Assembly (NCBI RefSeq): GCF_039905635.1
Contig: NZ_CP157000.1
Location: forward strand, 2,418,001 to 2,482,000
DNA from: Microbacterium sp. ProA8
GTDB taxonomy: Bacteria > Actinomycetota > Actinomycetes > Actinomycetales > Microbacteriaceae
DNA length: 64,000 nt
Reading direction: 5' to 3'
This document shows, in pieces, positions 1 through 64,000 of this stretch. The notes under the pieces were generated by a model. The model saw nothing but the letters and a program-made list of their open reading frames with translations, ran no database searches and was not told the DNA's origin. The position numbers and the translations under genes were made by a program. Each line of letters starts with the position of its first letter. Positions within the stretch are counted from its first letter, which is position 1.

Positions 1-60
1 CTCCTGACGTTCTTCGTCTACGTCCTCCCGCGGCCGTCGCTGGCGAAGCAGCGCATCTGA
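1..60 (+). CDS. C-terminal fragment of an unidentified membrane protein
   Basis: Frame 1 is open from the window edge to TGA at 58-60 and encodes the last 19 residues of a protein. The visible tail is hydrophobic (LLTFFVYVLP) followed by a short basic end (RPSLAKQRI), as in the last transmembrane helix and cytoplasmic tail of a transporter. A strong hairpin follows at once, which supports a genuine gene end. It converges on the nitrate reductase fusion, so a nitrate/nitrite transporter is possible, but the fragment is too short to name a family. Confidence 0.55.
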   Translation, partial: LLTFFVYVLPRPSLAKQRI

Positions 61-74
61 CCGCACGTCTTCAC

Positions 75-115
75 CGGAAGAGCGGATGCCTCGACTCGAG
101 GCATCCGCTCTTCCG
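75..115. terminator. Long inverted repeat, probable terminator
   Basis: Bases 75-94 and 96-115 are perfect reverse complements, giving a stem of up to 18-20 bp that contains GGATGCC/GGCATCC. It begins 15 nt after the stop codon of the truncated gene at 1-60. There is no clear T-run, which is common for actinobacterial terminators. Confidence 0.75.
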
Positions 116-171
116 TCTGTGCGGGCGTATCGGGCAGCAGTTCCCCGCAGGATCGCGGGATGGCTTGAGCG

Positions 172-286
172 TGTCCCACTTTCTCTTGCCAGGAGCACCT
201 CATGCGACCGATTTCGGGACACGCACGCCGAAAAGCGGGACATGCAGGGCAGCGCGACGAAAAGCGGGACATGCAGGGCGGCGCGA
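172..286. repeat. Tandem 29-bp repeat plus repeated TGTCCC boxes (possible IS-end remnant)
   Basis: Two head-to-tail 29-bp units lie at 229-257 and 258-286 and differ at one base. Each carries GCGGGACAT, the complement of a TGTCCCGC box. Related boxes occur at about 172-180 in forward orientation (GTGTCCCAC) and at about 213-221 in reverse (TCGGGACAC). One forward and three reverse copies within 115 bp resemble the multiple terminal repeats of IS21-like elements, but there is no transposase and no target duplication was established. Nothing else was recognised in 116-297. Confidence 0.5.
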
Positions 287-297
287 CGAACCTGGGG

Positions 298-3200
298 TCA
301 GTACACGTCGCGGACGTAGCGCTCCTCGGCGGCGAGGGCGCGCGTGTACTCCGCCGCGGCCTCCTCGGAGAGCTTGCCGTGCTGCTGCGCGATGGCGATG
401 AGGGTCGCGTCGACGTCCTTGGCCATGCGGGTCGCGTCGCCGCACACGTAGACGTGGGCACCCTCCTCGAGCCACCGCCACAGGCGGGCGCCGTGCTCGA
501 TCATGCGGTCCTGCACGTAGATCTTCTGCCGCTGGTCACGCGAGAAGGCGAGGTCGAGGCGCGTCAGGAAGCCGTCGTCCCGCATCTCCTCGAGCTCCTC
601 GCGGTAGTAGAAGTCGGTCGCCGCGTGCTGCTCGCCGAAGAAGAGCCAGTTGCGGCCGGTGTGGCCGTCTGCCCGGCGGTCGTGCAGGAACCCGCGGAAC
701 GGCGCGATGCCGGTGCCCGGGCCGATCATGATCATCGGAGCGTCGCCGGCCGCAGGCGGCCGGAAGGCGGGCGATCGCTGCAGATAGACCGGCGCCGAGG
801 CCGCAGCGCCGTCGGCGAGGAAGGTCGAGCACACGCCACCGCGCGCACGCCCCGATTCCGTCTCGAAGCGCACCACCGAAACGGTCAGCTCGACGGTGTC
901 GGGGTCGCTCTTCGGGCTCGACGAGATCGAATACTGCCGGGGTTGCAGGCGCTTGAGCACGCCGACCCAGTCCTCGGCGGTCGCCGTCACCGGGAAGTCG
1001 CGCACGAGGTCGACGGCCTGCTGGCTCCACAGGAACTGCTCGAGGCGCCCCTTGTTCTCGCGTCGGAGCAGCGCCGACAGTGTGCCGTCGCCGCTGCGCT
1101 CTGCGATGAACCGCACGAGATCGAGCGGGGTCTTGGTGATGTCGAGTCGCGTGCGGAGGGCGTCCACGAAGGTGCGCTCCTGGCCATCGAGCTCGACGAT
1201 CGTGTGCGGCGCGATTCCGGTGGCGTCGAGCCACTCCGCGACCACGCCGGGCGAATTGGCGCACACGACGCCGAGCGAGTCGCCGGCCTCGTACTGCGCG
1301 CCGGTGTCGGAGAGGTCGAAGGCGATTCGCCGCACTTCCTTCTCGGAGCCCGGCCCGCTGAGCAGGTCGTTGCGCACGAGGGATGCGCCCACCGGGTTCG
1401 AGCGGCTGAAGAACCGGCGGGCGGGCGGTGCCGCCAAGCCGAGAGCTGCTCCCCCGCCGGCTGCGCCGAGGGCAGAGGTGCCCGGAGCCTCTGCCACCAG
1501 TGTGTCGAGGATCTGCGCCAGCCATGCCGCGCGGGGCTCCTCGGCGTCCGGCTCGAGGTCGACGCGCTCGAGGAGGGCCGTCGCGCCGAGCTCGCCGAGC
1601 CGCGCATCGAGCCGCCGACCGTGGCCGCAGAAGTCGTCGTAGCTCGAGTCGCCCAGCGCGAGCACCGCGTAGCGCAGCCCCGACAGTTCGGGCGCTCCGT
1701 CGGCCTTCAGCTCGTGCCACAGCGCCGCCGCGTTGTCGGGCGGGCCACCGTCGCCGAACGTCGACGTGACGACCAGCAGACGGCGCACGGTGGTCAGATC
1801 AGACGCGCGCAGCTCCGCCATGCTCCGGGCACGCGCCGGGATGCCTCGGGCGCCGAGGGCCCCCGCCGCTGCTGCGGCGAACTCCTCGGCATTGCCGGTC
1901 TGCGAGCCCCACAGCACCACGACCTCGTCCTGGGCCGCGGCCGACGGCATCCCGAACCCGACCGTGGTGCGCGAGAAGGCCCCGGCGAGCACGCCGTCGA
2001 ACCAGGCGCGCGCACGTGCGCCGAGCGGCGCTTCGGCCGGCAGCACCGGCACCTCGCCCGGCGCGAGCACCGCCGAGCGCACCGTCGAGAGGAAGCCCGC
2101 GAGGTATGCGCCCTCGAGGTCGCTCAACGCCGGCGGAGCGAGGTCCACTCCGGTGGCGGCCAGCGCCTCGTCGGCTGCACCCGTCGCCCCGCCGCCCGGC
2201 GGGGGGCCCACGCGTCGCAGCGTCACGGCCGCGAATTTGAACTCCGGCTGGGCCGACAGCGGGTCCACGGCGTCGTTGGTCACCGCGTTGACGGTCACGT
2301 ACTCGCCGTGCTCGTCGTTCCAGTGGAACGGCGCGAACAGCCCGCCGGGCTGCACACGGTCGGTCAGCACGGCCGGCACGACGAACCGACCGCGGCGCGA
2401 GGCGACCTCGACGAGGTCGCCCTCGGCGATCCCCTGGCGCTCCGCATCCACGGGGTGCACCTCGACGAACGGGCCAGGGTGCAGCTTCGCGAGCTTCGCG
2501 ACCCGGCCGGTCTTCGTCAGCGTGTGCCAGTGGTGCGGCAGGCGACCGGTGTTGAGCACCCAGGGGTAGTCGTCGTCGGGCAGCTCCGCCGGCGGCAGGT
2601 GCGGGCGCGCGAGGAACTGCGCCCGTCGCGACGGCGTCGCGAACGCGAGTCGCGGCACCGTCCCGTCGTCCTCCGCGTGCAGCGACTGGCTCACCCCGTC
2701 GTTGAGGTAGCGGATCGGATGCCGCGTCGCGGCGTCGTCCGGCGGCGCGGGCCACTGCACCGGGGTCTCGCGCAGCCGGTCGTAGGTGACGCCGCGCAGG
2801 TCCCATCCGGTCTGCGGGTTCCAGAAGCGGCGGATCTCGTCGAACACCTCGTCGCTCGAGGCGAAGTCGAATCCGGAGAAGCCCATCGCTCGCGCCACCT
2901 GGCAGATGATCAGCCAGTCGGGCTGGGCCTCGCCCGGGGCGGGAAGCACATCGCGGACGAGGGTGAGCGTGCGGTCGCTGTTCACGGTCACGCCGTCCGC
3001 CTCCACCCACAGCGTGGCGGGCAGCAGGATGTCGGCGTACGCGGTGGTGGCGGTCTCGGTGTAGACGTCCTGCGCGATGACGAGATCGGCGCTCTCGAGC
3101 GCCTCGATCACCGTCTTGCGGTTCGCGACCGAGGCCACCGGGTTGCTGCAGATGATCCACACCGCTTTGATCTCGCCGTCGGCGGCGCGGCGGAACATGT

Positions 3201-4365
3201 CGATGGTCCCGGCGCCGGACTCGGCACGGATCGACCCCGGCTCGAGTCCCCAGAGCTCCTCGACAAAGGCGCGGTCCGGCGCGCTGAACACCGCGCGCTG
3301 CCCCGGCAGACCCGGCCCCATGTAGCCCATCTCGCGCCCGCCCATCGCGTTCGGCTGGCCGGTGAGCGAGAACGGCCCGCTTCCCGGCCGGCAGATGGCG
3401 CCCGTGGCGAGATGGAGGTTGCAGATCGCGTTCGTCGACCATGTGCCGTGCGTGGACTGGTTCAGTCCCATCGTCCAGAGCGTCATCCACTCGTCGGCCT
3501 CGCCGATCCAGCGCGCGGCGGTGCGGATGTCGTCCTCGGCGAGTCCGGTCAGCTCCGCGACGCGCGCGGGCGGGTACTCGGCGAGGACCTCCGCCATATG
3601 CTCCCAGCCCTCGGTATGGGCGGCGATGAACTCCTGGTCGATGTCACCGGCCTCGACGAGCAGGTGGAGCAGGCCGTTCAAGAGCGCGAGGTCTGTGCCC
3701 GGCGAGATCTGCAGGAACAAATCGGCGCGGTCGGCCGTCGTCGTCCGGCGCGGATCGACGACGATGAGCCGCGCGCCCTGCTTCAGGCGATCCGCCATCC
3801 GCAGGAACAGGATCGGGTGGCAGTCCGCCGTGTTCGAGCCGATCACGAAGAACAGGTCGGCGTGGTCGAAGTCCTCATACGAGCCGGGAGGGCCGTCGGC
3901 GCCGAGCGACTGCTTGTAGCCCGTCCCCGCGGATGCCATGCACAGACGCGAGTTCGACTCGATGTGGATGCCCCGCAGATACCCCTTGACGAGCTTGTTC
4001 GAGAGGTACTGCGCCTCCATGCTCATCTGGCCCGACACGTACATCGCGATGGCGTCGGGCCCGTGCTCGTCGAGGATCGCGCGCAGGCGGGTGGCGGCCT
4101 CCGTCACGGCGTCAGCCAACGGCACCGGCTCGGCGGGCTCGCCTCGCGCGGGGCGCACGTGTGCGGAGGTCATGCGGCCCGGAGCGTGCATCAGCTCGGC
4201 GTGGGTCGCGCCCTTGGTGCACAGGCGCCCGGCGTTCGTGGGGTGTGCGCGGTCGCCCGCGACCTTCGCGATGGTGAGCGGATGCCCCGCCCCGGCGTCC
4301 GAGGTCGTCACCGAGATACCGCAGCCGACGCCGCAGTAGGAGCACACGGTGCGAACTTCGCCCAT
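298..4365 (-). CDS. Fused assimilatory nitrate reductase / CysJ-type flavoprotein reductase
   Basis: 1355 aa. The N-terminal ~700 residues are a molybdopterin oxidoreductase of the NasC/NarB type: Cys8, Cys11, Cys15 and Cys49 fit a [4Fe-4S] site, and Cys142 in NSRLCM is the expected Mo ligand. A linker leads to a flavodoxin domain ([11 protein letters not shown], ~residue 815), then a CysJ/P450-reductase-type FAD domain ([10 protein letters not shown], ~1140) and an NADPH domain ([12 protein letters not shown], ~1210). The chain could therefore pass electrons from NADPH through FAD, FMN and Fe-S to Mo to reduce nitrate to nitrite in the cytoplasm. ATG start, with a GGAG-like site just upstream. 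The same fusion is annotated in other actinobacteria. No nitrite reductase gene is in the window, and the gene sits where trmD usually follows rimM. Confidence 0.93.
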
Positions 4366-4397
4366 GCTCCGATGATCCGGGATGGAGGTTCCGGGAC

Positions 4398-4414
4398 GTT
4401 TCCCGCAGTGTTAC
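4398..4414 (-). promoter_or_regulatory. Candidate GlnR-like box upstream of the nitrate reductase
   Basis: The minus strand reads GTAAC, 7 nt, GAAAC about 35-50 bp before the nitrate reductase start. The actinobacterial GlnR half-site pair is GTnAC-n6-GAAAC, so this differs by one base in spacing. Nitrogen control would suit the gene. The match is weak and could be chance. Confidence 0.3.
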
Positions 4415-4465
4415 CCGCAGATCACATCTGGCGCACGGGCGCGGGCGGCGCCACGTGAGGACGGG

Positions 4466-5122
4466 TCAGTCGACCGTGCCGGCGTCGTCCGCGGAAGGAT
4501 CCGCGGGCGCCTCGTCGCCGTCGTCGGGCAGCTCTTCGAACAGGCCTGCCGGCGGTGTCACGATGACCCGTCCGGCGGCGATGTCGACCTCCGGCACGAT
4601 CGCCTTGACGAACGGCACCAGCACCTCGTCGTCGCGCACCTTGACGATGAGCAGGTCTTGCGCGGGGAAGTGATCGACCCGCGCGACCTTGCCGACGACC
4701 TGGCCGTCGCGCACCACGTCGAGTCCGACGAGCTGGTGGTCGAACCACGCGTCGTCCTCGGCGGGCGAGGCCTGCAGATCCTCGTCGACCCACAGGATCG
4801 CGCGGAGCAGCCCCTCGGCGGCATCACGGTCATCCACCCCGTCGAAGAACGCGACCGGGTGGCTGTTCATCCAGCGGAACTCGCGCACCGTGAGCGGCTT
4901 GCCGTGCCACGGCGAGGATTCCGGAACCTGGAGCGTGAAGGTCGCTCCGGGGACGAAGCGTCCTTCGGGATCGTCGGTGTAGAGCTCGAGCTTGATGGCG
5001 CCCTTGAGTCCGTGCGCCTTGACGAGTCGGCCGACCCGCAGCTGCGTCTTGCCTGCGGGAGGAACGGCGTTCACGGGCTTGCGGGCCTCTGCGCCCGATC
5101 CCGTGGTGTCTTCGCCTGCCAC
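4466..5122 (-). CDS. rimM: Ribosome maturation factor RimM
   Basis: 218 aa from the GTG at 5122. RimM helps mature the 30S head by acting on 16S rRNA and S19. The N-terminal domain has the family opening (LRVGRLVKAHGLKGAIKLEL). The C-terminal PRC-barrel follows (GKVARVDHFPAQDLLIV, VPFVKAIVPEVD). An upstream ATG at 5173 would overlap khpA by about 50 nt; the GTG lies one base after the khpA stop (TGAGGTG), fits translational coupling and is preferred, although an unconserved leader of ~25 residues remains. rpsP-khpA-rimM is the classical order, but trmD does not follow. Confidence 0.92.
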   Translation of the reverse strand: MAGEDTTGSGAEARKPVNAVPPAGKTQLRVGRLVKAHGLKGAIKLELYTDDPEGRFVPGATFTLQVPESSPWHGKPLTVREFRWMNSHPVAFFDGVDDRDAAEGLLRAILWVDEDLQASPAEDDAWFDHQLVGLDVVRDGQVVGKVARVDHFPAQDLLIVKVRDDEVLVPFVKAIVPEVDIAAGRVIVTPPAGLFEELPDDGDEAPADPSADDAGTVD

Positions 5123-5123
5123 C

Positions 5124-5354
5124 TCAGTCGTCCGCGACGTCGACGCGCACACGGCGTCCGTCGGCGAGGGCACTGATGAGGGTGCGCAGGGCTTTGGCCG
5201 TGCGGCCGCCGCGCCCGATCACGCGACCCCGGTCTTCGGGGTGGACGTGCACTTCGAGCACGTCGCCGCGAGGCGACGTGGACGAGTCGATGCGGACGTC
5301 ATCGGGGTGATCGACGATCCCCTTGATGACGTGTTCGAGCGCGGCGGCGAGCAA
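5124..5354 (-). CDS. khpA: KH-domain RNA-binding protein KhpA
   Basis: 76 aa, the usual size of the YlqC/KhpA family. A single KH domain carries the RNA-binding GxxG loop (VIGRGGRTAKALR). KhpA works with KhpB in RNA binding that affects cell division and sRNA function in Gram-positive bacteria. The start is TTG, four bases after the rpsP stop, and the gene ends one base before the rimM GTG, so the three genes are probably co-translated. Confidence 0.9.
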   Translation of the reverse strand: MLAAALEHVIKGIVDHPDDVRIDSSTSPRGDVLEVHVHPEDRGRVIGRGGRTAKALRTLISALADGRRVRVDVADD

Positions 5355-5358
5355 CGGA

Positions 5359-5769
5359 TTACTCTGCGGACTCGGCGGCGGCCTCGTCGGCGGGAGCCTC
5401 GGCGGGCTCCGCCTTCTTCTCGGCCTTCGGCTTGACGACCGACTTCTTGGCGGAGTCGATCTCGAACGCGGGCTTCTCCTCGCGGGTCTTCACGGTCGAG
5501 ACCGCGTCCTTGTCGCCCTTGAACTTGCCCCAGTCGCCCGTGAGCTTGAGGAGCGCCGCGACCTGCTCGGTCGGCTGCGCGCCGACGCTCAGCCAGTACT
5601 GCGCACGCTCCGAGTCGACCTCGATGAACGAGGGCTCCTCGGTCGGGTGGTACTTGCCGATCTCTTCGATGACACGGCCGTCGCGCTTGGTGCGCGAGTC
5701 GGCCACGACGATGCGGTAGTAGGGCGCACGGATCTTGCCGAGGCGCTTGAGACGGATCTTGACAGCCAC
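5359..5769 (-). CDS. rpsP: 30S ribosomal protein S16
   Basis: 136 aa from the GTG at 5769. The S16 core is clear ([39 protein letters not shown]). It continues into an Ala/Glu/Lys-rich C-terminal tail of ~30 residues, a common actinobacterial extension. The frame is open further upstream to an ATG, but an AGGAGA site 7 nt before the GTG and the conserved protein start fix the GTG. First gene of the rpsP-khpA-rimM run. Confidence 0.95.
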
Positions 5770-5864
5770 GATTCTCCTGAATGTGTGGAAAGTGAACGAA
5801 CTGGTCGCCTGGGGAGTGGGGTGCACACCCGGCGGAAGCTCAGAAGGAGGACCGCCACGCCGGA

Positions 5865-5899
5865 TAGAGGGTCGAGCGTGTGGTCCAGCCCTCTATTCT
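5865..5899 (+). promoter_or_regulatory. Promoter with overlapping inverted repeat between rpsP and the carboxylate-amine ligase gene
   Basis: TAGAGGG (5865-5871) and CCCTCTA (5889-5895) form a 7-bp inverted repeat with a 17-nt spacer. The right arm runs into TATTCT (5894-5899), a good -10 box for the plus-strand gene starting at 5963. The arrangement resembles an operator over a promoter, but no regulator is implied. Confidence 0.4.
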
Positions 5900-5962
5900 G
5901 CCAGATGACGCAGCACCTCGCGAACCGGCCGGGTGGCGGCATCCCCATGCCAGACTGTGCCC

Positions 5963-7126
5963 ATGACGGTGCCCTTCGCGACATCCGCCCGCTCGTCCGT
6001 CGGCATGGAGTGGGAGGTGATGCTCGCCGACACCGCGACGGGAGACCTGATCCCCCGCGCTCCCGACCTGCTCGCCGCTCTCGAGGAGCGTTCCAGCCTC
6101 GAGCGGTACACGGTCACCGGCGAGCTGCTGACGAACACCGTCGAGGTGACGAGCGGCATCGGCGACACGGTCGCGGCCGCCGTCGACGACATCGCCGACG
6201 CGATCGCCGAAGTGCGCACCTACACCGACCCGCACGGCATCGACCTGCTCTGCGCCGGAAGCCACCCGTTCGCGCAGTGGTACGACCAGAGCGTCACCGA
6301 CAAGACCCGCTACCACAAGCTGATCGAGCGCACCCAGTGGTGGGGGCGCAACATGATGATCTGGGGCATCCACATCCACGTGGGCGTCGACGACGTCAAC
6401 AAGGTGTTCCCGATCATCAACGCCCTCGCGGTGTACCTGCCGCACCTGCAGGCGCTGTCGGCATCGAGCCCCTTCTGGGCCGGCGAGCGCACCGGCTACG
6501 CCTCGAACCGCGCCCTCGTCTTCCAGCAGCTGCCCACGGCCGGGCTGCCCTGGCCGCTCCAGAACTGGAGCGAGTTCGAGGGCTACCTCGACGACATGGT
6601 CACCACCGGTGTGATGGAGGATGCCACCGAGGTGCGATGGGACATCCGCCCGGCGCCTCGCTGGGGCACCATCGAGGTACGCGCGTGCGACGGGATGTCG
6701 ACGCTTCCCGAGCTCGCCGCGCTGGCGGCCCTCGTGCAGGTGCTCGTGGAGCACTTCTCGCGCCGGCTCGACGAAGGGCTGCCGCTCGAGACGATCCAGC
6801 CGTGGTTCATCCGCGAGAACAAGTGGCGGGCGGCCCGCTATGGACTCGACGCCCGTGTGATCGTCGACCACGTCGGCACCCAGCGCCTGGTCACGGACCA
6901 TCTGCGCGAGACGCTGGCCGAGATCGGCGGCATCGCCGACGACCTCAAGTGCGCCCGCGAACTGGCGGGGATCGAGGCCATCCTCACCGATGGTGCGAGC
7001 TACTCGCGCCAGCTCGCCGTCGCGGACGCGTCCGACGGCGACCTCCGAGCGGTCGTGCGGCACCTGGTCGGCGAGTTCCGCTCCGGTCCCACCCTGCGCG
7101 AGCACCTGGCCACGCTCGGCCACTGA
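5963..7126 (+). CDS. Glutamate--cysteine ligase family 2 (YbdK-like carboxylate-amine ligase)
   Basis: 387 aa from the ATG at 5963. The whole length matches the GCS2/YbdK family: GMEWEVML near the N terminus, WGIHIHVGVDD in the core, and RPAPRWGTIEVRACDGMSTL and RENKWRAARYG towards the end. These enzymes join a carboxylate to an amine using ATP; YbdK shows weak glutamate-cysteine ligase activity, but actinobacteria use mycothiol, so the true substrate is uncertain. No Shine-Dalgarno is evident, and in-frame GTG codons at 5933 and 5957 are alternative starts. Divergent from rpsP, convergent with ffh. Confidence 0.85.
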   Translation: MTVPFATSARSSVGMEWEVMLADTATGDLIPRAPDLLAALEERSSLERYTVTGELLTNTVEVTSGIGDTVAAAVDDIADAIAEVRTYTDPHGIDLLCAGSHPFAQWYDQSVTDKTRYHKLIERTQWWGRNMMIWGIHIHVGVDDVNKVFPIINALAVYLPHLQALSASSPFWAGERTGYASNRALVFQQLPTAGLPWPLQNWSEFEGYLDDMVTTGVMEDATEVRWDIRPAPRWGTIEVRACDGMSTLPELAALAALVQVLVEHFSRRLDEGLPLETIQPWFIRENKWRAARYGLDARVIVDHVGTQRLVTDHLRETLAEIGGIADDLKCARELAGIEAILTDGASYSRQLAVADASDGDLRAVVRHLVGEFRSGPTLREHLATLGH

Positions 7127-7148
7127 CCCGCCGCAAGACCGACGGGAC

Positions 7149-7171
7149 GGATGCCGCAGCCCGCGGCATCC
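7149..7171. terminator. Hairpin between convergent genes
   Basis: GGATGCCGC (7149-7157) pairs with GCGGCATCC (7163-7171) across a 5-nt loop, between the ligase gene stop and the ffh stop. It could serve both strands. Confidence 0.65.
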
Positions 7172-7184
7172 GACGAGACGGAAG

Positions 7185-8750
7185 TCAGCCGCGGCCGAGC
7201 ATCTTCTGCAGCTCGGCGAGGTCCGCCTCGGTGGGGGCGCCCTTCGCACCGCCGGCGCCGAGCCCGAAGCCCGAACCCGTCGGAGTCTCGCTCGCCTGAG
7301 CGGCGATGCCGGCGTTCTCGGCTGCGCGCTTGGCCGGGTTGCCCGACCGCGAGCCCTTGGACTTCTGCTGCTTTCCGCGCTTGGACGAGGCACCGGGACG
7401 GCCGGCACCGGGGATCGGCCCCATGCCCGGGATGTTGGGGACGCCGCCGCGGGCGACGGTCTTCATCATCTTGGCGGCCTGCTCGAATCGCTGCACGAGC
7501 TGGTTGACGTCGGTCACGGTCATGCCCGAGCCGCGCGCGATGCGCAGGCGCCGGGAGCCGTTGAGGAGCTTGGTGTTGCGGCGCTCCGCGGGGGTCATCG
7601 AGCGGATGATCGCCTCGGTGCGGTCGATCTCGCGCTCGTCGAAGTTCTCGAGCTGATCCTTCATGGATCCCATGCCCGGGAGCATCCCGAGCATCTTCTT
7701 CATCGAGCCCATCTTGCGCATCTGCTGCATCTGGGCGAGGAAGTCCTCGAGGGTGAACTGCTCGGTCGCGAGCTTCTCCGCGACCTTGAGCGCCTCCTCC
7801 TCGTCGAACGCCTGCTGGGCCTGCTCGATGAGGGTGAGGATGTCGCCGAGGTCGAGGATGCGCGATGCCATGCGGTCGGGATGGAATGCCTCGAGGTCGT
7901 CGAGCCCCTCTCCCGTGGACGCGAAGATGATGGGGCGGCCGGTGACCGACGCCACGGAGAGCGCGGCACCACCGCGGGCGTCGCCGTCGAGCTTCGAGAG
8001 CACGACGCCGGTGAAGTCGACGCCGTCCTGGAACGCCTTCGCCGTGTTGACGGCATCCTGTCCGATCATCGCGTCGATGACGAACAGCACCTCGTCGGGG
8101 TCCGTCGCCTTGCGGATGTCGGCCGCCTGCTTCATGAGCTCTGCGTCGACGCCGAGGCGGCCGGCGGTGTCGATGATCACGACGTCGTGCTGCTGGCGCC
8201 GCGCGACCTCGACGCCGTCCCGCGCGACGCGCACCGGATCGCCGACGCCGTTGCCGGGCTCCGGCGCGTAGATCGCGGCACCGGCGCGCTCAGCCACGAC
8301 CTGGAGCTGGTTGACGGCGTTCGGACGCTGGAGGTCGGCGGCGATGAGGAGCGGCGTGTGGCCGTCCTTCTCGAGCATCTTGGCGAGCTTGCCCGCGAAG
8401 GTCGTCTTGCCCGATCCCTGGAGGCCCGCGAGCATGATGACGGTCGGCGGGTTCTTCGCGAACTGCAGGCGGCGCTGCTGGCCGCCGAGGATCGCGACGA
8501 GCTCCTCGTTGACGATCTGCACGACCTGCTGTGCAGGGTTCAGCGCCTTGCTCACCTCGTCGCCGAGTGCGCGCTCGCGCACCTTGGCGGTGAAGTCCTT
8601 GACGACGGGCAGCGCCACGTCGGCGTCGAGCAGGGCGCGCCGGATCTCGCGGACGGTGCCGTCGACGTCCGCGGGCGTGAGCTGCCCCTTCTTGCGGAGG
8701 TTGCGGAAGGTCTCGGTGAGCCGGTCGGAGAGGGTGCCGAAAGTCGCCAT
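7185..8750 (-). CDS. ffh: Signal recognition particle protein Ffh
   Basis: 521 aa. Ffh is the SRP54 GTPase that binds SRP RNA and nascent signal sequences and docks with FtsY. The N domain is followed by the G domain with P-loop (GLQGSGKTTFAGKLA), DTAGRLGVD and TKLDGDARGG-like motifs. The methionine-rich M domain (MQQMRKMGSMKKMLGMLPGM) contains the RNA-binding SGMTVTDVNQLVQRF helix. The C-terminal tail is Gly/Lys/Ser-rich and not conserved. ATG start. FtsY, its partner, is encoded ~4 kb away on the same strand, with lipB-lipA between them. Confidence 0.96.
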   Translation of the reverse strand: MATFGTLSDRLTETFRNLRKKGQLTPADVDGTVREIRRALLDADVALPVVKDFTAKVRERALGDEVSKALNPAQQVVQIVNEELVAILGGQQRRLQFAKNPPTVIMLAGLQGSGKTTFAGKLAKMLEKDGHTPLLIAADLQRPNAVNQLQVVAERAGAAIYAPEPGNGVGDPVRVARDGVEVARRQQHDVVIIDTAGRLGVDAELMKQAADIRKATDPDEVLFVIDAMIGQDAVNTAKAFQDGVDFTGVVLSKLDGDARGGAALSVASVTGRPIIFASTGEGLDDLEAFHPDRMASRILDLGDILTLIEQAQQAFDEEEALKVAEKLATEQFTLEDFLAQMQQMRKMGSMKKMLGMLPGMGSMKDQLENFDEREIDRTEAIIRSMTPAERRNTKLLNGSRRLRIARGSGMTVTDVNQLVQRFEQAAKMMKTVARGGVPNIPGMGPIPGAGRPGASSKRGKQQKSKGSRSGNPAKRAAENAGIAAQASETPTGSGFGLGAGGAKGAPTEADLAELQKMLGRG

Positions 8751-8858
8751 GATCCCCCGATTCTACGCGAGCGGATGCCGCCTCCCGGCGCCCGCCCACA
8801 ACCCCTCGGACGAGAGTCGCTCCTGCGGACGTGCCGGCTGAGCCCATCCCCCGCGCGC

Positions 8859-9863
8859 TCAGCGATCGGCGGGTGCGTCCCCGAGCTCCTGGAAGAGCGT
8901 CAGCTGCAGGCCGGCAGGTCCGCGCAGGCGGGCGTTGCGCGAGTTCCACGGCGTCACCCGAGCGGATGCCTCGATCTCGGCGCCGCCCTCATCGAGCCGT
9001 GCGACTGCGGCGTCGGTGTCGGCGACCTCGAGGGCCAGGCGAATGCGGTCGCTCGGGGCGTCGCCGTCGGTCTCGACCCGGTCGATGAACTCGACCTGCG
9101 CGGGATTGGCGATCTCGAGGGTCGCGCGGCCCGCGTCGAGGATCGCGACCCGCGCGCCGCCCTCGGCCTCGTAGGCCTCCGCCTGCGGCATGCCGACGAC
9201 GTCGCGATAGAACGCCAGCGTCTGCTCGAAGGCCGCGGCCTGCACCACCACGCGCAACTGGGCCACCTCTCCCACCGGGGCCGAGTCTGACATCGGCGCC
9301 GCCGCATCGGCCGCGAGCGACAGGAAGCGCGACAGCGACGTGCGTCCGGCGCCGTCATGCGCCCAGGCTTCGATCGCGGCGAGCACGGCGCCGCCCCATG
9401 CCGCGCCGGCGACCTCGGCACGCAGGCGATCGGCGCCGCCCCGCACCAGCCGTGTCGACGCGGCTCGCGCCACCCGGGCTCGCCGGAGGGCGGAGTCGCG
9501 CTCGTACTCCGCCTCGAGCCCCATCGCCGCGAGGTTGACGATCCCCAGCGCAAGGCTGTCGGGCACGAACGACTCGGCGATCGCAAGGGTCTCTGCGCGG
9601 ACGGCGGACGCGGCGGATGCCGCCTCGTCCGCGGCGAGCCGCTGTTCGAACACCGCGATCCGCTCGTCGAGCCCGGCCCAGAGGACGTCGGACTTGGACG
9701 AGAAGTAATTGAAGAAGCTCGAGCGGCTCACGCCGGCACGGCTCGTGATGTCGATGATCGAGGTCTGCTCGTAACCCTGCTCGAGGAAGAGCTCGCACGC
9801 CGCCTCGGCGATGGTCTCGCGCGACGATGCTTTGGGCCGTCCTGCGCGCGGCTCGGTGGACAT
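8859..9863 (-). CDS. TetR-family regulator fused to a VOC (glyoxalase/bleomycin-resistance) domain
   Basis: 334 aa, against ~190-220 for ordinary TetR proteins. Residues ~14-60 are a TetR HTH (SIIDITSRAGVSRSSFFNYF) and ~62-185 a helical regulatory region. From ~200 a VOC domain follows: LRVVVQAAAFEQTLAFYRDV, a GGARVAILDAGRATLEI strand and NARLRGPAGLQLTLF at the end. VOC proteins bind small molecules or metals, so the extra domain may be a second ligand sensor or a sequestration module. An internal ATG (~residue 190) could start a separate VOC protein, but it lacks a clear ribosome site. Divergent from lipB. Confidence 0.85.
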   Translation of the reverse strand: MSTEPRAGRPKASSRETIAEAACELFLEQGYEQTSIIDITSRAGVSRSSFFNYFSSKSDVLWAGLDERIAVFEQRLAADEAASAASAVRAETLAIAESFVPDSLALGIVNLAAMGLEAEYERDSALRRARVARAASTRLVRGGADRLRAEVAGAAWGGAVLAAIEAWAHDGAGRTSLSRFLSLAADAAAPMSDSAPVGEVAQLRVVVQAAAFEQTLAFYRDVVGMPQAEAYEAEGGARVAILDAGRATLEIANPAQVEFIDRVETDGDAPSDRIRLALEVADTDAAVARLDEGGAEIEASARVTPWNSRNARLRGPAGLQLTLFQELGDAPADR

Positions 9864-10000
9864 GAAGCCACTTTATGGCCGACGGTGCGCCGCCACACGG
9901 ATGGCTCGACGCCCGGGCGGGTCGGCGCCGAACGGTGTACGGGAATGTATTGTTGGACGCAGTTCATCAATCGCCACGAGCGAACGAGCGAAGGAGTGCG

Positions 10001-10639
10001 ATGCTCGACATCCAGACCGTCGGCCTGTCCCCCGACTATGTGCCGTACCTCGACGGGTGGGCGCTCCAGCGCAGCATCCACGCCGAGGTCGTGGAGCAAG
10101 CGCGGCCCGACACGCTGCTGCTGCTCGAGCACGAGGCCGTCTACACCGCGGGCGCGCGCACGGCGCGGCACGAGCGTCCGACGGACGGCACGCCCGTCGT
10201 CGATGTCGATCGCGGCGGCAAGATCACGTGGCACGGACCTGGGCAGCTCGTCGGGTACCCGATCGTGCGGCTCGCCGAGCCGGTGGACGTCGTCGCGCAC
10301 GTGCGGCGCCTCGAGCACCTCCTCATCGAGGCGCTGCGCGAGTTCGACGTCGAGGGCTATCGGGTGGAGGGTCGCAGCGGTGTCTGGGTGCGCCGCCCCC
10401 TTGGTGAGGACAAGGTCGCCGCGATCGGCGTCCGCGTACAGCGTGGCGTGACGATGCACGGCTTCGCCCTCAACTGCGACAACTCCCTCGCCGGCTTCCG
10501 CGGCATCATCCCGTGCGGCATCTCGGATGCCGGGGTCACCACGATCAGCGAGGTCGCCGGCGTCGAGATCAGCCCGAGCGACGTGATCGACACGGTGAGC
10601 CGCGTGTTCGCGGCCGACTTCGCGGGGGTGCCGGCATGA
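10001..10639 (+). CDS. lipB: Octanoyltransferase LipB
   Basis: 212 aa. Transfers octanoyl from acyl carrier protein to the lipoyl domains of 2-oxoacid dehydrogenases and GcvH. The core shows [19 protein letters not shown], the KVAAIGVRV segment with the conserved Lys, and GIIPCGI with the catalytic Cys. The frame is open upstream, but AAGGAG at 9991-9996 and the conserved protein start support the ATG at 10001. A -10-like TATTGT lies about 50 bp upstream. Its stop overlaps the lipA start (ATGA). Confidence 0.95.
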
Positions 10640-11670
10640 GCGCCTGCGGCACTGCCCCCGGAGCGGCGGATGCTGCTGCCACCGGTCCGGAGGGACGAAA
10701 GCTCCTGCGTCTCGAGGTGCGCAACGCGCAGACGCCCATCGAGCGCAAACCCGAATGGATCAAGACCAAGGCGAAGATGGGCCCCGAGTACCAGGCGCTG
10801 CACTCGCTCGTGAAGAGCGAAGAGCTGCACACGGTCTGCCAGGAGGCCGGCTGCCCCAACATCTACGAGTGCTGGGAGGACCGCGAGGCGACCTTCCTCA
10901 TCGGCGGCTCGCAGTGCACGCGCCGGTGCGACTTCTGCCAGATCGACACCGGCAAGCCGGCAGACTACGACATCGACGAGCCCCGCCGCGTCGCGGAGAG
11001 CGTGGTGCGCATGAACCTCCGCTACGCCACCGTGACGGGAGTCGCGCGCGACGACCTGCGGGACGGCGGTGCCTGGCTCCACGCCGAGACGGTGCGGCAG
11101 ATCCACGCCATGAACCCGAACACGGGCGTCGAGATCCTTGCGACGGACTTCAACGGCGACCCCGCGCTCCTGCGCGAGGTGTTCGAGAGCCGCCCCGAGG
11201 TCTTCGCGCACAACGTCGAGACGGTGCCGCGCATCTTCAAGCGGATCCGGCCGGCCTTCCGCTACGAGCGCTCGCTCGACGTCTTGACCCAGGCTCGCGA
11301 CGCCGGCCTCATCACCAAGTCGAACCTCATCCTGGGCATGGGTGAAGAGCCCGAAGAGGTCGTGCAGGCACTCCAGGACCTGCACGCTGCCGGCACCGAC
11401 ATCATCACGATCACGCAGTACCTTCGGCCGTCGCCCCGGCACCTTCCCGTGGCCCGGTGGGTCAAGCCGCAGGAGTTCGTCGAGTTCAAAGACGAGGCCG
11501 AGCGCATCGGATTCCTCGGCGTGCTCGCGGGACCGCTGGTGCGCTCGTCGTATCGGGCGGGGCGCCTGTGGGCGCAGTCGATGCTGTCGAAGGGCCGGGA
11601 GATCCCGTCGCATCTCGCGCACATCGCCGAGGACGTGCACGTCGAACGCGGATTCGCGCAGGCCGTCTGA
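10636..11670 (+). CDS. lipA: Lipoyl synthase LipA (radical SAM)
   Basis: 344 aa. Inserts two sulfur atoms into protein-bound octanoyl groups. The auxiliary cluster Cys motif ([12 protein letters not shown]) is followed by the radical SAM motif CTRRCDFC, both of which LipA needs for its two [4Fe-4S] clusters. [20 protein letters not shown] and the end-region SSYRAG, with its Ser ligand, are also present. ATG overlaps the lipB stop by four bases, indicating translational coupling. Confidence 0.97.
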
Positions 11671-11724
11671 GGCGGCGGGCCGGACCACCGGCATCCATCC
11701 CCTCGTTCACCGAGAGAGGCGTGG

Positions 11725-11758
11725 CGACACCGGACTCGTCACCCGAGCAGCGGTGTCG
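11725..11758. terminator. Hairpin after lipA
   Basis: CGACACCG (11725-11732) pairs with CGGTGTCG (11751-11758), with a smaller CTCG/CGAG pairing inside the loop. It lies between convergent lipA and the DUF2004-like gene, and can act on both strands. Confidence 0.6.
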
Positions 11759-11765
11759 GGCGGAG

Positions 11766-12266
11766 TCAGTCCGCGCTCGTGACCGACAGCACCGCGCCGG
11801 CGGAATCCAGGTTGACCAGCAGCACGTCGTCGGTGGCGTCGGGGTCCAGCGCGTACTCCAGCACGGCGAACGGGTCGGAGCCGCCGTGCTCGTCGGCGAG
11901 GATCGTCATGCTCATGAGCTGCAGCGAGCGGATCACATCGATCTGGATGTCACCGGAGATGTCCACGAGAGCGTCGTCGAGGGCCTCCCCCAGTGCCTCC
12001 TGCTGCTGCAGGATGTACTCCGTGACCTCGCTGGTGCGATCGTTCAGCTCGTTCACCATGGCGTTGCGGGCGCTGCCGTCGATGTCCTCGATCGACGAGA
12101 TGAGCGCGGCGGCGACGTCGAGGGCCGCCTCCGACACATCGTCCTGATCGGGCGCGGTCAGATCGACCGTGACGGATTGGTCACCCAGGTCGACATTCTC
12201 CGACCAGAAGATCGATCCGTCAGGCCCCGATTCGAGGAGTCCGAAGTAGTCGTGCTCGATCGCCAT
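11766..12266 (-). CDS. DUF2004-like protein of unknown function
   Basis: 166 aa from the ATG at 12266. No signal peptide or membrane segment; acidic. The opening MAIEHDYFGLLES resembles DUF2004 proteins, an uncharacterised bacterial family. A long predicted helix (EVTEYILQQQEALGEALDDA) lies in the middle and a strand-rich region at the end. The frame extends upstream by 15 codons, but the family-like N terminus favours 12266. Stands alone between convergent lipA and ftsY. Confidence 0.7.
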   Translation of the reverse strand: MAIEHDYFGLLESGPDGSIFWSENVDLGDQSVTVDLTAPDQDDVSEAALDVAAALISSIEDIDGSARNAMVNELNDRTSEVTEYILQQQEALGEALDDALVDISGDIQIDVIRSLQLMSMTILADEHGGSDPFAVLEYALDPDATDDVLLVNLDSAGAVLSVTSAD

Positions 12267-12347
12267 GACCCCATGAAACCGCAAGGAGCGCGTCCGCGAT
12301 AGCCCGGACACGGCATGGCGCCGATTCGGTCCGCCGAGTCGGCCGAT

Positions 12348-13220
12348 TCAGTCGACGAGGGACGCCGCGAAGACGTGCGGCGTGAAGCCGGTGAGGTCGC
12401 CGATGCCCTCGCCCTGGCCCAGCAGCTTCACCGGAATCCCGGTGCGCTCCTGCACGGCGAGCACGAATCCGCCCTTCGCCGAGCCGTCCAGCTTCGTCAG
12501 CACGAGGCCGGTGACGCCGGCGTGCTCGAGGAACGCCTGCGCCTGCATGACGCCGTTCTGACCGGTCGTCGCATCGAGCACCAGCAGCACCTCGCTGATC
12601 GGCGCCTGCTTCTCGATGACTCGCCGGATCTTGCTGAGCTCGTCCATCAGCCCGCCCTTGGTGTGCAGGCGTCCGGCCGTGTCGACGAGCACGATCTCGG
12701 TGCCCGTGTTCTTCGCGTACTCGATGGTCTGGAAGGCGACGGATGCCGGATCCTGCCCCTCCTGCTGGGGCCGGACGATCGTCGCGCCGCCGCGCTCGGC
12801 CCAGGTCGCGAGCTGGTCGACGGCCGCCGCGCGGAAGGTGTCGGCCGCGCCGACCACCACGGACCGCCCGTAGCGCTGCAGGAACTTCGCGAACTTGCCG
12901 ATCGTCGTGGTCTTGCCGACGCCGTTGACACCGACGACGAGCACGACCGCCGGCCGCTCGGTGAGGCGGAGGGTGGTGTCGAACTTCGCGAAGTGCTCCT
13001 CGAGCGTCTCCTTCAGCATCCGCTGCAGGTCGCGCGGGTCGGTCGTGCGGTACCGCTCGACCTTCTCGCGGAGCTCGTCGATGATGCGTTCGGTGATGTC
13101 GGGGCCGAAGTCCGCCGTCAGCAGCGCGGTCTCGAGGTCTTCCCAGGTGGTCTCGTCGATCGTGGGCTTGACGAACATGCCGCGCAGCGCACGGCCCAGC
13201 GACCAGGAGCTCTCTGCCAT
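12348..13220 (-). CDS. ftsY: SRP receptor FtsY
   Basis: 290 aa. Membrane-associated GTPase that receives SRP-ribosome complexes. It has an N-domain bundle, the P-loop GVNGVGKTTTIGKFAKFL, the DTAGRLHTKGGLMDEL segment, TKLDGSAKGG and the closing GQGEGIGDLTGFTP. There is no long acidic A domain; the start MAESSWSLGRALRGMFVKP gives a short amphipathic N terminus that may itself bind lipid. Downstream of the lipoprotein gene and smc on the same strand. Confidence 0.96.
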   Translation of the reverse strand: MAESSWSLGRALRGMFVKPTIDETTWEDLETALLTADFGPDITERIIDELREKVERYRTTDPRDLQRMLKETLEEHFAKFDTTLRLTERPAVVLVVGVNGVGKTTTIGKFAKFLQRYGRSVVVGAADTFRAAAVDQLATWAERGGATIVRPQQEGQDPASVAFQTIEYAKNTGTEIVLVDTAGRLHTKGGLMDELSKIRRVIEKQAPISEVLLVLDATTGQNGVMQAQAFLEHAGVTGLVLTKLDGSAKGGFVLAVQERTGIPVKLLGQGEGIGDLTGFTPHVFAASLVD

Positions 13221-13245
13221 TCCTCCAGCCTAGGGCCGCCGCCGA

Positions 13246-13950
13246 TCAGTCAGCGGCGGGCGCGATCGCGATCCCGACGTACTCGTTGAGGAGGGCCGTG
13301 ACCTCGGTGCCGATGTCCTGCCCCGGCGGACACTCCACGTTGACGACGAGCGACGTGCCGAGCGTGCCGAACGTGCGTCCGAACTCGCTCCAGCCGGCAT
13401 CGCTTCCGCCACCGCCGCCGCCGCCGCCGACCAGGCGGATCTCGACCGTGCCCTCCTGCGTCGTCTGCGCCACGTAGTCGTCCGATGCGTTCGCCGTCAC
13501 ATCCGCGGTCGTCACACCGGGGATCTGCGTGCTGAGCACCGCGGCGAGCATGCTGTCGGTGCTCTCGCGGTCGTCCGCCCCGAGTTCCAGATCGGTGATC
13601 GCGCCCTGGTAGAACGCGATCGTGCACTGCGTCTGCCCGTCGAGGTACGCCCAGCTGCCGTTGCCGTTGTCGGGTGAAGACACCGCGAAGCGCTCGTCGG
13701 CGGCCATCAGCCGGTCGTCCCACCCTGCCCGCCAGGATGCCGGGTCCAGCTCCGCGCCCGCCTCGAAGGTGATGTCGGTGGGAGGCATGGCGGCGGCGTC
13801 TTCCGCCTCGGGCGTGGGCGTCGCCTCGCCGGACGCCGATCCCGTGGGCTCGGGAGTCACACGCCGCGCGCCGGAGACGTCCGGCGTGCACGCGGTCAAC
13901 AGGACTGCCGCCAGGACCAGGCCCGCCGCCGCGCGCGCTGAGGTGTGCAT
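13246..13950 (-). CDS. Lipoprotein of unknown function with a polyglycine run
   Basis: 234 aa. A lipoprotein signal peptide ends in LLTAC with the lipidated Cys at residue 21. A Thr/Pro/Glu-rich linker follows, then a predicted extracellular domain with no family I recognise (SWAYLDGQTQCTIAFYQGAI). A run of eight glycines near residue 180 is encoded by a (CCG)n-like tract on the plus strand and could be a flexible linker or a slippage-prone site. Only 25 nt separate it from ftsY and 57 nt from smc, so it may share their transcript. Confidence 0.75.
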   Translation of the reverse strand: MHTSARAAAGLVLAAVLLTACTPDVSGARRVTPEPTGSASGEATPTPEAEDAAAMPPTDITFEAGAELDPASWRAGWDDRLMAADERFAVSSPDNGNGSWAYLDGQTQCTIAFYQGAITDLELGADDRESTDSMLAAVLSTQIPGVTTADVTANASDDYVAQTTQEGTVEIRLVGGGGGGGGSDAGWSEFGRTFGTLGTSLVVNVECPPGQDIGTEVTALLNEYVGIAIAPAAD

Positions 13951-14007
13951 ACGCGAACGCTACTCCCGCCGCGACCAGGGCGGGTGCCTCAGCCGGGGGG
14001 CAGTCCG

Positions 14008-17000
14008 TCAGGAGGCCACGCGCTCCACGATGCGCTGTCCGACGACAGCCGAGACGCCGTCCTGGCGCATCGACACGCCGTACAGCGCGTCGGCGATCTC
14101 CATGGTGCGCTTCTGGTGCGTGATGACGATGAGCTGGCTGGAGGCGCGCAGCTGCTCGAAGACGCCGAGCAGGCGGCCGAGGTTCGCGTCGTCGAGCGCC
14201 GCCTCCACCTCGTCGAGGATGTAGAAGGGGCTGGGCCGCGCCTTGAAGATGGCGGTGAGCAGCGCCACCGCCGCGAGCGAGCGCTCGCCACCCGAGAGCA
14301 GGGACAGCCGCTCGATCTTCTTGCCGACCGGGCGCACGGCGACCTCGATGCCTGTCGTGAGGGGCGAGTCGGGGTCGGTCAGAGCGATCGATCCGGTCCC
14401 GCCCGGGAACAGGATCGGGAACACCTCGCCGAACGCGACCTTCGTGTCTTCGAACGCGGAGAGGAAGATCGACTGCATCCGCTCGTCGAGCTCCTCGATT
14501 ATCGTCAGCAGGTCCTTGCGGGTCTGGGTGAGGTCGGCCAGCTGCTCGGTCATGAACTTGTGACGCTGCTCGAGGGCTTCGAACTCCTCGAGTGCCAGCG
14601 GATTCACGCGTCCGAGCTGGGTGAGCTTGCGCTCCGCCTCCTGCAGCCGCCGGCGCTGCTGCGCACGGTCATAGGGAACGGTGGGCACCGGTTCGTCTCC
14701 GTCGCCGCCGGCGTCCGCTCCTTTGGCGTCCGACTGCGCGGGATCGGCGTCTGCCGGGACGGGAACCGGCTGATCGGGTCCATATTCCGAAATCAGAATG
14801 TCTTCATCGAGCCCGAGCTCGGATTGCACCCGCTCGAGCAGACCACCCACATGCAGGCGCTTCTCGTGGATCTGCAGCTCCAGGCTGTGGACGCTCTCGG
14901 TGAGACCCGCCAGCCGCTCCCGCAGCGTGCTCTCCTGGGCACGGAGCTGCGCGAGCTCGGTGGTCACCGCCGTGCGCTCGGACTCGGCCGCGGAGAGCTC
15001 CGCCCGCGCCTGGGCCAGTGAGCGGTCGACCGAGTCGATGACGGCGGGCAGCTGCCCTGCGACGCCGGCGGCGATCTCGCGCTGCGCCCGGCGGACGACG
15101 GCTCGTCGCGCCGCCTCGGCGGCGGCCTCGCGCTCGCGTTCGCGCTGCCGTTCGAGTGCGACGACGCGCGCCTCGCCGGCACGGATGCGCTCGCGCAGGG
15201 TCTCGACGTCCAGGCGCGCGCGCATCTCTGCGTCGCGCGCGGCCTCCAACTCGGCGAGCATGCCTTCGCGCGCCGACGCGTCGAGGATCGGCCGCGGGGC
15301 TTCGAGCGCCGCGGTCAGCTGGTCCTCGGCCGAGCGCGCCGAGCCCTCGGCCTCTTCGACCGCCGCGGCGGCCTGCGCGACGCCGGCGGCGAGCCGTTCG
15401 CACTCGGCGACGGCGGCCTCATGGCGGACGGTCGCGCGATTGACCTGCTCCGCGTGGGCGGCGAGGGCGGCATCGTGCTCTCGGAGGGTGGCGAGCGTCG
15501 TCTTGGTGCGCTGACGCGCGGACTCGAGCTCACGGGTCGCGTCGCCGAGAGCCTCCCGCAGCGATTCCGCCACCACGGTGATCTCGTCGCGGCGCTCGGC
15601 CGCGGCATCCCGTTCCGCGGCCAGCTCCAGCCGGGAGCGGGACGAGCCGGCGCCGGCGCGGAGCGAATACTCCGTGTAGACCTCTCCGCGACGGGTCACG
15701 AGGGTCAGCGGGCCGCCCAGTTCGGCGTTCGCCAGCGCGGGACCGGCTTCACGCGCGACCTCGAGGTCGTCGACGACCACCACGTACGACAGCAGGCCGA
15801 GCACGCCCTCGGGGGCGGTCACCACCTCGCGTGCGGGAACGACGCCGCGGAGCTCGGGGAACGCCGGCCGCATCATGCCCGCCTCGGCGATCACGATGTC
15901 GACCATGCCCGCTTCGGCATCGCGGGCCGCTTCTGCCACCGCGAACGCGCTCGCGCGGTCGTCCACGAGCACGCCTTCGGCGATCGGACCCAGCACGGCT
16001 GCGACGGCCGCCTCGAACCCTGACTTCACCTGCACCGCGTCGCCGACGAGGCCCCGCACGCCGTCGCGACCCTGCGCGATCAGCGCCGAGGCGCCGTTCT
16101 TCACATCCAGTGCCCGGCTCAGCGCGGCGGTCTGCGCCGTCAGCGCCTCACGCTCGCGCTCCGCCGCGTGCAGGCGCTCACGCAGTGCCGACACCGTCGC
16201 CTCCGCCTCGGCGGCGTCGCGCTGCGCGCGCTCATACGCGGCCGCGTGATCGGCCGTCGACGCGTCGGGCACGACATCGGGGTCGACCCCGGCGAGGATC
16301 TCCTCGGCCTCCGCGCGGCGTGCGAGCGCGGCATCCAGCGCCTTCTGCTGCCGTTCGACGGCGGTGCGGACGGCGGCGAGAGCGGATGCCGCGGCCTCGG
16401 CGGTCCCTCTCAGGGCCGTGATGCGCATGTCGTGCTCCGAGACGAGCGCGCTCTGCGCGGCGATGTCGACATCGAGGGCGTCGAGCTCGGCACGGGCACG
16501 GACGACATCGCGAGCGGCCGCCGCGGCAGCGTCCTGCGACGCGCCCAGACCGTCCGAGACGACGTCGATCTCGGCACGCGCCTCGTCGATCATCGCCTGC
16601 GACACGGTGGTGAGCTCGATGCGCTCCTCGTCCTCGGCGTCGCCGAGCAGCGCGAGTCGCTGGCCCGCGAGGGCGTACAGGCCGCGGAGTCGCTCCTGCA
16701 CCCGCTCGAGCCCGAAGGCGACACGACGGGCGCGGTCCACGTTCTCGGAGCGCTGGTCGTTCTCGAGCTGCTCGATGCGCACCCGGGCGTTGTCGAGCCG
16801 GTCCTGCAGCACCATCCGCTCGGAGTGACGCTCCTGCTCGCTCTGCGCGTGCGATGCGAGCTCTGCCCGAAGCCCGGAGATCTCGTCGGCGAACAGCCGG
16901 GCCTTCGCGTCGCGCACCACGGCCGCGATGGTCGCGGCCTCCCGGGCGATCTGGGCCTGTCGGCCGAGCGGCTTCAACTGCCTGCGCAGCTCGCCGGCGA

Positions 17001-17580
17001 GATCGCTCAGGCGCGTGAGGTTGGCCTCCATCGCGTCGAGCTTGCGGAGTGTCTTCTCCTTGCGCCGCCGGTGCTTGAGGATGCCGGCGGCCTCTTCGAT
17101 GAAGCCCCGGCGGTCCTCCGGAGTCGCCTGGAGCACGCTGTCCAGTCGCCCTTGACCGACGATCACGTGCATCTCGCGGCCGAGGCCGGAATCGCTCAGC
17201 AGCTCCTGGACGTCGAGCAGCCGACACGAGTCGCCGTTGATCGCGTACTCGCTCGTGCCGTTGCGGAAGAGCGTGCGGCTGATGGTGACTTCGGCGTATT
17301 CGATGGGCAGCGCGCCGTCGCTGTTGTCGATCGTGAGCTGCACCTCCGCACGGCCGAGCGGGCCGCGCGTCGCCGTGCCGGCGAAGATGACGTCCTCCAT
17401 CTTGCCGCCGCGGAGGGTCTTGGCGCCCTGCTCGCCCATCACCCAGGCGAGGGCGTCGACGACGTTCGACTTGCCCGAGCCGTTCGGGCCGACGATGCAG
17501 GTCACTCCGGGCTCGAGCGCGAACGTCGTCGGTTGGGCGAACGACTTGAACCCTTTGAGCGTCAGGCTCTTCAGGTGCAT
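14008..17580 (-). CDS. smc: Chromosome segregation protein SMC
   Basis: 1190 aa, the normal SMC length. The N-terminal ATPase half carries GPNGSGKSNVVDAL. Two long coiled-coil arms flank a hinge (around GVRGLVGDAVQVKSGFEAAV). The C-terminal half has the ABC signature LSGGERSLAAVALLTAIF and Walker B FYILDEVEAALDD. SMC dimers with ScpA/ScpB compact and align newly replicated chromosome arms. ATG start at 17580. The usual actinobacterial order is rnc-mutM-smc-ftsY; here the GNAT block lies between mutM and smc. Confidence 0.97.
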   Translation of the reverse strand: MHLKSLTLKGFKSFAQPTTFALEPGVTCIVGPNGSGKSNVVDALAWVMGEQGAKTLRGGKMEDVIFAGTATRGPLGRAEVQLTIDNSDGALPIEYAEVTISRTLFRNGTSEYAINGDSCRLLDVQELLSDSGLGREMHVIVGQGRLDSVLQATPEDRRGFIEEAAGILKHRRRKEKTLRKLDAMEANLTRLSDLAGELRRQLKPLGRQAQIAREAATIAAVVRDAKARLFADEISGLRAELASHAQSEQERHSERMVLQDRLDNARVRIEQLENDQRSENVDRARRVAFGLERVQERLRGLYALAGQRLALLGDAEDEERIELTTVSQAMIDEARAEIDVVSDGLGASQDAAAAAARDVVRARAELDALDVDIAAQSALVSEHDMRITALRGTAEAAASALAAVRTAVERQQKALDAALARRAEAEEILAGVDPDVVPDASTADHAAAYERAQRDAAEAEATVSALRERLHAAEREREALTAQTAALSRALDVKNGASALIAQGRDGVRGLVGDAVQVKSGFEAAVAAVLGPIAEGVLVDDRASAFAVAEAARDAEAGMVDIVIAEAGMMRPAFPELRGVVPAREVVTAPEGVLGLLSYVVVVDDLEVAREAGPALANAELGGPLTLVTRRGEVYTEYSLRAGAGSSRSRLELAAERDAAAERRDEITVVAESLREALGDATRELESARQRTKTTLATLREHDAALAAHAEQVNRATVRHEAAVAECERLAAGVAQAAAAVEEAEGSARSAEDQLTAALEAPRPILDASAREGMLAELEAARDAEMRARLDVETLRERIRAGEARVVALERQREREREAAAEAARRAVVRRAQREIAAGVAGQLPAVIDSVDRSLAQARAELSAAESERTAVTTELAQLRAQESTLRERLAGLTESVHSLELQIHEKRLHVGGLLERVQSELGLDEDILISEYGPDQPVPVPADADPAQSDAKGADAGGDGDEPVPTVPYDRAQQRRRLQEAERKLTQLGRVNPLALEEFEALEQRHKFMTEQLADLTQTRKDLLTIIEELDERMQSIFLSAFEDTKVAFGEVFPILFPGGTGSIALTDPDSPLTTGIEVAVRPVGKKIERLSLLSGGERSLAAVALLTAIFKARPSPFYILDEVEAALDDANLGRLLGVFEQLRASSQLIVITHQKRTMEIADALYGVSMRQDGVSAVVGQRIVERVAS

Positions 17581-17761
17581 GGATTCGCCCCCACCCCGGT
17601 CGATTACCCGCCTACGCTACCGGAGCGGAGCGCTCCCGCCCGGTAGACCGGCCGCAGGACGAGCGGTCTGCGAACCCGCGATCCGCGGCCTCCCTCGGTT
17701 CGACGCCGGCGTGCGCGGCGAGCCGCGACACGCGATGCGATCACCGAATCTGGGAGAAAGC

Positions 17762-17791
17762 TTGACGCCGGTATCCCGGAGGCGGTAGCGT
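17762..17791 (+). promoter_or_regulatory. Promoter of the GNAT operon
   Basis: TTGACG (17762-17767) and TAGCGT (17786-17791) are separated by 18 bp and sit ~40 bp before the 39-codon ORF. The bases just before the -35 (GAGAAAGC) are relatively A-rich, loosely like the AT block before WhiB7-dependent promoters, but this is weak. It is the only good promoter seen ahead of the GNAT genes. Confidence 0.6.
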
Positions 17792-17829
17792 CACTCTTCG
17801 CGTCTGAAGTCGAGAAAGGAGGTCCCCCG

Positions 17830-17949
17830 ATGATGCTGATGAATCCCACTGGAATCGCCGCCCGTGATGGCGGAGCGATTCGTGCCGTCGCGTCGGGGAC
17901 CTACTCCTTCGGCGCTGTGCTGAGCGGCCGTTTCCCCGCCGCCATCTGA
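17830..17949 (+). CDS. 39-codon leader-like peptide
   Basis: ATG at 17830 (a second in-frame ATG follows at once) to TGA at 17947-17949. An excellent AAAGGAGG at 17815-17822 lies 7 nt upstream and a promoter lies ~40 bp further up, so translation is likely. The product begins MMLMNPTGIAARDGG and ends SGRFPAAI; it has no membrane segment, signal or recognisable family. Mutually exclusive hairpins follow its stop, which suggests a regulatory leader peptide controlling the downstream GNAT genes. A small functional peptide is the alternative. Confidence 0.6.
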   Translation: MMLMNPTGIAARDGGAIRAVASGTYSFGAVLSGRFPAAI

Positions 17950-17993
17950 TCCCCGCAGGGGACGAGTCTGCCCGCTTCCGGGCGCTGCTCGTC
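17950..17993 (+). promoter_or_regulatory. Overlapping alternative hairpins after the leader ORF (attenuator candidate)
   Basis: TCCCC-GCA-GGGGA (17950-17962) forms a compact hairpin beginning right after the leader stop. GACGAG (17961-17966) pairs with CTCGTC (17988-17993) around an inner GCCCG/CGGGC stem. The two structures share bases 17961-17962, so they compete. Ribosome position on the leader could choose between them. No U-run follows. Confidence 0.5.
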
Positions 17994-18120
17994 TGCTGCG
18001 CCGGCTCCGCTTCGCGGTGCTGAGCGCGCGCCCCCTGCCATCGTCCCGTCGTGCTGCGGCATGACATCTCCGCCTCCGGCGCCCGCCGAGGCATCCCTTT
18101 CATAACCGGAAAGAGCAATC

Positions 18121-18375
18121 ATGAATACTCTCCTTGCGCCGCAGCGCCCCTCGGGCCTCCCCGATACGCTGCGGCTCCCGAGCCGCGACACCCGGACCTC
18201 GCTCCTGGACCGCCTCGCCCTCCACCTGGGTCTGAGGCTGCTGCTGTGGAGCACCCGCACCCCGCGGCTCGCGGACGACCGCCGCCGGCACGCTCACACG
18301 TACCGGCAGCAGGAGGCCACCGCGCAGCGTGAACGCGCCTACCTCCGCGAGGCCACCCTCGCACCCCGGCCGTGA
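18121..18375 (+). CDS. Small basic protein of unknown function
   Basis: 84 aa, ATG with GGAAAGAG 8-9 nt upstream. Arg-rich, with a short amphipathic/hydrophobic central segment (LLDRLALHLGLRLLLWS) and a charged helical C terminus (YRQQEATAQRERAYLREA). This resembles small actinobacterial proteins with a DRxAxxxGLxLLxW motif, whose function is unknown to me. It lies between the leader ORF and the GNAT pair, probably in the same transcript, with a strong hairpin 8 nt after its stop. Confidence 0.6.
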   Translation: MNTLLAPQRPSGLPDTLRLPSRDTRTSLLDRLALHLGLRLLLWSTRTPRLADDRRRHAHTYRQQEATAQRERAYLREATLAPRP

Positions 18376-18383
18376 CGGCCACC

Positions 18384-18414
18384 GGGTCCGCCGCCCGCAC
18401 CGGGCGGCGGACCC
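18384..18414 (+). terminator. Perfect 14-bp hairpin between the 84-aa gene and the first GNAT gene
   Basis: GGGTCCGCCGCCCG (18384-18397) pairs perfectly with 18401-18414 around a 3-nt loop. It ends 44 nt before the GNAT start. It has no U-run, so it could be a partial terminator, an RNA stabiliser or a second attenuation point. Confidence 0.55.
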
Positions 18415-18458
18415 CACCCCCCTCGCAACTCGCATCGACATCGCAAGGACGCATTGAC

Positions 18459-19541
18459 ATGACCACCATCACGGGGCTCGAATTCCGCCCCCTCGTCGTT
18501 CCCGCCTCGATCGACGCACCGGACGCCGCCGACTTCGTCGAGATGGTCCGGGTGCGCAACATCATCTACCGCGAGATCTCCGGTCACGACGACCACCGGA
18601 TCACCGCGGATGAGCTCCTCCCCCACTACCGCCCCACCGAGTACGAGACCCGGCTGTCGTGGGTGATAGTGGACGACGGGAAGTGCATCGGCCGCGCCGG
18701 GATCGACATCCCTCACGAGGAGGGGTCGAAGGAGGCCTTCTGGCTCATCGAACTGCTGCGCGACACCTGGGGCCGCGGCATCGGCTCGGCCGCGTACGAG
18801 CTCGTCGAGCAGACGGCCCGTGCCCACGGCCGCACCGTGCTGCAGTCCTGGGCAGAGCATCCTGCCGCGACCGGCCCGCAGCTGGCGCCGCCGACCGGCT
18901 TCGGCCAGATCCCCGAGGACCACATCGCCCGGTTCTACCTCCGCCACGGCTACGCGCTGGAACAGGTCGAACGCAACAGCGCGTTCGACCTCACCGGCTC
19001 GTTCGCCGAGGTCGAGCGACTGCTGGCCGAGGCGCAAGCCGCCTCATCCGGCTACCGCGTGGTGCAGTGGTTCGCCCCCACGCCCGAGGAGTACGTGGCG
19101 GGGTACGCCTGGATGAAGTCCCGGATGTCGACCGACGCGCCCTCGGCGGCCCTCGAGTTCGCCGAAGAGGCGTGGGACGCCGCGCGCATCGCCGAGCACG
19201 ACGCGCGCTACACCTCGTCCGGTCGCACGATCCAGGTGACCGCGGCGCAGCACATCGAGACCGGTGAGCTGTGCGCGTTCAACGAGCTCGTGATCGGCAA
19301 GGACCGCACCGAGCCGTCCCACCAGGAGGACACACTCGTGCTCAAGGAGCACCGGGGACACAAGCTCGGCACGCTCGTCAAGTGCGCGGGACTCCTGTCC
19401 TGGCGCGACGTGGCGCCCGCATCCGCGCGCGTCATCACCTACAACGCAGAGGAGAACCGGCCGATGCTGGACATCAATGAGGCGATCGGCTTCGCGCCGA
19501 TCGCGTACGTGGGGGCATGGAAGAAGGTGCTCGATGACTGA
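18459..19541 (+). CDS. Double-domain GNAT acetyltransferase (first of tandem pair)
   Basis: 360 aa from the ATG at 18459. Two GNAT folds in one chain. The N-terminal one has an acetyl-CoA loop in LLRDTWGRGIGSAAYELVE (~residue 105). The C-terminal one has VLKEHRGHKLGTLVKCAGLL (~residue 295) and ends with INEAIGFAPIAYVGAWKKVL. GNATs move acetyl from acetyl-CoA to amines, and double-GNAT proteins include mycothiol synthase and antibiotic-modifying enzymes. The substrate here cannot be deduced. The last 8 nt overlap the start of the second GNAT gene. Confidence 0.85.
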   Translation: MTTITGLEFRPLVVPASIDAPDAADFVEMVRVRNIIYREISGHDDHRITADELLPHYRPTEYETRLSWVIVDDGKCIGRAGIDIPHEEGSKEAFWLIELLRDTWGRGIGSAAYELVEQTARAHGRTVLQSWAEHPAATGPQLAPPTGFGQIPEDHIARFYLRHGYALEQVERNSAFDLTGSFAEVERLLAEAQAASSGYRVVQWFAPTPEEYVAGYAWMKSRMSTDAPSAALEFAEEAWDAARIAEHDARYTSSGRTIQVTAAQHIETGELCAFNELVIGKDRTEPSHQEDTLVLKEHRGHKLGTLVKCAGLLSWRDVAPASARVITYNAEENRPMLDINEAIGFAPIAYVGAWKKVLDD

Positions 19542-20634
19542 CCTGGCCGACACCGCGGTCGTGACCGTCCAGCGGATCGCCGTTCCCGCAGCGGTGGACG
19601 CACCGGACGCCCGTACGTTCCTCGAGATGGTGCGGATCGCCAACGCGGTCTGCCGCGAGGACGCGGGCCATGACTATCTGCACGAAGAGCCTGACGAGAT
19701 GCTCGGGTTCTGGCAGGACCAGACCGACTGGACGCAGCTCGGTTTCGCTGCGCTGCGCGGCGACACGGTGCTGGGTGCCGTGAAGCTGATGATCTCGAAC
19801 CAGGCCGATGCCAGCACCGTGGAGTTCGATCTCATGGTCGACCCGCCGCATCGCGGCCAGGGCATCGAGGAGCTGCTGCTCACCGAGGTCGAGCGCGAGG
19901 CCCGTGAGCGGGGACTCGCCACGATCCAGACGTGGACGCTGCACCGGCCGCAGGCGGAGGGCCCGCGTCTGGAGCCGCCGACCGGCTGGGGCTCCATTCC
20001 CGCCGACGATCCGCAGACGCGATTCCAGCAGGCGAGCGGCTTCACCCTCGAGCAGGTGGAGCGCAACAGCGTCTTCGATCTCACCGGCGACTTCGGCCCC
20101 GTCGAGCGCATGCTCGCCGAGGCGGAGGCGGCCGCGGGCGAGGACTACCGTTCGATCCAGTGGACGTCGCCGACGCCGCCCGAGTACCTCGACGGCTTCG
20201 CGTACGCGATCTCGCGCATGTCGACGGATGTGCCGGCCGGCGGGATGGTCATCGACGAGCAGCATTGGGATGCCGCGCGCGTCGAGCGTCGCGACGCCCG
20301 GCTGAAGGCGCAGGGGCTCACCGTCTCCGTCGCGGTGGTGCTCCACGTGCCCACCGGCCGGATCGCGGCGTACAACGAGCTCGCCATCGCGGAGGAGCGC
20401 ACCGGCGCGACCCAGCAGTTCGGCACGCTGGTCGTGAAGGAGCACCGCGGACATCGTCTCGGGACCATCGTGAAGTGCGCCAACCTGCTGCGCTGGCGCG
20501 ATCTGGTGCCCGAGTCGCCGCGGGTCTCGACCTTCAACGCCGAGGAGAACCGTCACATGCTCGACATCAACGAAGCCATCGGCTTCGTGCCGGCCTCGTA
20601 CGCGGGCGCGTGGAAGAAGGTGCTCGTGCTTTGA
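19534..20634 (+). CDS. Double-domain GNAT acetyltransferase (second of tandem pair)
   Basis: 366 aa from the ATG at 19534. A clear paralogue of the upstream gene: shared segments include LEQVERNS-FDLTG and KEHRGH-LGT-VKCA-LL-WRD, and the same ending INEAIGF---Y-GAWKKVL. The N-terminal acetyl-CoA loop reads HRGQGIEELLL, where the last small residue of R/QxxGxG/A is Glu, so that half may have lost or altered cofactor binding. The C-terminal loop (KEHRGHRLGTIVK) is intact. Tandem duplication followed by divergence is likely. Confidence 0.85.
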   Translation: MTDLADTAVVTVQRIAVPAAVDAPDARTFLEMVRIANAVCREDAGHDYLHEEPDEMLGFWQDQTDWTQLGFAALRGDTVLGAVKLMISNQADASTVEFDLMVDPPHRGQGIEELLLTEVEREARERGLATIQTWTLHRPQAEGPRLEPPTGWGSIPADDPQTRFQQASGFTLEQVERNSVFDLTGDFGPVERMLAEAEAAAGEDYRSIQWTSPTPPEYLDGFAYAISRMSTDVPAGGMVIDEQHWDAARVERRDARLKAQGLTVSVAVVLHVPTGRIAAYNELAIAEERTGATQQFGTLVVKEHRGHRLGTIVKCANLLRWRDLVPESPRVSTFNAEENRHMLDINEAIGFVPASYAGAWKKVLVL

Positions 20635-20671
20635 CGGCGCCGGGGCGCGCCTGACGCGTCAGACGCCGTCA
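20632..20671. terminator. Bidirectional hairpin between the GNAT operon and mutM
   Basis: TGACGGCG (20632-20639) pairs with CGCCGTCA (20664-20671), and CTGACGCGTCAG (20651-20662) forms an inner hairpin. It overlaps the ends of both convergent genes. Confidence 0.65.
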
Positions 20672-21600
20672 TCGGGTCCGGGCGCCGGGCGCGGCATCCG
20701 CTGGCAGTGCGCGCAGAAGTGGCTCGAGCGATTCGTGAACGACACGCGCACGATCGGACGGCCGCATCGGGGACACGGCTCCCCGGTGCGGCCGTACGCG
20801 TTGAGCGAGTGGGCGAAGTAGCCGGCCTGGCCGTTCACGTTGACGTATTGCGCGTCGAAGCTCGTGCCGCCCTCGGCGAGCGCCTTGTCGAGCACGTGCC
20901 GCACCTCGGCCAGCAGGCGGTTCACCGCACGCGTCGACAGTGCGCGTGCCGGGGTCTCCGGGTGGATGCGCGCCGCCCACAGCGACTCGTCGGCGTAGAT
21001 GTTGCCGACACCGCTGACGACGGTCTGGTCGAGCAGCACGCGTTTGATCGCCGAGTCCTTGCGCCGGAGGATCAGCCGGACGGCGGCATCCGAGAACGCG
21101 GGATCCAGCGGATCCCGCGCGATATGGGCGACCTGCGCCGGGACGGATGCCTCGGCCCACCCCCACCCGCCGGGTGCGCCGTCGGCGGTCGGGATCAGAT
21201 CGTCGATCGCCAGCGAGCCGAACGTCCGCTGATCGGCGAACCTGACGGACAGCTCCCCGTGCACCGGGTGCGCCAGGTCGATGCGCACGCGCTCGTGCCG
21301 CTCGGCGGCCGCCCCCGGAGCCCGCAGCAGCATCTGGCCGCTCATTCCCAGGTGGCCCACGACGGCATCGGCGGCCGTGCCGTCGCCCGCGTCGGGGTGC
21401 AGCGGCAGCCACAGGAACTTGCCGCGCCGGGCGGCGGAGAGCACGACCCGCCCGGTGAGACGGGCCTCGAAGTCCGTCGCGTCGCCGGCGTGCCGCGTCA
21501 GCGCTCGCTCGTCGACGACCGTGACGCCGAGCACCAGGGCGCCGCTGACCGCGGGCGCGAGGCCGGCGCGGACGACCTCGACCTCGGGAAGCTCAGGCAC
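20659..21600 (-). CDS. mutM: Formamidopyrimidine-DNA glycosylase (Fpg/MutM)
   Basis: 313 aa from the GTG at 21600. Removes oxidised purines such as 8-oxoguanine and cleaves the abasic site. After removal of the initiator the protein begins PELPEVE, with catalytic Pro1 and Glu2. VGHLGMSGQ, the helix-two-turn-helix region DQTVVSGVGNIYADESL and the C-terminal zinc finger (CPRCGRP ... FCAHCQ) are present. Upstream in-frame starts are excluded because Pro must be second. The GTG overlaps the rnc stop by 8 nt. Confidence 0.96.
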   Translation of the reverse strand: MPELPEVEVVRAGLAPAVSGALVLGVTVVDERALTRHAGDATDFEARLTGRVVLSAARRGKFLWLPLHPDAGDGTAADAVVGHLGMSGQMLLRAPGAAAERHERVRIDLAHPVHGELSVRFADQRTFGSLAIDDLIPTADGAPGGWGWAEASVPAQVAHIARDPLDPAFSDAAVRLILRRKDSAIKRVLLDQTVVSGVGNIYADESLWAARIHPETPARALSTRAVNRLLAEVRHVLDKALAEGGTSFDAQYVNVNGQAGYFAHSLNAYGRTGEPCPRCGRPIVRVSFTNRSSHFCAHCQRMPRPAPGPDDGV

Positions 21601-22294
21601 GCCCGCTGAGGTCGCGCCATGCGGTGAGCGCGGCGGCCATCTCGGCGTGCTTCTTGCTCGTCCCGGCACCCTCGGCGATGAGGTCGCCGACGGTCACAGC
21701 CGCCGTGAAGCGACGATCGTGGTCGGGGCCGGTCGAGGTCACCGCATACATCGGGGGCTGCAGCCCGCTGTGGGCGGCGAGCTCCTGCAGGGCGGTCTTG
21801 GGATCCATCGCTGCGCCGTAGCGCTCGGGATCTGCGAGCAGCGGCTCGACGAGCCGCAGCACCAGGCCGGTCGCGGCATCCGCTCCGGCTGACAGGTAGG
21901 CGGCGCCGAAGATCGCCTCCATCGTGTCGGCGAGGATCGAATCCTTGTCGCGACCGCCGGTGAGGATCTCGCCGCGGCCGAGCATGAGGTGCTCCCCCAG
22001 GCCGATGCCGCGGGCGATCTCGGCGAGGGCGACGGTGGAGACGACGCCGGCCCGTCGCTTCGCGAGTGCGCCCTCTTCGAGGTCGGGATGTCCGGTGAAC
22101 AGTCGCACGGTCACGGCGAGACCCAGCACGGAGTCGCCGAGGAACTCGAGGCGCTCGTTGTTCGGCCCCTGCCCGTTCTCGTACGCCCACGACCGATGCG
22201 TGAGCGCCAGCGACAGAAGCTCGGGGTCGATGACGACTCCGAGCTTCTGTGTGAGGTCTGCGTGAGCGATGCTCTCGGCAGCGACGTCTGTCAC
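21593..22294 (-). CDS. rnc: Ribonuclease III
   Basis: 233 aa. Cleaves double-stranded RNA, including rRNA precursors. The signature NNERLEFLGDSVLGLAV and the second acidic site DTMEAIFGAAYLSAG form the catalytic domain. A dsRNA-binding domain follows (DPKTALQELAAHSGLQPP ... GTSKKHAEMAAALTAW). It sits between rpmF (15 nt away) and mutM (8-nt overlap), the usual order. Confidence 0.96.
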   Translation of the reverse strand: MTDVAAESIAHADLTQKLGVVIDPELLSLALTHRSWAYENGQGPNNERLEFLGDSVLGLAVTVRLFTGHPDLEEGALAKRRAGVVSTVALAEIARGIGLGEHLMLGRGEILTGGRDKDSILADTMEAIFGAAYLSAGADAATGLVLRLVEPLLADPERYGAAMDPKTALQELAAHSGLQPPMYAVTSTGPDHDRRFTAAVTVGDLIAEGAGTSKKHAEMAAALTAWRDLSGRA

Positions 22295-22309
22295 GTCAGT
22301 GCGCGATGA

Positions 22310-22519
22310 TCAGACGTCGGCGACCTTGCGGCCCTTGTACTCGAGGAACAGCTCGGTGCCCTGCGAGTCGGTGACGACCTTCGCCTGGTGAGGACGGCTG
22401 TAGACCTTCTTGCCGTTCTCGATCGTGGTGGTCAGCGTGATGGGCGCCGCCTTCCACTGGGCGCGACGCGAACGAGTGTTGGAGCGGGAGACCTTCCGCT
22501 TCGGGGGGTTACCTGCCAT
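22310..22519 (-). CDS. rpmF: 50S ribosomal protein L32
   Basis: 69 aa from the ATG at 22519. The start MAGNPPKRKVSRSNTRSRRA and the W following it are typical actinobacterial L32. The zinc-binding Cys residues of many L32 proteins are absent, as in the Cys-minus form. The frame is open far upstream through the DUF177 gene, but length and N terminus fix this start. GAAGAGAG lies just before it. Confidence 0.95.
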   Translation of the reverse strand: MAGNPPKRKVSRSNTRSRRAQWKAAPITLTTTIENGKKVYSRPHQAKVVTDSQGTELFLEYKGRKVADV

Positions 22520-22553
22520 GGCTTGCTCTCTTCTGTGTTCTCGACGCCGGGAA

Positions 22554-23105
22554 TCAACCGCGGGGGCGCGGTGCTTCGTCGTCGTGGTCTGTGGTGTAGT
22601 CCTGGAGCGCGGCCCAACGTGGATCGAGAGGCTCGCTCTGCTGCGATCCGGCGCTATCGGCCAGTCGCTCGCCCGTGACCGGATCGAGGCCGGGGCAATC
22701 CGGCTGGCACACCGGCTGAAACGGAAGCGACAGGACGACCGCTTCCCTGACCAGAGTTTCAAGATCCACGTGGTCGTCTTGAACCTCGAAGTCAGCTTCT
22801 TCCTCCCCAGGATACGCGAAAAGCTCCTGAAACTCGACTTGGAGCCCCTCGGTGATGTCGGTGAGGCAGCGACTGCAGACACCGGAGTACTGGGTGTCGA
22901 TGTCGCCGGAGGCGAGAATGCCCTCGTGCACGGACTCGAGCCGCACCTCGACGACGACCGGCTCCCCCTCGGGGATGGACACCAGGCCCTCGCCCCACTT
23001 CGCGGGTGCCGGAACCTCGATGGTGTGCTCGCGCATCTCGCCCGAGCGGTGGATGATGTCGCGGATCGGAAGGACGAACGGACCCGTCACATGCTTTCTG
23101 GCCAC
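22554..23105 (-). CDS. YceD/DUF177 family protein
   Basis: 183 aa, GTG start. Matches the DUF177 (YceD) family, almost always encoded just upstream of rpmF and linked to 23S rRNA accumulation or 50S assembly. Visible motifs are CSRCLTDI in the centre and CQPDCPGL near the end; the four Cys may bind a metal. The C-terminal ~40 residues are acidic. It shares the coaD-DUF177-rpmF-rnc order with other actinobacteria. Confidence 0.88.
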   Translation of the reverse strand: MARKHVTGPFVLPIRDIIHRSGEMREHTIEVPAPAKWGEGLVSIPEGEPVVVEVRLESVHEGILASGDIDTQYSGVCSRCLTDITEGLQVEFQELFAYPGEEEADFEVQDDHVDLETLVREAVVLSLPFQPVCQPDCPGLDPVTGERLADSAGSQQSEPLDPRWAALQDYTTDHDDEAPRPRG

Positions 23106-23131
23106 GACTCCAGCCTAGCCGCGGTTCGTGG

Positions 23132-23629
23132 TCAGATGCCCCGCGCGCCGGTGTCGAGGAACCGCGCCACCGCCGACGGCACGTACGGCGAGACGTCGCC
23201 GCCCAGCGCGGCGACCTGACGCACCAGCGAGCTCGACACGAGCGCGTGCGCGGGGTCGGGCAGCAGGAACACCGTCTCGACGTGCGCGAGGTGACGGTTC
23301 ACGATCGCCATGGGCGTCTCGTACGCCACGTCGACCTGCGAGCGGATGCCCTTCACCAGGACGCTCGCGCCGACATCCGTCGCATAGTCGACCAGCAGCC
23401 CCATGCTCCACGAGGCCACGACGACCTCGCCGTCGATGTCGCTCTCGGCGATGGACTGCTCCAGGAGCGCCTGGCGCTGCGCGATCGGCAGCATGGCCTC
23501 TTTGCCGGGGTTGTGCACGACGAGCACGTGGAGCTCGTCGTACAGCGACGCGGCACGGCGGATCACGTCGAGATGACCGAGGGTCGGCGGATCGAACGAT
23601 CCCGGGACGACGGCGATCCGGCTGCTCAT
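23132..23629 (-). CDS. coaD: Phosphopantetheine adenylyltransferase
   Basis: 165 aa, standard length. Makes dephospho-CoA from 4'-phosphopantetheine and ATP. The nucleotidyltransferase T/HxGH motif appears in [16 protein letters not shown], and ISSS-like [17 protein letters not shown] closes the active site; KGIRSQVD is also typical. Its ATG start lies 43 nt after the recG stop. Confidence 0.95.
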
Positions 23630-23672
23630 GCCGACCAGCCTACTGGGCGGCTGGAGGTCGACCCGCCGCGCG

Positions 23673-25835
23673 TCAGTTCTTCGCGAGGGCCGCGCGCTCG
23701 GCCATTCCGACGTTGCGTTCGAGCGCGGCGGACAGACCGGGATGCCGCTGCAGGGCGGGGTCGTCGGCCAGCACCTGCTCGGCCGCGACGCGCGCCTCGG
23801 CGATGATGTCGGCGTCCTTCACGACGCGCAGCAGGCGCAGCGACGACCGCGCGCCGGACTGCGCGTCACCCAGGACGTCACCCTCGCCCCGCAGCTCGAG
23901 ATCCACCTCGGCGAGCGCGAAGCCGTCCAGGGTCGAGGCGACGGCTTCGACACGCTCGCGGGCCGGGGTGCCGCGGGGCGCCTCGGTGACCAGCAGGCAG
24001 AGTCCCGGTATGCCGCCTCGTCCGACGCGACCGCGCAGCTGATGCAGCTGCGACACGCCGAACCGGTCGGCCTCGAGGATCGCCATCGTCGACGCGTTCG
24101 GGACGTCCACCCCGACCTCGACCACCGTCGTCGCCACGAGCACGTCGATGTCACCGCGGGCGAACGCCTGCATCACGGCATCCTTCTCGTCCGAGGGCAT
24201 CTTGCCGTGCAGCACCTCGACACGGATGTCGGAGAACGACGAATGCCGCGACAGCACGTCCGCGACCTGCACGACCCCCCAGCGGGTGCGGGGGGTCTCA
24301 CCGCCCGTGTCTCCGGGCGGCTCGTCCGCGGTGTCGTCCTTGGTGAGCGCCTCGGCGTCGATGGCGGCGCAGACCACGAACGCCTGGCGTCCCTGGCCGA
24401 CCTCCTCGGCGATCCGCTCCCAGACCCGCCCGAACCAGCCGGGATGCTCGGCCAGCGGCGCGACGAACGTCTCGATGCCTGCGCGGCCGGCCGGCATCGT
24501 GCGGATGGTCGAGACGTCCAGGTCGCCGAAGACCGTCATGGCCACGGTGCGCGGGATGGGCGTCGCGGTGAGCACCAGCGCATGCGGCGACGAGCCCTTG
24601 GCGCGCAGCGACTCGCGCTGCTCGACGCCGAAGCGGTGCTGCTCGTCGACCACCACCAGACCGAGGTCCGCGAACGTCGTGCTCTCGCTGAGGAGGGCAT
24701 GGGTGCCGACGACGATGCGCGCCTGGCCGGATGCGGCACGCAGCGCGGCCTTGCGCCGCTCTGCCGCGGGCAGCTGCCCGGTGAGCAGGGTGGGCATCAG
24801 CTCGGGCGCGAGCTGCGGGCCGAGCATCCGGGCGATCGAGCGCACGTGCTGCCCCGCCAGCACCTCGGTCGGGGCGATGAGCGCCGACTGGCCGCCGGAC
24901 TCGGCGACCTGGAGCATCGCGCGCAGGGCGACGAGCGTCTTGCCCGAGCCGACCTCGCCCTGCACCAGCCGGTTCATCGGCCAGTCGCCCTGGAGGTCTC
25001 GGGCCACGTCCTCGCCCACACTCACCTGGTCGGGCGTGCGCGGAAACGGCAGCGCGGCGTCGAACCGCTCCAGGAGCGCCCCGGGGGCCCGGCGCGTGGC
25101 GGACAGCGCCCGGACGAACTGGCGCTGCTGCAGCAGCGCGACCTGCAGCACGAAGGCCTCCTGCATGCGCAGTGTCGCCCGCGCCGGCTCGATCTCCTCC
25201 AGGGCCTTGGGCCGGTGGATGCGCTCGATCGCCGTGCGGGCGTCGAGCAGGCCGTGTCGCGCCCGCAACTCGTCGGTGAGCGGGTCAGGCACCTCACCGA
25301 GCCCATCGAGCACCAGGTCGACGATCTTCTGCAGCTGCCAGCTGGCGATCGTGCTGGTCGCCGGGTAGATCGGGATCGGCAGGTTGATGTTCGCCTCGGC
25401 CTGAAGGCGGGCCTGCTCCTCGTCGTCGAACAGCTCGTAGTCGGGGTGGGCGAGCTGCTTCGCGCCGCGGTACTCCCCCACCTTTCCGGCGAAGATGCCG
25501 CGCCGCCCGGGCTTGAGGTCCTTGACGCGCCAGGCCTGGTTGAAGAACGTCAGAGACAGCTCGCCGTTGCCGTCGCTGATCACCACCTCGAGCAGGGAGC
25601 CGTTGCGGTTCTTCATGCGCCGCTCGCTCGCCCGCCGGACCTCGGCCACGATCGTCACCGGCTCGCCCACCGGCAGCGAGGAGATCTGCGTCAGCTCGCC
25701 TCGACGCGCGTACCGGCGGGGATAGTGCGCCATCAGGTCGCCGACGATCGTCATGCCGAAGGCACGCTCGAGCGCCGCCGCCGTCTTGCCGCCGACCGCG
25801 CCGCCGAGGCTCGAGTCGAGGGTGAAGGACGCCAT
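23673..25835 (-). CDS. recG: ATP-dependent DNA helicase RecG
   Basis: 720 aa. Remodels stalled forks and branched DNA. An N-terminal OB/wedge domain (~residues 50-150) is followed by helicase motifs: Walker [16 protein letters not shown], the DEQH box [21 protein letters not shown], and the C-terminal RGRVGRGG. Upstream of coaD on the same strand. The divergent acyltransferase gene starts 118 bp away. Confidence 0.96.
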
Positions 25836-25952
25836 GAGACGAGTCTAGGATCCGCCGCCGACGACCGTCGGCGGACCTGCACGCCCCACACGTCGTATGA
25901 CCGCCGCGGCCGCTGTCGGCCGAAGCACAGCGGGAAATCGTATGGTTGCCGG

Positions 25953-26531
25953 ATGCTCCGACGACTCCTTTCCCGTGTCTACTGGGCCTGCAGTCGCTGG
26001 ACGCTGTCCACCGAACCGGCCCCCGATCGCCCGGCCGTCCTGCTGGGCGCGCCGCACACCTCGAACTGGGACTTCGTGCTCATGCTCGGCATCGCGTGGC
26101 GGCTGCGCATGCCGGTGCGGTGGCTCGGCAAGGCCAGCCTGTTCCGCGGCTGGAAGGGGCCGATCATGCGCGGCATCGGCGGCATCCCCGTCGACCGTGC
26201 GGACCCCTCCCGCGTCGTCGGCGACGTGGTCGCCCGGATCCACGCGGGCGAGGTGTTCGGCCTCGTCGTCACGCCCGAGGGCACACGCGGCTCCGGCTCG
26301 TACTGGAAGTCCGGGTTCTATCGCATCGCCCGCGAAGCGGGGCTGCCGGTGACGCTGGGCTATGTCGACCGCACCACGATGACGACGGGTCTCGGCCCCA
26401 CGATCGAGCTCACCGGCGACGTCCGCGCGGATATGGATGTCATCCGCGCGTTCTACGCCGACAAGTCCGGCCTCCGCCCGGAGCTGCGCACCGAACCGCG
26501 CCTGCGGGAAGAGGACGCCGCGGTCGCGTGA
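25953..26531 (+). CDS. Lysophospholipid acyltransferase (PlsC-like)
   Basis: 192 aa from the ATG at 25953. An acyltransferase fold with the HX4D catalytic motif in HTSNWDF (~residue 36), the substrate loop KASLFRGWKGP, GGIPVDR and EGTRGS. This short form resembles proteins called 1-acyl-glycerol-3-phosphate acyltransferase in actinobacteria; the acyl acceptor is unknown. It lacks an obvious transmembrane segment, so it is probably membrane-associated. The much longer frame that includes it is the antisense shadow of recG. Confidence 0.8.
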   Translation: MLRRLLSRVYWACSRWTLSTEPAPDRPAVLLGAPHTSNWDFVLMLGIAWRLRMPVRWLGKASLFRGWKGPIMRGIGGIPVDRADPSRVVGDVVARIHAGEVFGLVVTPEGTRGSGSYWKSGFYRIAREAGLPVTLGYVDRTTMTTGLGPTIELTGDVRADMDVIRAFYADKSGLRPELRTEPRLREEDAAVA

Positions 26532-26570
26532 ACGCCGCTCGGAGCGGACTCGCCTCGATATCGTGAAGCT

Positions 26571-27176
26571 GTGACACGCATCATCTCCGGGCGCGCCGGC
26601 TCGATCGTGCTCGACGTCCCCGACGCGGGCACACGGCCCACGAGCGACCGTGTCCGCGAATCGCTCTTCGGCGCGCTGGAATCCGCCGATGTGCTGCGCG
26701 GTGCGGCCGTGCTCGACCTCTACGCCGGCTCGGGTGCACTCGGGCTCGAGGCGGTCAGTCGGGGCGCGGCATCCGCGGATCTCGTCGAGAAGTCACCGCG
26801 GGCGGCGGCAGTCGCCCAGCGCAATGCCGGGCGCGTGGCCAAAGCCGTCGGCACCCAGGTCGCCCTCCGCGTGCACCGCAGCGCCGCCGATGGGTTCCTG
26901 CGGACCGCCCGTGGCCCGTTCGACATCGTGTTCCTGGATCCGCCCTACGACGTCGGCGAGCCCGAGCTCTCTGCGACTCTCGCTCTGCTCGTCCCGGTGC
27001 TCTCGGGCGACGCCGCGGTGATCGTCGAGCGCGCCTCGCGCTCGCCCGAGCCTGCGCTGCCGCCCGGGCTCGTCGCGACCCGTTCCAAGCGCTACGGCGA
27101 CACGACGCTGTGGTGGGCGACCCGAGAGGCGGAAGCAGGCGCCGCCACCGACACCGTCACCGGGTCAGCCGACTGA
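26571..27176 (+). CDS. rsmD: 16S rRNA (guanine966-N2)-methyltransferase RsmD
   Basis: 201 aa, GTG start. The N terminus TRIISGRAGS and RPTSDRVRESLFGALES are typical of RsmD. The SAM-binding motif is VLDLYAGSGALGLEA and the catalytic DPPY occurs in IVFLDPPYDVG. It methylates G966 of 16S rRNA. It follows the acyltransferase by 39 nt and overlaps the serine hydrolase gene tail-to-tail by 12 nt. Confidence 0.94.
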   Translation: MTRIISGRAGSIVLDVPDAGTRPTSDRVRESLFGALESADVLRGAAVLDLYAGSGALGLEAVSRGAASADLVEKSPRAAAVAQRNAGRVAKAVGTQVALRVHRSAADGFLRTARGPFDIVFLDPPYDVGEPELSATLALLVPVLSGDAAVIVERASRSPEPALPPGLVATRSKRYGDTTLWWATREAEAGAATDTVTGSAD

Positions 27177-28535
27177 CGACGCCGCCTCGCCGGCGGCGGT
27201 CGTGGCGGGCTCCCCGCTCCAGACATCCGGTCCGTCGAATCCGACATCGCGGGTGATCGTCAGCCCACCGCTCGGCGATACGCGGATCCGGAACGTCACC
27301 GCGTCTTCGAGCACGCGCAGCAGCGCGATGAAATCGTCTCCCTGCCAGCCTCCGGATACCGCGACCCGGTCGCCGAACCATTCGCGTTCTCCGTCGAGTG
27401 CGAGTTCGCCGACGGCCCATTCGTGCGGCGCGCAGGCGAGCTCGATCCCGTTGATCACCAGACACTCCCGCCCGATCCGCAGTCGCGCGATCGGTCCTGC
27501 GGTGTAGGCGTACTCGAGCTCCGTGTCGCGCCGCGCGCCGCCCGCCGGCGGGATCACGAGGGGCGCCGGAAGGGGAGCCGCGGCTTCTACGGTGTCGAAC
27601 GCGGGCAGCAGCTCGTTCCAGATCGCAGCGGCGGGCGGGCCCATGTCCGCCAGCCCTCCGGTGATCGCCACGACCGCATCCTGCTCGGGCAGCACGATGA
27701 CGTACTGGCCGAACGCCCCGTCGCCGCGGTAGGCGCCGTCGGGACACCGCCAGAACTGGAAGCCGTACCCCTGCTGGTCCCAGGCACCGCTCGCCGGGTC
27801 GCCGTTGGCGATCTGCGAGCTCGTCGCGAGGTCGATCCACTCCGCCGGCACCAGCTGATCGCCGCGCCATTCACCGCGCTGCAGCAGCAGCTGCCCGAAC
27901 GCGGCGAGCTCCTCGGCGCGGATCATCAGGCCGTAGCCGCCCGCGTCCACGCCGGTCGGGCTCTGCAGCCACCACGGCTCCTGGAAGCCGAGCGGCGCGA
28001 ACAGGCGCGGCGCGAGATAGTCGCTCAGCCGCTCACCGCTGCGGCGCTGCACGATCTCGGACAGGACGTAGGTGGCCGCGGTGTTGTACAGCCAGTGGGC
28101 TCCGGGCGGGAACTCCAGTTCGGCGGCGAGCGCCTCGCGGGCCCACTCGTCCGAGGCCTGCCAGTCCGGCTCTGCGGCGTGCCCCGTCGACATCGTCAGC
28201 AGGTGGCGGACGCTCAGCGCGCCGAGATGCGGTGACGGCTCCTCGGGCACGAGGTCGGGCAGCAGCTCGACGACGAGGTCGTCGAGCGCGAAGAGTCGCT
28301 CGTCGATCGCGAGCCCCACGGCCATCGACGTGAAGCTCTTGCTCACCGAGTACATCGCGTGCGGAGCATCCCGTTCATAGGGCGCCCACGTCGCCTCGAG
28401 CACCACATGGCCGTGCCTGATCACGGTCACCGTGTGGACGTGTCCGATCGCGTCGAGGGCCGACACGAGGCGCGCGAGTGCTGCGGAGGGAACCCCCTGG
28501 TCTTCGGGCCGCGATCGCGGCAGCAGATCGGTCAT
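27165..28535 (-). CDS. Class C beta-lactamase-like serine hydrolase
   Basis: 456 aa from the ATG at 28535; a GTG 9 nt further up is also possible. The catalytic SxxK is in MYSVSKSFTS (~residue 80) and a Tyr motif in LYNTAATYVLSE (~175). No signal peptide is visible, so it is probably cytoplasmic, like many family S12 esterases/peptidases rather than secreted beta-lactamases. A C-terminal ~110-residue beta-rich domain follows the hydrolase core. Substrate unknown. Confidence 0.85.
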   Translation of the reverse strand: MTDLLPRSRPEDQGVPSAALARLVSALDAIGHVHTVTVIRHGHVVLEATWAPYERDAPHAMYSVSKSFTSMAVGLAIDERLFALDDLVVELLPDLVPEEPSPHLGALSVRHLLTMSTGHAAEPDWQASDEWAREALAAELEFPPGAHWLYNTAATYVLSEIVQRRSGERLSDYLAPRLFAPLGFQEPWWLQSPTGVDAGGYGLMIRAEELAAFGQLLLQRGEWRGDQLVPAEWIDLATSSQIANGDPASGAWDQQGYGFQFWRCPDGAYRGDGAFGQYVIVLPEQDAVVAITGGLADMGPPAAAIWNELLPAFDTVEAAAPLPAPLVIPPAGGARRDTELEYAYTAGPIARLRIGRECLVINGIELACAPHEWAVGELALDGEREWFGDRVAVSGGWQGDDFIALLRVLEDAVTFRIRVSPSGGLTITRDVGFDGPDVWSGEPATTAAGEAASSVG

Positions 28536-28585
28536 CGTGCCCACAGTAGCGGCGAGCCCGACATCGGCTCCCGGCCGGGTGGCGC

Positions 28586-29581
28586 TCAGCCCGTGCGGGC
28601 GTCCCAGTCGTGATAGGGATCCCAGCCACCGCGGCCTTCGAACGGTCTGCCGTCGACGAGGACGGCGTGCTCGCCACGCGCCTGCACCGTGCCGACGCGC
28701 ACGAAGCCCCGCGGCAGCGCCCGGCCGGCCGGGAAGGCCGCCAGCAGCGCGTGGTCCTCGCCACCTCCGAGCGCCGATGCGGGATCCGCGCCGACGAGCG
28801 ACGATTCCAGCGCGAGCGTGACACCGGATGCCGCCGCCAGCCGGGAGGCGTCGAGCACGAGGCCGTCCGAGACATCCATCATCGCCGTGGCCCCCGCGTC
28901 CGCGGCATCGGGACCCAGCCAGACCGGAGGCGACGGCCGCAGCTGCGCGACGAGATCGGTGAGCTCCTCCGGCTCGAGCACGCGCTCGTCGACGGGGATC
29001 GGCGAGCCTGCGGCATCCGTGAAGCGCTCGAAGAGGATGCGCAGGCCCCGCGCCGCTCTGCCGAGCTCACCCGCGACCGCCACGACGTCACCCGCCCGCG
29101 CACCCGAGCGGAGCACGGGTGCGCGTCCCGCCAAGGCGCCGAGCGCCGTCACCGCGACGGTGAGGGTGTCGGATACGGTGAGGTCGCCGCCCTCGACCCG
29201 GCAGCCGGGCGCAAGATCGCGACAGGCGGCGCGGAGGCCGTCGGCGATGCCGGTGACGAACGACAGCCGCGTGGCGTCGGGCATCGCCAGCGCCACCAGC
29301 AGTGCGGTGGGCGTCGCACCCATCGCGGCGACGTCGGCGAGGTTGACGGCGGCCGCCTTGTAGCCGAGGTCGAAGGCGCTCGACCAGGCGAGCCGGAAGT
29401 CGGGGCCGTGGACGAGCGTGTCCACGGTGGCGACCACGCGGCCGTCGGCGGCCGCGATCACGGCGGCGTCGTCACCCGGACCGACGAGGGCGTTCGACTC
29501 GCCGAGCCGGTCCAGGATGCTGCGCAGAATGGTCCCCTCGCTCAGCTCTCCCACCGTCGGATCCCCGCGCTCGTCGTCCAC
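28586..29581 (-). CDS. thiL: Thiamine-phosphate kinase
   Basis: 331 aa, GTG start. Phosphorylates thiamine monophosphate to thiamine diphosphate. Family features are GPGDDAAVI, DTLVHGPDFRL, AVNLADVAAMGA and the later MMDVSDGLVLDASRLA. The cluster thiL / DUF3515 / ddl is conserved in actinobacteria. Divergent from the DUF3515 gene, with 57 nt between the two starts. Confidence 0.94.
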   Translation of the reverse strand: MDDERGDPTVGELSEGTILRSILDRLGESNALVGPGDDAAVIAAADGRVVATVDTLVHGPDFRLAWSSAFDLGYKAAAVNLADVAAMGATPTALLVALAMPDATRLSFVTGIADGLRAACRDLAPGCRVEGGDLTVSDTLTVAVTALGALAGRAPVLRSGARAGDVVAVAGELGRAARGLRILFERFTDAAGSPIPVDERVLEPEELTDLVAQLRPSPPVWLGPDAADAGATAMMDVSDGLVLDASRLAAASGVTLALESSLVGADPASALGGGEDHALLAAFPAGRALPRGFVRVGTVQARGEHAVLVDGRPFEGRGGWDPYHDWDARTG

Positions 29582-29638
29582 CCCACCACGCTACCGCCGG
29601 CGGCGAAGCCGTCCGCCGCGCCGGGTTAGCCTGGAGCG

Positions 29639-30148
29639 GTGCGTGTTCCTCCCTCCCCGGTCGCGATCCGACTGGTCGCGATCGGATTGGCGGCCGTCGC
29701 CGCGATCGGCCTGACGGGGTGCACCTCGACCGTCGACCTCGATCCGGCCGAGTCGGCGAACGACCCGCTGTGCGCGGAGATCACGTCGAACCTGCCCGGG
29801 ACGGTCAGCGGACAGCCCCGACGGTGGACGGACGCCCAGGCCACCGGCGCGTGGGGCGAACCCGCGAAGGTGCTGCTGACATGCGGCGTCGAGCCTCCAG
29901 GGCCGACGGTGCTGCGGTGCGAGAGCGTGGCGGGCGTCGACTGGATCATCGACGACTCCGACGCGCCGCGCTTCCGGTTGACGACGTTCGGCCGCACCCC
30001 CGCCGTCGAGATCTACCTCGACACCACCGCCGATGAGGCCGGCGAGGGGGCGTCCAGCCGCGACGTCCTGGATGCGCTGTCGCCGATCGTGAGCGTGCTG
30101 CCGGTCGACGGCGAGTGCCTCGAACGCGGCGCCACGCCCGCCCCCTGA
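29639..30148 (+). CDS. DUF3515 family lipoprotein
   Basis: 169 aa, GTG start. A lipoprotein signal peptide ends in GLTGC (Cys28). The mature part has ANDPLCAEI, the WTDAQATGAWGEPAKVLLTC segment and an AVEIYLDT strand typical of DUF3515, an actinobacterial family of unknown role found beside ddl and thiL. The context suggests an envelope function. It converges on ddl. Confidence 0.88.
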   Translation: MRVPPSPVAIRLVAIGLAAVAAIGLTGCTSTVDLDPAESANDPLCAEITSNLPGTVSGQPRRWTDAQATGAWGEPAKVLLTCGVEPPGPTVLRCESVAGVDWIIDDSDAPRFRLTTFGRTPAVEIYLDTTADEAGEGASSRDVLDALSPIVSVLPVDGECLERGATPAP

Positions 30149-30218
30149 CACGCCGGCGCTCGGGACGGCGCAGACCACGCCGACGCACGGCTCGGCCGGA
30201 CGCCGGCCAACGCGGGCC

Positions 30219-31337
30219 TCAGCGCGCGTTCGCGGTCGCCGTCACGCGCGTGGTGCGCTCGAGCGCCGTGTCGACGAGCTCGGTGATCAGCTGCGGGTAC
30301 GACACACCCGAGGCGATCCAGCACTTCGGGAACATGGAGATCGGGGTGAATCCCGGCATGGTGTTCAGCTCGTTGACGTAGAGGCCGTCGTTCGTCAGGA
30401 AGAAGTCCACGCGGGCGAGTCCCTTGCCGTCCACCGCCTGGAACGCACGGATGCCGAGCTCCTGGATCGCCGAGATCTCGGCGTCCGTCAGGTCGGCCGG
30501 ACAGACGACCTCGGCACCCTCGCCGCCGAGGTACTTGCCCTCGAAGTCGTAGAACTCCCGTGTCGTCAGCACGATCTCGCCGGGCAGCGATGCGCGGGCG
30601 ATCGCGCCCCCGCGCCCCTCGAGGATCGCCACCTCGACCTCGCGGCCCACGATGGCCGACTCGATGAGCACCTTGTCGTCCTCGGCGAACGCCAGTTCCA
30701 GGGCTTCCGCGAGCTCGGAGGAATCATGCACCTTCGAGACGCCGACGCTCGACCCCGCGCGCGCAGGCTTGACGAACGTGGGCTCGCCGAGGGCTGCGGC
30801 ATCGGCTCGCACACCCTCGGGGTCGCTCTCCCAGCGCGCACGGGTGACCGTCACCCAGGGCGACACCGGCACGCCGGCGGCGGCGAGCACGATCTTCATG
30901 AAGTGTTTGTCCATGCACAGCGCGGAGTCCAGGACACCGCCGCCTGCATACGGGATGCCGAGCGTGTCGAAGAAGCCCTGGACGGTGCCGTCCTCGCCGT
31001 GCAGGCCATGGAGGATCGGCAGCACCACGTCCAGGCGGCCGAGCTCGTCCACCGAGCCGTCGGCCCGGCGCACGCGCAGCGTCCGGTCGGCGCCGCCTTC
31101 GGGCCACACGACGCGCGTGCCGTTGTCGACGACTTCGGGCAGCCGGTCGGCATCGAGCGCGAACTTGTCGGGATCGTCGTCCTCGAGCACGAACACGCCG
31201 TCGCGGGTGATCCCGATCGGGATCACCCGGTAACGGTCACGGTCGATCGCCCGGAGCACCCCGCCCGCCGTTGCGGAACTGATCGAGTGCTCGCTGGATC
31301 GACCGCCAAAGAGCACCGCCACCGCCGGCTTGTCCAT
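30219..31337 (-). CDS. ddl: D-alanine--D-alanine ligase
   Basis: 372 aa. ATP-grasp enzyme that makes D-Ala-D-Ala for peptidoglycan. The start VAVLFGGRSSEHSIS is conserved and fixes the ATG at 31337. LHGLHGEDGTVQGFFDTLGI and the catalytic C-terminal DFFLTNDGLYVNELNTMPGF are present. The start lies 101 nt inside the end of gpsA in a different frame, an unusually long overlap. Last gene of the leuC-leuD-murA-plsC-gpsA-ddl run. Confidence 0.96.
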   Translation of the reverse strand: MDKPAVAVLFGGRSSEHSISSATAGGVLRAIDRDRYRVIPIGITRDGVFVLEDDDPDKFALDADRLPEVVDNGTRVVWPEGGADRTLRVRRADGSVDELGRLDVVLPILHGLHGEDGTVQGFFDTLGIPYAGGGVLDSALCMDKHFMKIVLAAAGVPVSPWVTVTRARWESDPEGVRADAAALGEPTFVKPARAGSSVGVSKVHDSSELAEALELAFAEDDKVLIESAIVGREVEVAILEGRGGAIARASLPGEIVLTTREFYDFEGKYLGGEGAEVVCPADLTDAEISAIQELGIRAFQAVDGKGLARVDFFLTNDGLYVNELNTMPGFTPISMFPKCWIASGVSYPQLITELVDTALERTTRVTATANAR

Positions 31338-32373
31338 TCGTCGTCCTCTCGCCCTGGGGGGTGTCGTCGTCTGTTGTGAGATGCGGCGCGATGTCGCGCG
31401 GATTCATGGTGCCGTCCAGCACCATCTTGACCTGCTCGACGATCGGCATCTGCACGCCCACTTCTCGTGCGAGCTGCAGGATGGGCGCGACCGAAGCGAG
31501 CCCCTCCGCCGTCTGGTTCATCTGCTTGACCACGTCGTCGAAACGATATCCCTGGCCGAGCAGGCGTCCCGCCGTGTTGTTGCGGCTGAGCGGCGACTGG
31601 CACGTCGCGATGAGGTCGCCGAGGCCCGCGAGGCCCTGGAGGGTCTCGGGCTGGGCGCCGAAGGCGACCGCGAAGTCCGTCATCTCGACGAGACCGCGCG
31701 TGATGATCGACGCCTTCGTGTTCTCGCCGTAGCCCACGCCGTCCACGATGCCGATGGCGACCGCGATCAGGTTCTTGAGCACGCCGCCGAACTCGGTGCC
31801 GATCACGTCGGTGTTCACGAACGTGCGGAAGTACTGGTTGCGCGCGCGGCGGGCGACCGCCTCCGCGGTCTCCTGGCTGGTCGACGAGATGACGGCGGCG
31901 GTCGGCTGCTCGCGCGCGATCTCGAGGGCGAGGTTGGGTCCCGAGGCGACCGCGATGCGCGCGGGATCGCAGTGCAGCTCCTGCTCGATCACCTGGCTCA
32001 TGCGCAGGCCGGTGCGCCGCTCGACGCCCTTCATCAGCGAGACGATGGGCGCGTCGCTCTGCGCGATGAGCGGCCGCACCGCCTTGAGGTTCTGGCGCAC
32101 CGCCTGGCTCGGAATCGACAGGTAAACCTGCTCCGCGCCCTCGAGCGCCTCCGAGAGGTGGTGGGTGGCGTGCATGTCGCGCGGCAGGTTGATGCCCGGA
32201 AGGTACTCGCTGTTGCGCTTGCCCTCCTGGATCTCGCTCGCCAGCTCCGGGCGACGCGCCCACATGGTCACGTGCGCACCGCCGTCGGCGAGGATCTTGC
32301 CGAACGTCGTTCCCCAGCTGCCCGCGCCGACCACGGCGACGCGCGGGCGCGCGGCATCCTGCCTACGGCTCAA
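31237..32373 (-). CDS. gpsA: Glycerol-3-phosphate dehydrogenase (NAD(P)+)
   Basis: 378 aa. Reduces dihydroxyacetone phosphate to sn-glycerol-3-phosphate for phospholipids. The Rossmann motif VVGAGSWGTTFGKILADGG and the active-site GGVLKNLIAVAIGI/ENTKAS are clear. The start is a TTG overlapping the plsC stop. The normal protein should end near NPRDIAPHL; here the frame runs on for ~40 residues through the start of ddl as a Gly/Arg-rich tail. This is either a real extension or the result of a lost stop codon. Confidence 0.93.
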   Translation of the reverse strand: MSRRQDAARPRVAVVGAGSWGTTFGKILADGGAHVTMWARRPELASEIQEGKRNSEYLPGINLPRDMHATHHLSEALEGAEQVYLSIPSQAVRQNLKAVRPLIAQSDAPIVSLMKGVERRTGLRMSQVIEQELHCDPARIAVASGPNLALEIAREQPTAAVISSTSQETAEAVARRARNQYFRTFVNTDVIGTEFGGVLKNLIAVAIGIVDGVGYGENTKASIITRGLVEMTDFAVAFGAQPETLQGLAGLGDLIATCQSPLSRNNTAGRLLGQGYRFDDVVKQMNQTAEGLASVAPILQLAREVGVQMPIVEQVKMVLDGTMNPRDIAPHLTTDDDTPQGERTTNGQAGGGGALWRSIQRALDQFRNGGRGAPGDRP

Positions 32374-33127
32374 GGCGCCCCGTCTCCTTCTGGCCGTGAT
32401 CGGCCGGGTTCCAGCGCTCGGGCGGTGCCGGCTCTCCGCGCAGCTGCGAGAGCAGGCCCGCGATGTCGGCCATCACCACGTCGGTCGCCTCGACGAGCGC
32501 CGACTGCGAAGACGCCCGTCCGACGTAGGCCGACAGGTCGACGGGGTCGCCGATGACCACGCGCACACGGCGGCGCAGCGGCCAGAGCTTGAGCTTGCCG
32601 TAGCGCGGCAGCACCTGCTGGGCGCCCCAGTGAGCCATCGGGATGACAGGGATGCCGCCGGCCAGCGCGAGACGGACGGCGCCGGTCTTGCCACGCATGG
32701 GCCACAGCTCGGGCTCGCGGGTGAGCGAGCCCTCGGGGTAGACGATCACGCCGCGACCGTGCTCTACCAGGGTCTCGGACGCCTCGAGCGTCGCGCGGGC
32801 CGAGGCGGCGGAGGCGGCGCGCGCGACCGGCACCATGCCCGTCGCCCTCAGCGCCCATCCCAGCACGGGCACGCGGAACAGGCTCTCCTTCGCCATGAAC
32901 CGGGGCGCCCGGCCACTGCGCCACACCGCGAGTGCGACCACGAGGGGGTCGACTTCACTGAGGTGGTTCGGTGCGAGGACGTAGGCCCCGTCGCGAGGCA
33001 GCTTCTCCTGGCCGTCGATCTCGAGCTTGAACAGCAGGCTCAGCAGGGGCACCACGATGGCCGCAAGCGGCCAGAAGGCGCTCGGACGCGTCTTCTCGGG
33101 GGATGCGCGCCGGCGTTTCGTCGCCAC
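32363..33127 (-). CDS. 1-acyl-sn-glycerol-3-phosphate acyltransferase (PlsC-like)
   Basis: 254 aa, GTG start. An N-terminal hydrophobic anchor (FWPLAAIVVPLLSLLF) precedes the PlsC domain: HX4D in NHLSEVDPL, then MAKESLFRVP, GMVPVAR and YPEGSLTREPEL. It acylates lysophosphatidic acid to phosphatidic acid at the membrane. Next to gpsA, which supplies glycerol-3-phosphate, so the pair serves phospholipid synthesis. It starts 4 nt after the murA stop and overlaps gpsA by 11 nt. Confidence 0.9.
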   Translation of the reverse strand: MATKRRRASPEKTRPSAFWPLAAIVVPLLSLLFKLEIDGQEKLPRDGAYVLAPNHLSEVDPLVVALAVWRSGRAPRFMAKESLFRVPVLGWALRATGMVPVARAASAASARATLEASETLVEHGRGVIVYPEGSLTREPELWPMRGKTGAVRLALAGGIPVIPMAHWGAQQVLPRYGKLKLWPLRRRVRVVIGDPVDLSAYVGRASSQSALVEATDVVMADIAGLLSQLRGEPAPPERWNPADHGQKETGRLEP

Positions 33128-33131
33128 CGGG

Positions 33132-34514
33132 CTATCCGATGACGTCGAAGTCGGCGCCGAGCATGTCGAGCTTGGCGAGGAACTTCTCGTACCCGCGCCG
33201 GATGATGCCGACGTTGCGCACGATCGACTCGCCCTCTGCCGCGAGTGCCGCGATCACGTAGCTGTACCCGCCTCGCAGGTCGGGGACGACGACGTCGGCG
33301 CCATGGAGCGCGGTCGGCCCGTTGATCACGGCGGCCTGCTCGAGAGCGCGCCGGGGAACGCGGCGTCCGACCGTGTCGAGACCCTGGGGATGCACCACGA
33401 TGTCGGCGCCCATCAGGTTGAGCGCGTCGGTGAAGCCCAGACGGTTCTCGTACACCGTCTCGTGGACGGTCGAGGTGCCTTCGGCCTGCGTGAGCGCCAC
33501 GATCAGGGGCTGCTGCCAGTCGGTCATGAAGCCGGGGTGCACGTCGGTCTCGACCACGACGGGCTTGAGCGCGCCGCCGCGGCGGAACTGGATGCCGTCC
33601 TCCCGGACGTCGAACCAGCCTCCGGCCTTGCGGAACACGTTGAGGAAGGTCAGCATCTCCTGCTGCTTCGCCCCGCCGACGAAGATGTCGCCGTCGGTGG
33701 CGAGAGCGGCGCAGGCCCAGGACGCGGCCTCGTTGCGATCGAAGATCGCGCGGTGGTCGTAGCCCTGCAGCGTGTCGACACCCTCGATGAGGATCACGCG
33801 GTTGGGCTCGTACGAGATGATCGCGCCCATCTTCTGAAGGACCGCGATGAGATCCATGATCTCGGGCTCGATGGCGGCGTTGCGCAGCTCCGTCGTGCCC
33901 TTGGCCTTGACCGCCGTGAGCAGCACCTGCTCCGTCGCGCCGACACTCGGGTAGGGCAGCTCGATGTTCGCACCGTGCAGCCCCTGGGGCGCCGTGATCC
34001 GGATGCCCTCGTAGCTCTTGTCGACGACCGCCCCGAACGCGCGCAGCGCGTCCATGTGGAAGTTGATCGGCCGGTCGCCGATGCGGCAGCCGCCGAGGTC
34101 GGGGATGAGCGCCTCGCCGAGCAGATGCAGCAGCGGTCCGCAGAACAGGATCGGGATGCGCGACGCTCCGGCGTGGGCGTCGATCTCTTCGAAGTGGGCC
34201 GACACCGCGCCGCTGGGGTCGAAGTGGAACGTGCCCTCTTCTTCACCCTCGTCGACCCGAACGCCGTGGACCTCGAGCAGCGAGCGGACCACATGCACGT
34301 CGCTGATGTCGGGGACATCGCGCAGGGTGCTCGCGGTCTCGCCGAGAAGGGCCGCGACCATCGCCTTGGTGACGAGGTTCTTCGCGCCCTTGACCTCGAC
34401 CCGGCCGGTGAGCGGCCGCCCGCCCCTGATCGCCAGGACTTCTCCGGTCACTTCCTGTTCCTCCGCTTCGGCGGCTGTGCTCTCGCCGGCGGCGACATTC
34501 AGAAGTGGCTTCAT
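33132..34514 (-). CDS. murA: UDP-N-acetylglucosamine 1-carboxyvinyltransferase
   Basis: 460 aa from the ATG at 34514, with GAGGA upstream. Catalyses the first committed step of peptidoglycan synthesis. After a ~25-residue Glu/Ala-rich lead, VKGAKNLVTKAMVAALL opens the conserved fold. The catalytic loop GGCRIGDRP has Cys143 rather than the Asp of mycobacterial MurA, so fosfomycin could in principle react. The C terminus DMLGADF is typical. The frame is open ~65 codons upstream, but those are not conserved. It follows leuD by 77 nt. Confidence 0.95.
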   Translation of the reverse strand: MKPLLNVAAGESTAAEAEEQEVTGEVLAIRGGRPLTGRVEVKGAKNLVTKAMVAALLGETASTLRDVPDISDVHVVRSLLEVHGVRVDEGEEEGTFHFDPSGAVSAHFEEIDAHAGASRIPILFCGPLLHLLGEALIPDLGGCRIGDRPINFHMDALRAFGAVVDKSYEGIRITAPQGLHGANIELPYPSVGATEQVLLTAVKAKGTTELRNAAIEPEIMDLIAVLQKMGAIISYEPNRVILIEGVDTLQGYDHRAIFDRNEAASWACAALATDGDIFVGGAKQQEMLTFLNVFRKAGGWFDVREDGIQFRRGGALKPVVVETDVHPGFMTDWQQPLIVALTQAEGTSTVHETVYENRLGFTDALNLMGADIVVHPQGLDTVGRRVPRRALEQAAVINGPTALHGADVVVPDLRGGYSYVIAALAAEGESIVRNVGIIRRGYEKFLAKLDMLGADFDVIG

Positions 34515-34591
34515 CCGGGTGGTCCTCACTTGGTGTGCACGAGGGGGCTTTGAGAGGGTCGCGCGCCCGGGTTGTGGGCGCACGGCCCGGC

Positions 34592-35212
34592 TTACGGGAC
34601 GGGGAGTGTCCGCGGCCGCCACGCCTCTCGGCGAGCCTCGAACTGCGCGATCTTGTCTTCGTCGCGCAGCGTGAGCCCGATGTCGTCGAGCCCTTCGAGA
34701 AGCCGCCACCTAGTGTAATCATCGATCTCGAAAGCGAATTCCAGGCGCTCCGCGGAACTCGCTGCCGGGTCGCCGATCGTCGCCGTGCGCGCCGAGAGGT
34801 CCACCGTCATGGTGACACCGGGGTTCGCGTCGATCGCCGCCCAGGCGGCCTCGAGGTCCGCCTCGGAGATCACGCCCGCCACGAGCCCCTGCTTGCCGGC
34901 GTTGCCGCGGAAGATGTCGGCGAACCGCGGGCTCAGCACGACCTTGAAGCCGAAGTCGCGGAGGGCCCAGACGGCGTGCTCGCGGCTCGAGCCCGTGCCG
35001 AAGTCCGGCCCGGCGACGAGGATGCTCGCGCCCGCGTAGGCCGGCTGATTGAGCACGAACCCGGGGTCCTGACGCCAGCTGGCGAACAGCGCGTCTTCGA
35101 ACCCTGTCTTGGTGACCCGCTTGAGGTATACCGCCGGGATGATCTGGTCCGTGTCGACCGCCGACCGCTTCAGCGGGGCGGCGATGCCGGTGTGCGTCGT
35201 GAACGCGTCCAT
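34592..35212 (-). CDS. leuD: 3-isopropylmalate dehydratase small subunit
   Basis: 206 aa. Forms isopropylmalate isomerase with LeuC in leucine synthesis. The opening [20 protein letters not shown] and [19 protein letters not shown] are characteristic, and the length is standard. ATG one base after the leuC stop (TGACATG), so the two subunits are translationally coupled. Confidence 0.96.
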
Positions 35213-35213
35213 G

Positions 35214-36686
35214 TCAGGCCTCCGAACCCTGTGCGGCGGCTGCGACAGCCGTGGGAAGATCGCTCGGGCTGGCGAGACGGCCCATGACGGCGGTCGCCGC
35301 GGCGACCAGCGGCGACACGAGGTGCGTACGCCCGCCCTTGCCCTGACGACCTTCGAAGTTGCGGTTGCTCGTCGAGGCGCAGCGCTCGCCCGGCGCGAGC
35401 TGGTCGGGGTTCATGCCGAGGCACATCGAGCAGCCGGCGAAGCGCCACTCGGCGCCGAACTCCTGGAAGACCTTGTCGAGGCCCTCGGCCTCCGCCTCGA
35501 GGCGGACGCGCGCGGATCCGGGCACGACCATGACCCGCACCCCGTCCGCCTTGCGGTGACCCTGGATGACCGATGCGAACGCGCGGAGATCCTCGATGCG
35601 GCTGTTGGTGCACGAGCCCATGAAGACGGCGTCGACGGGCACCTCTTTGAGCGGGGTGCCGGGGGCGAGGTCCATGTACTCGAGGGCACGCTCGGCGGCG
35701 GCCCGCTCGTTGGCGTCGGCGAAGTCGTCGGGCGACGGCACGGCGCCCGACAGCGACACGCCCTGCCCGGGGTTGGTGCCCCACGTGACGAAGGGCTCGA
35801 GCTCGTTCGCGTCGAGGAACACCTCGGCGTCGTACACGGCGCCCTCGTCGCTGGGGAGCGTGCGCCAGTAGGCGACGGCATCCTCCCAGTCCTGGCCCTG
35901 CGGCGCATGCGGGCGGCCCTTGACGTAGTCGAAGGTGATGTCGTCGGGCGCGATCATGCCGGCGCGGGCACCGGCCTCGATCGACATGTTGCACATCGTC
36001 ATGCGCCCCTCCATCGAGAGGGAGCGGATGGCCGAGCCGCGGAATTCGAGCACGTAGCCCTGGCCGCCGTTGGCGCCGATCTTCGCGATGATCGCGAGGA
36101 TGACGTCCTTGGCGGTCACGCCCGGCTTCAGCTCGCCCTCGACCGTGATCGCCATGGTCTTGAAGGGCTTGAGCGGCAGCGTCTGGGTGGCCATCACGTG
36201 CTCGACCTCGCTGGTGCCGATGCCGAACGCCATCGCGCCGAACGCGCCGTGCGTGGAGGTGTGGCTGTCGCCGCACACGACGGTGATGCCGGGCATCGTC
36301 AGGCCCAGCTGAGGACCGACGACGTGGACGATCCCCTGCTCCTTGTCGCCCAGCGAGTGCAGGCGCACACCGAACTCCTCGGCGTTGCGGCGCAGCGTCT
36401 CGATCTGCGTGCGGCTCGTCAGATCGGCGATCGGCTTGTCGATGTCGAGCGTGGGGGTGTTGTGGTCCTCGGTCGCGATCGTCAGGTCGAGCCGGCGCAC
36501 CGGACGGCCCTCCGCGCGCAGGCCGTCGAACGCCTGCGGGCTCGTGACCTCGTGCACCAGGTGCAGGTCGATGTAGATGAGGTCCGGCTGGCCGTTCTCG
36601 CCGTGGACGACGACATGGTCGTCCCATACCTTTTCGGCCAGGGTGCGGGGGCGATCGGGGATGCCGGACGCGTCGGTGATGCTCAT
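35214..36686 (-). CDS. leuC: 3-isopropylmalate dehydratase large subunit
   Basis: 490 aa from the ATG at 36686, which has AGAGGAG upstream. An aconitase-family enzyme holding a [4Fe-4S] cluster. Cluster ligands are the Cys in [12 protein letters not shown] and both Cys in [32 protein letters not shown] is the substrate loop. A longer frame begins 12 codons upstream, but the ribosome site favours 36686. The 5' region holds a hairpin (36746-36780). Confidence 0.96.
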
Positions 36687-36745
36687 TGCTTGTCGTTCTC
36701 CTCTGTGGGACTGTGCCCGCATGGGGTGGGCCCGCGACGAACTCC

Positions 36746-36780
36746 GCGACGAGAGAGGCCTGGAAACTAGGACTCGTCGC
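36746..36780 (-). promoter_or_regulatory. Hairpin in the leuC 5' region
   Basis: GCGACGAG (36746-36753) and CTCGTCGC (36773-36780) are perfect 8-bp inverted repeats around a 19-nt loop, 60-95 nt before leuC. A TAATCT-like -10 lies near 36820 on the minus strand. It could be an attenuator or operator. No leucine-rich leader peptide was found, so its role is open. Confidence 0.4.
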
Positions 36781-36892
36781 GGCCGCTAAGGAGAAGGCGA
36801 GCGATCCGCACGGGGCCAGATTACCACTCGACCGCACGACACCGGGTCGCGTCCGACGTCGGTGGACGTCAGGCGCGACCCGGGGAGTGCGA

Positions 36893-37963
36893 TCAGCGGG
36901 CGTCGTCGTGCGGCTGCTCGACCGTCGGCGGCGTGCCCTTCTCGTCCGCGACGACGGCGGCCGCGGCATCCGCATTCGCCGCCTTCTTCTCGCGCGACGA
37001 CGCGATGAGACTCGCGATCGTCGCCACCGCCATCGAGACCACGATGACGGCGAGGGACATCCAGGTGGAGATCTCGGGGGCCCACTCGATGTGCTCGCCG
37101 TTGTTGATGAACGGGAGCTCGTTCACGTGCATCGCGTGGAAGACGAGCTTCAGGCCGATGAACGCGAGGATGAACGCGATGCCGTAGTGCAGGTAGCGCA
37201 GGCGATCGAGCAGGTCGCCGAGCAGGAAGTACAGCTGACGCAGGCCCATGAGCGCGAAGATGTTCGCCGTGAAGACGATGAACGCGCTCTGGGTGATGCC
37301 GAAGATCGCCGGGATCGAGTCGATCGCGAACAGCAGGTCGGTCACACCGATCGCCGCGAACACGATGATCATCGGCGTCCACATCTTCTTGCCGTCCACG
37401 ATCGTGCGGACCTTGGCGCCGTCGTAGTGATCGCTGATGTCGATCGTGCGGCGGAGCAGGCGGACCACGAAGTTCTCCTGCTTGACGTCGGAGTCGTGGT
37501 CGCCGCCCGGGAAGGCCTGCCGCCACGCGGTCCAGACCAGGAACGCGCCGAAGATGTAGAACACCCAGCTGAACTGCTCGATGATCGCCGCTCCCGCGAG
37601 GATGAACAGGCCACGCAGCACCAGCGCGATGATGATGCCCACCATCAGCACCTCCTGCTGATAGCGGCGCGGCACCGCGAACTGCGACATGATCAGCACG
37701 AAGACGAACAGGTTGTCGATGGACAGGCTGTACTCGGTGAGCCATCCGGCGACGAACTGGCCGGCGTACTCGGGGCCGGCGATGACCCACATCAGGCCGG
37801 CGAAGATCAGCGCCAGACAGACGTAGAAGACGACCCACAGGGTCGACTCCTTGGTGGAGGGGATGTGCGGACGTTTGAGGATGATCAGCAGATCAGCCAG
37901 GAGGATCAGGGAGAGGATCACCAAGGATCCGATTTCGAACCACAGCGGGAGTTCGAGGTCCAT
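36893..37963 (-). CDS. TerC family membrane protein (probable manganese exporter)
   Basis: 356 aa with about nine hydrophobic segments. The TerC signature acidic motifs within helices are visible: YSLSIDNLFVF (~residue 83) and TDLLFAIDSIPAIF (~215). The C-terminal ~40 residues are hydrophilic and Ala/Glu-rich. TerC/Alx proteins export Mn2+ or help metallate exoenzymes, and in several bacteria they are under Mn2+-sensing yybP-ykoY RNA control. The RNA upstream (38002-38107) matches that motif, which strengthens a manganese role. ATG start with GAAAGG upstream. Confidence 0.92.
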   Translation of the reverse strand: MDLELPLWFEIGSLVILSLILLADLLIILKRPHIPSTKESTLWVVFYVCLALIFAGLMWVIAGPEYAGQFVAGWLTEYSLSIDNLFVFVLIMSQFAVPRRYQQEVLMVGIIIALVLRGLFILAGAAIIEQFSWVFYIFGAFLVWTAWRQAFPGGDHDSDVKQENFVVRLLRRTIDISDHYDGAKVRTIVDGKKMWTPMIIVFAAIGVTDLLFAIDSIPAIFGITQSAFIVFTANIFALMGLRQLYFLLGDLLDRLRYLHYGIAFILAFIGLKLVFHAMHVNELPFINNGEHIEWAPEISTWMSLAVIVVSMAVATIASLIASSREKKAANADAAAAVVADEKGTPPTVEQPHDDAR

Positions 37964-38001
37964 TCAGGGCCTTTCGGAGGGATGTGCAGCGGGGGTCGGT
38001 C

Positions 38002-38107
38002 GAAGCCGAAAGTCTCTCCCCCGCCGGCCGATCGGCCTGCGTCGCACACCCGGGGTCACTCTGTCGGGACCCGTGATGACGGATGCGCGGTGTCGGGATA
38101 CTCCCTC
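38002..38107 (-). promoter_or_regulatory. Probable yybP-ykoY (Mn2+) riboswitch
   Basis: On the minus strand the leader of terC begins CGAGAGGGAGTA (from ~38109) and ends GAGACTTTCGG (around 38008-38018). CGAGAG pairs with CTTTCG to form the basal P1 stem. GGGAGTA at the 5' side and GAGACTTT at the 3' side are the conserved ends of the yybP-ykoY motif, with GC-rich hairpins between. A TATTCT -10 box lies ~12 nt before the 5' end. The family senses Mn2+ and commonly controls TerC/MntP-type exporters. Expression platform not resolved. Confidence 0.82.
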
Positions 38108-38118
38108 TCGCTCGCAAC

Positions 38119-38124
38119 AGAATA
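38119..38124 (-). promoter_or_regulatory. -10 box of the terC transcript
   Basis: The minus strand reads TGTATTCT with TATTCT at 38124-38119, an extended -10. Transcription would start near 38110, just before the first conserved riboswitch bases. Confidence 0.55.
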
Positions 38125-38211
38125 CAGGGTGGGGATGCCGGGTCCGCGTGCCCTGAGACGATCCCGCCCGTGCGGACACTGACACAGTGAGAGACAATTC
38201 GGAGGATGGGC

Positions 38212-38781
38212 ATGCCCGACGACGACCTGCCGCACGGCGCCACCGGCGACGCTGAGCTCGTGGTGCTGGCTGCGGGCGGGAGCGAGCACGCCTTCCGCAC
38301 GCTGTACCGGGCTTATGTGCGCCCGGTGTACTGGATGGCGCACGGGCTGGTCGGCAATCCGGCCGACGCCGAGGAGGTCACCCAGGAGACGTTCCTCGTC
38401 GCCTGGCGCAAGCTCCCCGAGCTCGAGCTCGCCGGGGACTCGCTCCTGCCGTGGCTGGCGACGATCTGCCGATTCCAATCCGCCAACCGCGTGCGCCGGC
38501 AGCGACGCGACCGTGTGCACACCGCGGCGGCTGCCGATGAGGAGCTCCCGTCGACGGTCGACGTCGAGCAGCAGGTGATCGACGAGCGGCTCGCCGACGC
38601 GATCCTGCGGGAGGTCGCCGGTCTCGGCGAACTCGATCGCGCCATCTTCCGGCTGTGCGCCACCGAGGGCTACGCCTATCAGGCCGCCGCCGATGAGCTC
38701 GGCGTCGCGCACGGCGTCGTCCGCAACCGTCTCTCCCGTATCCGCACCCGGCTGCGGACCGTTGTGAAGGAGAGCACATGA
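38212..38781 (+). CDS. ECF-type RNA polymerase sigma factor
   Basis: 189 aa from the second ATG (38212), which sits 6 nt after GGAGG; the ATG at 38206 abuts the ribosome site and is less likely. Region 2 includes YRAYVRPVYWMAHGLVGNPADAEEV... (DAEEVTQETFLVAWRKL is typical). Region 4 is AIFRLCATEGYAYQAAADELG followed by VVRNRLSRIRTRLR. It overlaps the next gene by four bases (ATGA), implying that the DUF4349 protein is its partner or anti-sigma. Confidence 0.88.
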   Translation: MPDDDLPHGATGDAELVVLAAGGSEHAFRTLYRAYVRPVYWMAHGLVGNPADAEEVTQETFLVAWRKLPELELAGDSLLPWLATICRFQSANRVRRQRRDRVHTAAAADEELPSTVDVEQQVIDERLADAILREVAGLGELDRAIFRLCATEGYAYQAAADELGVAHGVVRNRLSRIRTRLRTVVKEST

Positions 38782-39992
38782 ACACGCAGTCCCCGGTGCC
38801 CGAGGCATCCGAACCCCTGCCCGAGCTCAGCGCCCAGCGCATCGACGAGATGGAGGACGCCCTCTTCGCCGACATCGCGCGGGAGCGCGCCCGCGGATCG
38901 GTCCGGCGCACCCGCCGCGGTCGTCTGTGGATCGCGGGCGGCGCTGCGGCCGCGGTCATCGCGGTGGCCGCCCTCATCGCCCCCTCCGTCGGCTCCCTCG
39001 TCGGAACCGCCGGCGGCACGGCCGAGGAGTCCGCCGTCGCACCCGCCGATTCCGTTGCCGGCTCCGACGGCGCCTCCGACTCGGCCACCGACCAGACGAG
39101 CGAATCCGCGCCCCTCACCATCGCCCCCGATGCCGCTGAGGGCGACAAGGCCACCGGCGCGCAGCTGGACAGCGGGCTCGACACGGACCGCGACATCATC
39201 ACGACCGCCTCTGCCACCGTGTCCGTCGACGAGGTGGATGCCGCGACGCGCTCCATCGCCAACTCCGCCGTGGCGCACGGCGGCTACGTCGAGTCGATGA
39301 GCGTCGGCAGCGACGGGAGCGTCTACCCGGTCTCGCCGACCGATGGCGGCATCGTCTACGACACCATGCCTTACCCTCCCGCCCCGACGGACGGCGCGTG
39401 GATCACCGTCCGCGTGCCCGCCGACCAGCTGCAGGACGTCGTCGACGAGCTCGAGGACGTCGGCGAGGTGACCGCCACGAACCTCTCGCGGCAGGACGTG
39501 ACCGAGCAGACCATCGACCTCGAGGCACGTATCGAGGCCGCACAGGCATCCGTCGACCGTCTCACCGCACTCATGGCTCAGGCGCAGTCCGTCGCCGATC
39601 TGATCTCGGCCGAAGCGGCGCTGTCGGAACGGCAGGCCATGCTGGAGTCCTACCAGCAGCAGCTGGAGATGCTCGACGATCAGGTCGCGATGTCGACGCT
39701 GTCCGTCACGGTGGTGCCGGACATCGAGCCGGTCACCGCGGATCCGGCCGGCTTCGGCGACGGCCTCGCCGCCGGGTGGAACGGGCTCGTGGCGACACTG
39801 AACGGCATCGTGATCGCGCTCGGCTTCCTTCTCCCCTGGCTCGCGGTGGCCGCCGTCGTCGCACTCATCGTGTGGGGCGTCGTCCGGCTCGTGCGCGGCC
39901 GGCGCCGTCGTCGAGCGGATGCCGCTCCCCCGGCGTCCTCCGGTGACGAGCCCGCGCGACGCGATCCGTCGAGAACCGCCGATCCGTCCTGA
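38778..39992 (+). CDS. DUF4349 membrane protein, possible anti-sigma partner
   Basis: 404 aa. A cytoplasmic N terminus (~50 residues; SAQRIDEMEDALFADIAR) precedes a first membrane segment (WIAGGAAAAVIAVAALIAP). Next come a Ser/Asp/Ala-rich spacer, a DUF4349 extracytoplasmic domain (TTASATVSVDEVDAATRSIA ... WITVRVPADQLQDVVDEL) and a coiled coil (ARIEAAQASVDRLTALMAQAQ). A C-terminal helix pair (FLLPWLAVAAVVALIVWGVV) and a basic tail finish the chain. The ATGA overlap with the sigma gene suggests the N terminus holds the sigma factor. AAGGAG precedes the start. Confidence 0.82.
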   Translation: MNTQSPVPEASEPLPELSAQRIDEMEDALFADIARERARGSVRRTRRGRLWIAGGAAAAVIAVAALIAPSVGSLVGTAGGTAEESAVAPADSVAGSDGASDSATDQTSESAPLTIAPDAAEGDKATGAQLDSGLDTDRDIITTASATVSVDEVDAATRSIANSAVAHGGYVESMSVGSDGSVYPVSPTDGGIVYDTMPYPPAPTDGAWITVRVPADQLQDVVDELEDVGEVTATNLSRQDVTEQTIDLEARIEAAQASVDRLTALMAQAQSVADLISAEAALSERQAMLESYQQQLEMLDDQVAMSTLSVTVVPDIEPVTADPAGFGDGLAAGWNGLVATLNGIVIALGFLLPWLAVAAVVALIVWGVVRLVRGRRRRRADAAPPASSGDEPARRDPSRTADPS

Positions 39993-40013
39993 CGGGTCGA
40001 ATACTGTGAAGCG

Positions 40014-40376
40014 GTGACGCGCAGCAGATTCCCCGGCTCGGTCTACCGCACGGGCACCGAGCCGGATCCGCGGTTCAGCCTGGCCAACGAGCGGACCTTC
40101 CTGGCGTGGAACCGCACCGCCCTCGCGCTCATCGCGGGCGGGGTTGCGCTCGAGGCGCTCGGCCTGGACCTGCAGCCGTCGCTGCGGCTGGCGGCATCCG
40201 TGATCCTCATCGCCGCGGGGCTGGCGGTGCCGGTGCTCGCGTGGTTCGAGTGGGCGCGGACCGAGCGCGCCCTTCGCGCGGCGACGCCGCTGCCGGGGTC
40301 GGCCACGAGCATCGCACTGGCCGTCACCATCGTCGCGGTGGGCGTGCTCGTCCTCCTCGGAGTGATCCTGCGATGA
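40014..40376 (+). CDS. DUF202/YidH family membrane protein
   Basis: 120 aa, GTG start. Small membrane protein with three predicted helices and the DUF202 opening RFSLANERTFLAWNRTALAL. Function unknown. Its stop overlaps the start of a second DUF202 gene, and the pair is common in actinobacteria. It lies 21 nt after the DUF4349 gene, so it may share the sigma operon. Confidence 0.85.
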   Translation: MTRSRFPGSVYRTGTEPDPRFSLANERTFLAWNRTALALIAGGVALEALGLDLQPSLRLAASVILIAAGLAVPVLAWFEWARTERALRAATPLPGSATSIALAVTIVAVGVLVLLGVILR

Positions 40377-40729
40377 GCGAGCGGCGGCTCTTCGACCCGG
40401 GCCTGCAGCCGGAGCGCACCGAGCTCGCATGGCGGCGCACGGCCCTCGCGATCGGCGTCGGATCGCTGCTGGCGCTGCGCGTCCTGCCGTCGATCGCCAC
40501 CGCGCCGGCCGCGCAGCAGCTCCTGCTCGCACCGGGGATCGCCGGCGTCGCCTTCGCGGTCCTGCTCTGGGCCGGGGCGCGCGCGCGGCACCGTGCCGTC
40601 AATCGCGCGCTTCTCGACGACCGACCCGCCGACCTGCCCGACGCGCGCCTGCTCATGACGCTCACGCTCTTCGTGGTGGGCTGCGGCGTGGTCTCGGCCG
40701 TGATCCTCGTCGTGGTCGCCACCACCTGA
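40373..40729 (+). CDS. Second DUF202 family membrane protein
   Basis: 118 aa, ATG within the ATGA overlap with the preceding gene. It shows the shorter DUF202 signature DPGLQPERTELAWRRTALAI and three hydrophobic helices. The two proteins probably act together as a membrane heteromer, although no function is established. A strong terminator follows at 40761-40800. Confidence 0.85.
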   Translation: MSERRLFDPGLQPERTELAWRRTALAIGVGSLLALRVLPSIATAPAAQQLLLAPGIAGVAFAVLLWAGARARHRAVNRALLDDRPADLPDARLLMTLTLFVVGCGVVSAVILVVVATT

Positions 40730-40760
40730 GAGAGCTTCTCGCGCCACGGGAGCAGAAACG

Positions 40761-40800
40761 GCTCGAGGCCCCGGATCCTGGCGGATTCGGGGCCTCGAGC
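40761..40800. terminator. Bidirectional terminator between DUF202 and tRNA-Glu genes
   Basis: GCTCGAGGCCCCG (40761-40773) pairs perfectly with 40788-40800 around a 14-nt loop. It ends 7 nt from the tRNA-Glu 3' end and 31 nt from the DUF202 stop. Confidence 0.8.
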
Positions 40801-40806
40801 GGGTTG

Positions 40807-40879
40807 TGACCCCAGCGGGATTCGAACCCGCGTTACCGCCGTGAGAGGGCGGCGTACTAGGCCGCTATACGATGGGGCC
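40807..40879 (-). tRNA. tRNA-Glu (CTC), second copy in transcription order
   Basis: 73 nt folding as a full cloverleaf: acceptor GGCCCCA/TGGGGTC with one G-T pair, anticodon stem CCGCC/GGCGG with loop CTCTCAC (anticodon CTC, reading GAG), and T loop TTCGAAT. The bases after the discriminator A are CAA, so CCA must be added by enzyme. Same sequence as the copy at 40925-40997. Confidence 0.95.
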
Positions 40880-40924
40880 GCATAGCCTGTCGCCAGCCGA
40901 AGCTGGGACGTGTTGCCTGACTGG

Positions 40925-40997
40925 TGACCCCAGCGGGATTCGAACCCGCGTTACCGCCGTGAGAGGGCGGCGTACTAGGCCGCTATACGATGGGGCC
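40925..40997 (-). tRNA. tRNA-Glu (CTC), first copy in transcription order
   Basis: 73 nt, identical to the copy at 40807-40879, separated by 45 nt. Here the bases after the discriminator A are CCA, so the 3' end is genome-encoded. A promoter with TTGGAG and CATAAT lies upstream (41015-41044) and should serve both copies. Confidence 0.95.
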
Positions 40998-41014
40998 GTT
41001 CAGGCAACCGTTCG

Positions 41015-41044
41015 ATTATGCCACGTCGCGCATGCCCGCTCCAA
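41015..41044 (-). promoter_or_regulatory. Promoter of the tRNA-Glu pair
   Basis: On the minus strand TTGGAG (41044-41039), 18 bp, then CATAAT (41020-41015). The -10 ends 17 nt before the first tRNA base. The same -35 sequence is used by the tRNA-Gln promoter at 60615-60643. Confidence 0.7.
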
Positions 41045-41116
41045 ATCGTCGCGGGTCCGGCGCCTGACCGGGGACGCGGCTTGCTCCAGCGGCAGCGGGG
41101 CGGTTGACTCGTGGAC

Positions 41117-41755
41117 ATGCGAGTCACGAAGTTCGAGCATGCGGCCCTCACCATCGTCGACATGGGCAGGACGCTGATCATCGACCCCGGTTCCTTCACC
41201 GCCCCGCTGGGCGAGCTCGAGGACGTCGTGGCGATCGTGGTCACGCACGAGCACGCCGATCACTGGACCGCTGACCACCTCGATCGCATCCTGGGCATGT
41301 TCCCGGGCACGCCGATCTTCGCTCCCGAGGGCGTGAGCAAGGCGGCCGCGGCGTACGACATCACCGTGGTGCACCCCGGCGACGTCGTCGAGGTCGACCC
41401 GTTCCGTCTCGAGTTCTTCGGTGGCCGCCACGCGCTGATCCACGAGTCCATCCCCGTGGTCGACAACGTCGGCGTCCTCGTGAACGACGACTTCTACTAC
41501 CCGGGCGACTCGTACGCGGTTCCCGAGGGCCGCTCCGTGAAGCTCCTGGCCGCGCCCGTCGGGGCGCCCTGGCTCAAGATCGGCGAGGCGATGGACTTCG
41601 TGCTCGCCGTCGCACCGCGGCGTGTGTTCGCGACCCACGACATGACGCTGTCCGTCTCAGGGCGCGATATGGGCCGGGCGCGCCTCGGCTGGGCCGCCGA
41701 GCAGCACGGCGGTGAACTCGTGGTCCTGAACCCCGGAGACACCACCGAGAGCTGA
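41117..41755 (+). CDS. MBL-fold metallohydrolase
   Basis: 212 aa from the ATG at 41117 (a GTG two codons earlier is possible). The metal-binding motif HxHxDH appears as THEHADHW (~residue 48), with later ligands in GGRHALIHES and YYPGDSYAV and a terminal ATHD. The short beta-lactamase-fold form resembles UlaG-like or RNase Z-like hydrolases of unknown substrate. Single gene ending at a long hairpin and convergent with the PTS genes. Confidence 0.85.
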   Translation: MRVTKFEHAALTIVDMGRTLIIDPGSFTAPLGELEDVVAIVVTHEHADHWTADHLDRILGMFPGTPIFAPEGVSKAAAAYDITVVHPGDVVEVDPFRLEFFGGRHALIHESIPVVDNVGVLVNDDFYYPGDSYAVPEGRSVKLLAAPVGAPWLKIGEAMDFVLAVAPRRVFATHDMTLSVSGRDMGRARLGWAAEQHGGELVVLNPGDTTES

Positions 41756-41776
41756 GCCGGCGTCCGCGAACGCGGA

Positions 41777-41846
41777 CGAAGGCCCCCGCGCCCGAGACTC
41801 CAGCCGCCGCGCCGGCGGCGGCTGGAGTGGGCGTCAGGGGCCTTCG
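41777..41846. terminator. Long bidirectional terminator between MBL hydrolase and ptsH
   Basis: Nested stems run through 70 nt: 41777-41786 with 41837-41846 (10 bp), 41889-type mispairs excepted CGCCC (41789-41793) with GGGCG (41829-41833), and a 14-bp core 41797-41810 with 41815-41828. A second small hairpin, CGTCCGCG-AA-CGCGGACG, lies just before it at 41761-41778. The gene ends converge here. Confidence 0.8.
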
Positions 41847-41885
41847 TTCAGCGATATCGACGTCGCGAGCGTCGGGACGCGTGGA

Positions 41886-42155
41886 CTACTGCGCGTCGAG
41901 GTCGGTCTCGAGCAGGGCGACCAGTGCGTCGAGGGCCTCCTCCGCACCGTCGCCCTCGGCCTTCAGCGTCACGACGGTCCCCTGCGAGGCGCCGAGGCCC
42001 ATCAGCGACAGGATGCTGCCGGCGTTGAGATCTGCGCCACCCTCGACGGCGATGGTCACGGGGACGGACTGCGCCTGCACGGCCTGCACGAAGAGCTTCG
42101 CGGGGCGCGCGTGGAGTCCCGAGCTGCTGGCGATGGTGGCCTGACGTTCTGCCAT
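41886..42155 (-). CDS. ptsH: Phosphocarrier protein HPr
   Basis: 89 aa. Accepts phosphate from enzyme I on His15 (SSGLHARPAKLF) and passes it to sugar-specific EIIA domains. The Ser-site segment AGSILSLMGLGASQG is also present. Last gene of the fructose PTS operon, 63 nt after fruA. Enzyme I is not in the window. Confidence 0.96.
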   Translation of the reverse strand: MAERQATIASSSGLHARPAKLFVQAVQAQSVPVTIAVEGGADLNAGSILSLMGLGASQGTVVTLKAEGDGAEEALDALVALLETDLDAQ

Positions 42156-42218
42156 GGTTCTCTCCTGTCTGCGTCGAACCTCTGCGGCCGACGCTTCCGA
42201 TTCTGTCGGACGCGGGCG

Positions 42219-44300
42219 TCAGGCCGCCACGGGCACGGCGGACTCGATCGCTTCGGCCTGCTCGAGCTCCTTGCGGCCGACCCACTTCTTCAGGGCGACG
42301 ACGATGAGGGCGGTCACCACGGTTCCCGCGGCGATCGCCACCAGGAAGCCCCAGATCGGCTGGATGGCGAAGAGCACGAACACGCCGCCGTGCGGGGCGA
42401 GCGACTGCACCGCGAACGCCATGCTCAGGGCGCCGGTCACCGCGCCGCCCACCATGGAGGCGGGGATGACGCGCAGCGGATCCGCGGCGGCGAAGGGGAT
42501 GGCGCCCTCGCTGATGAAGGCAGCACCGAGCAGCCAGGCCGCCTTGCCGTTCTCGCGCTCGACGGGCGGGAACAGGTTGCGGGCGAGGACGGTCGAGGCG
42601 AGCGCCATGGCGAGCGGCGGCACCATTCCCGCAGCCATCACCGCGGCCATGATGTAGTACGGCGTCGGGTTCTCGGGCGAGCCGGCGGCGAGTCCCGCCA
42701 CGGCGAATGCGTACGCGACCTTGTTGATCGGACCGCCGAGGTCGAAGCACATCATGAGGCCGAGGATGACGCCGACGACCACGATGCCTGCCGTGCCGGC
42801 CAGATCGGTGAGCCAGACGTTCAACCACTCCATCAGCGTCGCGATGGGGCGTCCGAGGAACAGGATCATCAGCCCGGAGGCCACGATCGAGGCCAGCAGC
42901 GGGATGATGACGACCGGCATCAGCCCGCGAAGCCAGCGGGGCACGCGCCACGATCCGATCCACCAGGCGGTGACTCCGGCGAGCAGACCGCCCACGATGC
43001 CGCCGATGAAGCCGGCGTTCATGAGCACGGCGACCGCGCCGGCGACGAAGCCGGGCGCGATGCCCGGACGGTCGGCGATCGCGAAGGCGATGTAGCCCGA
43101 GAGCGCCGACACGAGGAAGCCCATCGACGTGGCCCCGATCATGAAGAACACCGAGCCGAGGTACTGGCCGAGCGGCCCGTAGTTCGAGGTGATCTCCTCG
43201 GTCGGCAGATCCCACAGCGAGTTCTGCACGATGACGTTCGCGGCGTTGTCGGTGACGTTGTAGCCGCCCAGGAGGAAGCCGAGGGCGATGAGGAGTCCAC
43301 CGCCGGCGACGAACGGGATCATGTAGCTCACACCGGTGAGCAGGATGCGCTGGATGCGGGCACCCCACGACAGCTTCTCCGCGGGCGCGGATGCGACCGC
43401 CGCCGCCTCGCCGCCGACGCGCGTCGCCGACGGGCTCTTCGCCGCGGCCACCGCCTCGGCGATGAGCTGATCGGGCTGCTCGATGCCGCGCTTGACGCCG
43501 GAGCGGACGACGGGCTTGCCGGCGAACCGCTGAGGTTCGCGCACGTCGACGTCGGTCGCGAAGATGACGGCGTCCGCGCCCTGGATGACGTCCGCAGGCA
43601 GGGCCTGGTATCCGCTCGAGCCCTGCGGTTCGACGACGAGGTCGATGCCCGCCTTCTTGCCGGCCGCGGTCAGCGCGTCGGCCGCCATGAAGGTGTGGGC
43701 GATGCCGGTGGCGCACGCCGTGACGGCGACGATGCGGGCAGGGCGGCCGTCCACGGCGAGACCTGCCGCAGCGGCGGGTGCGGCATCCGTCGTCGCAGCC
43801 GTCGTCGGCGACAGCGGCGCTGCGGGCGCCGCCGCGGGAGCCGGGGCGCCCTCCCCGATCGCCGTCTGCACGATCGCCACCACCTCCTGGTCGGTCGTCG
43901 CCGCGCGCAGGCCCGCGGTGAAGTCCGCCTGCATGAGGCTGCGCGCGAGCTTGGAGAGCACGGCGAGGTGCGCCTCGGCCGCATCGGCGGGCGCGGCGAT
44001 GAGGAAGACCAGGTCGGCGGCGCCGTCGGGGGCGCCGAAGTCGACGCCCGGCTTCAGTCGCGCGAAGGCGAGCGACGGCGTCGTCACCGCCGCGCTCTTG
44101 GCGTGCGGGATCGCGATGCCGCCGGGAAGCCCGGTCTCGTCCTTCTCTTCGCGGGCCCACGCGTCGTCGAAGAGGGCCTGCGCGTCGGTTGCGCGACCCT
44201 CTGCGACCACGCGTGCGGCGAGGGAGCGGATGACCTCGGACTTGTCGGCGCCCAGGGCGGCGTCGAGGCTGACCAGGCCTGGGGTGATGGTGTCGGACAC
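42219..44300 (-). CDS. fruA: Fructose PTS transporter EIIABC
   Basis: 693 aa. EIIA is at residues 1-~150 with phospho-His66 (GIAIPHAK). An Ala/Pro linker leads to EIIB with phospho-Cys196 (VTACATGIAHTFMA), and EIIC covers ~340-680 with about ten membrane segments (SYMIPFVAGGGLLIALGFLL; MNAGFIGGIVGG). It takes up fructose and delivers fructose-1-phosphate. GTG start with AGGAGG 6 nt upstream. Lies between fruK and ptsH. Confidence 0.95.
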   Translation of the reverse strand: MSDTITPGLVSLDAALGADKSEVIRSLAARVVAEGRATDAQALFDDAWAREEKDETGLPGGIAIPHAKSAAVTTPSLAFARLKPGVDFGAPDGAADLVFLIAAPADAAEAHLAVLSKLARSLMQADFTAGLRAATTDQEVVAIVQTAIGEGAPAPAAAPAAPLSPTTAATTDAAPAAAAGLAVDGRPARIVAVTACATGIAHTFMAADALTAAGKKAGIDLVVEPQGSSGYQALPADVIQGADAVIFATDVDVREPQRFAGKPVVRSGVKRGIEQPDQLIAEAVAAAKSPSATRVGGEAAAVASAPAEKLSWGARIQRILLTGVSYMIPFVAGGGLLIALGFLLGGYNVTDNAANVIVQNSLWDLPTEEITSNYGPLGQYLGSVFFMIGATSMGFLVSALSGYIAFAIADRPGIAPGFVAGAVAVLMNAGFIGGIVGGLLAGVTAWWIGSWRVPRWLRGLMPVVIIPLLASIVASGLMILFLGRPIATLMEWLNVWLTDLAGTAGIVVVGVILGLMMCFDLGGPINKVAYAFAVAGLAAGSPENPTPYYIMAAVMAAGMVPPLAMALASTVLARNLFPPVERENGKAAWLLGAAFISEGAIPFAAADPLRVIPASMVGGAVTGALSMAFAVQSLAPHGGVFVLFAIQPIWGFLVAIAAGTVVTALIVVALKKWVGRKELEQAEAIESAVPVAA

Positions 44301-44333
44301 GGTGACCTCCTGCGGTCGTCGAGTGGGGTGGTG

Positions 44334-45290
44334 CTAAGGAAGGCGGGTGACGGTCACGTCGCCCGCTGGTAGGTCTGCGGGCGTCGGCGCCTGCGAGCCG
44401 GGAAGGGATGCCGCGGCCGCCCCGTACCGGATCGCATGACGCAGGCGCTCCTCGGGGCGTGCCTGTCGCGTCGCGGCGAGCACGTAGCCGGCCAGCGAGC
44501 TGTCGCCCGCACCGACGGTGCTCATCACCCGGATGGGAGGCGGCCCCGCCGTCCACGCGCCGTCGGCGGTGACGAGCACCGCGCCCTGCGCGCCGAGCGT
44601 GACCAGCGCGGCCCCGACGCGAGCCGGCACGAGCGATCGCGCCACGGCGAGGACCGCGGCGGGGTCGGTGCTCTCGAGTCGGGTGCCGGCGAGTTCGGCG
44701 AGCTCATCGTCGTTGGGCTTGATCAGGTCAGGCGCGCCCTCGGCCACGACGGCCGCGAGGGCCGGTCCCGAGGTGTCCACGGCGATCAGCGGGGCTGCGG
44801 CGCCGTGCGCCTCCCGCACGGCACGGGTCACCCGGACGTAGAAGTCGTCGGACACGCCGGGAGGCAGCGAGCCCGCCAGGACGAGCCAGCCTGCGTGGGC
44901 GGATGCCGCCACCGTCGCGTCCACGACGGCCGCGACTTCGTCCGGCGAGAGCCGCGCGCCCGGCAGGTTGAGCTTGGTCGTGACGCCGGCGGGATCCGTG
45001 ATCGCCAGATTGGCGCGGACCCGGCCTCCGACCGGCACGAGACAGGTGTGGAGTGCGGACTCGAGGAGCGTCGCGTCGCGGAGCAGGGCCTGGAACGGGT
45101 CACCGGGGGCGAGCGGCACCACGGCGGTGCACTCCTCCCCCGCGGCCGCGACCGCGCGGGCCACATTGATGCCCTTGCCGCCGGCGTCCTCCCGGGCAGA
45201 GTCCGCGCCCTGCACTTCGCCGACCTGCAGCGACGCCGGCAGTGTGAGCGTCCGGTCCAGGGACGGATGGGCGGTGAGTGTCACGATCAT
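44334..45290 (-). CDS. fruK: 1-phosphofructokinase
   Basis: 318 aa from the ATG at 45290. A PfkB-family kinase converting fructose-1-phosphate to fructose-1,6-bisphosphate. It opens MIVTLTAHPSLDRTLTL, with the substrate motif GGKGINVARAVAAAG and the ATP/catalytic motif VMSTVGAGDSSLAGYV. The ATG overlaps the regulator stop (ATGA). The frame is open far upstream as an antisense/overlap shadow only. Confidence 0.94.
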   Translation of the reverse strand: MIVTLTAHPSLDRTLTLPASLQVGEVQGADSAREDAGGKGINVARAVAAAGEECTAVVPLAPGDPFQALLRDATLLESALHTCLVPVGGRVRANLAITDPAGVTTKLNLPGARLSPDEVAAVVDATVAASAHAGWLVLAGSLPPGVSDDFYVRVTRAVREAHGAAAPLIAVDTSGPALAAVVAEGAPDLIKPNDDELAELAGTRLESTDPAAVLAVARSLVPARVGAALVTLGAQGAVLVTADGAWTAGPPPIRVMSTVGAGDSSLAGYVLAATRQARPEERLRHAIRYGAAAASLPGSQAPTPADLPAGDVTVTRLP

Positions 45291-46066
45291 GCGAGCCAGA
45301 CCTCCACATCGGCCTCCGCGAGCGCGTCGGCCAGTTCGGCGTCGGGTGCGGCATCCGTGACGAGCACGTCGATGTCCGACAGCGAGGCGAACCCGACGAG
45401 CAGCTCTGCGCCGAGCTTCTCGGCGTCCGCGACGACGACCACCCGGCGCGCCGACGCGACGATCGCGCGTTTCACCGCCGCCTCGTCGGGATCGGGCGTG
45501 CTGAGGCCGAACGTCGCCGACACGCCGTTGGTGCCGACGAACGCCACGTCCGGGCGCAGTCCTGCGACCGCCCGCACGGTGTCGGCACCGACGGCCGCGG
45601 CCGTGAGACCGCGCACCCGCCCGCCCACGAGCGAGAGCGAGGCACCGGGGACGGCGGCGAGCGCGTGACCGAGGGTGAGCGAGTGGGTGACGACCTCCAT
45701 GTGCCCGCGTGCGACGCGCGGCGCGAGCGCCGTGGCCACGGCAGCGGTGGTCGTGCCGGCGTCGAGGAAGACCGAGCCGGTGAAGTCCGGACCGAGCGCA
45801 TCGAGAGCGCGCCGGCCGATGGCCTCTTTGGCGCGGCCGTGATGCTCGAGGCGCTCGGCGAGCGAAGGCTCGCGCGTGCTGGCGCGCTCCCGCCCGACGG
45901 CGCCGCCGTGCACGCGACGCAACGCGCCACTGGACTCGAGGTGATCGAGGTCTCGGCGGATGGTCTCTGTGGTGACGTCGAAGCGCTCGGCGAGTTCGAC
46001 CACACCCACCCGGCCCTGCGCAGCCAGCAGCAACTCGATCTGCTCGTGGCGCTCCGTCGCGTACAT
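45287..46066 (-). CDS. DeoR-family regulator of the fructose operon
   Basis: 259 aa from the ATG at 46066. N-terminal HTH (VVELAERFDVTTETIRRDLD) and a C-terminal DeoR sugar-phosphate sensor domain (SVFLDAGTTTAAVATAL; LVGGRVRGLT). First gene of the operon and overlapping fruK, so it probably represses its own operon and is released by fructose-1-phosphate or a related sugar phosphate. Two 12-bp direct repeats overlap its promoter (46085-46116). Confidence 0.93.
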   Translation of the reverse strand: MYATERHEQIELLLAAQGRVGVVELAERFDVTTETIRRDLDHLESSGALRRVHGGAVGRERASTREPSLAERLEHHGRAKEAIGRRALDALGPDFTGSVFLDAGTTTAAVATALAPRVARGHMEVVTHSLTLGHALAAVPGASLSLVGGRVRGLTAAAVGADTVRAVAGLRPDVAFVGTNGVSATFGLSTPDPDEAAVKRAIVASARRVVVVADAEKLGAELLVGFASLSDIDVLVTDAAPDAELADALAEADVEVWLA

Positions 46067-46084
46067 GTGCGAACCCTTCGTTGG

Positions 46085-46122
46085 ATTCCCACACAATACA
46101 ACGCATTCCCACACAAACACAA
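46085..46122 (-). promoter_or_regulatory. Promoter and paired operator repeats of the fructose operon
   Basis: TTGTGTGGGAAT occurs twice on the minus strand, at 46096-46085 and 46116-46105, exactly 20 bp apart, about two DNA turns. The promoter is TTGTGT (46122-46117), 18-bp spacer, TATTGT (46098-46093). One repeat fills the -35/-10 spacer and the other runs into the -10, an ideal layout for a DeoR-type repressor. The plus-strand phosphotransferase gene starts 31 bp beyond and could be affected. Confidence 0.8.
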
Positions 46123-46152
46123 CCCCTTCGTGCCGCCCGGTATCTTCGTACG

Positions 46153-47079
46153 GTGCCAGCCAAACCCGCCGCCGAGATCCTGATCGACAGTCGCCTCGTT
46201 CGCAGCCTGCTGGCCGCCCAGGCCGCCGAGGCGATCCCGGGTGCCTCCGAGCTTCCCCTCGAGAAGGTCTCCGAGGGCTGGGACAGCGAGGTCTGGCGGC
46301 TCGGCGACGCCTACGCCGTGCGTCTTCCTCGTCGCGCACTCGCCGCGCCGCTCGTGCTGCACGAACAGGCGGTGCTGCCGGGTGTCGTCGCGCGGCTCGC
46401 CCCGACAGGCCTGCGCGTTCCCGCGCCCCTCGTGAACGGCACCCCCGCCGAGGGCTTTCCGTGGGCGTGGTCGGTCGTGCCGTGGATGGAGGGCGAACGC
46501 GCCATGGATGAGTCCCGCGCCGCGCGCGGATCCTGGGCGCCGACGCTCGCCCGCGGGCTCGCCGCTCTCCACGTCGACGCGCCGGAGGAGTATCCGGTCA
46601 ACCCGTTTCGCGGCGCCCCCCTCGCGACGCGCGCCGACGCCGTTGCGGAGCGCCTGCGCACCGTTCGCGACGCCGGCACGCTGAGCGCGCCATCCGCCAC
46701 CGGACTCGAGACGGTGTGGCGGGCCGGTCTGGCGGCGGCCGCCTGGGATCGCCCGCCGGTGTGGATCCACGGAGACATGCACCCCGGCAACCTCGTGACC
46801 CATGAGGGCGCGCTCGTCGGGATCATCGACTTCGGCGATGTGACGGCCGGCGATCCCGCATACGACCTCGCGATCGCGTGGCTCGCGTTCGACGCCCAGG
46901 GACGCCGGCGTTTCATCGCCGCCTCGGCATCGCACTACGACCCCGACATCTGGGTCCGCGCCCGGGCATGGGCTGGCGCCGTCGCACTCATGCTGCTCGG
47001 CCACAGCGACGACAACCCCGACTACTTCGCGCTGGGACAGGATGCCGCCGCCGAGGTGATCGCCGACGACACCGTGTGA
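46153..47079 (+). CDS. Aminoglycoside phosphotransferase-family kinase
   Basis: 308 aa from the GTG at 46153. APH fold: nucleotide-side GWDSEVWRLGDAYAVRLPRR, catalytic WIHGDMHPGNLV (HGDxxxxN) and metal-binding IIDFGDVTAGDPAYDLA. The family includes macrolide 2'-phosphotransferases, aminoglycoside kinases and housekeeping small-molecule kinases, so resistance cannot be concluded. A longer in-frame region starts at 46081 but crosses the operator region and is unlikely to be translated. Confidence 0.85.
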   Translation: MPAKPAAEILIDSRLVRSLLAAQAAEAIPGASELPLEKVSEGWDSEVWRLGDAYAVRLPRRALAAPLVLHEQAVLPGVVARLAPTGLRVPAPLVNGTPAEGFPWAWSVVPWMEGERAMDESRAARGSWAPTLARGLAALHVDAPEEYPVNPFRGAPLATRADAVAERLRTVRDAGTLSAPSATGLETVWRAGLAAAAWDRPPVWIHGDMHPGNLVTHEGALVGIIDFGDVTAGDPAYDLAIAWLAFDAQGRRRFIAASASHYDPDIWVRARAWAGAVALMLLGHSDDNPDYFALGQDAAAEVIADDTV

Positions 47080-47104
47080 GGCGATCCCCGCCGGCGCGGC
47101 CGGC

Positions 47105-49081
47105 TCACTGGCTGCTCAGCACCTCGGTCGCCGCGATCTTCAGCACGCCACCCTCGTCGGTGAAGCGGTACGCGGTGACCTCTTCCGCCACCCGGCCGTC
47201 GCGGAAGTAGTAGGTCAGCGTCGCCTGCCCGGTGTCGGGTCCCGTGGCGCGGACGTCGGAGATCGAGACGTCGGAGATCTGCGACCAGAAGGCGTCGTAC
47301 CCGCCGCGGCCACCGGCATGATTCTCCTGATAGTCGGCGGTCATCAACGGCCAGGCGCTGTCGCGATTCTCCGGCATCATCGCGTAGTACCCCGAGATCG
47401 TGTCGACCACGCGCTGCTCAGGCGACACCGGCGCGGGCTCCGGTGTCGGCTCCGCTTCGGGCGGCGCCGACTCAGCGGGCGCGGGCGCGACGACCTCGGG
47501 TTCGGGCGTCTCCTCGGCCGGGCTCGTCTCCTCGGCCGGGGTCGACACCGAGGTCGGTGCGGGCGTCGGATCCGCCTCCGGCTGGACGCCCGGCCACAGC
47601 AGGCTGAACAGCAGGACGGCACCGACCCCCACCGCCCCCAGCAGGATCAGCGCGCCGGCGATGCGACCCCGACGACGGCGGCGCGGAGGCCGGGGAGGCT
47701 CGTCAGGAGGGGGCGCGGTCGTCCATGACGGCGCGGTGCCGATCGCACCCACCGCCGCGCCGGCGGGCGCGGCCGGACGCAGCGGCTCCGTCTCGGCCGT
47801 CGGAGCCTCGTGCCGGGTGGGCTGATCGACGGCGATGGTCTTCCCGGTCGGCAGCCGGACGGTCGACGAGTCTGCGGGTAGCGGAGGAACGGGCGGTGGC
47901 CCGGGCGGAGACCCGGCAGCGGCGGGGAGCGTCGGCGGCGTAGGCGAGCCGGGATCCGGCTCCTCGAGCCCTCCGTCCTCGACCGGGATCGTCGGCGGCG
48001 TAGGCGAGCCGGAATCCGGCTCCTCGAGCCCGGCGTCCTCGACCGGGATCGTCGGCGGCGTAGGCGGGCCGGAATCCGGCTCCTCGAGCCCGGCGTCGTC
48101 GACCGGGATCGTCGACGACGCGTCGGCGGCGTGCGCGGTGGTCGATGGCGTGGAAGCGTCCTCCGCCACGGTCGCAGCGTCGGCGTCAGCGATCCCGCCG
48201 ACGGCGGCCGCATCGAATCCGAGTGCGACGAGACCCACCGAGACCTCCCGGGCGGCGGCGCTCTCGCGATGCACGGACTCCAGCGCATCGGCGACCGACG
48301 CCATGGTCGGGCGCCGCTTGGGCTGGGAGGCGAGCATCTTGCGCAGCAGCGGCGTGAGCGGGCCGGCGCGCTTCGGTGCCGCGTACCCGCCTCTCGCGAC
48401 TTTGTGGAGGAGGGCGATGGAGTTCTTGTCGGTGCCGAACGGCGGCTGGCCCTCGACCATCGCATAGAGGGTGGACCCGAGCGAGAAGACATCGGAGGCG
48501 AAGCTCGTCGGCAGTCCGCGCGCCACTTCAGGGGCGAGATAGGCCGGGGTGCCGTGGACCATGCCCGTCGCGGTGAGCGACGCGTCACCCAGGGCATGCG
48601 AGATGCCGAAGTCGCTGATCAGCGCCGAACCGTCGCCCGCGATGAGGATGTTCCCGGGTTTCACGTCACGGTGGACGATCTTGAGCGTGTGTGCGGCGGC
48701 CAGCGCGGACGCGACCTCCGCCCCGATGCGCGCCGCCGCGGCCGGCGAGAGCGGGCCGTGTTCGCGCAGGAGCTCGGAGAGCGGCGTGGACTCGATGAGC
48801 TGCATCACGATGCAGGGCTGCCCGTCGTGCTCCACCACGTCGAAGACGGTGACCGCGTGGGGGTGGTGCAGGCCCGCGTTGATCCGGGCCTCGCGCATCG
48901 CCCGATCCGTCGCGAGCTGGCGCTCGCCGTCGGTCAGCTCCGGCTGAGTACGCAGCATCTTCAACGCGACCGGTCGGCGCAGGCGCGAGTCCCAGGCCTG
49001 CCATACGATGCCCATCCCGCCCGCGCCCAGCATCTTGACGAGCCGATAGCGGTCGGCGACGAGGGCGGTAGGAGTACTCAT
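47105..49081 (-). CDS. Membrane Ser/Thr protein kinase with NTF2-like extracellular domain
   Basis: 658 aa. PknB-type kinase at ~11-270: glycine loop LGAGGMGIVWQAW, catalytic HRDVKPGNIL, DFGISH and APEVARG. A Pro/Glu/Asp-rich cytoplasmic linker holds three 20-residue repeats (IPVEDAGLEEPDSGSPTPP type). One membrane helix is near ~480-500 (IAGALILLGAVGVGAVLLF). A Pro/Glu stalk and an NTF2/SnoaL-like C-terminal domain (VVDTISGYYAMMPENRDSAW ... GQATLTYYFRDGR) follow. No PASTA repeats, so the signal is probably not peptidoglycan. ATG start at 49081. Next to the MFS-cNMP-patatin gene. Confidence 0.9.
   Translation of the reverse strand: MSTPTALVADRYRLVKMLGAGGMGIVWQAWDSRLRRPVALKMLRTQPELTDGERQLATDRAMREARINAGLHHPHAVTVFDVVEHDGQPCIVMQLIESTPLSELLREHGPLSPAAAARIGAEVASALAAAHTLKIVHRDVKPGNILIAGDGSALISDFGISHALGDASLTATGMVHGTPAYLAPEVARGLPTSFASDVFSLGSTLYAMVEGQPPFGTDKNSIALLHKVARGGYAAPKRAGPLTPLLRKMLASQPKRRPTMASVADALESVHRESAAAREVSVGLVALGFDAAAVGGIADADAATVAEDASTPSTTAHAADASSTIPVDDAGLEEPDSGPPTPPTIPVEDAGLEEPDSGSPTPPTIPVEDGGLEEPDPGSPTPPTLPAAAGSPPGPPPVPPLPADSSTVRLPTGKTIAVDQPTRHEAPTAETEPLRPAAPAGAAVGAIGTAPSWTTAPPPDEPPRPPRRRRRGRIAGALILLGAVGVGAVLLFSLLWPGVQPEADPTPAPTSVSTPAEETSPAEETPEPEVVAPAPAESAPPEAEPTPEPAPVSPEQRVVDTISGYYAMMPENRDSAWPLMTADYQENHAGGRGGYDAFWSQISDVSISDVRATGPDTGQATLTYYFRDGRVAEEVTAYRFTDEGGVLKIAATEVLSSQ
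47941..48120. repeat. Three tandem 60-bp coding repeats in the kinase linker
   Basis: Units begin at 47941, 48001 and 48061 and match closely, with few substitutions. They encode three 20-residue Pro/Glu/Asp repeats in the kinase linker. The exact 60-bp period keeps the frame, so copy number can change without inactivating the gene. Confidence 0.9.
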
Positions 49082-49155
49082 GCGTGTGCCGCCCCTCGAA
49101 CCTCCCGTGAAGGCTACGCCGCCTCCAGCGGTGTGAGAGGGGGTTGCGCCGGGCG

Positions 49156-49173
49156 GCTCCTTGTGGAAGGAGC
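49156..49173. terminator. Hairpin after the MFS-cNMP-patatin gene
   Basis: GCTCCTT (49156-49162) pairs with AAGGAGC (49167-49173) around GTGG. It lies 46-63 nt beyond the fusion gene's stop on the minus strand and ~75 nt before the kinase start. Confidence 0.5.
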
Positions 49174-49218
49174 GCTGTTCTCGCGACGACGTCGGCCGGC
49201 GGCTGACCCGCACCCGCG

Positions 49219-52200
49219 TCAGCGGACAGCGCCGCCGGACAGGTCGCCGCCGGTCTGGTCCAGGAGAGCCCGGGCGGCCGCGCGACCGGACTCGACCAGT
49301 CGGTCGAATTGGTCGAACTCCAGGAATCCGGCTCCCATCGAATGCGGGGTCAGGACCCATGCGCCCAGCCTCTGGGCGCCGGCCGCGTCTCCGCCGTTGA
49401 TCAGGAAAGTGCGCATCATCGTCTCGCCCAGCGCAGGCACGCGCACCGGTCGCGGTGGCTGGCCAGGTGCGACAGTCCGGCCGCTGGCGGCCGAGATGTT
49501 CACGGCGATGATGGGGCCCTCTGCCCGTTCGGTCACGGTGTCGACCGGGAGGTTGTCGAGCACGCTGCCGTCGACGAGCAGCCGACCGTCGCTGACGATC
49601 GGCGTGAAGACCACCGGAAGGCGTGACGAGGCCTTGATGGCGTCGACCATGGGCCCGGCGCGGTGCACCACGGCCGACCGCTTGACGAGATCGGTGCTGA
49701 CGCACCGGAATCCTCTCGGCAGTTCCTCGAGGCGCCAGTCCCCGTAGGTGCGCACGAGCGCCCGCTGCACCCGCTTGCCCCGAATGAGAGAAGTGCGCGG
49801 CAGCCCGTAGTCGCCGAACATGTCGTGCCGCACGAATTCACGGTAGGCCGCATCGCCGACCTCGGCCGCGCTCGCGCCGGTGGCGTAGAGGCCGCCGATG
49901 AGGGCGCCCATGCTGGTGCCCGCGACCCTGTCGACGTGTATGCCGGCCGCCTCGAGTTCGATGAGGACTCCGATGTGGGTGAGCGCCCGTGCTCCCCCAC
50001 CGCCGCATACGAGCGCCAGCGATCTGCCCGCCAGCCTGTCCACCAGACCACGGATGGCAGGGGGTATCCCGGTGGCCGTCACATCGCCCTGTGTGAGTTC
50101 GCTGAAACGCCACGGATCCACCCCATCGAGCCACGCCTGCCGTGCCCGCCGCGTCGCGCTGTCGGCGTCGCCGATCAGGACGAGCTCCGGGCGACGTGCC
50201 ATCTCAGGTCGGGTGTCGCTCGGAGAATCGGCCGTCCGGCCGACCAGCACCACGGTGTCGGCCTCGCGGACGCAGCGGGCGACCCAGTCGTCGTGACCGG
50301 CGGCGACGAGGAGGACCAGCTGATTCGCACTCTCGGCGCGATCGATCTCCTCGGGGGTTCGGGGGCCGCGCAGGACCTCGACTCGAAGATGCGCCGAAAT
50401 GCCGCGATGCAGCAGCGCCGTCACCTCCTCGACCGGTGCGTGCGCATCCGCGCCGACGACCGCCACCAGGCTCGGACGTGCCGCATGACGCGTTGTGGGC
50501 GGGCTTGCGTCGGCGAGCTGATGCGCCAGGGCCGTCACCAGGGCAGAGAGTGCCGCCGGGTTCTGACCGATCGCCTCGTCGAGCACCGAGCGAGGCACCT
50601 CGAGCACGCGGCAGTCCCGCCGCGCCCGGATGGATGCCGAGCGCAGGCCGCCGGTGAGGAGAGCCAGCTCTCCGATCACGGCGCCCGGCCCCAGTTCGCG
50701 GACGACCGCTCCCCCGATGACGACCTCTGCGCGGCCGGCGAGGAGCACGAACATCGACGAGGCGGGAGCCCCCTGTTCCAGCATCCACTCACCCGCCGGC
50801 ACGGTCCGCCGCGGAGCCGTGGCCTCGATGTGCCGACGGACGTCGGCAGGCAGCCGGCCGAAGAGCGATTCCTCGAGCGGCGGAAGGGTACGGCGCAGCA
50901 GCACATTGCGGTCCGCCGCCGGCTCTTGGAACTTCGAAAGATCCGTCGACTCGACCGCGAGGTCCTCGGTCGAAGACCGCACCCGCCCGAGGAACAGTGT
51001 GATCACGGCGCCCGCCATGAAGGACGCGATGCACAGCATCCAGCCCTCGCGGAGATCCTCCACGACAGTGAGCGGGGTGGGCGTCCCCAGGATCACCACC
51101 AGCAGCGCCACGCCGATCGTGCCGCCGGTCTGGCGGGCGCTGGAGATCACGGCCGAGGCTGTCGCGTAGCGTCCGCCCGGCTGGGTCGCGAGAGTGGATG
51201 CCGCCAGCAGCGGCAGCGTCGCGCCCACGCCGATGCCGCTGAGCACCTGACCGGGCAGCCATGCCCCCCAGAAGTCCGGCGTGACGTCGACCGCGGTGAG
51301 GTACCAGACGAATCCCAACCCCCACACGATGAACCCGGCGACGATGATCCACCGGTACCCGAAGCGCGTCGCGACGGGTTCCAGAGCGCCTGCGGTGATC
51401 GCGGCCACGAGCGCGCCGGGGACCAGCGCGAGGCCGGCCTCCAGGACCGAGTACTGCCAGACGTACTGCAGCCACAGCACGTTGGTGAGCAGGTAGGCGA
51501 AGAACCCGACGCCGGCGACGAGCGTCGCGATGTTGGCGACGAGGAATGGCCGGCTGCGCATCATGGCGAGATCCAGCACCGGCACCGGGTGCTTCATCGA
51601 GCTGGCGACGAATGCAGCGAACAGCACGAGGGCGCCGCCGATCACCAGCCACAGCGTGACGCTCGCGGCCCCCCACTCGTCGCCCTTGATGATCGCGAGG
51701 GTCGTCAGGCCCAGCGCCCCGGCGAGCAGGACGGCACCGCGCAGGTCGGGAATGCGCCGGCGTCCCGGCGCCCGGCTGTTCACGAGCAGGCGACGACCGA
51801 GCCACCAGGCGAGGATTCCCAGCGGCAGGTTGATCCAGAACGCCCAGCGCCAGCCGCCGGCCTCCACGAGGAGCCCGCCGATCGGCGGGCCGAGACCCGC
51901 CGCAACAGCAGCGGCTGCCGCCCACAGTCCAACGGCCCGCGCCCGCTTGCCCGCGGGAGCCCCCTCGATCACCACGGCCAGCGATGCCGGCACCAGCATC
52001 GCCGCGCCCAGGGCCTGCACCACCCGGGCGGCGACGAGCAGTGCCACCGACGGCGCCACCGCGCACGCCAGGGATGCCAGCGTGAACAGGACCACCCCGA
52101 AGAGGTAGAGCCGACGGCGCCCCATCACGTCGCTGAGACGGCCGAAGACGATCATGAACGACGCGAACACGATGTTGTAGGCGTTCAGCACCCAGGAGAT

Positions 52201-52404
52201 CGTGCCGATGGACTCGTCCGGGAAGTCCTCGCGCATGCTGGGGAACGCGATGTTCACGATCGTCGCGTCGAGGAACGCCAGCAGCGCCCCGAAGGACGCC
52301 ACGAGCAGCACGGTGCGCCCGGGGATGCGGCTGCCCCGCACCACGGGGCGCGGCGCTTCGCTGAGCGGTCCCGAACCGGCATCAGCACGAGACTCGATCG
52401 CCAT
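49219..52404 (-). CDS. MFS transporter - cNMP-binding domain - patatin phospholipase fusion
   Basis: 1061 aa from the ATG at 52404. Residues ~30-470 are a DHA2/EmrB-QacA-type exporter with about 14 hydrophobic segments (LDATIVNIAFPSMREDF; GLGPPIGGLLVEAGGWRWAF). Residues ~500-620 are a cNMP-binding domain: the phosphate cassette IGELALLTGGLRSA keeps Glu579 and Arg588. A ~150-residue linking domain follows, then a patatin lipase: oxyanion loop GGGGARALTHIGVL (~800), nucleophile Ser831 in AGTSMGAL and Asp945 in DGSVLDNLPV (DGS instead of DGG/DGA). cNMP plus patatin is the neuropathy-target-esterase/RssA arrangement; the transporter addition is unusual. A regulated membrane lipase/exporter is inferred. 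Adenylate cyclase is encoded two genes away. Confidence 0.9.
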   Translation of the reverse strand: MAIESRADAGSGPLSEAPRPVVRGSRIPGRTVLLVASFGALLAFLDATIVNIAFPSMREDFPDESIGTISWVLNAYNIVFASFMIVFGRLSDVMGRRRLYLFGVVLFTLASLACAVAPSVALLVAARVVQALGAAMLVPASLAVVIEGAPAGKRARAVGLWAAAAAVAAGLGPPIGGLLVEAGGWRWAFWINLPLGILAWWLGRRLLVNSRAPGRRRIPDLRGAVLLAGALGLTTLAIIKGDEWGAASVTLWLVIGGALVLFAAFVASSMKHPVPVLDLAMMRSRPFLVANIATLVAGVGFFAYLLTNVLWLQYVWQYSVLEAGLALVPGALVAAITAGALEPVATRFGYRWIIVAGFIVWGLGFVWYLTAVDVTPDFWGAWLPGQVLSGIGVGATLPLLAASTLATQPGGRYATASAVISSARQTGGTIGVALLVVILGTPTPLTVVEDLREGWMLCIASFMAGAVITLFLGRVRSSTEDLAVESTDLSKFQEPAADRNVLLRRTLPPLEESLFGRLPADVRRHIEATAPRRTVPAGEWMLEQGAPASSMFVLLAGRAEVVIGGAVVRELGPGAVIGELALLTGGLRSASIRARRDCRVLEVPRSVLDEAIGQNPAALSALVTALAHQLADASPPTTRHAARPSLVAVVGADAHAPVEEVTALLHRGISAHLRVEVLRGPRTPEEIDRAESANQLVLLVAAGHDDWVARCVREADTVVLVGRTADSPSDTRPEMARRPELVLIGDADSATRRARQAWLDGVDPWRFSELTQGDVTATGIPPAIRGLVDRLAGRSLALVCGGGGARALTHIGVLIELEAAGIHVDRVAGTSMGALIGGLYATGASAAEVGDAAYREFVRHDMFGDYGLPRTSLIRGKRVQRALVRTYGDWRLEELPRGFRCVSTDLVKRSAVVHRAGPMVDAIKASSRLPVVFTPIVSDGRLLVDGSVLDNLPVDTVTERAEGPIIAVNISAASGRTVAPGQPPRPVRVPALGETMMRTFLINGGDAAGAQRLGAWVLTPHSMGAGFLEFDQFDRLVESGRAAARALLDQTGGDLSGGAVR

Positions 52405-52509
52405 GGGGTCAGCATGCGCGAGGGAAGCCCATCGAAACCTCAGTGAGCTCACGGATCTTTTCCGGGCCCGCGCGCGCGAGGCTGAGAGCACCTGACACGA
52501 GGAGCGGCC

Positions 52510-53475
52510 ATGTCATCTCGCCTGTTCCGGGCCGGACACCGGCTCGTCGCCTTCGTCGGCCTGGCACTGCTCGCGCTGCTGGCGCCACTTGCTCTCGCCG
52601 AGCCGGCCTCCGCGACCAACATCCCCAAGCCCACCTCGATCACCGTGACCGCCCGCACCGATCCGGGTATCGCCGGGCAGCTGACGGGCGTGCCCGCGGC
52701 ATCGATGCCGGCGGTCCTCGCCGCCGTCGGCACGCCGTTCGTGGTCGAGGTCTCGCTGTGGAACGGCACGACACCGGCGACCTACCCCAGCGCGACGGCC
52801 GTCAGCCTCACGGCACCAGGCCCCGGGCAGCTGGCCACCACGCAGGCGACGATTCCGGCAGGCGCCTCGACCGTGACCATCTCCACGTCGTACTCCAGCC
52901 CCGCCGCGGCGCTTCAGATCACCGCGGGCACAGTGAACAACAAGTCCGTGCTCACCGGCACGACGGCATCCTTTCCGATAGATCTCGTCCTGAACCTCCT
53001 GGATGGCGAGTCCGCCGCGCTGAAGGACGGCACGGCGGGCGCAGACGGCAGCGCGTGCACGACGGTGGATGCCGCACACCCGATGTGCGGTCTGCTCTCG
53101 CTGCCGAGCGGCGCCGGCGGCCGAGTCGCGTTGTCCCTCGGGGTGTGCCCAGCCGGGCAGACCTGCCGCGACGGTGCACTCGTCACCCAGTTCATCGCGG
53201 ACATGGCCGATCGGTACACGCGCACCAGCCCCGCGCGGATGACCATCGTGTGCGACAAGTCCCTCTGCGGCGGCGGCGGCGTGCCGAAGTACCGCGCCCT
53301 GTGGTCCCCGACAGGGACCACTGAGCTGGTGACGACGCCCACGTGCCCTGCCCAGGGTGTCATCGGCGCCGATCAGGAGTTCTGCACCGACACCGTCTCC
53401 AGCAGGCGTGACAACGCCGGCGATCTGCGACTCGTCGTGCTCTTCCTGGAGGACGTGCGCGGCACGATCAAGTAG
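52510..53475 (+). CDS. Secreted Cys-rich protein of unknown function
   Basis: 321 aa, ATG with GAGGAG 4 nt upstream. A Sec signal peptide (VAFVGLALLALLAPLALAEP) probably cleaves after PASA near residue 35. The next ~125 residues look like a beta-sandwich (SITVTARTDPGIAGQ; ATTQATIPAGASTVTIST). The C-terminal half has eight Cys in pairs (MCGLL, GVCPAGQTC, IVCDKSLC, FCTD), suggesting disulfides. No family recognised. Divergent from the MFS fusion; only 9 nt separate its stop from that of the convergent cyclase gene. Confidence 0.75.
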   Translation: MSSRLFRAGHRLVAFVGLALLALLAPLALAEPASATNIPKPTSITVTARTDPGIAGQLTGVPAASMPAVLAAVGTPFVVEVSLWNGTTPATYPSATAVSLTAPGPGQLATTQATIPAGASTVTISTSYSSPAAALQITAGTVNNKSVLTGTTASFPIDLVLNLLDGESAALKDGTAGADGSACTTVDAAHPMCGLLSLPSGAGGRVALSLGVCPAGQTCRDGALVTQFIADMADRYTRTSPARMTIVCDKSLCGGGGVPKYRALWSPTGTTELVTTPTCPAQGVIGADQEFCTDTVSSRRDNAGDLRLVVLFLEDVRGTIK

Positions 53476-53484
53476 CGGCGACGC

Positions 53485-56400
53485 TCACCTCACGACGCCC
53501 AGCGAGTCGAGCATCCGCGTCGAATCGGCTCGCAGCCCGTCGTCCTGCGTCGCGTCGGCGAGTGCGAGGCCGAGCAGTGCCGGCTCGAATCCTCCGTACG
53601 TCCCGGTGGTGCGCGCCAGGCCCGCTCGAGCGGCAGACGCGGCCTGCTCGGCGCGCCCCTGGGCCAGCAGGGCGTGCGCGCGCACCCGGTGCAGACGGGC
53701 GAGTGCGTCGGGCGCCTTCGCCTGCGCAGGCGGGATGGCCTCGTCCAGCAGTGCGAGCGCTTCGGTGGTCCGCCCGTCAGCTGCCAGGGCGTCGGCGTGC
53801 GCGGCGTCCAGCAGCGCCACCTCCGTGGCGAGATCGAGACCGGCCAGCACCAGGCGGGCCTGCCGGAACGACGCCCACGCTCGATTCGGATCGCCCGTCG
53901 CGGCCTGCGCCCGAGCCTGCTCGCGCAGCGCCAGCCCCACCAGCTCCTCGTCGTCCGCGCGGCGTGCCAGCTGCAGCGACGCTGCCAGTACGGGCAGCGC
54001 CTCGCCGCATCGGCCCTGCGCGACCAGCACGTCCCCCCGGTTGTAGAGGGCGGTCGCCTCGTCGGCGTCGTCGCCGAGGCGGTGGAAGCGCGGGGCGACC
54101 TCGGCGAAGGCGTCGACCGCCTCGTCCCAGCGGCCCCCGTTGTACGCGTCGATCGCGAGGTTGTTGAGCGTCAGCGCCTGGCCGCTGAGATCGTCGAGCT
54201 CCTCATACAGGCCGAGCGCGATCTGCCCGTACGGGCGATCCTCGGCCATGGCGGACGCACCGTACGACAGGTGCAGCGCGTTGCAGGCGTTCGCGAGCAC
54301 CTCCTGGTCTCCCGAAGCCTCAGCGGACGCCACGGCGCGACGGCCCCACTGCACCGCCGCGTCGTCCCGGCCCTGCAGATGCAGGCAGAAGCCGTACCAG
54401 GTCGCGATCCGTGCTCTCACCGCATCCGCAGCGGTCCCGTCCACGTCGTCGAGCACACGCATCGCTCGGGTCAACTGCGCGAGGGCGGCGCGGTAGCGCC
54501 CCAGGCGCAGGGTGATCCGCGCCTCCTTGTGGAGCGTGTCGGCCGTGGCGACGGGGTCGGCGAGCATGTCGCGGCGGGCGCGCCGCAGCGCAGCCAGTGC
54601 TCCGGCCGCATCTCCGGACATGTCGAGACACTCGCCGAGCCAGACCGCCACGCTCGGTCGCTCGGCGGGGCTGTCCGCCAGGTGCGCGGCGCTGTCGAGA
54701 GCGCGCGCGAAGAAGGCCGCCGCCTGCGCGTGGGCGTACTTCGCTCGCGCCTCCTCGCCGGCCCGAAGGGACGCGGACCAGGCCTCGCCGTGAAGTCCGG
54801 CGGCGTGGAAGTGCAGGCTGAGCAGATCCGCGCCGGCGAAGCGGCCGGCGCGAGCCTGAAGGGCGACCGCGACGCGTTCATGCATGTTGCGACGCACGCG
54901 GTACGGGAGCCCGGCATAGGCGACGTCCCGCACCATCATGTGCCGGAACTCGAACTCGCCGTCGTCCGCGATGCGCACGAACTCGTGCAGCCGCGTGGCG
55001 ATGTCGTCGCCGGTGATCCGTGACCCATGCACGTCCGCCAGGATGCCGCCGTCGAAGCGGACGCCCAGCACGGCCGCGAGCCGCAGCAGGGTGCGGTCGG
55101 CGGCGCCGAGCCGGTCGATGTCGACGAGCAGCAGGGCCTCCACCGAACCAGGAAGGTCGTCGGTGGCGTCACCGGTCCGCACGCTCGTGGCGAGCGACGT
55201 GAGGAACAGCGGGTTTCCGTTGGCGCGCTCGGCCATCGCAGAGATCCTGTGACGACTCGGGCGTGAGACGCCCATCGCGGACTCGAGGAGTTCGAGCGCC
55301 GTCTCGGGCGGCACACCGTCGAGTGCGATCCGTCTGTCGTGCGGGCCCGTGAGGCGCGGCACGTAGCCCACCGTGGTCGCGCGCCGGATGACGATGACGC
55401 ACCAGGGATGACGCGGCACCTCGTCCTCGAAGCGATGCAGCAGCGCAGCCGACGCCTCGTCCATCAGATGGGCGTCCTCGATCACCACCATGACCGGTGC
55501 GGTGAGGCGAGCGGCCAGCAGCGCGATCGTGGTGTCTTCGATCCGACCGCGGCGGAAACGGGGGTCGAGGTCGTCGACCTCGCGTGTCGCGGGCATGTCG
55601 AGGCCGAGCGGTGCGCCGAGCAACGGCAGCCACGGCAGGAGATCCGGCGCGGCCTGCCGCACCACCTCGGCCAGCACGACCGCGGCAGTCGCGGGCTGCT
55701 CGTGCACACCGATGCCGAGAACCTGGCGCAGCAGCATCCCGAGCGCGGCGTACGGGGTGCCGCTGTCGTAATTGCTGACCGTGACGGCGACCCTGCGCAT
55801 GGGCGCCGGGATGCTGAGCTCCGCGACGAGCCGCGATTTGCCGATCCCGGGGTCGCCGACGATTTCGAGGACCGCTCCCCGGCCTGCGGATGCACCGGCC
55901 AGCGCAGCCGCCATCTCGGTGAGCTCCGCCTCGCGCCCGAGGAACGGGATCCTCACCTCTGCGGTCTCTCGCCGCTCCCCGCGGAGGATGGCGGCTTCGA
56001 CCGGCGCACGCTTGCCCTTCACCGTGAAGGGAGCCAGCGGCGCCGCGTCGAACACCGGACCGGCATCGGCCAGGACCCGGGTCGTGGCGACCACTTCTCC
56101 TGCTTCCGCGCGGCCGAGCAGACGCGCCGCGAGGTTCACGGCATCTCCCTTGACCGAGTAGGTGCGCCGTTGTGGCGGCCCGAAGTCCCCGGCGAAGACG
56201 TGACCCGCGTTCACCCCGACACGGACCGCGAGTGCGCCCCGGAAACCGGCGATCTCGTGGGCGGTACGCAGCATCCGTTCGGCATCGCGGCCCGCGCTGC
56301 GCGGCGCGCCCGCAGTGAGCATGATCTTGCCGCCGTCGACCGCGATGTCGGACTCGAAGAAGGTCGCACCGTGTTTGCGGCATGCCCGCTGCACGGCGAC

Positions 56401-57321
56401 GATCACCTCGTGGATCGCCTCGGTCGCGGCGGCCGCGCCGCCGCGCTCGCGCAGCAGCGCGTCCGTGCCGGCGAACTGGACGAATCCGACGGCGATCGGT
56501 CGATGCTCGGGTTCCGCTGCTCCCGACTCGATGTGCGCCCGGATGCCGGGCGGCAGGGTTCCTGCGACGCTCGCGATGCCGGCCGCCGCGGCGTCGGACC
56601 GGCGGCGTGCGGGTGGGGACCCGGGTTCGGCGTGAGGCTTGCCGGCGGCAGGTTGCGGGCGCGACCGCAGCAGCCGAGCGGTCGAGCCCGCGCCGTCGAG
56701 GTCGATCTGCGCTCCCAGCGCTCGGGACGGCAGCCGCGCGACCGTCGTCGTGCTGAGCAGGATCTGGCCGGCAGCGGCGGCTTGTTCCACCAGCGCGAGG
56801 TGGCTGACCTGCGGCCCGGCGACGATCAGCTCGCGGTGGCTGACGGGATCGCCGACCAGGAAGACGTCGAATCCGGCGGCGCCCCCAGCCGCGGGGTCGC
56901 CATCGGCGCTGTGGATGCCGATCGACATGCGCAGCGGCGCCGACGCCAGCATCCCGGCGCCGCGGGCGCGCACCAGGTCGCGCAGCGCCGCCCGCATCCC
57001 GTGTGCCGCCCGCGCCGCACAGCCGGCGTGGTCGTCGCCACGGAACAGGAGAAGCACCGCGTCACCGCCCCACTTCAGCAGGTCGGCACCGTCCTCGAAC
57101 GCCGGAGCCAGGACGGTCGCGAACGTCTCATCGAGTGTGTCGCTCAGCAGCTCGGCGCCGATCCGCCCCCGTCGCGCGAGTCGCTCCGTCAGCCGGGTGA
57201 AGCCGGAGATGTCGGCGAAGACCATCGTTCCCGGCACCCGTCGGTGGCGCTCCTCCGGGGCGGCACTCAGCCACTCCGCCACGAGGCGCGAGGCGAAGGG
57301 CTCCGCAGGTTCCTGTGTCAC
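53485..57321 (-). CDS. Soluble-adenylyl-cyclase-like protein: two cyclase domains, STAND NTPase, TPR-like helices
   Basis: 1278 aa, GTG start. Cyclase domain 1 (~30-215) has metal-binding Asp37 (VFADISGFTRLTER) and Asp87 with adenine-type Lys83 (LLKWGGDAVLLLF), but no NxxxR. Cyclase domain 2 (~275-445) has Gln282 in place of the first Asp (GFVQFAGTD) yet supplies KGDAVNLAAR: adenine-selecting Asp393, Asn396 and transition-state Arg400. Together they would give one composite ATP site, as in mammalian sAC. An NTPase follows (Walker A GDPGIGKSRL ~490; VVIEDAHLMDEAS) and ~450 residues of helical repeats. Predicted cytoplasmic adenylate cyclase controlled by ATP-dependent conformational change. 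Confidence 0.9.
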   Translation of the reverse strand: MTQEPAEPFASRLVAEWLSAAPEERHRRVPGTMVFADISGFTRLTERLARRGRIGAELLSDTLDETFATVLAPAFEDGADLLKWGGDAVLLLFRGDDHAGCAARAAHGMRAALRDLVRARGAGMLASAPLRMSIGIHSADGDPAAGGAAGFDVFLVGDPVSHRELIVAGPQVSHLALVEQAAAAGQILLSTTTVARLPSRALGAQIDLDGAGSTARLLRSRPQPAAGKPHAEPGSPPARRRSDAAAAGIASVAGTLPPGIRAHIESGAAEPEHRPIAVGFVQFAGTDALLRERGGAAAATEAIHEVIVAVQRACRKHGATFFESDIAVDGGKIMLTAGAPRSAGRDAERMLRTAHEIAGFRGALAVRVGVNAGHVFAGDFGPPQRRTYSVKGDAVNLAARLLGRAEAGEVVATTRVLADAGPVFDAAPLAPFTVKGKRAPVEAAILRGERRETAEVRIPFLGREAELTEMAAALAGASAGRGAVLEIVGDPGIGKSRLVAELSIPAPMRRVAVTVSNYDSGTPYAALGMLLRQVLGIGVHEQPATAAVVLAEVVRQAAPDLLPWLPLLGAPLGLDMPATREVDDLDPRFRRGRIEDTTIALLAARLTAPVMVVIEDAHLMDEASAALLHRFEDEVPRHPWCVIVIRRATTVGYVPRLTGPHDRRIALDGVPPETALELLESAMGVSRPSRHRISAMAERANGNPLFLTSLATSVRTGDATDDLPGSVEALLLVDIDRLGAADRTLLRLAAVLGVRFDGGILADVHGSRITGDDIATRLHEFVRIADDGEFEFRHMMVRDVAYAGLPYRVRRNMHERVAVALQARAGRFAGADLLSLHFHAAGLHGEAWSASLRAGEEARAKYAHAQAAAFFARALDSAAHLADSPAERPSVAVWLGECLDMSGDAAGALAALRRARRDMLADPVATADTLHKEARITLRLGRYRAALAQLTRAMRVLDDVDGTAADAVRARIATWYGFCLHLQGRDDAAVQWGRRAVASAEASGDQEVLANACNALHLSYGASAMAEDRPYGQIALGLYEELDDLSGQALTLNNLAIDAYNGGRWDEAVDAFAEVAPRFHRLGDDADEATALYNRGDVLVAQGRCGEALPVLAASLQLARRADDEELVGLALREQARAQAATGDPNRAWASFRQARLVLAGLDLATEVALLDAAHADALAADGRTTEALALLDEAIPPAQAKAPDALARLHRVRAHALLAQGRAEQAASAARAGLARTTGTYGGFEPALLGLALADATQDDGLRADSTRMLDSLGVVR

Positions 57322-57395
57322 GGCGTCCGCCGCCCTCTAGAATCTGCCCAGGAGTGCCGCAGCGTCGTCCTGGGGGGCGATGGGGAGGCGAACGA

Positions 57396-60245
57396 ATGCA
57401 CACCACCATGGGGCCGACGGTGCCTGTGCAGCGCCCGCCGCGCGTCTTCCTCGGCCGTGACGCCGAACTCGCCATGCTCGTCGCCGCGAGCGTCAGCGTC
57501 GCCGGCAGGTTCATCCTGGTGCACGGCGAAGGGGGAATCGGGAAGACCACGCTGCTCGCCGCGGCGCTCGAGCGGATACCGCCGGACCACACCGTGCTGC
57601 ACGCGTCGGCCGATGCGATGGACCGACGCCGCACCCACGGCCTGCTGCTGGACGCCTTCGCGCCGATGCTCGATGAGGACGGGCGGCGCACCGTCGCACG
57701 GCAGAACGAGCATGCGGTCGGCGAGCGACTGCTGTCGCTGATCGACATGGTCGCCACGGACGCGACCGTGCTCGTGCTCGAGGACCTGCAGTGGGCGGAT
57801 GCCGCATCGCTCCGGCTGCTGGCACGTCTGAGCCGCACGCTCGAGCAGCTGCCGCTGGTCATCCTCGGATCGATGCGCACACAGGCCCGTCACGAGACAC
57901 CGCCCGAACTCGATCATCTGCTGAGCGTACTCAGCGAGCGCGACCTGCTGGTGCCGATGGAGCTCGGCCCGCTCGACGGCGCGACCTGCATAGCGATCGC
58001 GGAGCGCCTGACCGGCGGGAGAATCGGCGGTGCGCTGGAGCGCTACGTCGGGGCGGCGGGCGGCAACCCCCTGTTCCTCACCGAGATGATCCGCGCGCTC
58101 CGGCGTGACGGGGCGTTCACGATCGGCGACGGGGGTGAGACGCTGCTGGACTCCCCGCTCGGCCCCTCGCCGTCGCTCGCGATGGTGATGATGCGCCACC
58201 TCAGCCACCTGAGCGTGCCGACACGGGAGCTGCTGACCTCGGCGGCGCTGCTCGGCACCCGCTTCTCGGTAGCCCACCTGCGGATCGTCGCCGACCAGCC
58301 GGTGACCACCCTCGTGCCGCTCCTGCGTGAGTCGTTCGCCGCGGGGTTCCTCGAGGAGATCGACCAGGATCTGGTCGGCTTCCGGCACGAGCTCATCCAG
58401 GAGGTGCTGCTGCACGATCTGCCCGCGGCGGTACGGGGCGGGCTTCGACGCGAGATCGCCCTGCTCCTGGACGCCGCGCAGGTCCCGCCCGAGATCGTGG
58501 CGGCACATCTGCTGCAGGCGCCGACCTCTCCCGAAGACCTGAGCTGGATGCTGCGTCTCGCTCAGAGCACCGCCGTGATCGCACCCGCCACCGCGACCGA
58601 GCTCTGGGGCCGCGTCGTCGAGGCGGTCGCGCCCGGCGACCCCCTGAGCGTGCGCGCCACCGCGGGCCTGGCGCGTGCGGCGCTGAGCGCGGGTCACGCG
58701 GCGCAATCGACCGCTCTCGCCGAGAGCGCGCTGAGCCACGAGGTCCCTGCGGATGTGCTGGCGGAACTCTCGGCGACCTACACCCATGCGCTGATGCAGC
58801 AGCACCGCAACATCGCCGCACGCGACGAGTCCGAGAAGTACGCCGTCGCCGACGTCCTGGAGCCTGCGGACCGAGCGGCCCATCTCGCCTTCGCAGGCTG
58901 GCCGCGCTTCATGCTCGGCGACCTCGCGGGGGCGGAACGGCTGGCGCGGGAGGGTGCCGCCATGGCTGCCGCGGCGGACAACCCCGGAGCCGAGGTGATG
59001 GCTCTCACGCTGCATGGGCAGATCGCCAATCTGCAGGGTGATCTCGACGACGCGATCACCCTGCTGACGTCGGCCACGCAGCGTGCCGACCGACACCTCC
59101 GTCTCGCGTCGATCGAGTCGTTCCCGCACGCGCTTCTGGCGCTGGCGCTGGCCGATGCGGGCCGCACCGCCGACGTGTTCGAGCTGCTTCAGCGCAGTGT
59201 GCAGGTGTCGGAGGAGTTCGGGTACCGCACCGGCGTGCTCGCCGCCCATGCATTCGGCGCACAGGTGCGCGGCCACATCAGCAGCCTCTCCGACATCTCT
59301 GCCGAGCTCGACGCCCATCGTTCGATGGTCGGGTCGATGGATGTGCGGATGGGCGGTCCCATCCTCGGGCTGCGGACCTGCGTGGTCGCGCGCCAGGACG
59401 GCCCCGACGCGGCGCGGGAGTGGGCGGCCGGGCTGGACCCGGTACCCGCCCGCGCAACCTGGGCCGGCCGAGGGCGCAGCTGGATCTGGCTCGGGCTGAG
59501 CCGCCTCACGTCGGATGGCCGCGACGACGCCGCGGCCCTCGACGTGCTGTGGAGCGGATGGCGAGAGCTGCACGAGGTGGACATGCTGATGGACTGCGCC
59601 GAGCTCGGGCTCGCGCTGGTCGACGTCGCTGCAACGATGGCGGAGTCCGATTCCCCGGAGCGGGCCGTCGCACGCGAGCGCGCGCTCGAAGTGGTCGACG
59701 TCCTGACGAACCTCGCCGACCGCAATCCGGCGGTCTCCCACCTGCGAGCCACTGCGCTGGCCGTGCGGGGGCGCGCGACGAAGAGCGCTGATCCACTCCT
59801 CGAGGCGACCCGGATGCTGGCGGGAAGCCCGCGGCGCCTCGATCATGCACGAATCGCGGAGCTCGCCGCCGGCGCGCTGCCCTCTCGGGGCGACGAGCGC
59901 CGGGTGCTGGCCGAGGCATCGCTGCGCTCGTACGCCGAGGTCGGGGCCGACTACGACGTGGTGCGCGCGCGAGCGTCGTTCCGGCGCGCGGGCATCCAGA
60001 TCCGCACACACCCGCGCACCCGGCCGACCTCCGGCTGGGACGCCCTCACCCGCACCGAGGAGCGGATCGCGGGGCACGTCGCCACGGGCGCCACCAATCC
60101 CGAGATCGCACAGGCGCTGAGCGTGTCGCGACGAACGGTCGAGACGCATGTGTCAAACGTCCTCGCCAAGCTCGGGCTCCGCTCGCGCACCGAGCTGGCG
60201 GTCCTCGTCTCGCGGCGTGCCGACGATCTGGGACAGCACGGCTAA
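57396..60245 (+). CDS. LuxR-family STAND (LAL-type) transcriptional regulator
   Basis: 949 aa from the ATG at 57396, with GGGAGG ~8 nt upstream. N-terminal NTPase with Walker A GEGGIGKTTLL (residues 44-54) and Walker B VLVLEDLQWADAAS (~130). A long helical sensor region follows, then a C-terminal LuxR HTH (LTRTEERIAGHVATGATNPE; RRTVETHVSNVLAKLGLRSR) at ~880-945. Divergent from the cyclase gene across 74 bp, and both start with a GR(E/D)AEL NTPase opening, which suggests joint regulation. A TAGAAT -10-like box is at 57338-57343. Target genes and inducer are unknown. Confidence 0.9.
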   Translation: MHTTMGPTVPVQRPPRVFLGRDAELAMLVAASVSVAGRFILVHGEGGIGKTTLLAAALERIPPDHTVLHASADAMDRRRTHGLLLDAFAPMLDEDGRRTVARQNEHAVGERLLSLIDMVATDATVLVLEDLQWADAASLRLLARLSRTLEQLPLVILGSMRTQARHETPPELDHLLSVLSERDLLVPMELGPLDGATCIAIAERLTGGRIGGALERYVGAAGGNPLFLTEMIRALRRDGAFTIGDGGETLLDSPLGPSPSLAMVMMRHLSHLSVPTRELLTSAALLGTRFSVAHLRIVADQPVTTLVPLLRESFAAGFLEEIDQDLVGFRHELIQEVLLHDLPAAVRGGLRREIALLLDAAQVPPEIVAAHLLQAPTSPEDLSWMLRLAQSTAVIAPATATELWGRVVEAVAPGDPLSVRATAGLARAALSAGHAAQSTALAESALSHEVPADVLAELSATYTHALMQQHRNIAARDESEKYAVADVLEPADRAAHLAFAGWPRFMLGDLAGAERLAREGAAMAAAADNPGAEVMALTLHGQIANLQGDLDDAITLLTSATQRADRHLRLASIESFPHALLALALADAGRTADVFELLQRSVQVSEEFGYRTGVLAAHAFGAQVRGHISSLSDISAELDAHRSMVGSMDVRMGGPILGLRTCVVARQDGPDAAREWAAGLDPVPARATWAGRGRSWIWLGLSRLTSDGRDDAAALDVLWSGWRELHEVDMLMDCAELGLALVDVAATMAESDSPERAVARERALEVVDVLTNLADRNPAVSHLRATALAVRGRATKSADPLLEATRMLAGSPRRLDHARIAELAAGALPSRGDERRVLAEASLRSYAEVGADYDVVRARASFRRAGIQIRTHPRTRPTSGWDALTRTEERIAGHVATGATNPEIAQALSVSRRTVETHVSNVLAKLGLRSRTELAVLVSRRADDLGQHG

Positions 60246-60341
60246 CAGGTCGATCCACCCGCAGAACGGCACGTCCACGCCGCCGTCGGCGACGTGCCCC
60301 GCCGGCGGATCGTCGCCGTCCACCCAGATCTCGATGCGCAC
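60153..60341 (-). CDS. Possible small protein overlapping the LuxR gene end
   Basis: A 62-residue frame from a GTG at 60341 (upstream ATG starts exist) to a stop overlapping the convergent LuxR gene by 93 nt. The first half reads like a folded small protein (VRIEIWVDGDDPPAGHVADG, PFCGWIDLLAVLSQIV) and resembles short actinobacterial proteins ending in GW-LL. The last third is forced by overlap with the LuxR HTH. There is no clear ribosome site. Could be a shadow ORF. Confidence 0.35.
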   Translation of the reverse strand: MRIEIWVDGDDPPAGHVADGGVDVPFCGWIDLLAVLSQIVGTPRDEDRQLGARAEPELGEDV

Positions 60342-60477
60342 ACGGCCAGCGTCACACTCCGGCGCACCCAGAAGATCCGTGAGCTCACCGATCTTCGCAG
60401 CCGACCGGGATGCACATGCCCGGCGCGAGCGAGGCGCGGGCCGGAGCATCCTGTCGAGGAAAGACTCGAGGAAAACG

Positions 60478-60501
60478 AAAAACCCCCGCTGAGCGGGGGT
60501 T
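60478..60501 (-). terminator. Intrinsic terminator after tRNA-Gln
   Basis: AACCCCCGCT (60481-60490) pairs with AGCGGGGGTT (60492-60501), and on the minus strand the stem is followed by TTTTT. A textbook Rho-independent terminator, 11 nt beyond the tRNA 3' end. Confidence 0.9.
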
Positions 60502-60511
60502 ATTTCGTTGG

Positions 60512-60583
60512 CTGGGGTACCTGGACTCGAACCAAGAACAAAGGTACCAGAAACCTCCGTGTTGCCAATTACACCATACCCCA
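60512..60583 (-). tRNA. tRNA-Gln (CTG)
   Basis: 72 nt, plus an encoded CCA at 60509-60511. Acceptor TGGGGTA pairs with TACCCCA. Anticodon stem GAGGT/ACCTT with loop TTCTGGT gives CTG, reading CAG. T loop TTCGAGT. Its own promoter and terminator flank it, downstream of gltX on the same strand. Confidence 0.95.
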
Positions 60584-60614
60584 AGGCTGTCAGCCGAAGC
60601 CGTGCCGAGGACCA

Positions 60615-60643
60615 AGTCTACGCGACTTCGGCGCCTCCTCCAA
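60615..60643 (-). promoter_or_regulatory. Promoter of tRNA-Gln
   Basis: On the minus strand TTGGAG (60643-60638), 17 bp, TAGACT (60620-60615), ~31 nt before the tRNA. The -35 is the same as in the tRNA-Glu promoter. Confidence 0.65.
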
Positions 60644-60690
60644 ACCGACACGGCCTGCCGCGCATCCCGGGCGAGTCACACGAAGCAGGC

Positions 60691-62223
60691 CTAACCGAGC
60701 CGGAACGCCACCAGCGCTTCGAGCCGCCGGATCGACTCCGACTTGCCCAGCAGCTCCATCGACTCGAACAGCGGCGGCGAGATGCGGCGGCCGCTCAGAG
60801 CGACACGCAGGGGGCCGTACGCGACGCGCGGCTTGAGCCCGAGCCCGCCGTCCTCGACGGGCGCGATCAGTGCGCCGGCGAGGGCGTCCTGCACCGCAGT
60901 GGCGGCGAACTCGGTGTCGGGCACTCCTTCGAGGGCACCGACCGAGGCGACGAGCACCTCGTTCGCGTTCGCGGGCAGCGACACCAGGGCGTCGTCCTGG
61001 TAGGCGACGACGTCGGTGAAGAGGAAGCCCAGCAGCGCGGGTGCGTCGCCGAGAAGCTGCATCCGCTCCTGCACGAGCGGGGCGGATGCCGCGAGCATCG
61101 CCTTCTGCGCAGGTGTCGGGTTCTCGTCGATCACGCCGGCGGCGGTGAGATACGGCACCAGGCGTTCGGCGAACTCCGCGGGCGCCAGCATCCGGATGTG
61201 GTCGCCGTTGATGGATTCGGCCTTCTTCTGGTCGAAGCGCGCAGGGTTGGGGTTCACATCGACGATGTCGAACGCGGCGACGAGCTCCTCGAGCGAGAAC
61301 ACGTCGCGGTCGGGAGCGATCGACCAGCCGAGCAGAGCGAGGTAGTTGAGCAGTCCCTCGTGGATGAAGCCCTTCTCGCGCTGGAGGAAGAGGTCGGCCT
61401 TCGGGTCGCGCTTTGAGAGCTTCTTGTTGCCCTCTTCGCCGAGCACGAGGGGCATGTGCGCGAACCGCGGGATGAACGTCGTCACACCCGCGTCGACGAG
61501 CGCCCGGTACAGCGCGAGCTGGCGCGCGGTCGACGGCATGAGGTCTTCACCGCGGATGACGTGGGTGATTCCCATGAGCGCGTCGTCGACCGGGTTCACG
61601 AACGGGTAGAGCGGCACTCCCCCGGCGCGCACCAGGACGAAGTCGGGGAACGACCCGGCGGGGAAGGTCACTTCGCCGCGGATGAGGTCGACGTAGGTCA
61701 GATCCTCGTCGGGGACGCGCAGGCGCCAGGCCGGCTCGCGGCCCTCGGCGCGGAACGCCGCCTTCTGCTCGGCGGTCAGGTCGCGGTCGAAGTTGTCGTA
61801 GCCGAGCTGCTTGGCACGGCCGTTGGCCTCGTTGCGCGCGTCGATCTCTTCGGCCGTCGAGTAGCTCTCGTACACCGCGCCCGCGGCGATGAGCCGGTCG
61901 AGCACCTCGCGATAGATGCCGTGACGCTCCGACTGCCGGTACGGCGCGTGCGGCCCGCCCACCTCGACGCCCTCATCCCAGTCGATCTCGAGCCACCGCA
62001 GCGCGTCGAGCAGCTGCAGGTAGCTCTCCTCGCTGTCGCGCGCGGCATCCGTGTCTTCGATGCGGAACACGAGCTTGCCGCCGTTGTGGCGCGCGTACGC
62101 CCAGTTGAACAGCACGGTGCGGACGAGTCCGACGTGCGGCAGCCCCGTCGGTGACGGGCAGAACCGGACGCGGACGTCGGCGCCGGTGGCGGTCGTGGTG
62201 CGGGGATCAGGCGAAGAAGGCAT
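60691..62223 (-). CDS. gltX: Glutamyl-tRNA synthetase
   Basis: 510 aa. Class I synthetase charging tRNA-Glu. The HIGH-type motif is in [20 protein letters not shown] and the KMSKS-type motif in [27 protein letters not shown] and [13 protein letters not shown] are also typical. ATG start after a short Thr/Ala lead. tRNA-Gln lies just downstream on the same strand. In most actinobacteria this enzyme also misacylates tRNA-Gln for GatCAB, which gives the neighbourhood meaning. Confidence 0.95.
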
Positions 62224-62227
62224 CGCG

Positions 62228-63238
62228 TCAGAGTGTAGTTGGCGAAGCCGCGACGGTCTGCCGCGCCGGGTTGCGGGAGGCAGCCGCCTCGGGCCGGCCG
62301 CCGGACATGGCGATCAGGCGCGCGAGCGCCTCCAGCGTCGCCCGCACGGCGGGCACGCGCTCGGCCCCCCGCGCCGTGACGGTGTGGATTCGCCGCTGCT
62401 CGCCGGCCGGCAGCGGCACGACCGCGACCCCGGGCAGCTGCGGGAACGACTCGACCGCCATCCTCGGCAGGGTCGCCACGCCGATGCCCTGCGCGACCAG
62501 GCCCTCGACGGCCACGAAGTTGTCGGTCTCGAAGGCGATGCGCGGTGCGAAGCCGGCACGACCGCACAGCTCGAGCAGGTGACCGCGGCAGCGGGGGCAG
62601 CCGGCGATCCAGTCCTCGTCGGCGAGCACGCCGACGTCGAGCGCCTCGGCGGTCGCCGCGGGATGGCCGGTGGGCAGCACCGCGAGCAGCTCGTCGGCGC
62701 CGACGGTGTTCACCGAGAGCCCCCGGGCGCTGGATCCGTGCGGGTCGTCGCGGTCGCCCGGGTAGCTGAAGGTGAGGGCGATGTCCGTGCGGTCCTCACG
62801 GACCGCCTCGACCGCCTCCGGCGGCTCCGCCTCCACGTACGTGAGCGAGATCCCCGGATGCCGCTGCGCGAGGTCCGCCAGCAGGCGCGGGACGATCGTG
62901 GGCGACGCCGACGGAAAGGCCACCAGCCGGACGCGCGCGGCGCGCAGCCCTCGCAGCTCTGCGAGCTCGCCGGCCGCGGCATCCAGCGCCGTCGTCACAG
63001 CGGGGGCGTGCCGCGCGAGGATCCGCCCCGCATCGGTGAGGCGGACGCTCCGCCCCACCCGCTCGACGATGGCGACGCCGAGGCGCTGTTCCAGACGCTT
63101 GAGCTGCTGGCTGACCGCCGGCTGGCTGTAGCCCAGGGCGACCGCCGCCCCGGTGATCGAGCCGGCGTCCGCGACCGCCTTGACCACGCGCAGCTCGCGC
63201 GCGTCGAACCCCGGGTCGTCGTCGAACACGTCGCTCAC
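62228..63238 (-). CDS. LysR-family transcriptional regulator
   Basis: 336 aa from the GTG at 63238 (the frame is open further upstream). N-terminal wHTH ([38 protein letters not shown]) and a LysR substrate domain ([20 protein letters not shown] ... [12 protein letters not shown]). [13 protein letters not shown] carries three Cys that may sense redox or metal. Divergent from a class V aminotransferase gene, with a T-N11-A palindrome between them. The likely target is that gene. Confidence 0.87.
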
Positions 63239-63247
63239 GCGCCAATC

Positions 63248-63262
63248 ATAAGCATTCGTTAT
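63248..63262. promoter_or_regulatory. LysR-type operator
   Basis: ATAAGCATTCGTTAT: ATAA and TTAT flank a 7-nt centre, giving T-N11-A (63249-63261). It lies 10 bp before the LysR start and 58 bp before the aminotransferase start, as expected for an autoregulated divergent LysR pair. Confidence 0.7.
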
Positions 63263-63319
63263 GTGCGGCATGGAACACCTGCCGTAGACGTGCGCAATAG
63301 CGACCTCCACGCTGGAGTC

Positions 63320-64000
63320 ATGCCCACGATCGCCGATTCTCCCGCCCTCGTCGCCGCGCGGCGCGAGTTCGACGGGGGCCGCGACTACCTCGCCGCGTGC
63401 ACGGTCGGCCTGCCCAGCCGAGCGACGCGGCGTGCCGTGATCGCCGACCTCGACGCCGCCGCGTCCGGTCGCCCCGACCTCGCCGCCTACTGTGCGGCAG
63501 TGGAGCGCTCGCGCGGGCTGTTCGCCTCTCTCGTCGGCATCGGCGCCGAACGCGTGGCGATCGGCTCGCAGACCTCCGTCGCTGCGGGGATGGTGGCGTC
63601 GGCGCTGCCCGACGGCGCCGAGGTGCTCGTGCCCGACGGCGAGTTCTCGTCGATGGTGCTGCCGTTCGTGCACTCGGGCCGCGGTCTCGTGGTGCGGACC
63701 GCTCCCCTGCGCGACCTCGCCGCACACGTCCGCCCCCGCACGGCACTCGTCGCCTTCTCGGTCGTGCAGTCCGCCACCGGCGAAGTGGCGGATGCCGCGG
63801 CCATCGTGGCCGCCGCCGCGCAGCACGGCGCACTCACACTGTGCGACGCGACCCAGGCCGTCGGCTGGCTCCCGGTCGAGGCATCCGACTTCGATGCCGT
63901 GGTCTGCCATGCGTACAAGTGGCTCTGCGCGCCGCGCGGAGTGTCGTTCCTCACGGTGTCCGACCGGCTCGCCGCCCGCATGACGCCGGTCAACGCGGGC
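63320..64000 (+). CDS. Class V aminotransferase (N-terminal part, cut by window end)
   Basis: 227 codons from the ATG at 63320, still open at 64000. PLP-dependent fold type I: GSQTSVAAGMVASALPDGAE cofactor loop, LCDATQAVGWLPV with the cofactor Asp, and the Schiff-base Lys in CHAYKWLCAPRG. Related to cysteine desulfurases and kynureninases, but the substrate is unknown. A GGAG precedes the ATG closely. Divergent from the LysR gene, which probably controls it. Confidence 0.85.
   Translation, partial: MPTIADSPALVAARREFDGGRDYLAACTVGLPSRATRRAVIADLDAAASGRPDLAAYCAAVERSRGLFASLVGIGAERVAIGSQTSVAAGMVASALPDGAEVLVPDGEFSSMVLPFVHSGRGLVVRTAPLRDLAAHVRPRTALVAFSVVQSATGEVADAAAIVAAAAQHGALTLCDATQAVGWLPVEASDFDAVVCHAYKWLCAPRGVSFLTVSDRLAARMTPVNAG

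Follow-up and report, generated by a model that had tools for sequence, protein, structure and literature searches.

A carrier-lipase fusion with a cyclic-nucleotide-binding domain and its frequent linkage to class III cyclases in actinobacteria

Introduction

Why should a lipase and a cyclic-nucleotide-binding (cNMP) domain be built into the chain of a membrane transporter, and from where might such a protein receive its signal? The question is raised by an open reading frame in the window, i.e. the whole 64,000-nucleotide stretch of the Microbacterium sp. ProA8 genome analyzed here, for which the original prediction had proposed a new joining of a major facilitator superfamily (MFS) exporter to a cNMP-patatin module. 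The fusion as such is no novelty, since proteins of this kind are already annotated in many actinobacteria, some of them under the NCBI name 'MDR family MFS transporter/patatin-like phospholipase family protein'; the present analysis adds its cyclase context. None of the papers listed by our literature search appeared to deal with the triple fusion or with its cyclase linkage, although such a study may exist in print, and no characterization of the NCBI-named proteins was found among them.

Results

The gene of the MFS-cNMP-patatin fusion protein occupies positions 49219 to 52404 of the reverse strand and is one open frame of 1061 amino acids from its ATG; its longest start, a GTG at 52491, gives 1090 amino acids. 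A Pfam search found all three domains on this single chain, as had been predicted, each scoring above its cut-off: MFS_1 (residues 37-268, the better of two stretches; 163.5 bits against 33.4), cNMP_binding (residues 533-614; 63.4 bits against 27.5) and Patatin (residues 798-956; 95.3 bits against 27.7). A join created by misassembly or frameshift is disfavored because 68 relatives with 52-83% identity align along the entire chain and because no interruption of the frame is seen in a genome assembled as one contig, and with all three domains present in 119 of 120 homologues, among the matches listed, such an artefact was ruled out.

The transporter part (positions 50986 to 52308, reverse strand; approximately residues 33-473) is of the DHA2 type, as indicated by Pfam MFS_1, NCBIfam and PDB matches, by sequence similarity across the carrier and by the presence of MFS motifs. 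Its top NCBIfam models are drug exporter or drug-efflux families, but the TIGR00711 (EmrB) score of 225.3 bits falls just below the cut-off of 230.2, and hence the protein is not filed as a member of the EmrB subfamily. PDB matches comprise EfpA, which is the best (alignment 40-441, about 400 residues, 145 bits), EmrB and an antiseptic resistance protein. To our knowledge, none of the EfpA/EmrB/QacA-type DHA2 transporters, which the fusion resembles in that its MFS part aligns with EfpA, carries a cNMP or patatin domain. A hydropathy scan revealed 13 peaks, the last by residue 473, and a 14th helix would lie around residues 185-205 on alignment to EfpA and EmrB, both of which we take to have 14 helices; the 14-helix exporter fold proposed originally is therefore likely rather than proven. 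In aligned rows with identities to the window's fusion as low as 37%, the MFS residues D46, G88, D92 and R96 are invariant across the 57 that extend to them, and all 58 carry R127, G172 and P173, which makes it unlikely that the carrier is a dead anchor.

The cNMP domain (PF00027; positions 50563 to 50808, reverse strand) and the patatin domain (PF01734; positions 49537 to 50013, reverse strand) show the order and motifs of neuropathy target esterase (NTE)-type enzymes, with the cNMP domain N-terminal of a patatin domain that presents a glycine-rich oxyanion motif (GGGGAR at 801), a G-x-S-x-G serine (GTSMG at 829) and a DG[GAS] aspartate (VDGS at 944). The residues named beforehand sit exactly where they had been placed: Glu579 and Arg588, the pair of a CRP/PKA-type phosphate-binding cassette, within GELALL and LRSAS, and the Ser831/Asp945 dyad within GTSMG and VDGS. 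All 58 aligned rows have E579, R588 and A590, while S831 and D945 are each found in 56 of the 57 rows reaching them. One Mycobacteriaceae metagenome-assembled genome (L052) has lost both catalytic residues and retained E579 and R588. Standalone cNMP-patatin homologues were found at 37-43% identity. What stands of the original reading is thus an exporter-type MFS joined to an NTE-type cNMP-patatin module with conserved binding and catalytic residues; the novelty of the joining does not.

Full-length relatives of the fusion occur in Mycobacterium szulgai, M. gastri and M. ostraviense, among others, and we take M. tuberculosis Rv3239c and Rv3728 to be triple fusions too. In print, Rv3728 appears both as a hypothetical lipase/esterase and in connection with efflux (PMC10865251). 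A tree of MFS domains groups the fused ones in a single starred clade (99; 51 rows), apart from seq­uences of seven same-genome MFS paralogues, and the sole 'MFS-only' row within it, L075, is a gene cut by a contig end. A tree of the C-terminal module, by contrast, places the fusions of L043, L047, L049 and L053 outside its main fused clade. Both are quick trees with long branches and may reflect either a single fusion with later exchange or two separate fusions.

Upstream of the fusion and on the same strand lies a gene for a soluble adenylyl cyclase (sAC)-like class III cyclase of 1278 amino acids (positions 53485 to 57321). Pfam identifies its second cyclase domain, an AAA_16 domain and TPR repeats, and our own profile identifies both cyclase domains (L096); its PDB matches are CyaB and ADCY10. 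The order of two cyclase domains followed by AAA and TPR, with the metal Asp pair in the first domain and the Asn/Arg pair in the second, agrees with the sAC build and with the accepted roles of these residues. This cyclase, 1.1 kb from the fusion, is the sole PF00211 match in the genome, so an orphan cNMP domain in a genome devoid of cyclases was ruled out, and the cyclase neighbor that the original prediction had suggested looking for is present here and recurs in other lineages. As a CYTH match was also found, at 1808667, the statement that this is the only cyclase holds for Pfam class III; the CYTH family holds other phosphohydrolases besides class IV cyclases. The genome also has three further cNMP-binding matches, and a cyclic nucleotide could thus have receivers other than the fusion.

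Between cyclase and fusion, and on the opposite strand, is the gene of a secreted-looking, cysteine-rich protein of 321 amino acids (positions 52510 to 53475, forward strand), and cyclase and fusion need therefore not share a transcript. The putative signal peptide was recognized by inspection; a Pfam search of the protein gave no family match, whereas 41 database matches were obtained, and Cys193, 213, 248, 253, 279 and 292 are invariant over 46 rows. Divergent from the cyclase is a LuxR-family regulator with an AAA ATPase domain (positions 57315 to 60245, forward strand; Pfam AAA_16 and GerE; true start unsure), and this LuxR/STAND regulator is present in 12 other loci. The cassette in the window's lineage is completed by these two genes. 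Membership is uncertain for the Ser/Thr protein kinase encoded downstream of the fusion (positions 47105 to 49072, reverse strand; Pfam Pkinase): of the named loci, L009 alone has a close relative (66%) at the same place, and in six Mycobacterium loci the fusion is followed by other kinases (38-42% across the kinase domain).

The fusion is patchily distributed in the genus, being present in 10 of 295 sampled genomes, and in all 10 a large cyclase is encoded upstream on the same strand. Eight of these genus cyclases are 61-69% identical to that of the window over at least 1029 residues, and a ninth (L012), represented by its C-terminal part, is 73% identical. By comparison, 12 large cyclases picked from fusion-free sampled genomes are 32-35% identical to the window's and lie in other contexts; among the genus-sample cyclases compared, relatives with more than 60% identity occur only with the fusion.

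For the comparison across actinobacteria, 75 loci were named from the best 80 of 205 confirmed, which had been found through two peptide patterns and include related species that are not independent. Fifty of the 54 loci L009-L062 passed the full-fusion test. Of the other four, L046, L052 and L057 are truncated or incomplete, and the fusion of L061 (M. genavense) is broken into two frames and was kept as broken. With full flanks (both at least 9 kb), a cyclase was found within about 10 kb of 23 of 28 fusion loci versus none of eight MFS-only loci, and with at least 10 kb of total flank the figures were 27/41 and 0/15 (Fisher p 5.8e-6). At any flank length, a cyclase lies near 28 of the 50 fusions, a count that includes L038 (a weak, partial match of 30 bits) and L012 (the C-terminal part only), versus 0/21 controls; since the MFS tree puts L075 among the fusions, 0/20 is the stricter control figure, L075 being too short to enter the sets of eight and 15. 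By our own profile, 22 of the 50 fusion loci have no cyclase, many of them on short contigs. Four of these (L021, L024, L028 and L029) combine full flanks with an intact fusion, and the full-flank locus L059, also without a cyclase, is a shortened fusion with a 622-amino acid frame that passed the fusion test by profile span and was counted as a miss.

The build of the linked cyclases varies by lineage, encompassing AAA/TPR (sAC-like), FHA, kinase-AAA, response regulator and CHASE2 proteins. In the linked AAA/TPR cyclases neither metal Asp residue varies across the 21 rows reaching them, and the Asn/Arg pair is present in all 22, while the Lys391 column of the second domain differs in five of 22 rows, Asp393 differs in one of 22 (L044) and Lys83 is replaced by Gln in L054. 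The cyclase-like part of the Mycobacterium FHA protein was found by our own profile (80-82 bits), and the one such protein tested against PF00211, that of L037, gave no match at E 0.001. The profile contains the two domains of the window's cyclase and the cyclase domain of L023, and its matches to these proteins thus arise by construction.

Discussion

The frequent presence of a cyclase next to the fusion suggests a dedicated signaling circuit acting on membrane lipids. We consider it somewhat probable that the fusion is a membrane-tethered, cAMP-responsive (lyso)phospholipase of the NTE type, mounted on a lipid-moving DHA2 carrier and with the neighboring cyclase as its source of cAMP. Domain build, motifs, conservation and linkage are observed as described above; ligand binding, lipase catalysis, substrate, transport direction and coupling are what we infer. 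The adjoining sAC-like cyclase would make a cyclic nucleotide, most likely cAMP, the binding of which to the cNMP domain would either inhibit the patatin domain or release it from inhibition, and might affect the carrier in the same way. The patatin domain would cut or release a lysophospholipid, a fatty acid or a related lipid, which the carrier probably moves across the inner membrane, and the cysteine-rich protein that looks secreted may have its role at the outer face. A role in lipid movement is consistent with the best PDB match of the carrier, since EfpA has been solved with three lipids inside and is proposed to be a lipid flippase in a preprint (PMC10802681). A bolder extension, which we regard as possible but rather doubtful, is that of a horizontally moving, self-contained cAMP circuit, in which a LuxR/STAND regulator, an sAC-like cyclase and a secreted partner accompany a cAMP-gated lipase-carrier coupling hydrolysis to translocation, and in which the cyclase is swapped for FHA or kinase-AAA sensor-cyclases in other actinobacteria.

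EfpA-like DHA2 proteins also include drug pumps, and the MFS part could instead be an ordinary multidrug exporter with a non-lipid substrate, the cNMP-patatin module regulating or repairing the surrounding membrane. Drug-efflux families are indeed its top NCBIfam models. Moreover, PMC2649132 and PMC6300501 list Rv3239c and Rv3728 as efflux pumps, with RIF named for Rv3728. Nevertheless, the fused MFS domains form their own clade (99), apart from the seven same-genome paralogues, and a permanent lipase fusion with cyclase linkage would be unexpected for a plain drug pump, so we deem this unlikely. It seems more improbable again that the carrier is transport-dead and merely anchors a cyclic-nucleotide-controlled lipase, much as the single N-terminal transmembrane helix predicted for eukaryotic NTE/PNPLA6 might (PMC9025805), because the MFS motif residues are invariant over 57-58 rows with identities down to 37%.

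Two further alternatives concern the cyclase, and both appear very improbable. In Pycsar, the PycC cyclase, whose product is a pyrimidine cyclic nucleotide (cCMP or cUMP), acts with PycTIR or PycTM effectors. The cassette shares the layout of a class III cyclase next to a membrane effector with a cNMP domain, which might reflect a defense system in which the cyclase answers phage and the patatin domain of the effector harms the membrane. The patchy presence of the fusion (10/295) would fit, as would PADLOC matches of the cNMP part to PycTIR (49.4 bits), of patatin to phospholipase effectors (22.9 bits), of the cyclase to PycC (30.7 bits) and of the downstream kinase to PD-T4-6 kinases (239.5 bits). 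The PycC matches are weak and partial, however, a kinase match of this sort could perhaps be had with any Ser/Thr kinase, the secreted-looking partner has no PADLOC match, and the window's cyclase is a large double-domain AAA/TPR protein. Both cyclase and effector differ in build from those of Pycsar; in addition, the fusion is kept in several actinobacterial families beside differing cyclases. The remaining alternative, to which we assign the lowest probability, is a mere clustering of signaling genes in the absence of functional coupling. The five full-flank fusion loci lacking a cyclase are in its favor, as are the 15-32 PF00211 matches in each of the seven Mycobacterium genomes searched, which make a cyclase neighbor less surprising in that genus. 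Against it, PF00211 matches are few elsewhere (1-7 in 23 of 25 other genomes searched, 15 in two, and one in the window's genome), the MFS-only controls gave 0/8 and 0/21, and, among the genus-sample cyclases compared, close relatives accompany only the fusion.

Several known systems resemble the fusion in part. The NCBI-named proteins share its three domains and similar length, but the window's lineage differs from the Mycobacterium fusions in its AAA/TPR cyclase and its secreted-looking partner, which was not found in eight Mycobacterium loci examined. LplT-Aas fusions, in which an MFS lysophospholipid carrier is joined to a lipid-remodeling acyltransferase, offer a parallel, with an acyltransferase instead of a lipase and no cyclic-nucleotide domain. 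NTE/PNPLA6 and the bacterial cNMP-patatin proteins, to which Rv2565 presumably belongs as a member of the NTE family, share the succession of a cNMP domain and a patatin Ser-Asp lipase. The use of NTE-type cNMP domains is poorly settled, and we know of few bacterial cAMP effectors besides transcription factors. NTE is described as having three cNMP sites and a single predicted transmembrane helix (PMC9025805), as opposed to the one cNMP domain and whole MFS carrier of the fusion, and the same paper reports that, in HeLa cells, cAMP-raising agents increased both the level of NTE and its esterase activity.

In the window, effector and cyclase adjoin, the genus is culturable and the genome has just one Pfam class III cyclase match, and gating by cAMP of the lipase, the carrier or both is therefore directly testable by two deletions. 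If the circuit reading is true, these proteins would constitute a class of second-messenger-gated lipid flippase-lipases. Given the linkage of the fusion to cyclases, the mycobacterial relatives listed as efflux pumps may instead be signal-controlled lipid enzymes.

Integrity and distribution of the fusion

The gene at 49219-52404 on the reverse strand is read without interruption from an ATG through 1061 codons to the stop, and in its product Pfam places MFS_1, cNMP_binding and Patatin, each far over its own cut-off. The original prediction of an exporter-type transporter, a cNMP domain and a patatin domain in one chain is thus borne out, and Glu579, Arg588, Ser831 and Asp945, which it had singled out, sit where it put them, inside the expected motifs. 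A frameshift or assembly error splitting the frame had been named as what would overturn it; the frame is open and all three domains are present in 119 of the 120 homologues listed (the remaining one is annotated as partial), so that an artefact of assembly or frame is ruled out. These homologues include Microbacterium, Flexivirga, Knoellia, Nocardioides, Marmoricola and Nanopelagicales, the closest named relatives among the matches listed being Microbacterium species, and for some the NCBI product name itself spells out the fusion. The triple fusion is not unique to the window, and the survey of its frequency that had been proposed reveals a patchy distribution across whole genomes: it occurs as one full-length copy in the window's genome (one contig, 4.37 Mb), in 10 of 295 genomes from a sample of the genus and in 3 of 396 from a phylum-wide sample, the window's own counted in both, and at E <= 1e-100 in the window's genome alone among 58 genomes searched.

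The transporter part resembles DHA2 carriers, with EfpA and EmrB as its best solved relatives, and is not assigned to the EmrB subfamily because its TIGR00711 score (225.3 bits) lies slightly below the cut-off of 230.2. In an alignment of the window's protein with 57 proteins from named loci (58 rows in all), every row that extends far enough retains the carrier motif residues and, in the cNMP domain, the phosphate-binding Glu and Arg. The patatin dyad is absent from one row, the oxyanion Gly804 is replaced by Ala in four and Gly829 by Ala in two; the row of locus L046 stops short of the patatin part. The row lacking the dyad is that of a Mycobacteriaceae MAG (L052, 1-2868), where the serine is Ala and the aspartate Ser, with the cNMP residues kept, and which by these substitutions is probably a catalytically dead copy. 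By sequence, the C-terminal half of the fusion belongs to the NTE type: cNMP-patatin proteins that stand alone, about 570 aa long, cover 86-98% of it at 37-43% identity and, between the two domains, the fusion and 16 such proteins have E691 invariant and W707, C711, R713 and D716 in common in at least 90%. The Arg-Ser-Ala order in the cNMP cassette resembles that of CRP, and cAMP is therefore favoured as the predicted ligand.

Linkage to class III cyclase genes

The cyclase gene nearby that the original prediction had thought worth looking for does exist. Upstream of the fusion and on the same strand (53485-57321, reverse) lies a gene for a 1278-aa soluble adenylyl cyclase (sAC)-like protein that combines a pair of cyclase domains (Pfam recognizes the second, a profile of our own both) with an AAA_16 ATPase and TPRs; its best solved matches are CyaB (49 bits) and human ADCY10 (37 bits). 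It is the sole PF00211 (class III cyclase) match in the window's genome, which holds three cNMP-binding matches beyond the fusion. PF00211 is found in 97 of the 295 genus genomes, and a large cyclase lies upstream of the fusion on the same strand in 10/10 fusion-bearing ones, six of which we equated with named loci from identical places and E-values. In eight of the ten only the gene of a secreted-looking protein separates the two; in genomes G151 and G308 the cyclase is about 8 and 11 kb away, measured from the cyclase domain. Eight of the nine other fusion-linked genus cyclases share 61-69% identity with that of the window over at least 1029 residues, and that of locus L012 is 73% identical in its C-terminal part, the only part covered. 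Twelve large cyclases chosen from fusion-free genus genomes are 32-35% identical to it, and none has the fusion, the secreted-looking protein or the LuxR/AAA regulator within 18 kb around it.

The secreted-looking protein (321 aa, 52510-53475, forward) has a signal-peptide-like start by eye, is cysteine-rich and matches no Pfam family; it has 41 database matches, with six cysteines invariant over 46 aligned sequences. Of the 19 named loci with an sAC-like cyclase among the best listed, 15 have it, as does L022, the contig of which is too short to reveal a cyclase; it is absent from the 12 fusion-free cyclase loci and the 21 loci matching just the transporter part (MFS-only). These proteins form a narrow family, seen among the loci compared only near the fusion. 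The gene at 57315-60245 (forward) encodes a LuxR-type regulator that includes an AAA ATPase domain; relatives occur in 12 further loci, incomplete in L011 and, in L045, on the opposite side of the fusion. A Ser/Thr kinase (47105-49072) is left as a candidate cassette member because a close relative is in place only in L009 of the named loci. Elsewhere in the window lie an apparent 1-phosphofructokinase gene behind a DeoR-type regulator, by inspection an ordinary-looking fructose operon (44334-46040, reverse), a tandem tRNA-Glu (CTC) pair (40806-40997, reverse) and a tRNA-Gln (CTG) at 60509-60583.

Linkage across the actinobacteria was assessed in 75 loci whose organisms are named, the best entries of a longer list, by scanning every open frame with a profile of 20 cyclase domains and the window's own two; MFS-only relatives from the same scan served as control. 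Among these best loci, a cyclase is present in the flanks covered of 28 of 50 full fusions; where both flanks span 9 kb or more, 23 of 28 fusions have one, and in the other five, L021, L024, L028, L029 and L059, the profile finds none. Near MFS-only loci it found none (0/21; 0/8 with at least 9 kb on both sides). With total flanks of at least 10 kb, a cyclase accompanies 27/41 fusions among the best loci listed versus 0/15 MFS-only loci (Fisher p 5.8e-6, only a guide because related species are not independent).

The linked cyclases differ in build. Those of the sAC-like AAA/TPR type occur, in varying order and orientation, at 19 of the named fusion loci among the best listed, in Microbacterium, Flexivirga, Knoellia, Nocardioides, Actinotalea, Phycicoccus, Janibacter, Pedococcus, Nostocoides and a Propionibacteriales MAG. 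In five Mycobacterium loci (L037, L039, L058, L061 and L062) a frame of 361-435 aa immediately upstream has, by profile, a cyclase-like C-terminal domain, with putative metal Asp and Asn/Arg residues visible in all five; in L037 Pfam identifies an FHA domain in its N-terminal part and makes no call at 0.001 on the cyclase-like part. Behind the fusion lies a Ser/Thr kinase gene in L037 and L039, and kinase matches are found there in L038, L058, L061 and L062. L037 (6807-14849) carries a putative signalling cassette, with a standalone cNMP-patatin gene, the divergent FHA/cyclase-like protein, the fusion and the kinase consecutively, a similar arrangement being seen in L058, L061 and L062 by profile and tblastn (Pfam was run on L037 only); at L039 no standalone cNMP-patatin gene was seen. 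In Mycobacterium genavense (L061, 9767-13017) the fusion is split into two frames. Downstream of the fusion, a kinase-AAA-cyclase about 1480 aa long is recognized by Pfam in M. gastri (L042) and by similarity in M. ostraviense (L041), where a DegV-family protein (PF02645, 13127-14152) lies between the two; this family binds fatty acids. Two builds occur once each, a response-regulator cyclase 6 kb away in L023 and a CHASE2 cyclase 4 kb away in L049.

In a quick tree of MFS domains, all 50 fused rows fall into one starred clade, apart from seven MFS paralogues in the window's genome; in that of the C-terminal module, 46 of the 50 cluster with one standalone protein, those of L043, L047, L049 and L053 being placed elsewhere. 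Microbacterium fusions adjoin Flexivirga, near Knoellia, in both trees, which together with the 10/295 distribution suggests that the whole cassette may have been transferred into the genus.

Possible function and significance

A preprint (PMC10802681) describes three lipids along the path of EfpA, the nearest solved carrier, and proposes that EfpA is a lipid flippase like MFSD2A; for NTE, reports describe deacylation of phosphatidylcholine and lysophosphatidylcholine (PMC6995513) and, in HeLa cells, a rise in NTE level and activity when cAMP is raised (PMC9025805). With this literature set beside the cyclase linkage, we favour, with some reserve, as the most likely reading a fusion in which cAMP would gate the patatin (lyso)phospholipase, itself coupled to an MFS lipid carrier in the same chain. 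Recurrent pairing with cyclases of unlike build would be expected if the cNMP domain is truly a receiver, and chance clustering, for which the five well-flanked loci without a detected cyclase might be cited, seems the least credible explanation beside the absence of cyclases from MFS-only loci.

A drug pump to which a lipase module was added would accord with the DHA2 resemblance and is an unlikely but serious alternative. That the MFS part is an inert anchor appears less probable still, the carrier motif residues being kept throughout. A Pycsar-like phage defence system, likewise pairing a cyclase with a cNMP effector, is very improbable: PADLOC matches do not exceed 49 bits for the fusion or 31 bits for the cyclase, while the kinase match is strong but unspecific.

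We take Rv3239c and Rv3728 to be triple fusions as well. Both are listed as efflux pumps in print (PMC2649132 and PMC6300501), and Rv3728 also appears among hypothetical lipases/esterases, where a cAMP-signalling review is cited (PMC10865251). The fusion itself is hence an already known kind of protein, of which the literature searched yielded no characterization; nor did that literature, judged mostly from titles and summaries, yield a paper on the cyclase linkage. What merits following is the variant in which a linked cyclase and a secreted-looking partner form a cassette with the fusion.
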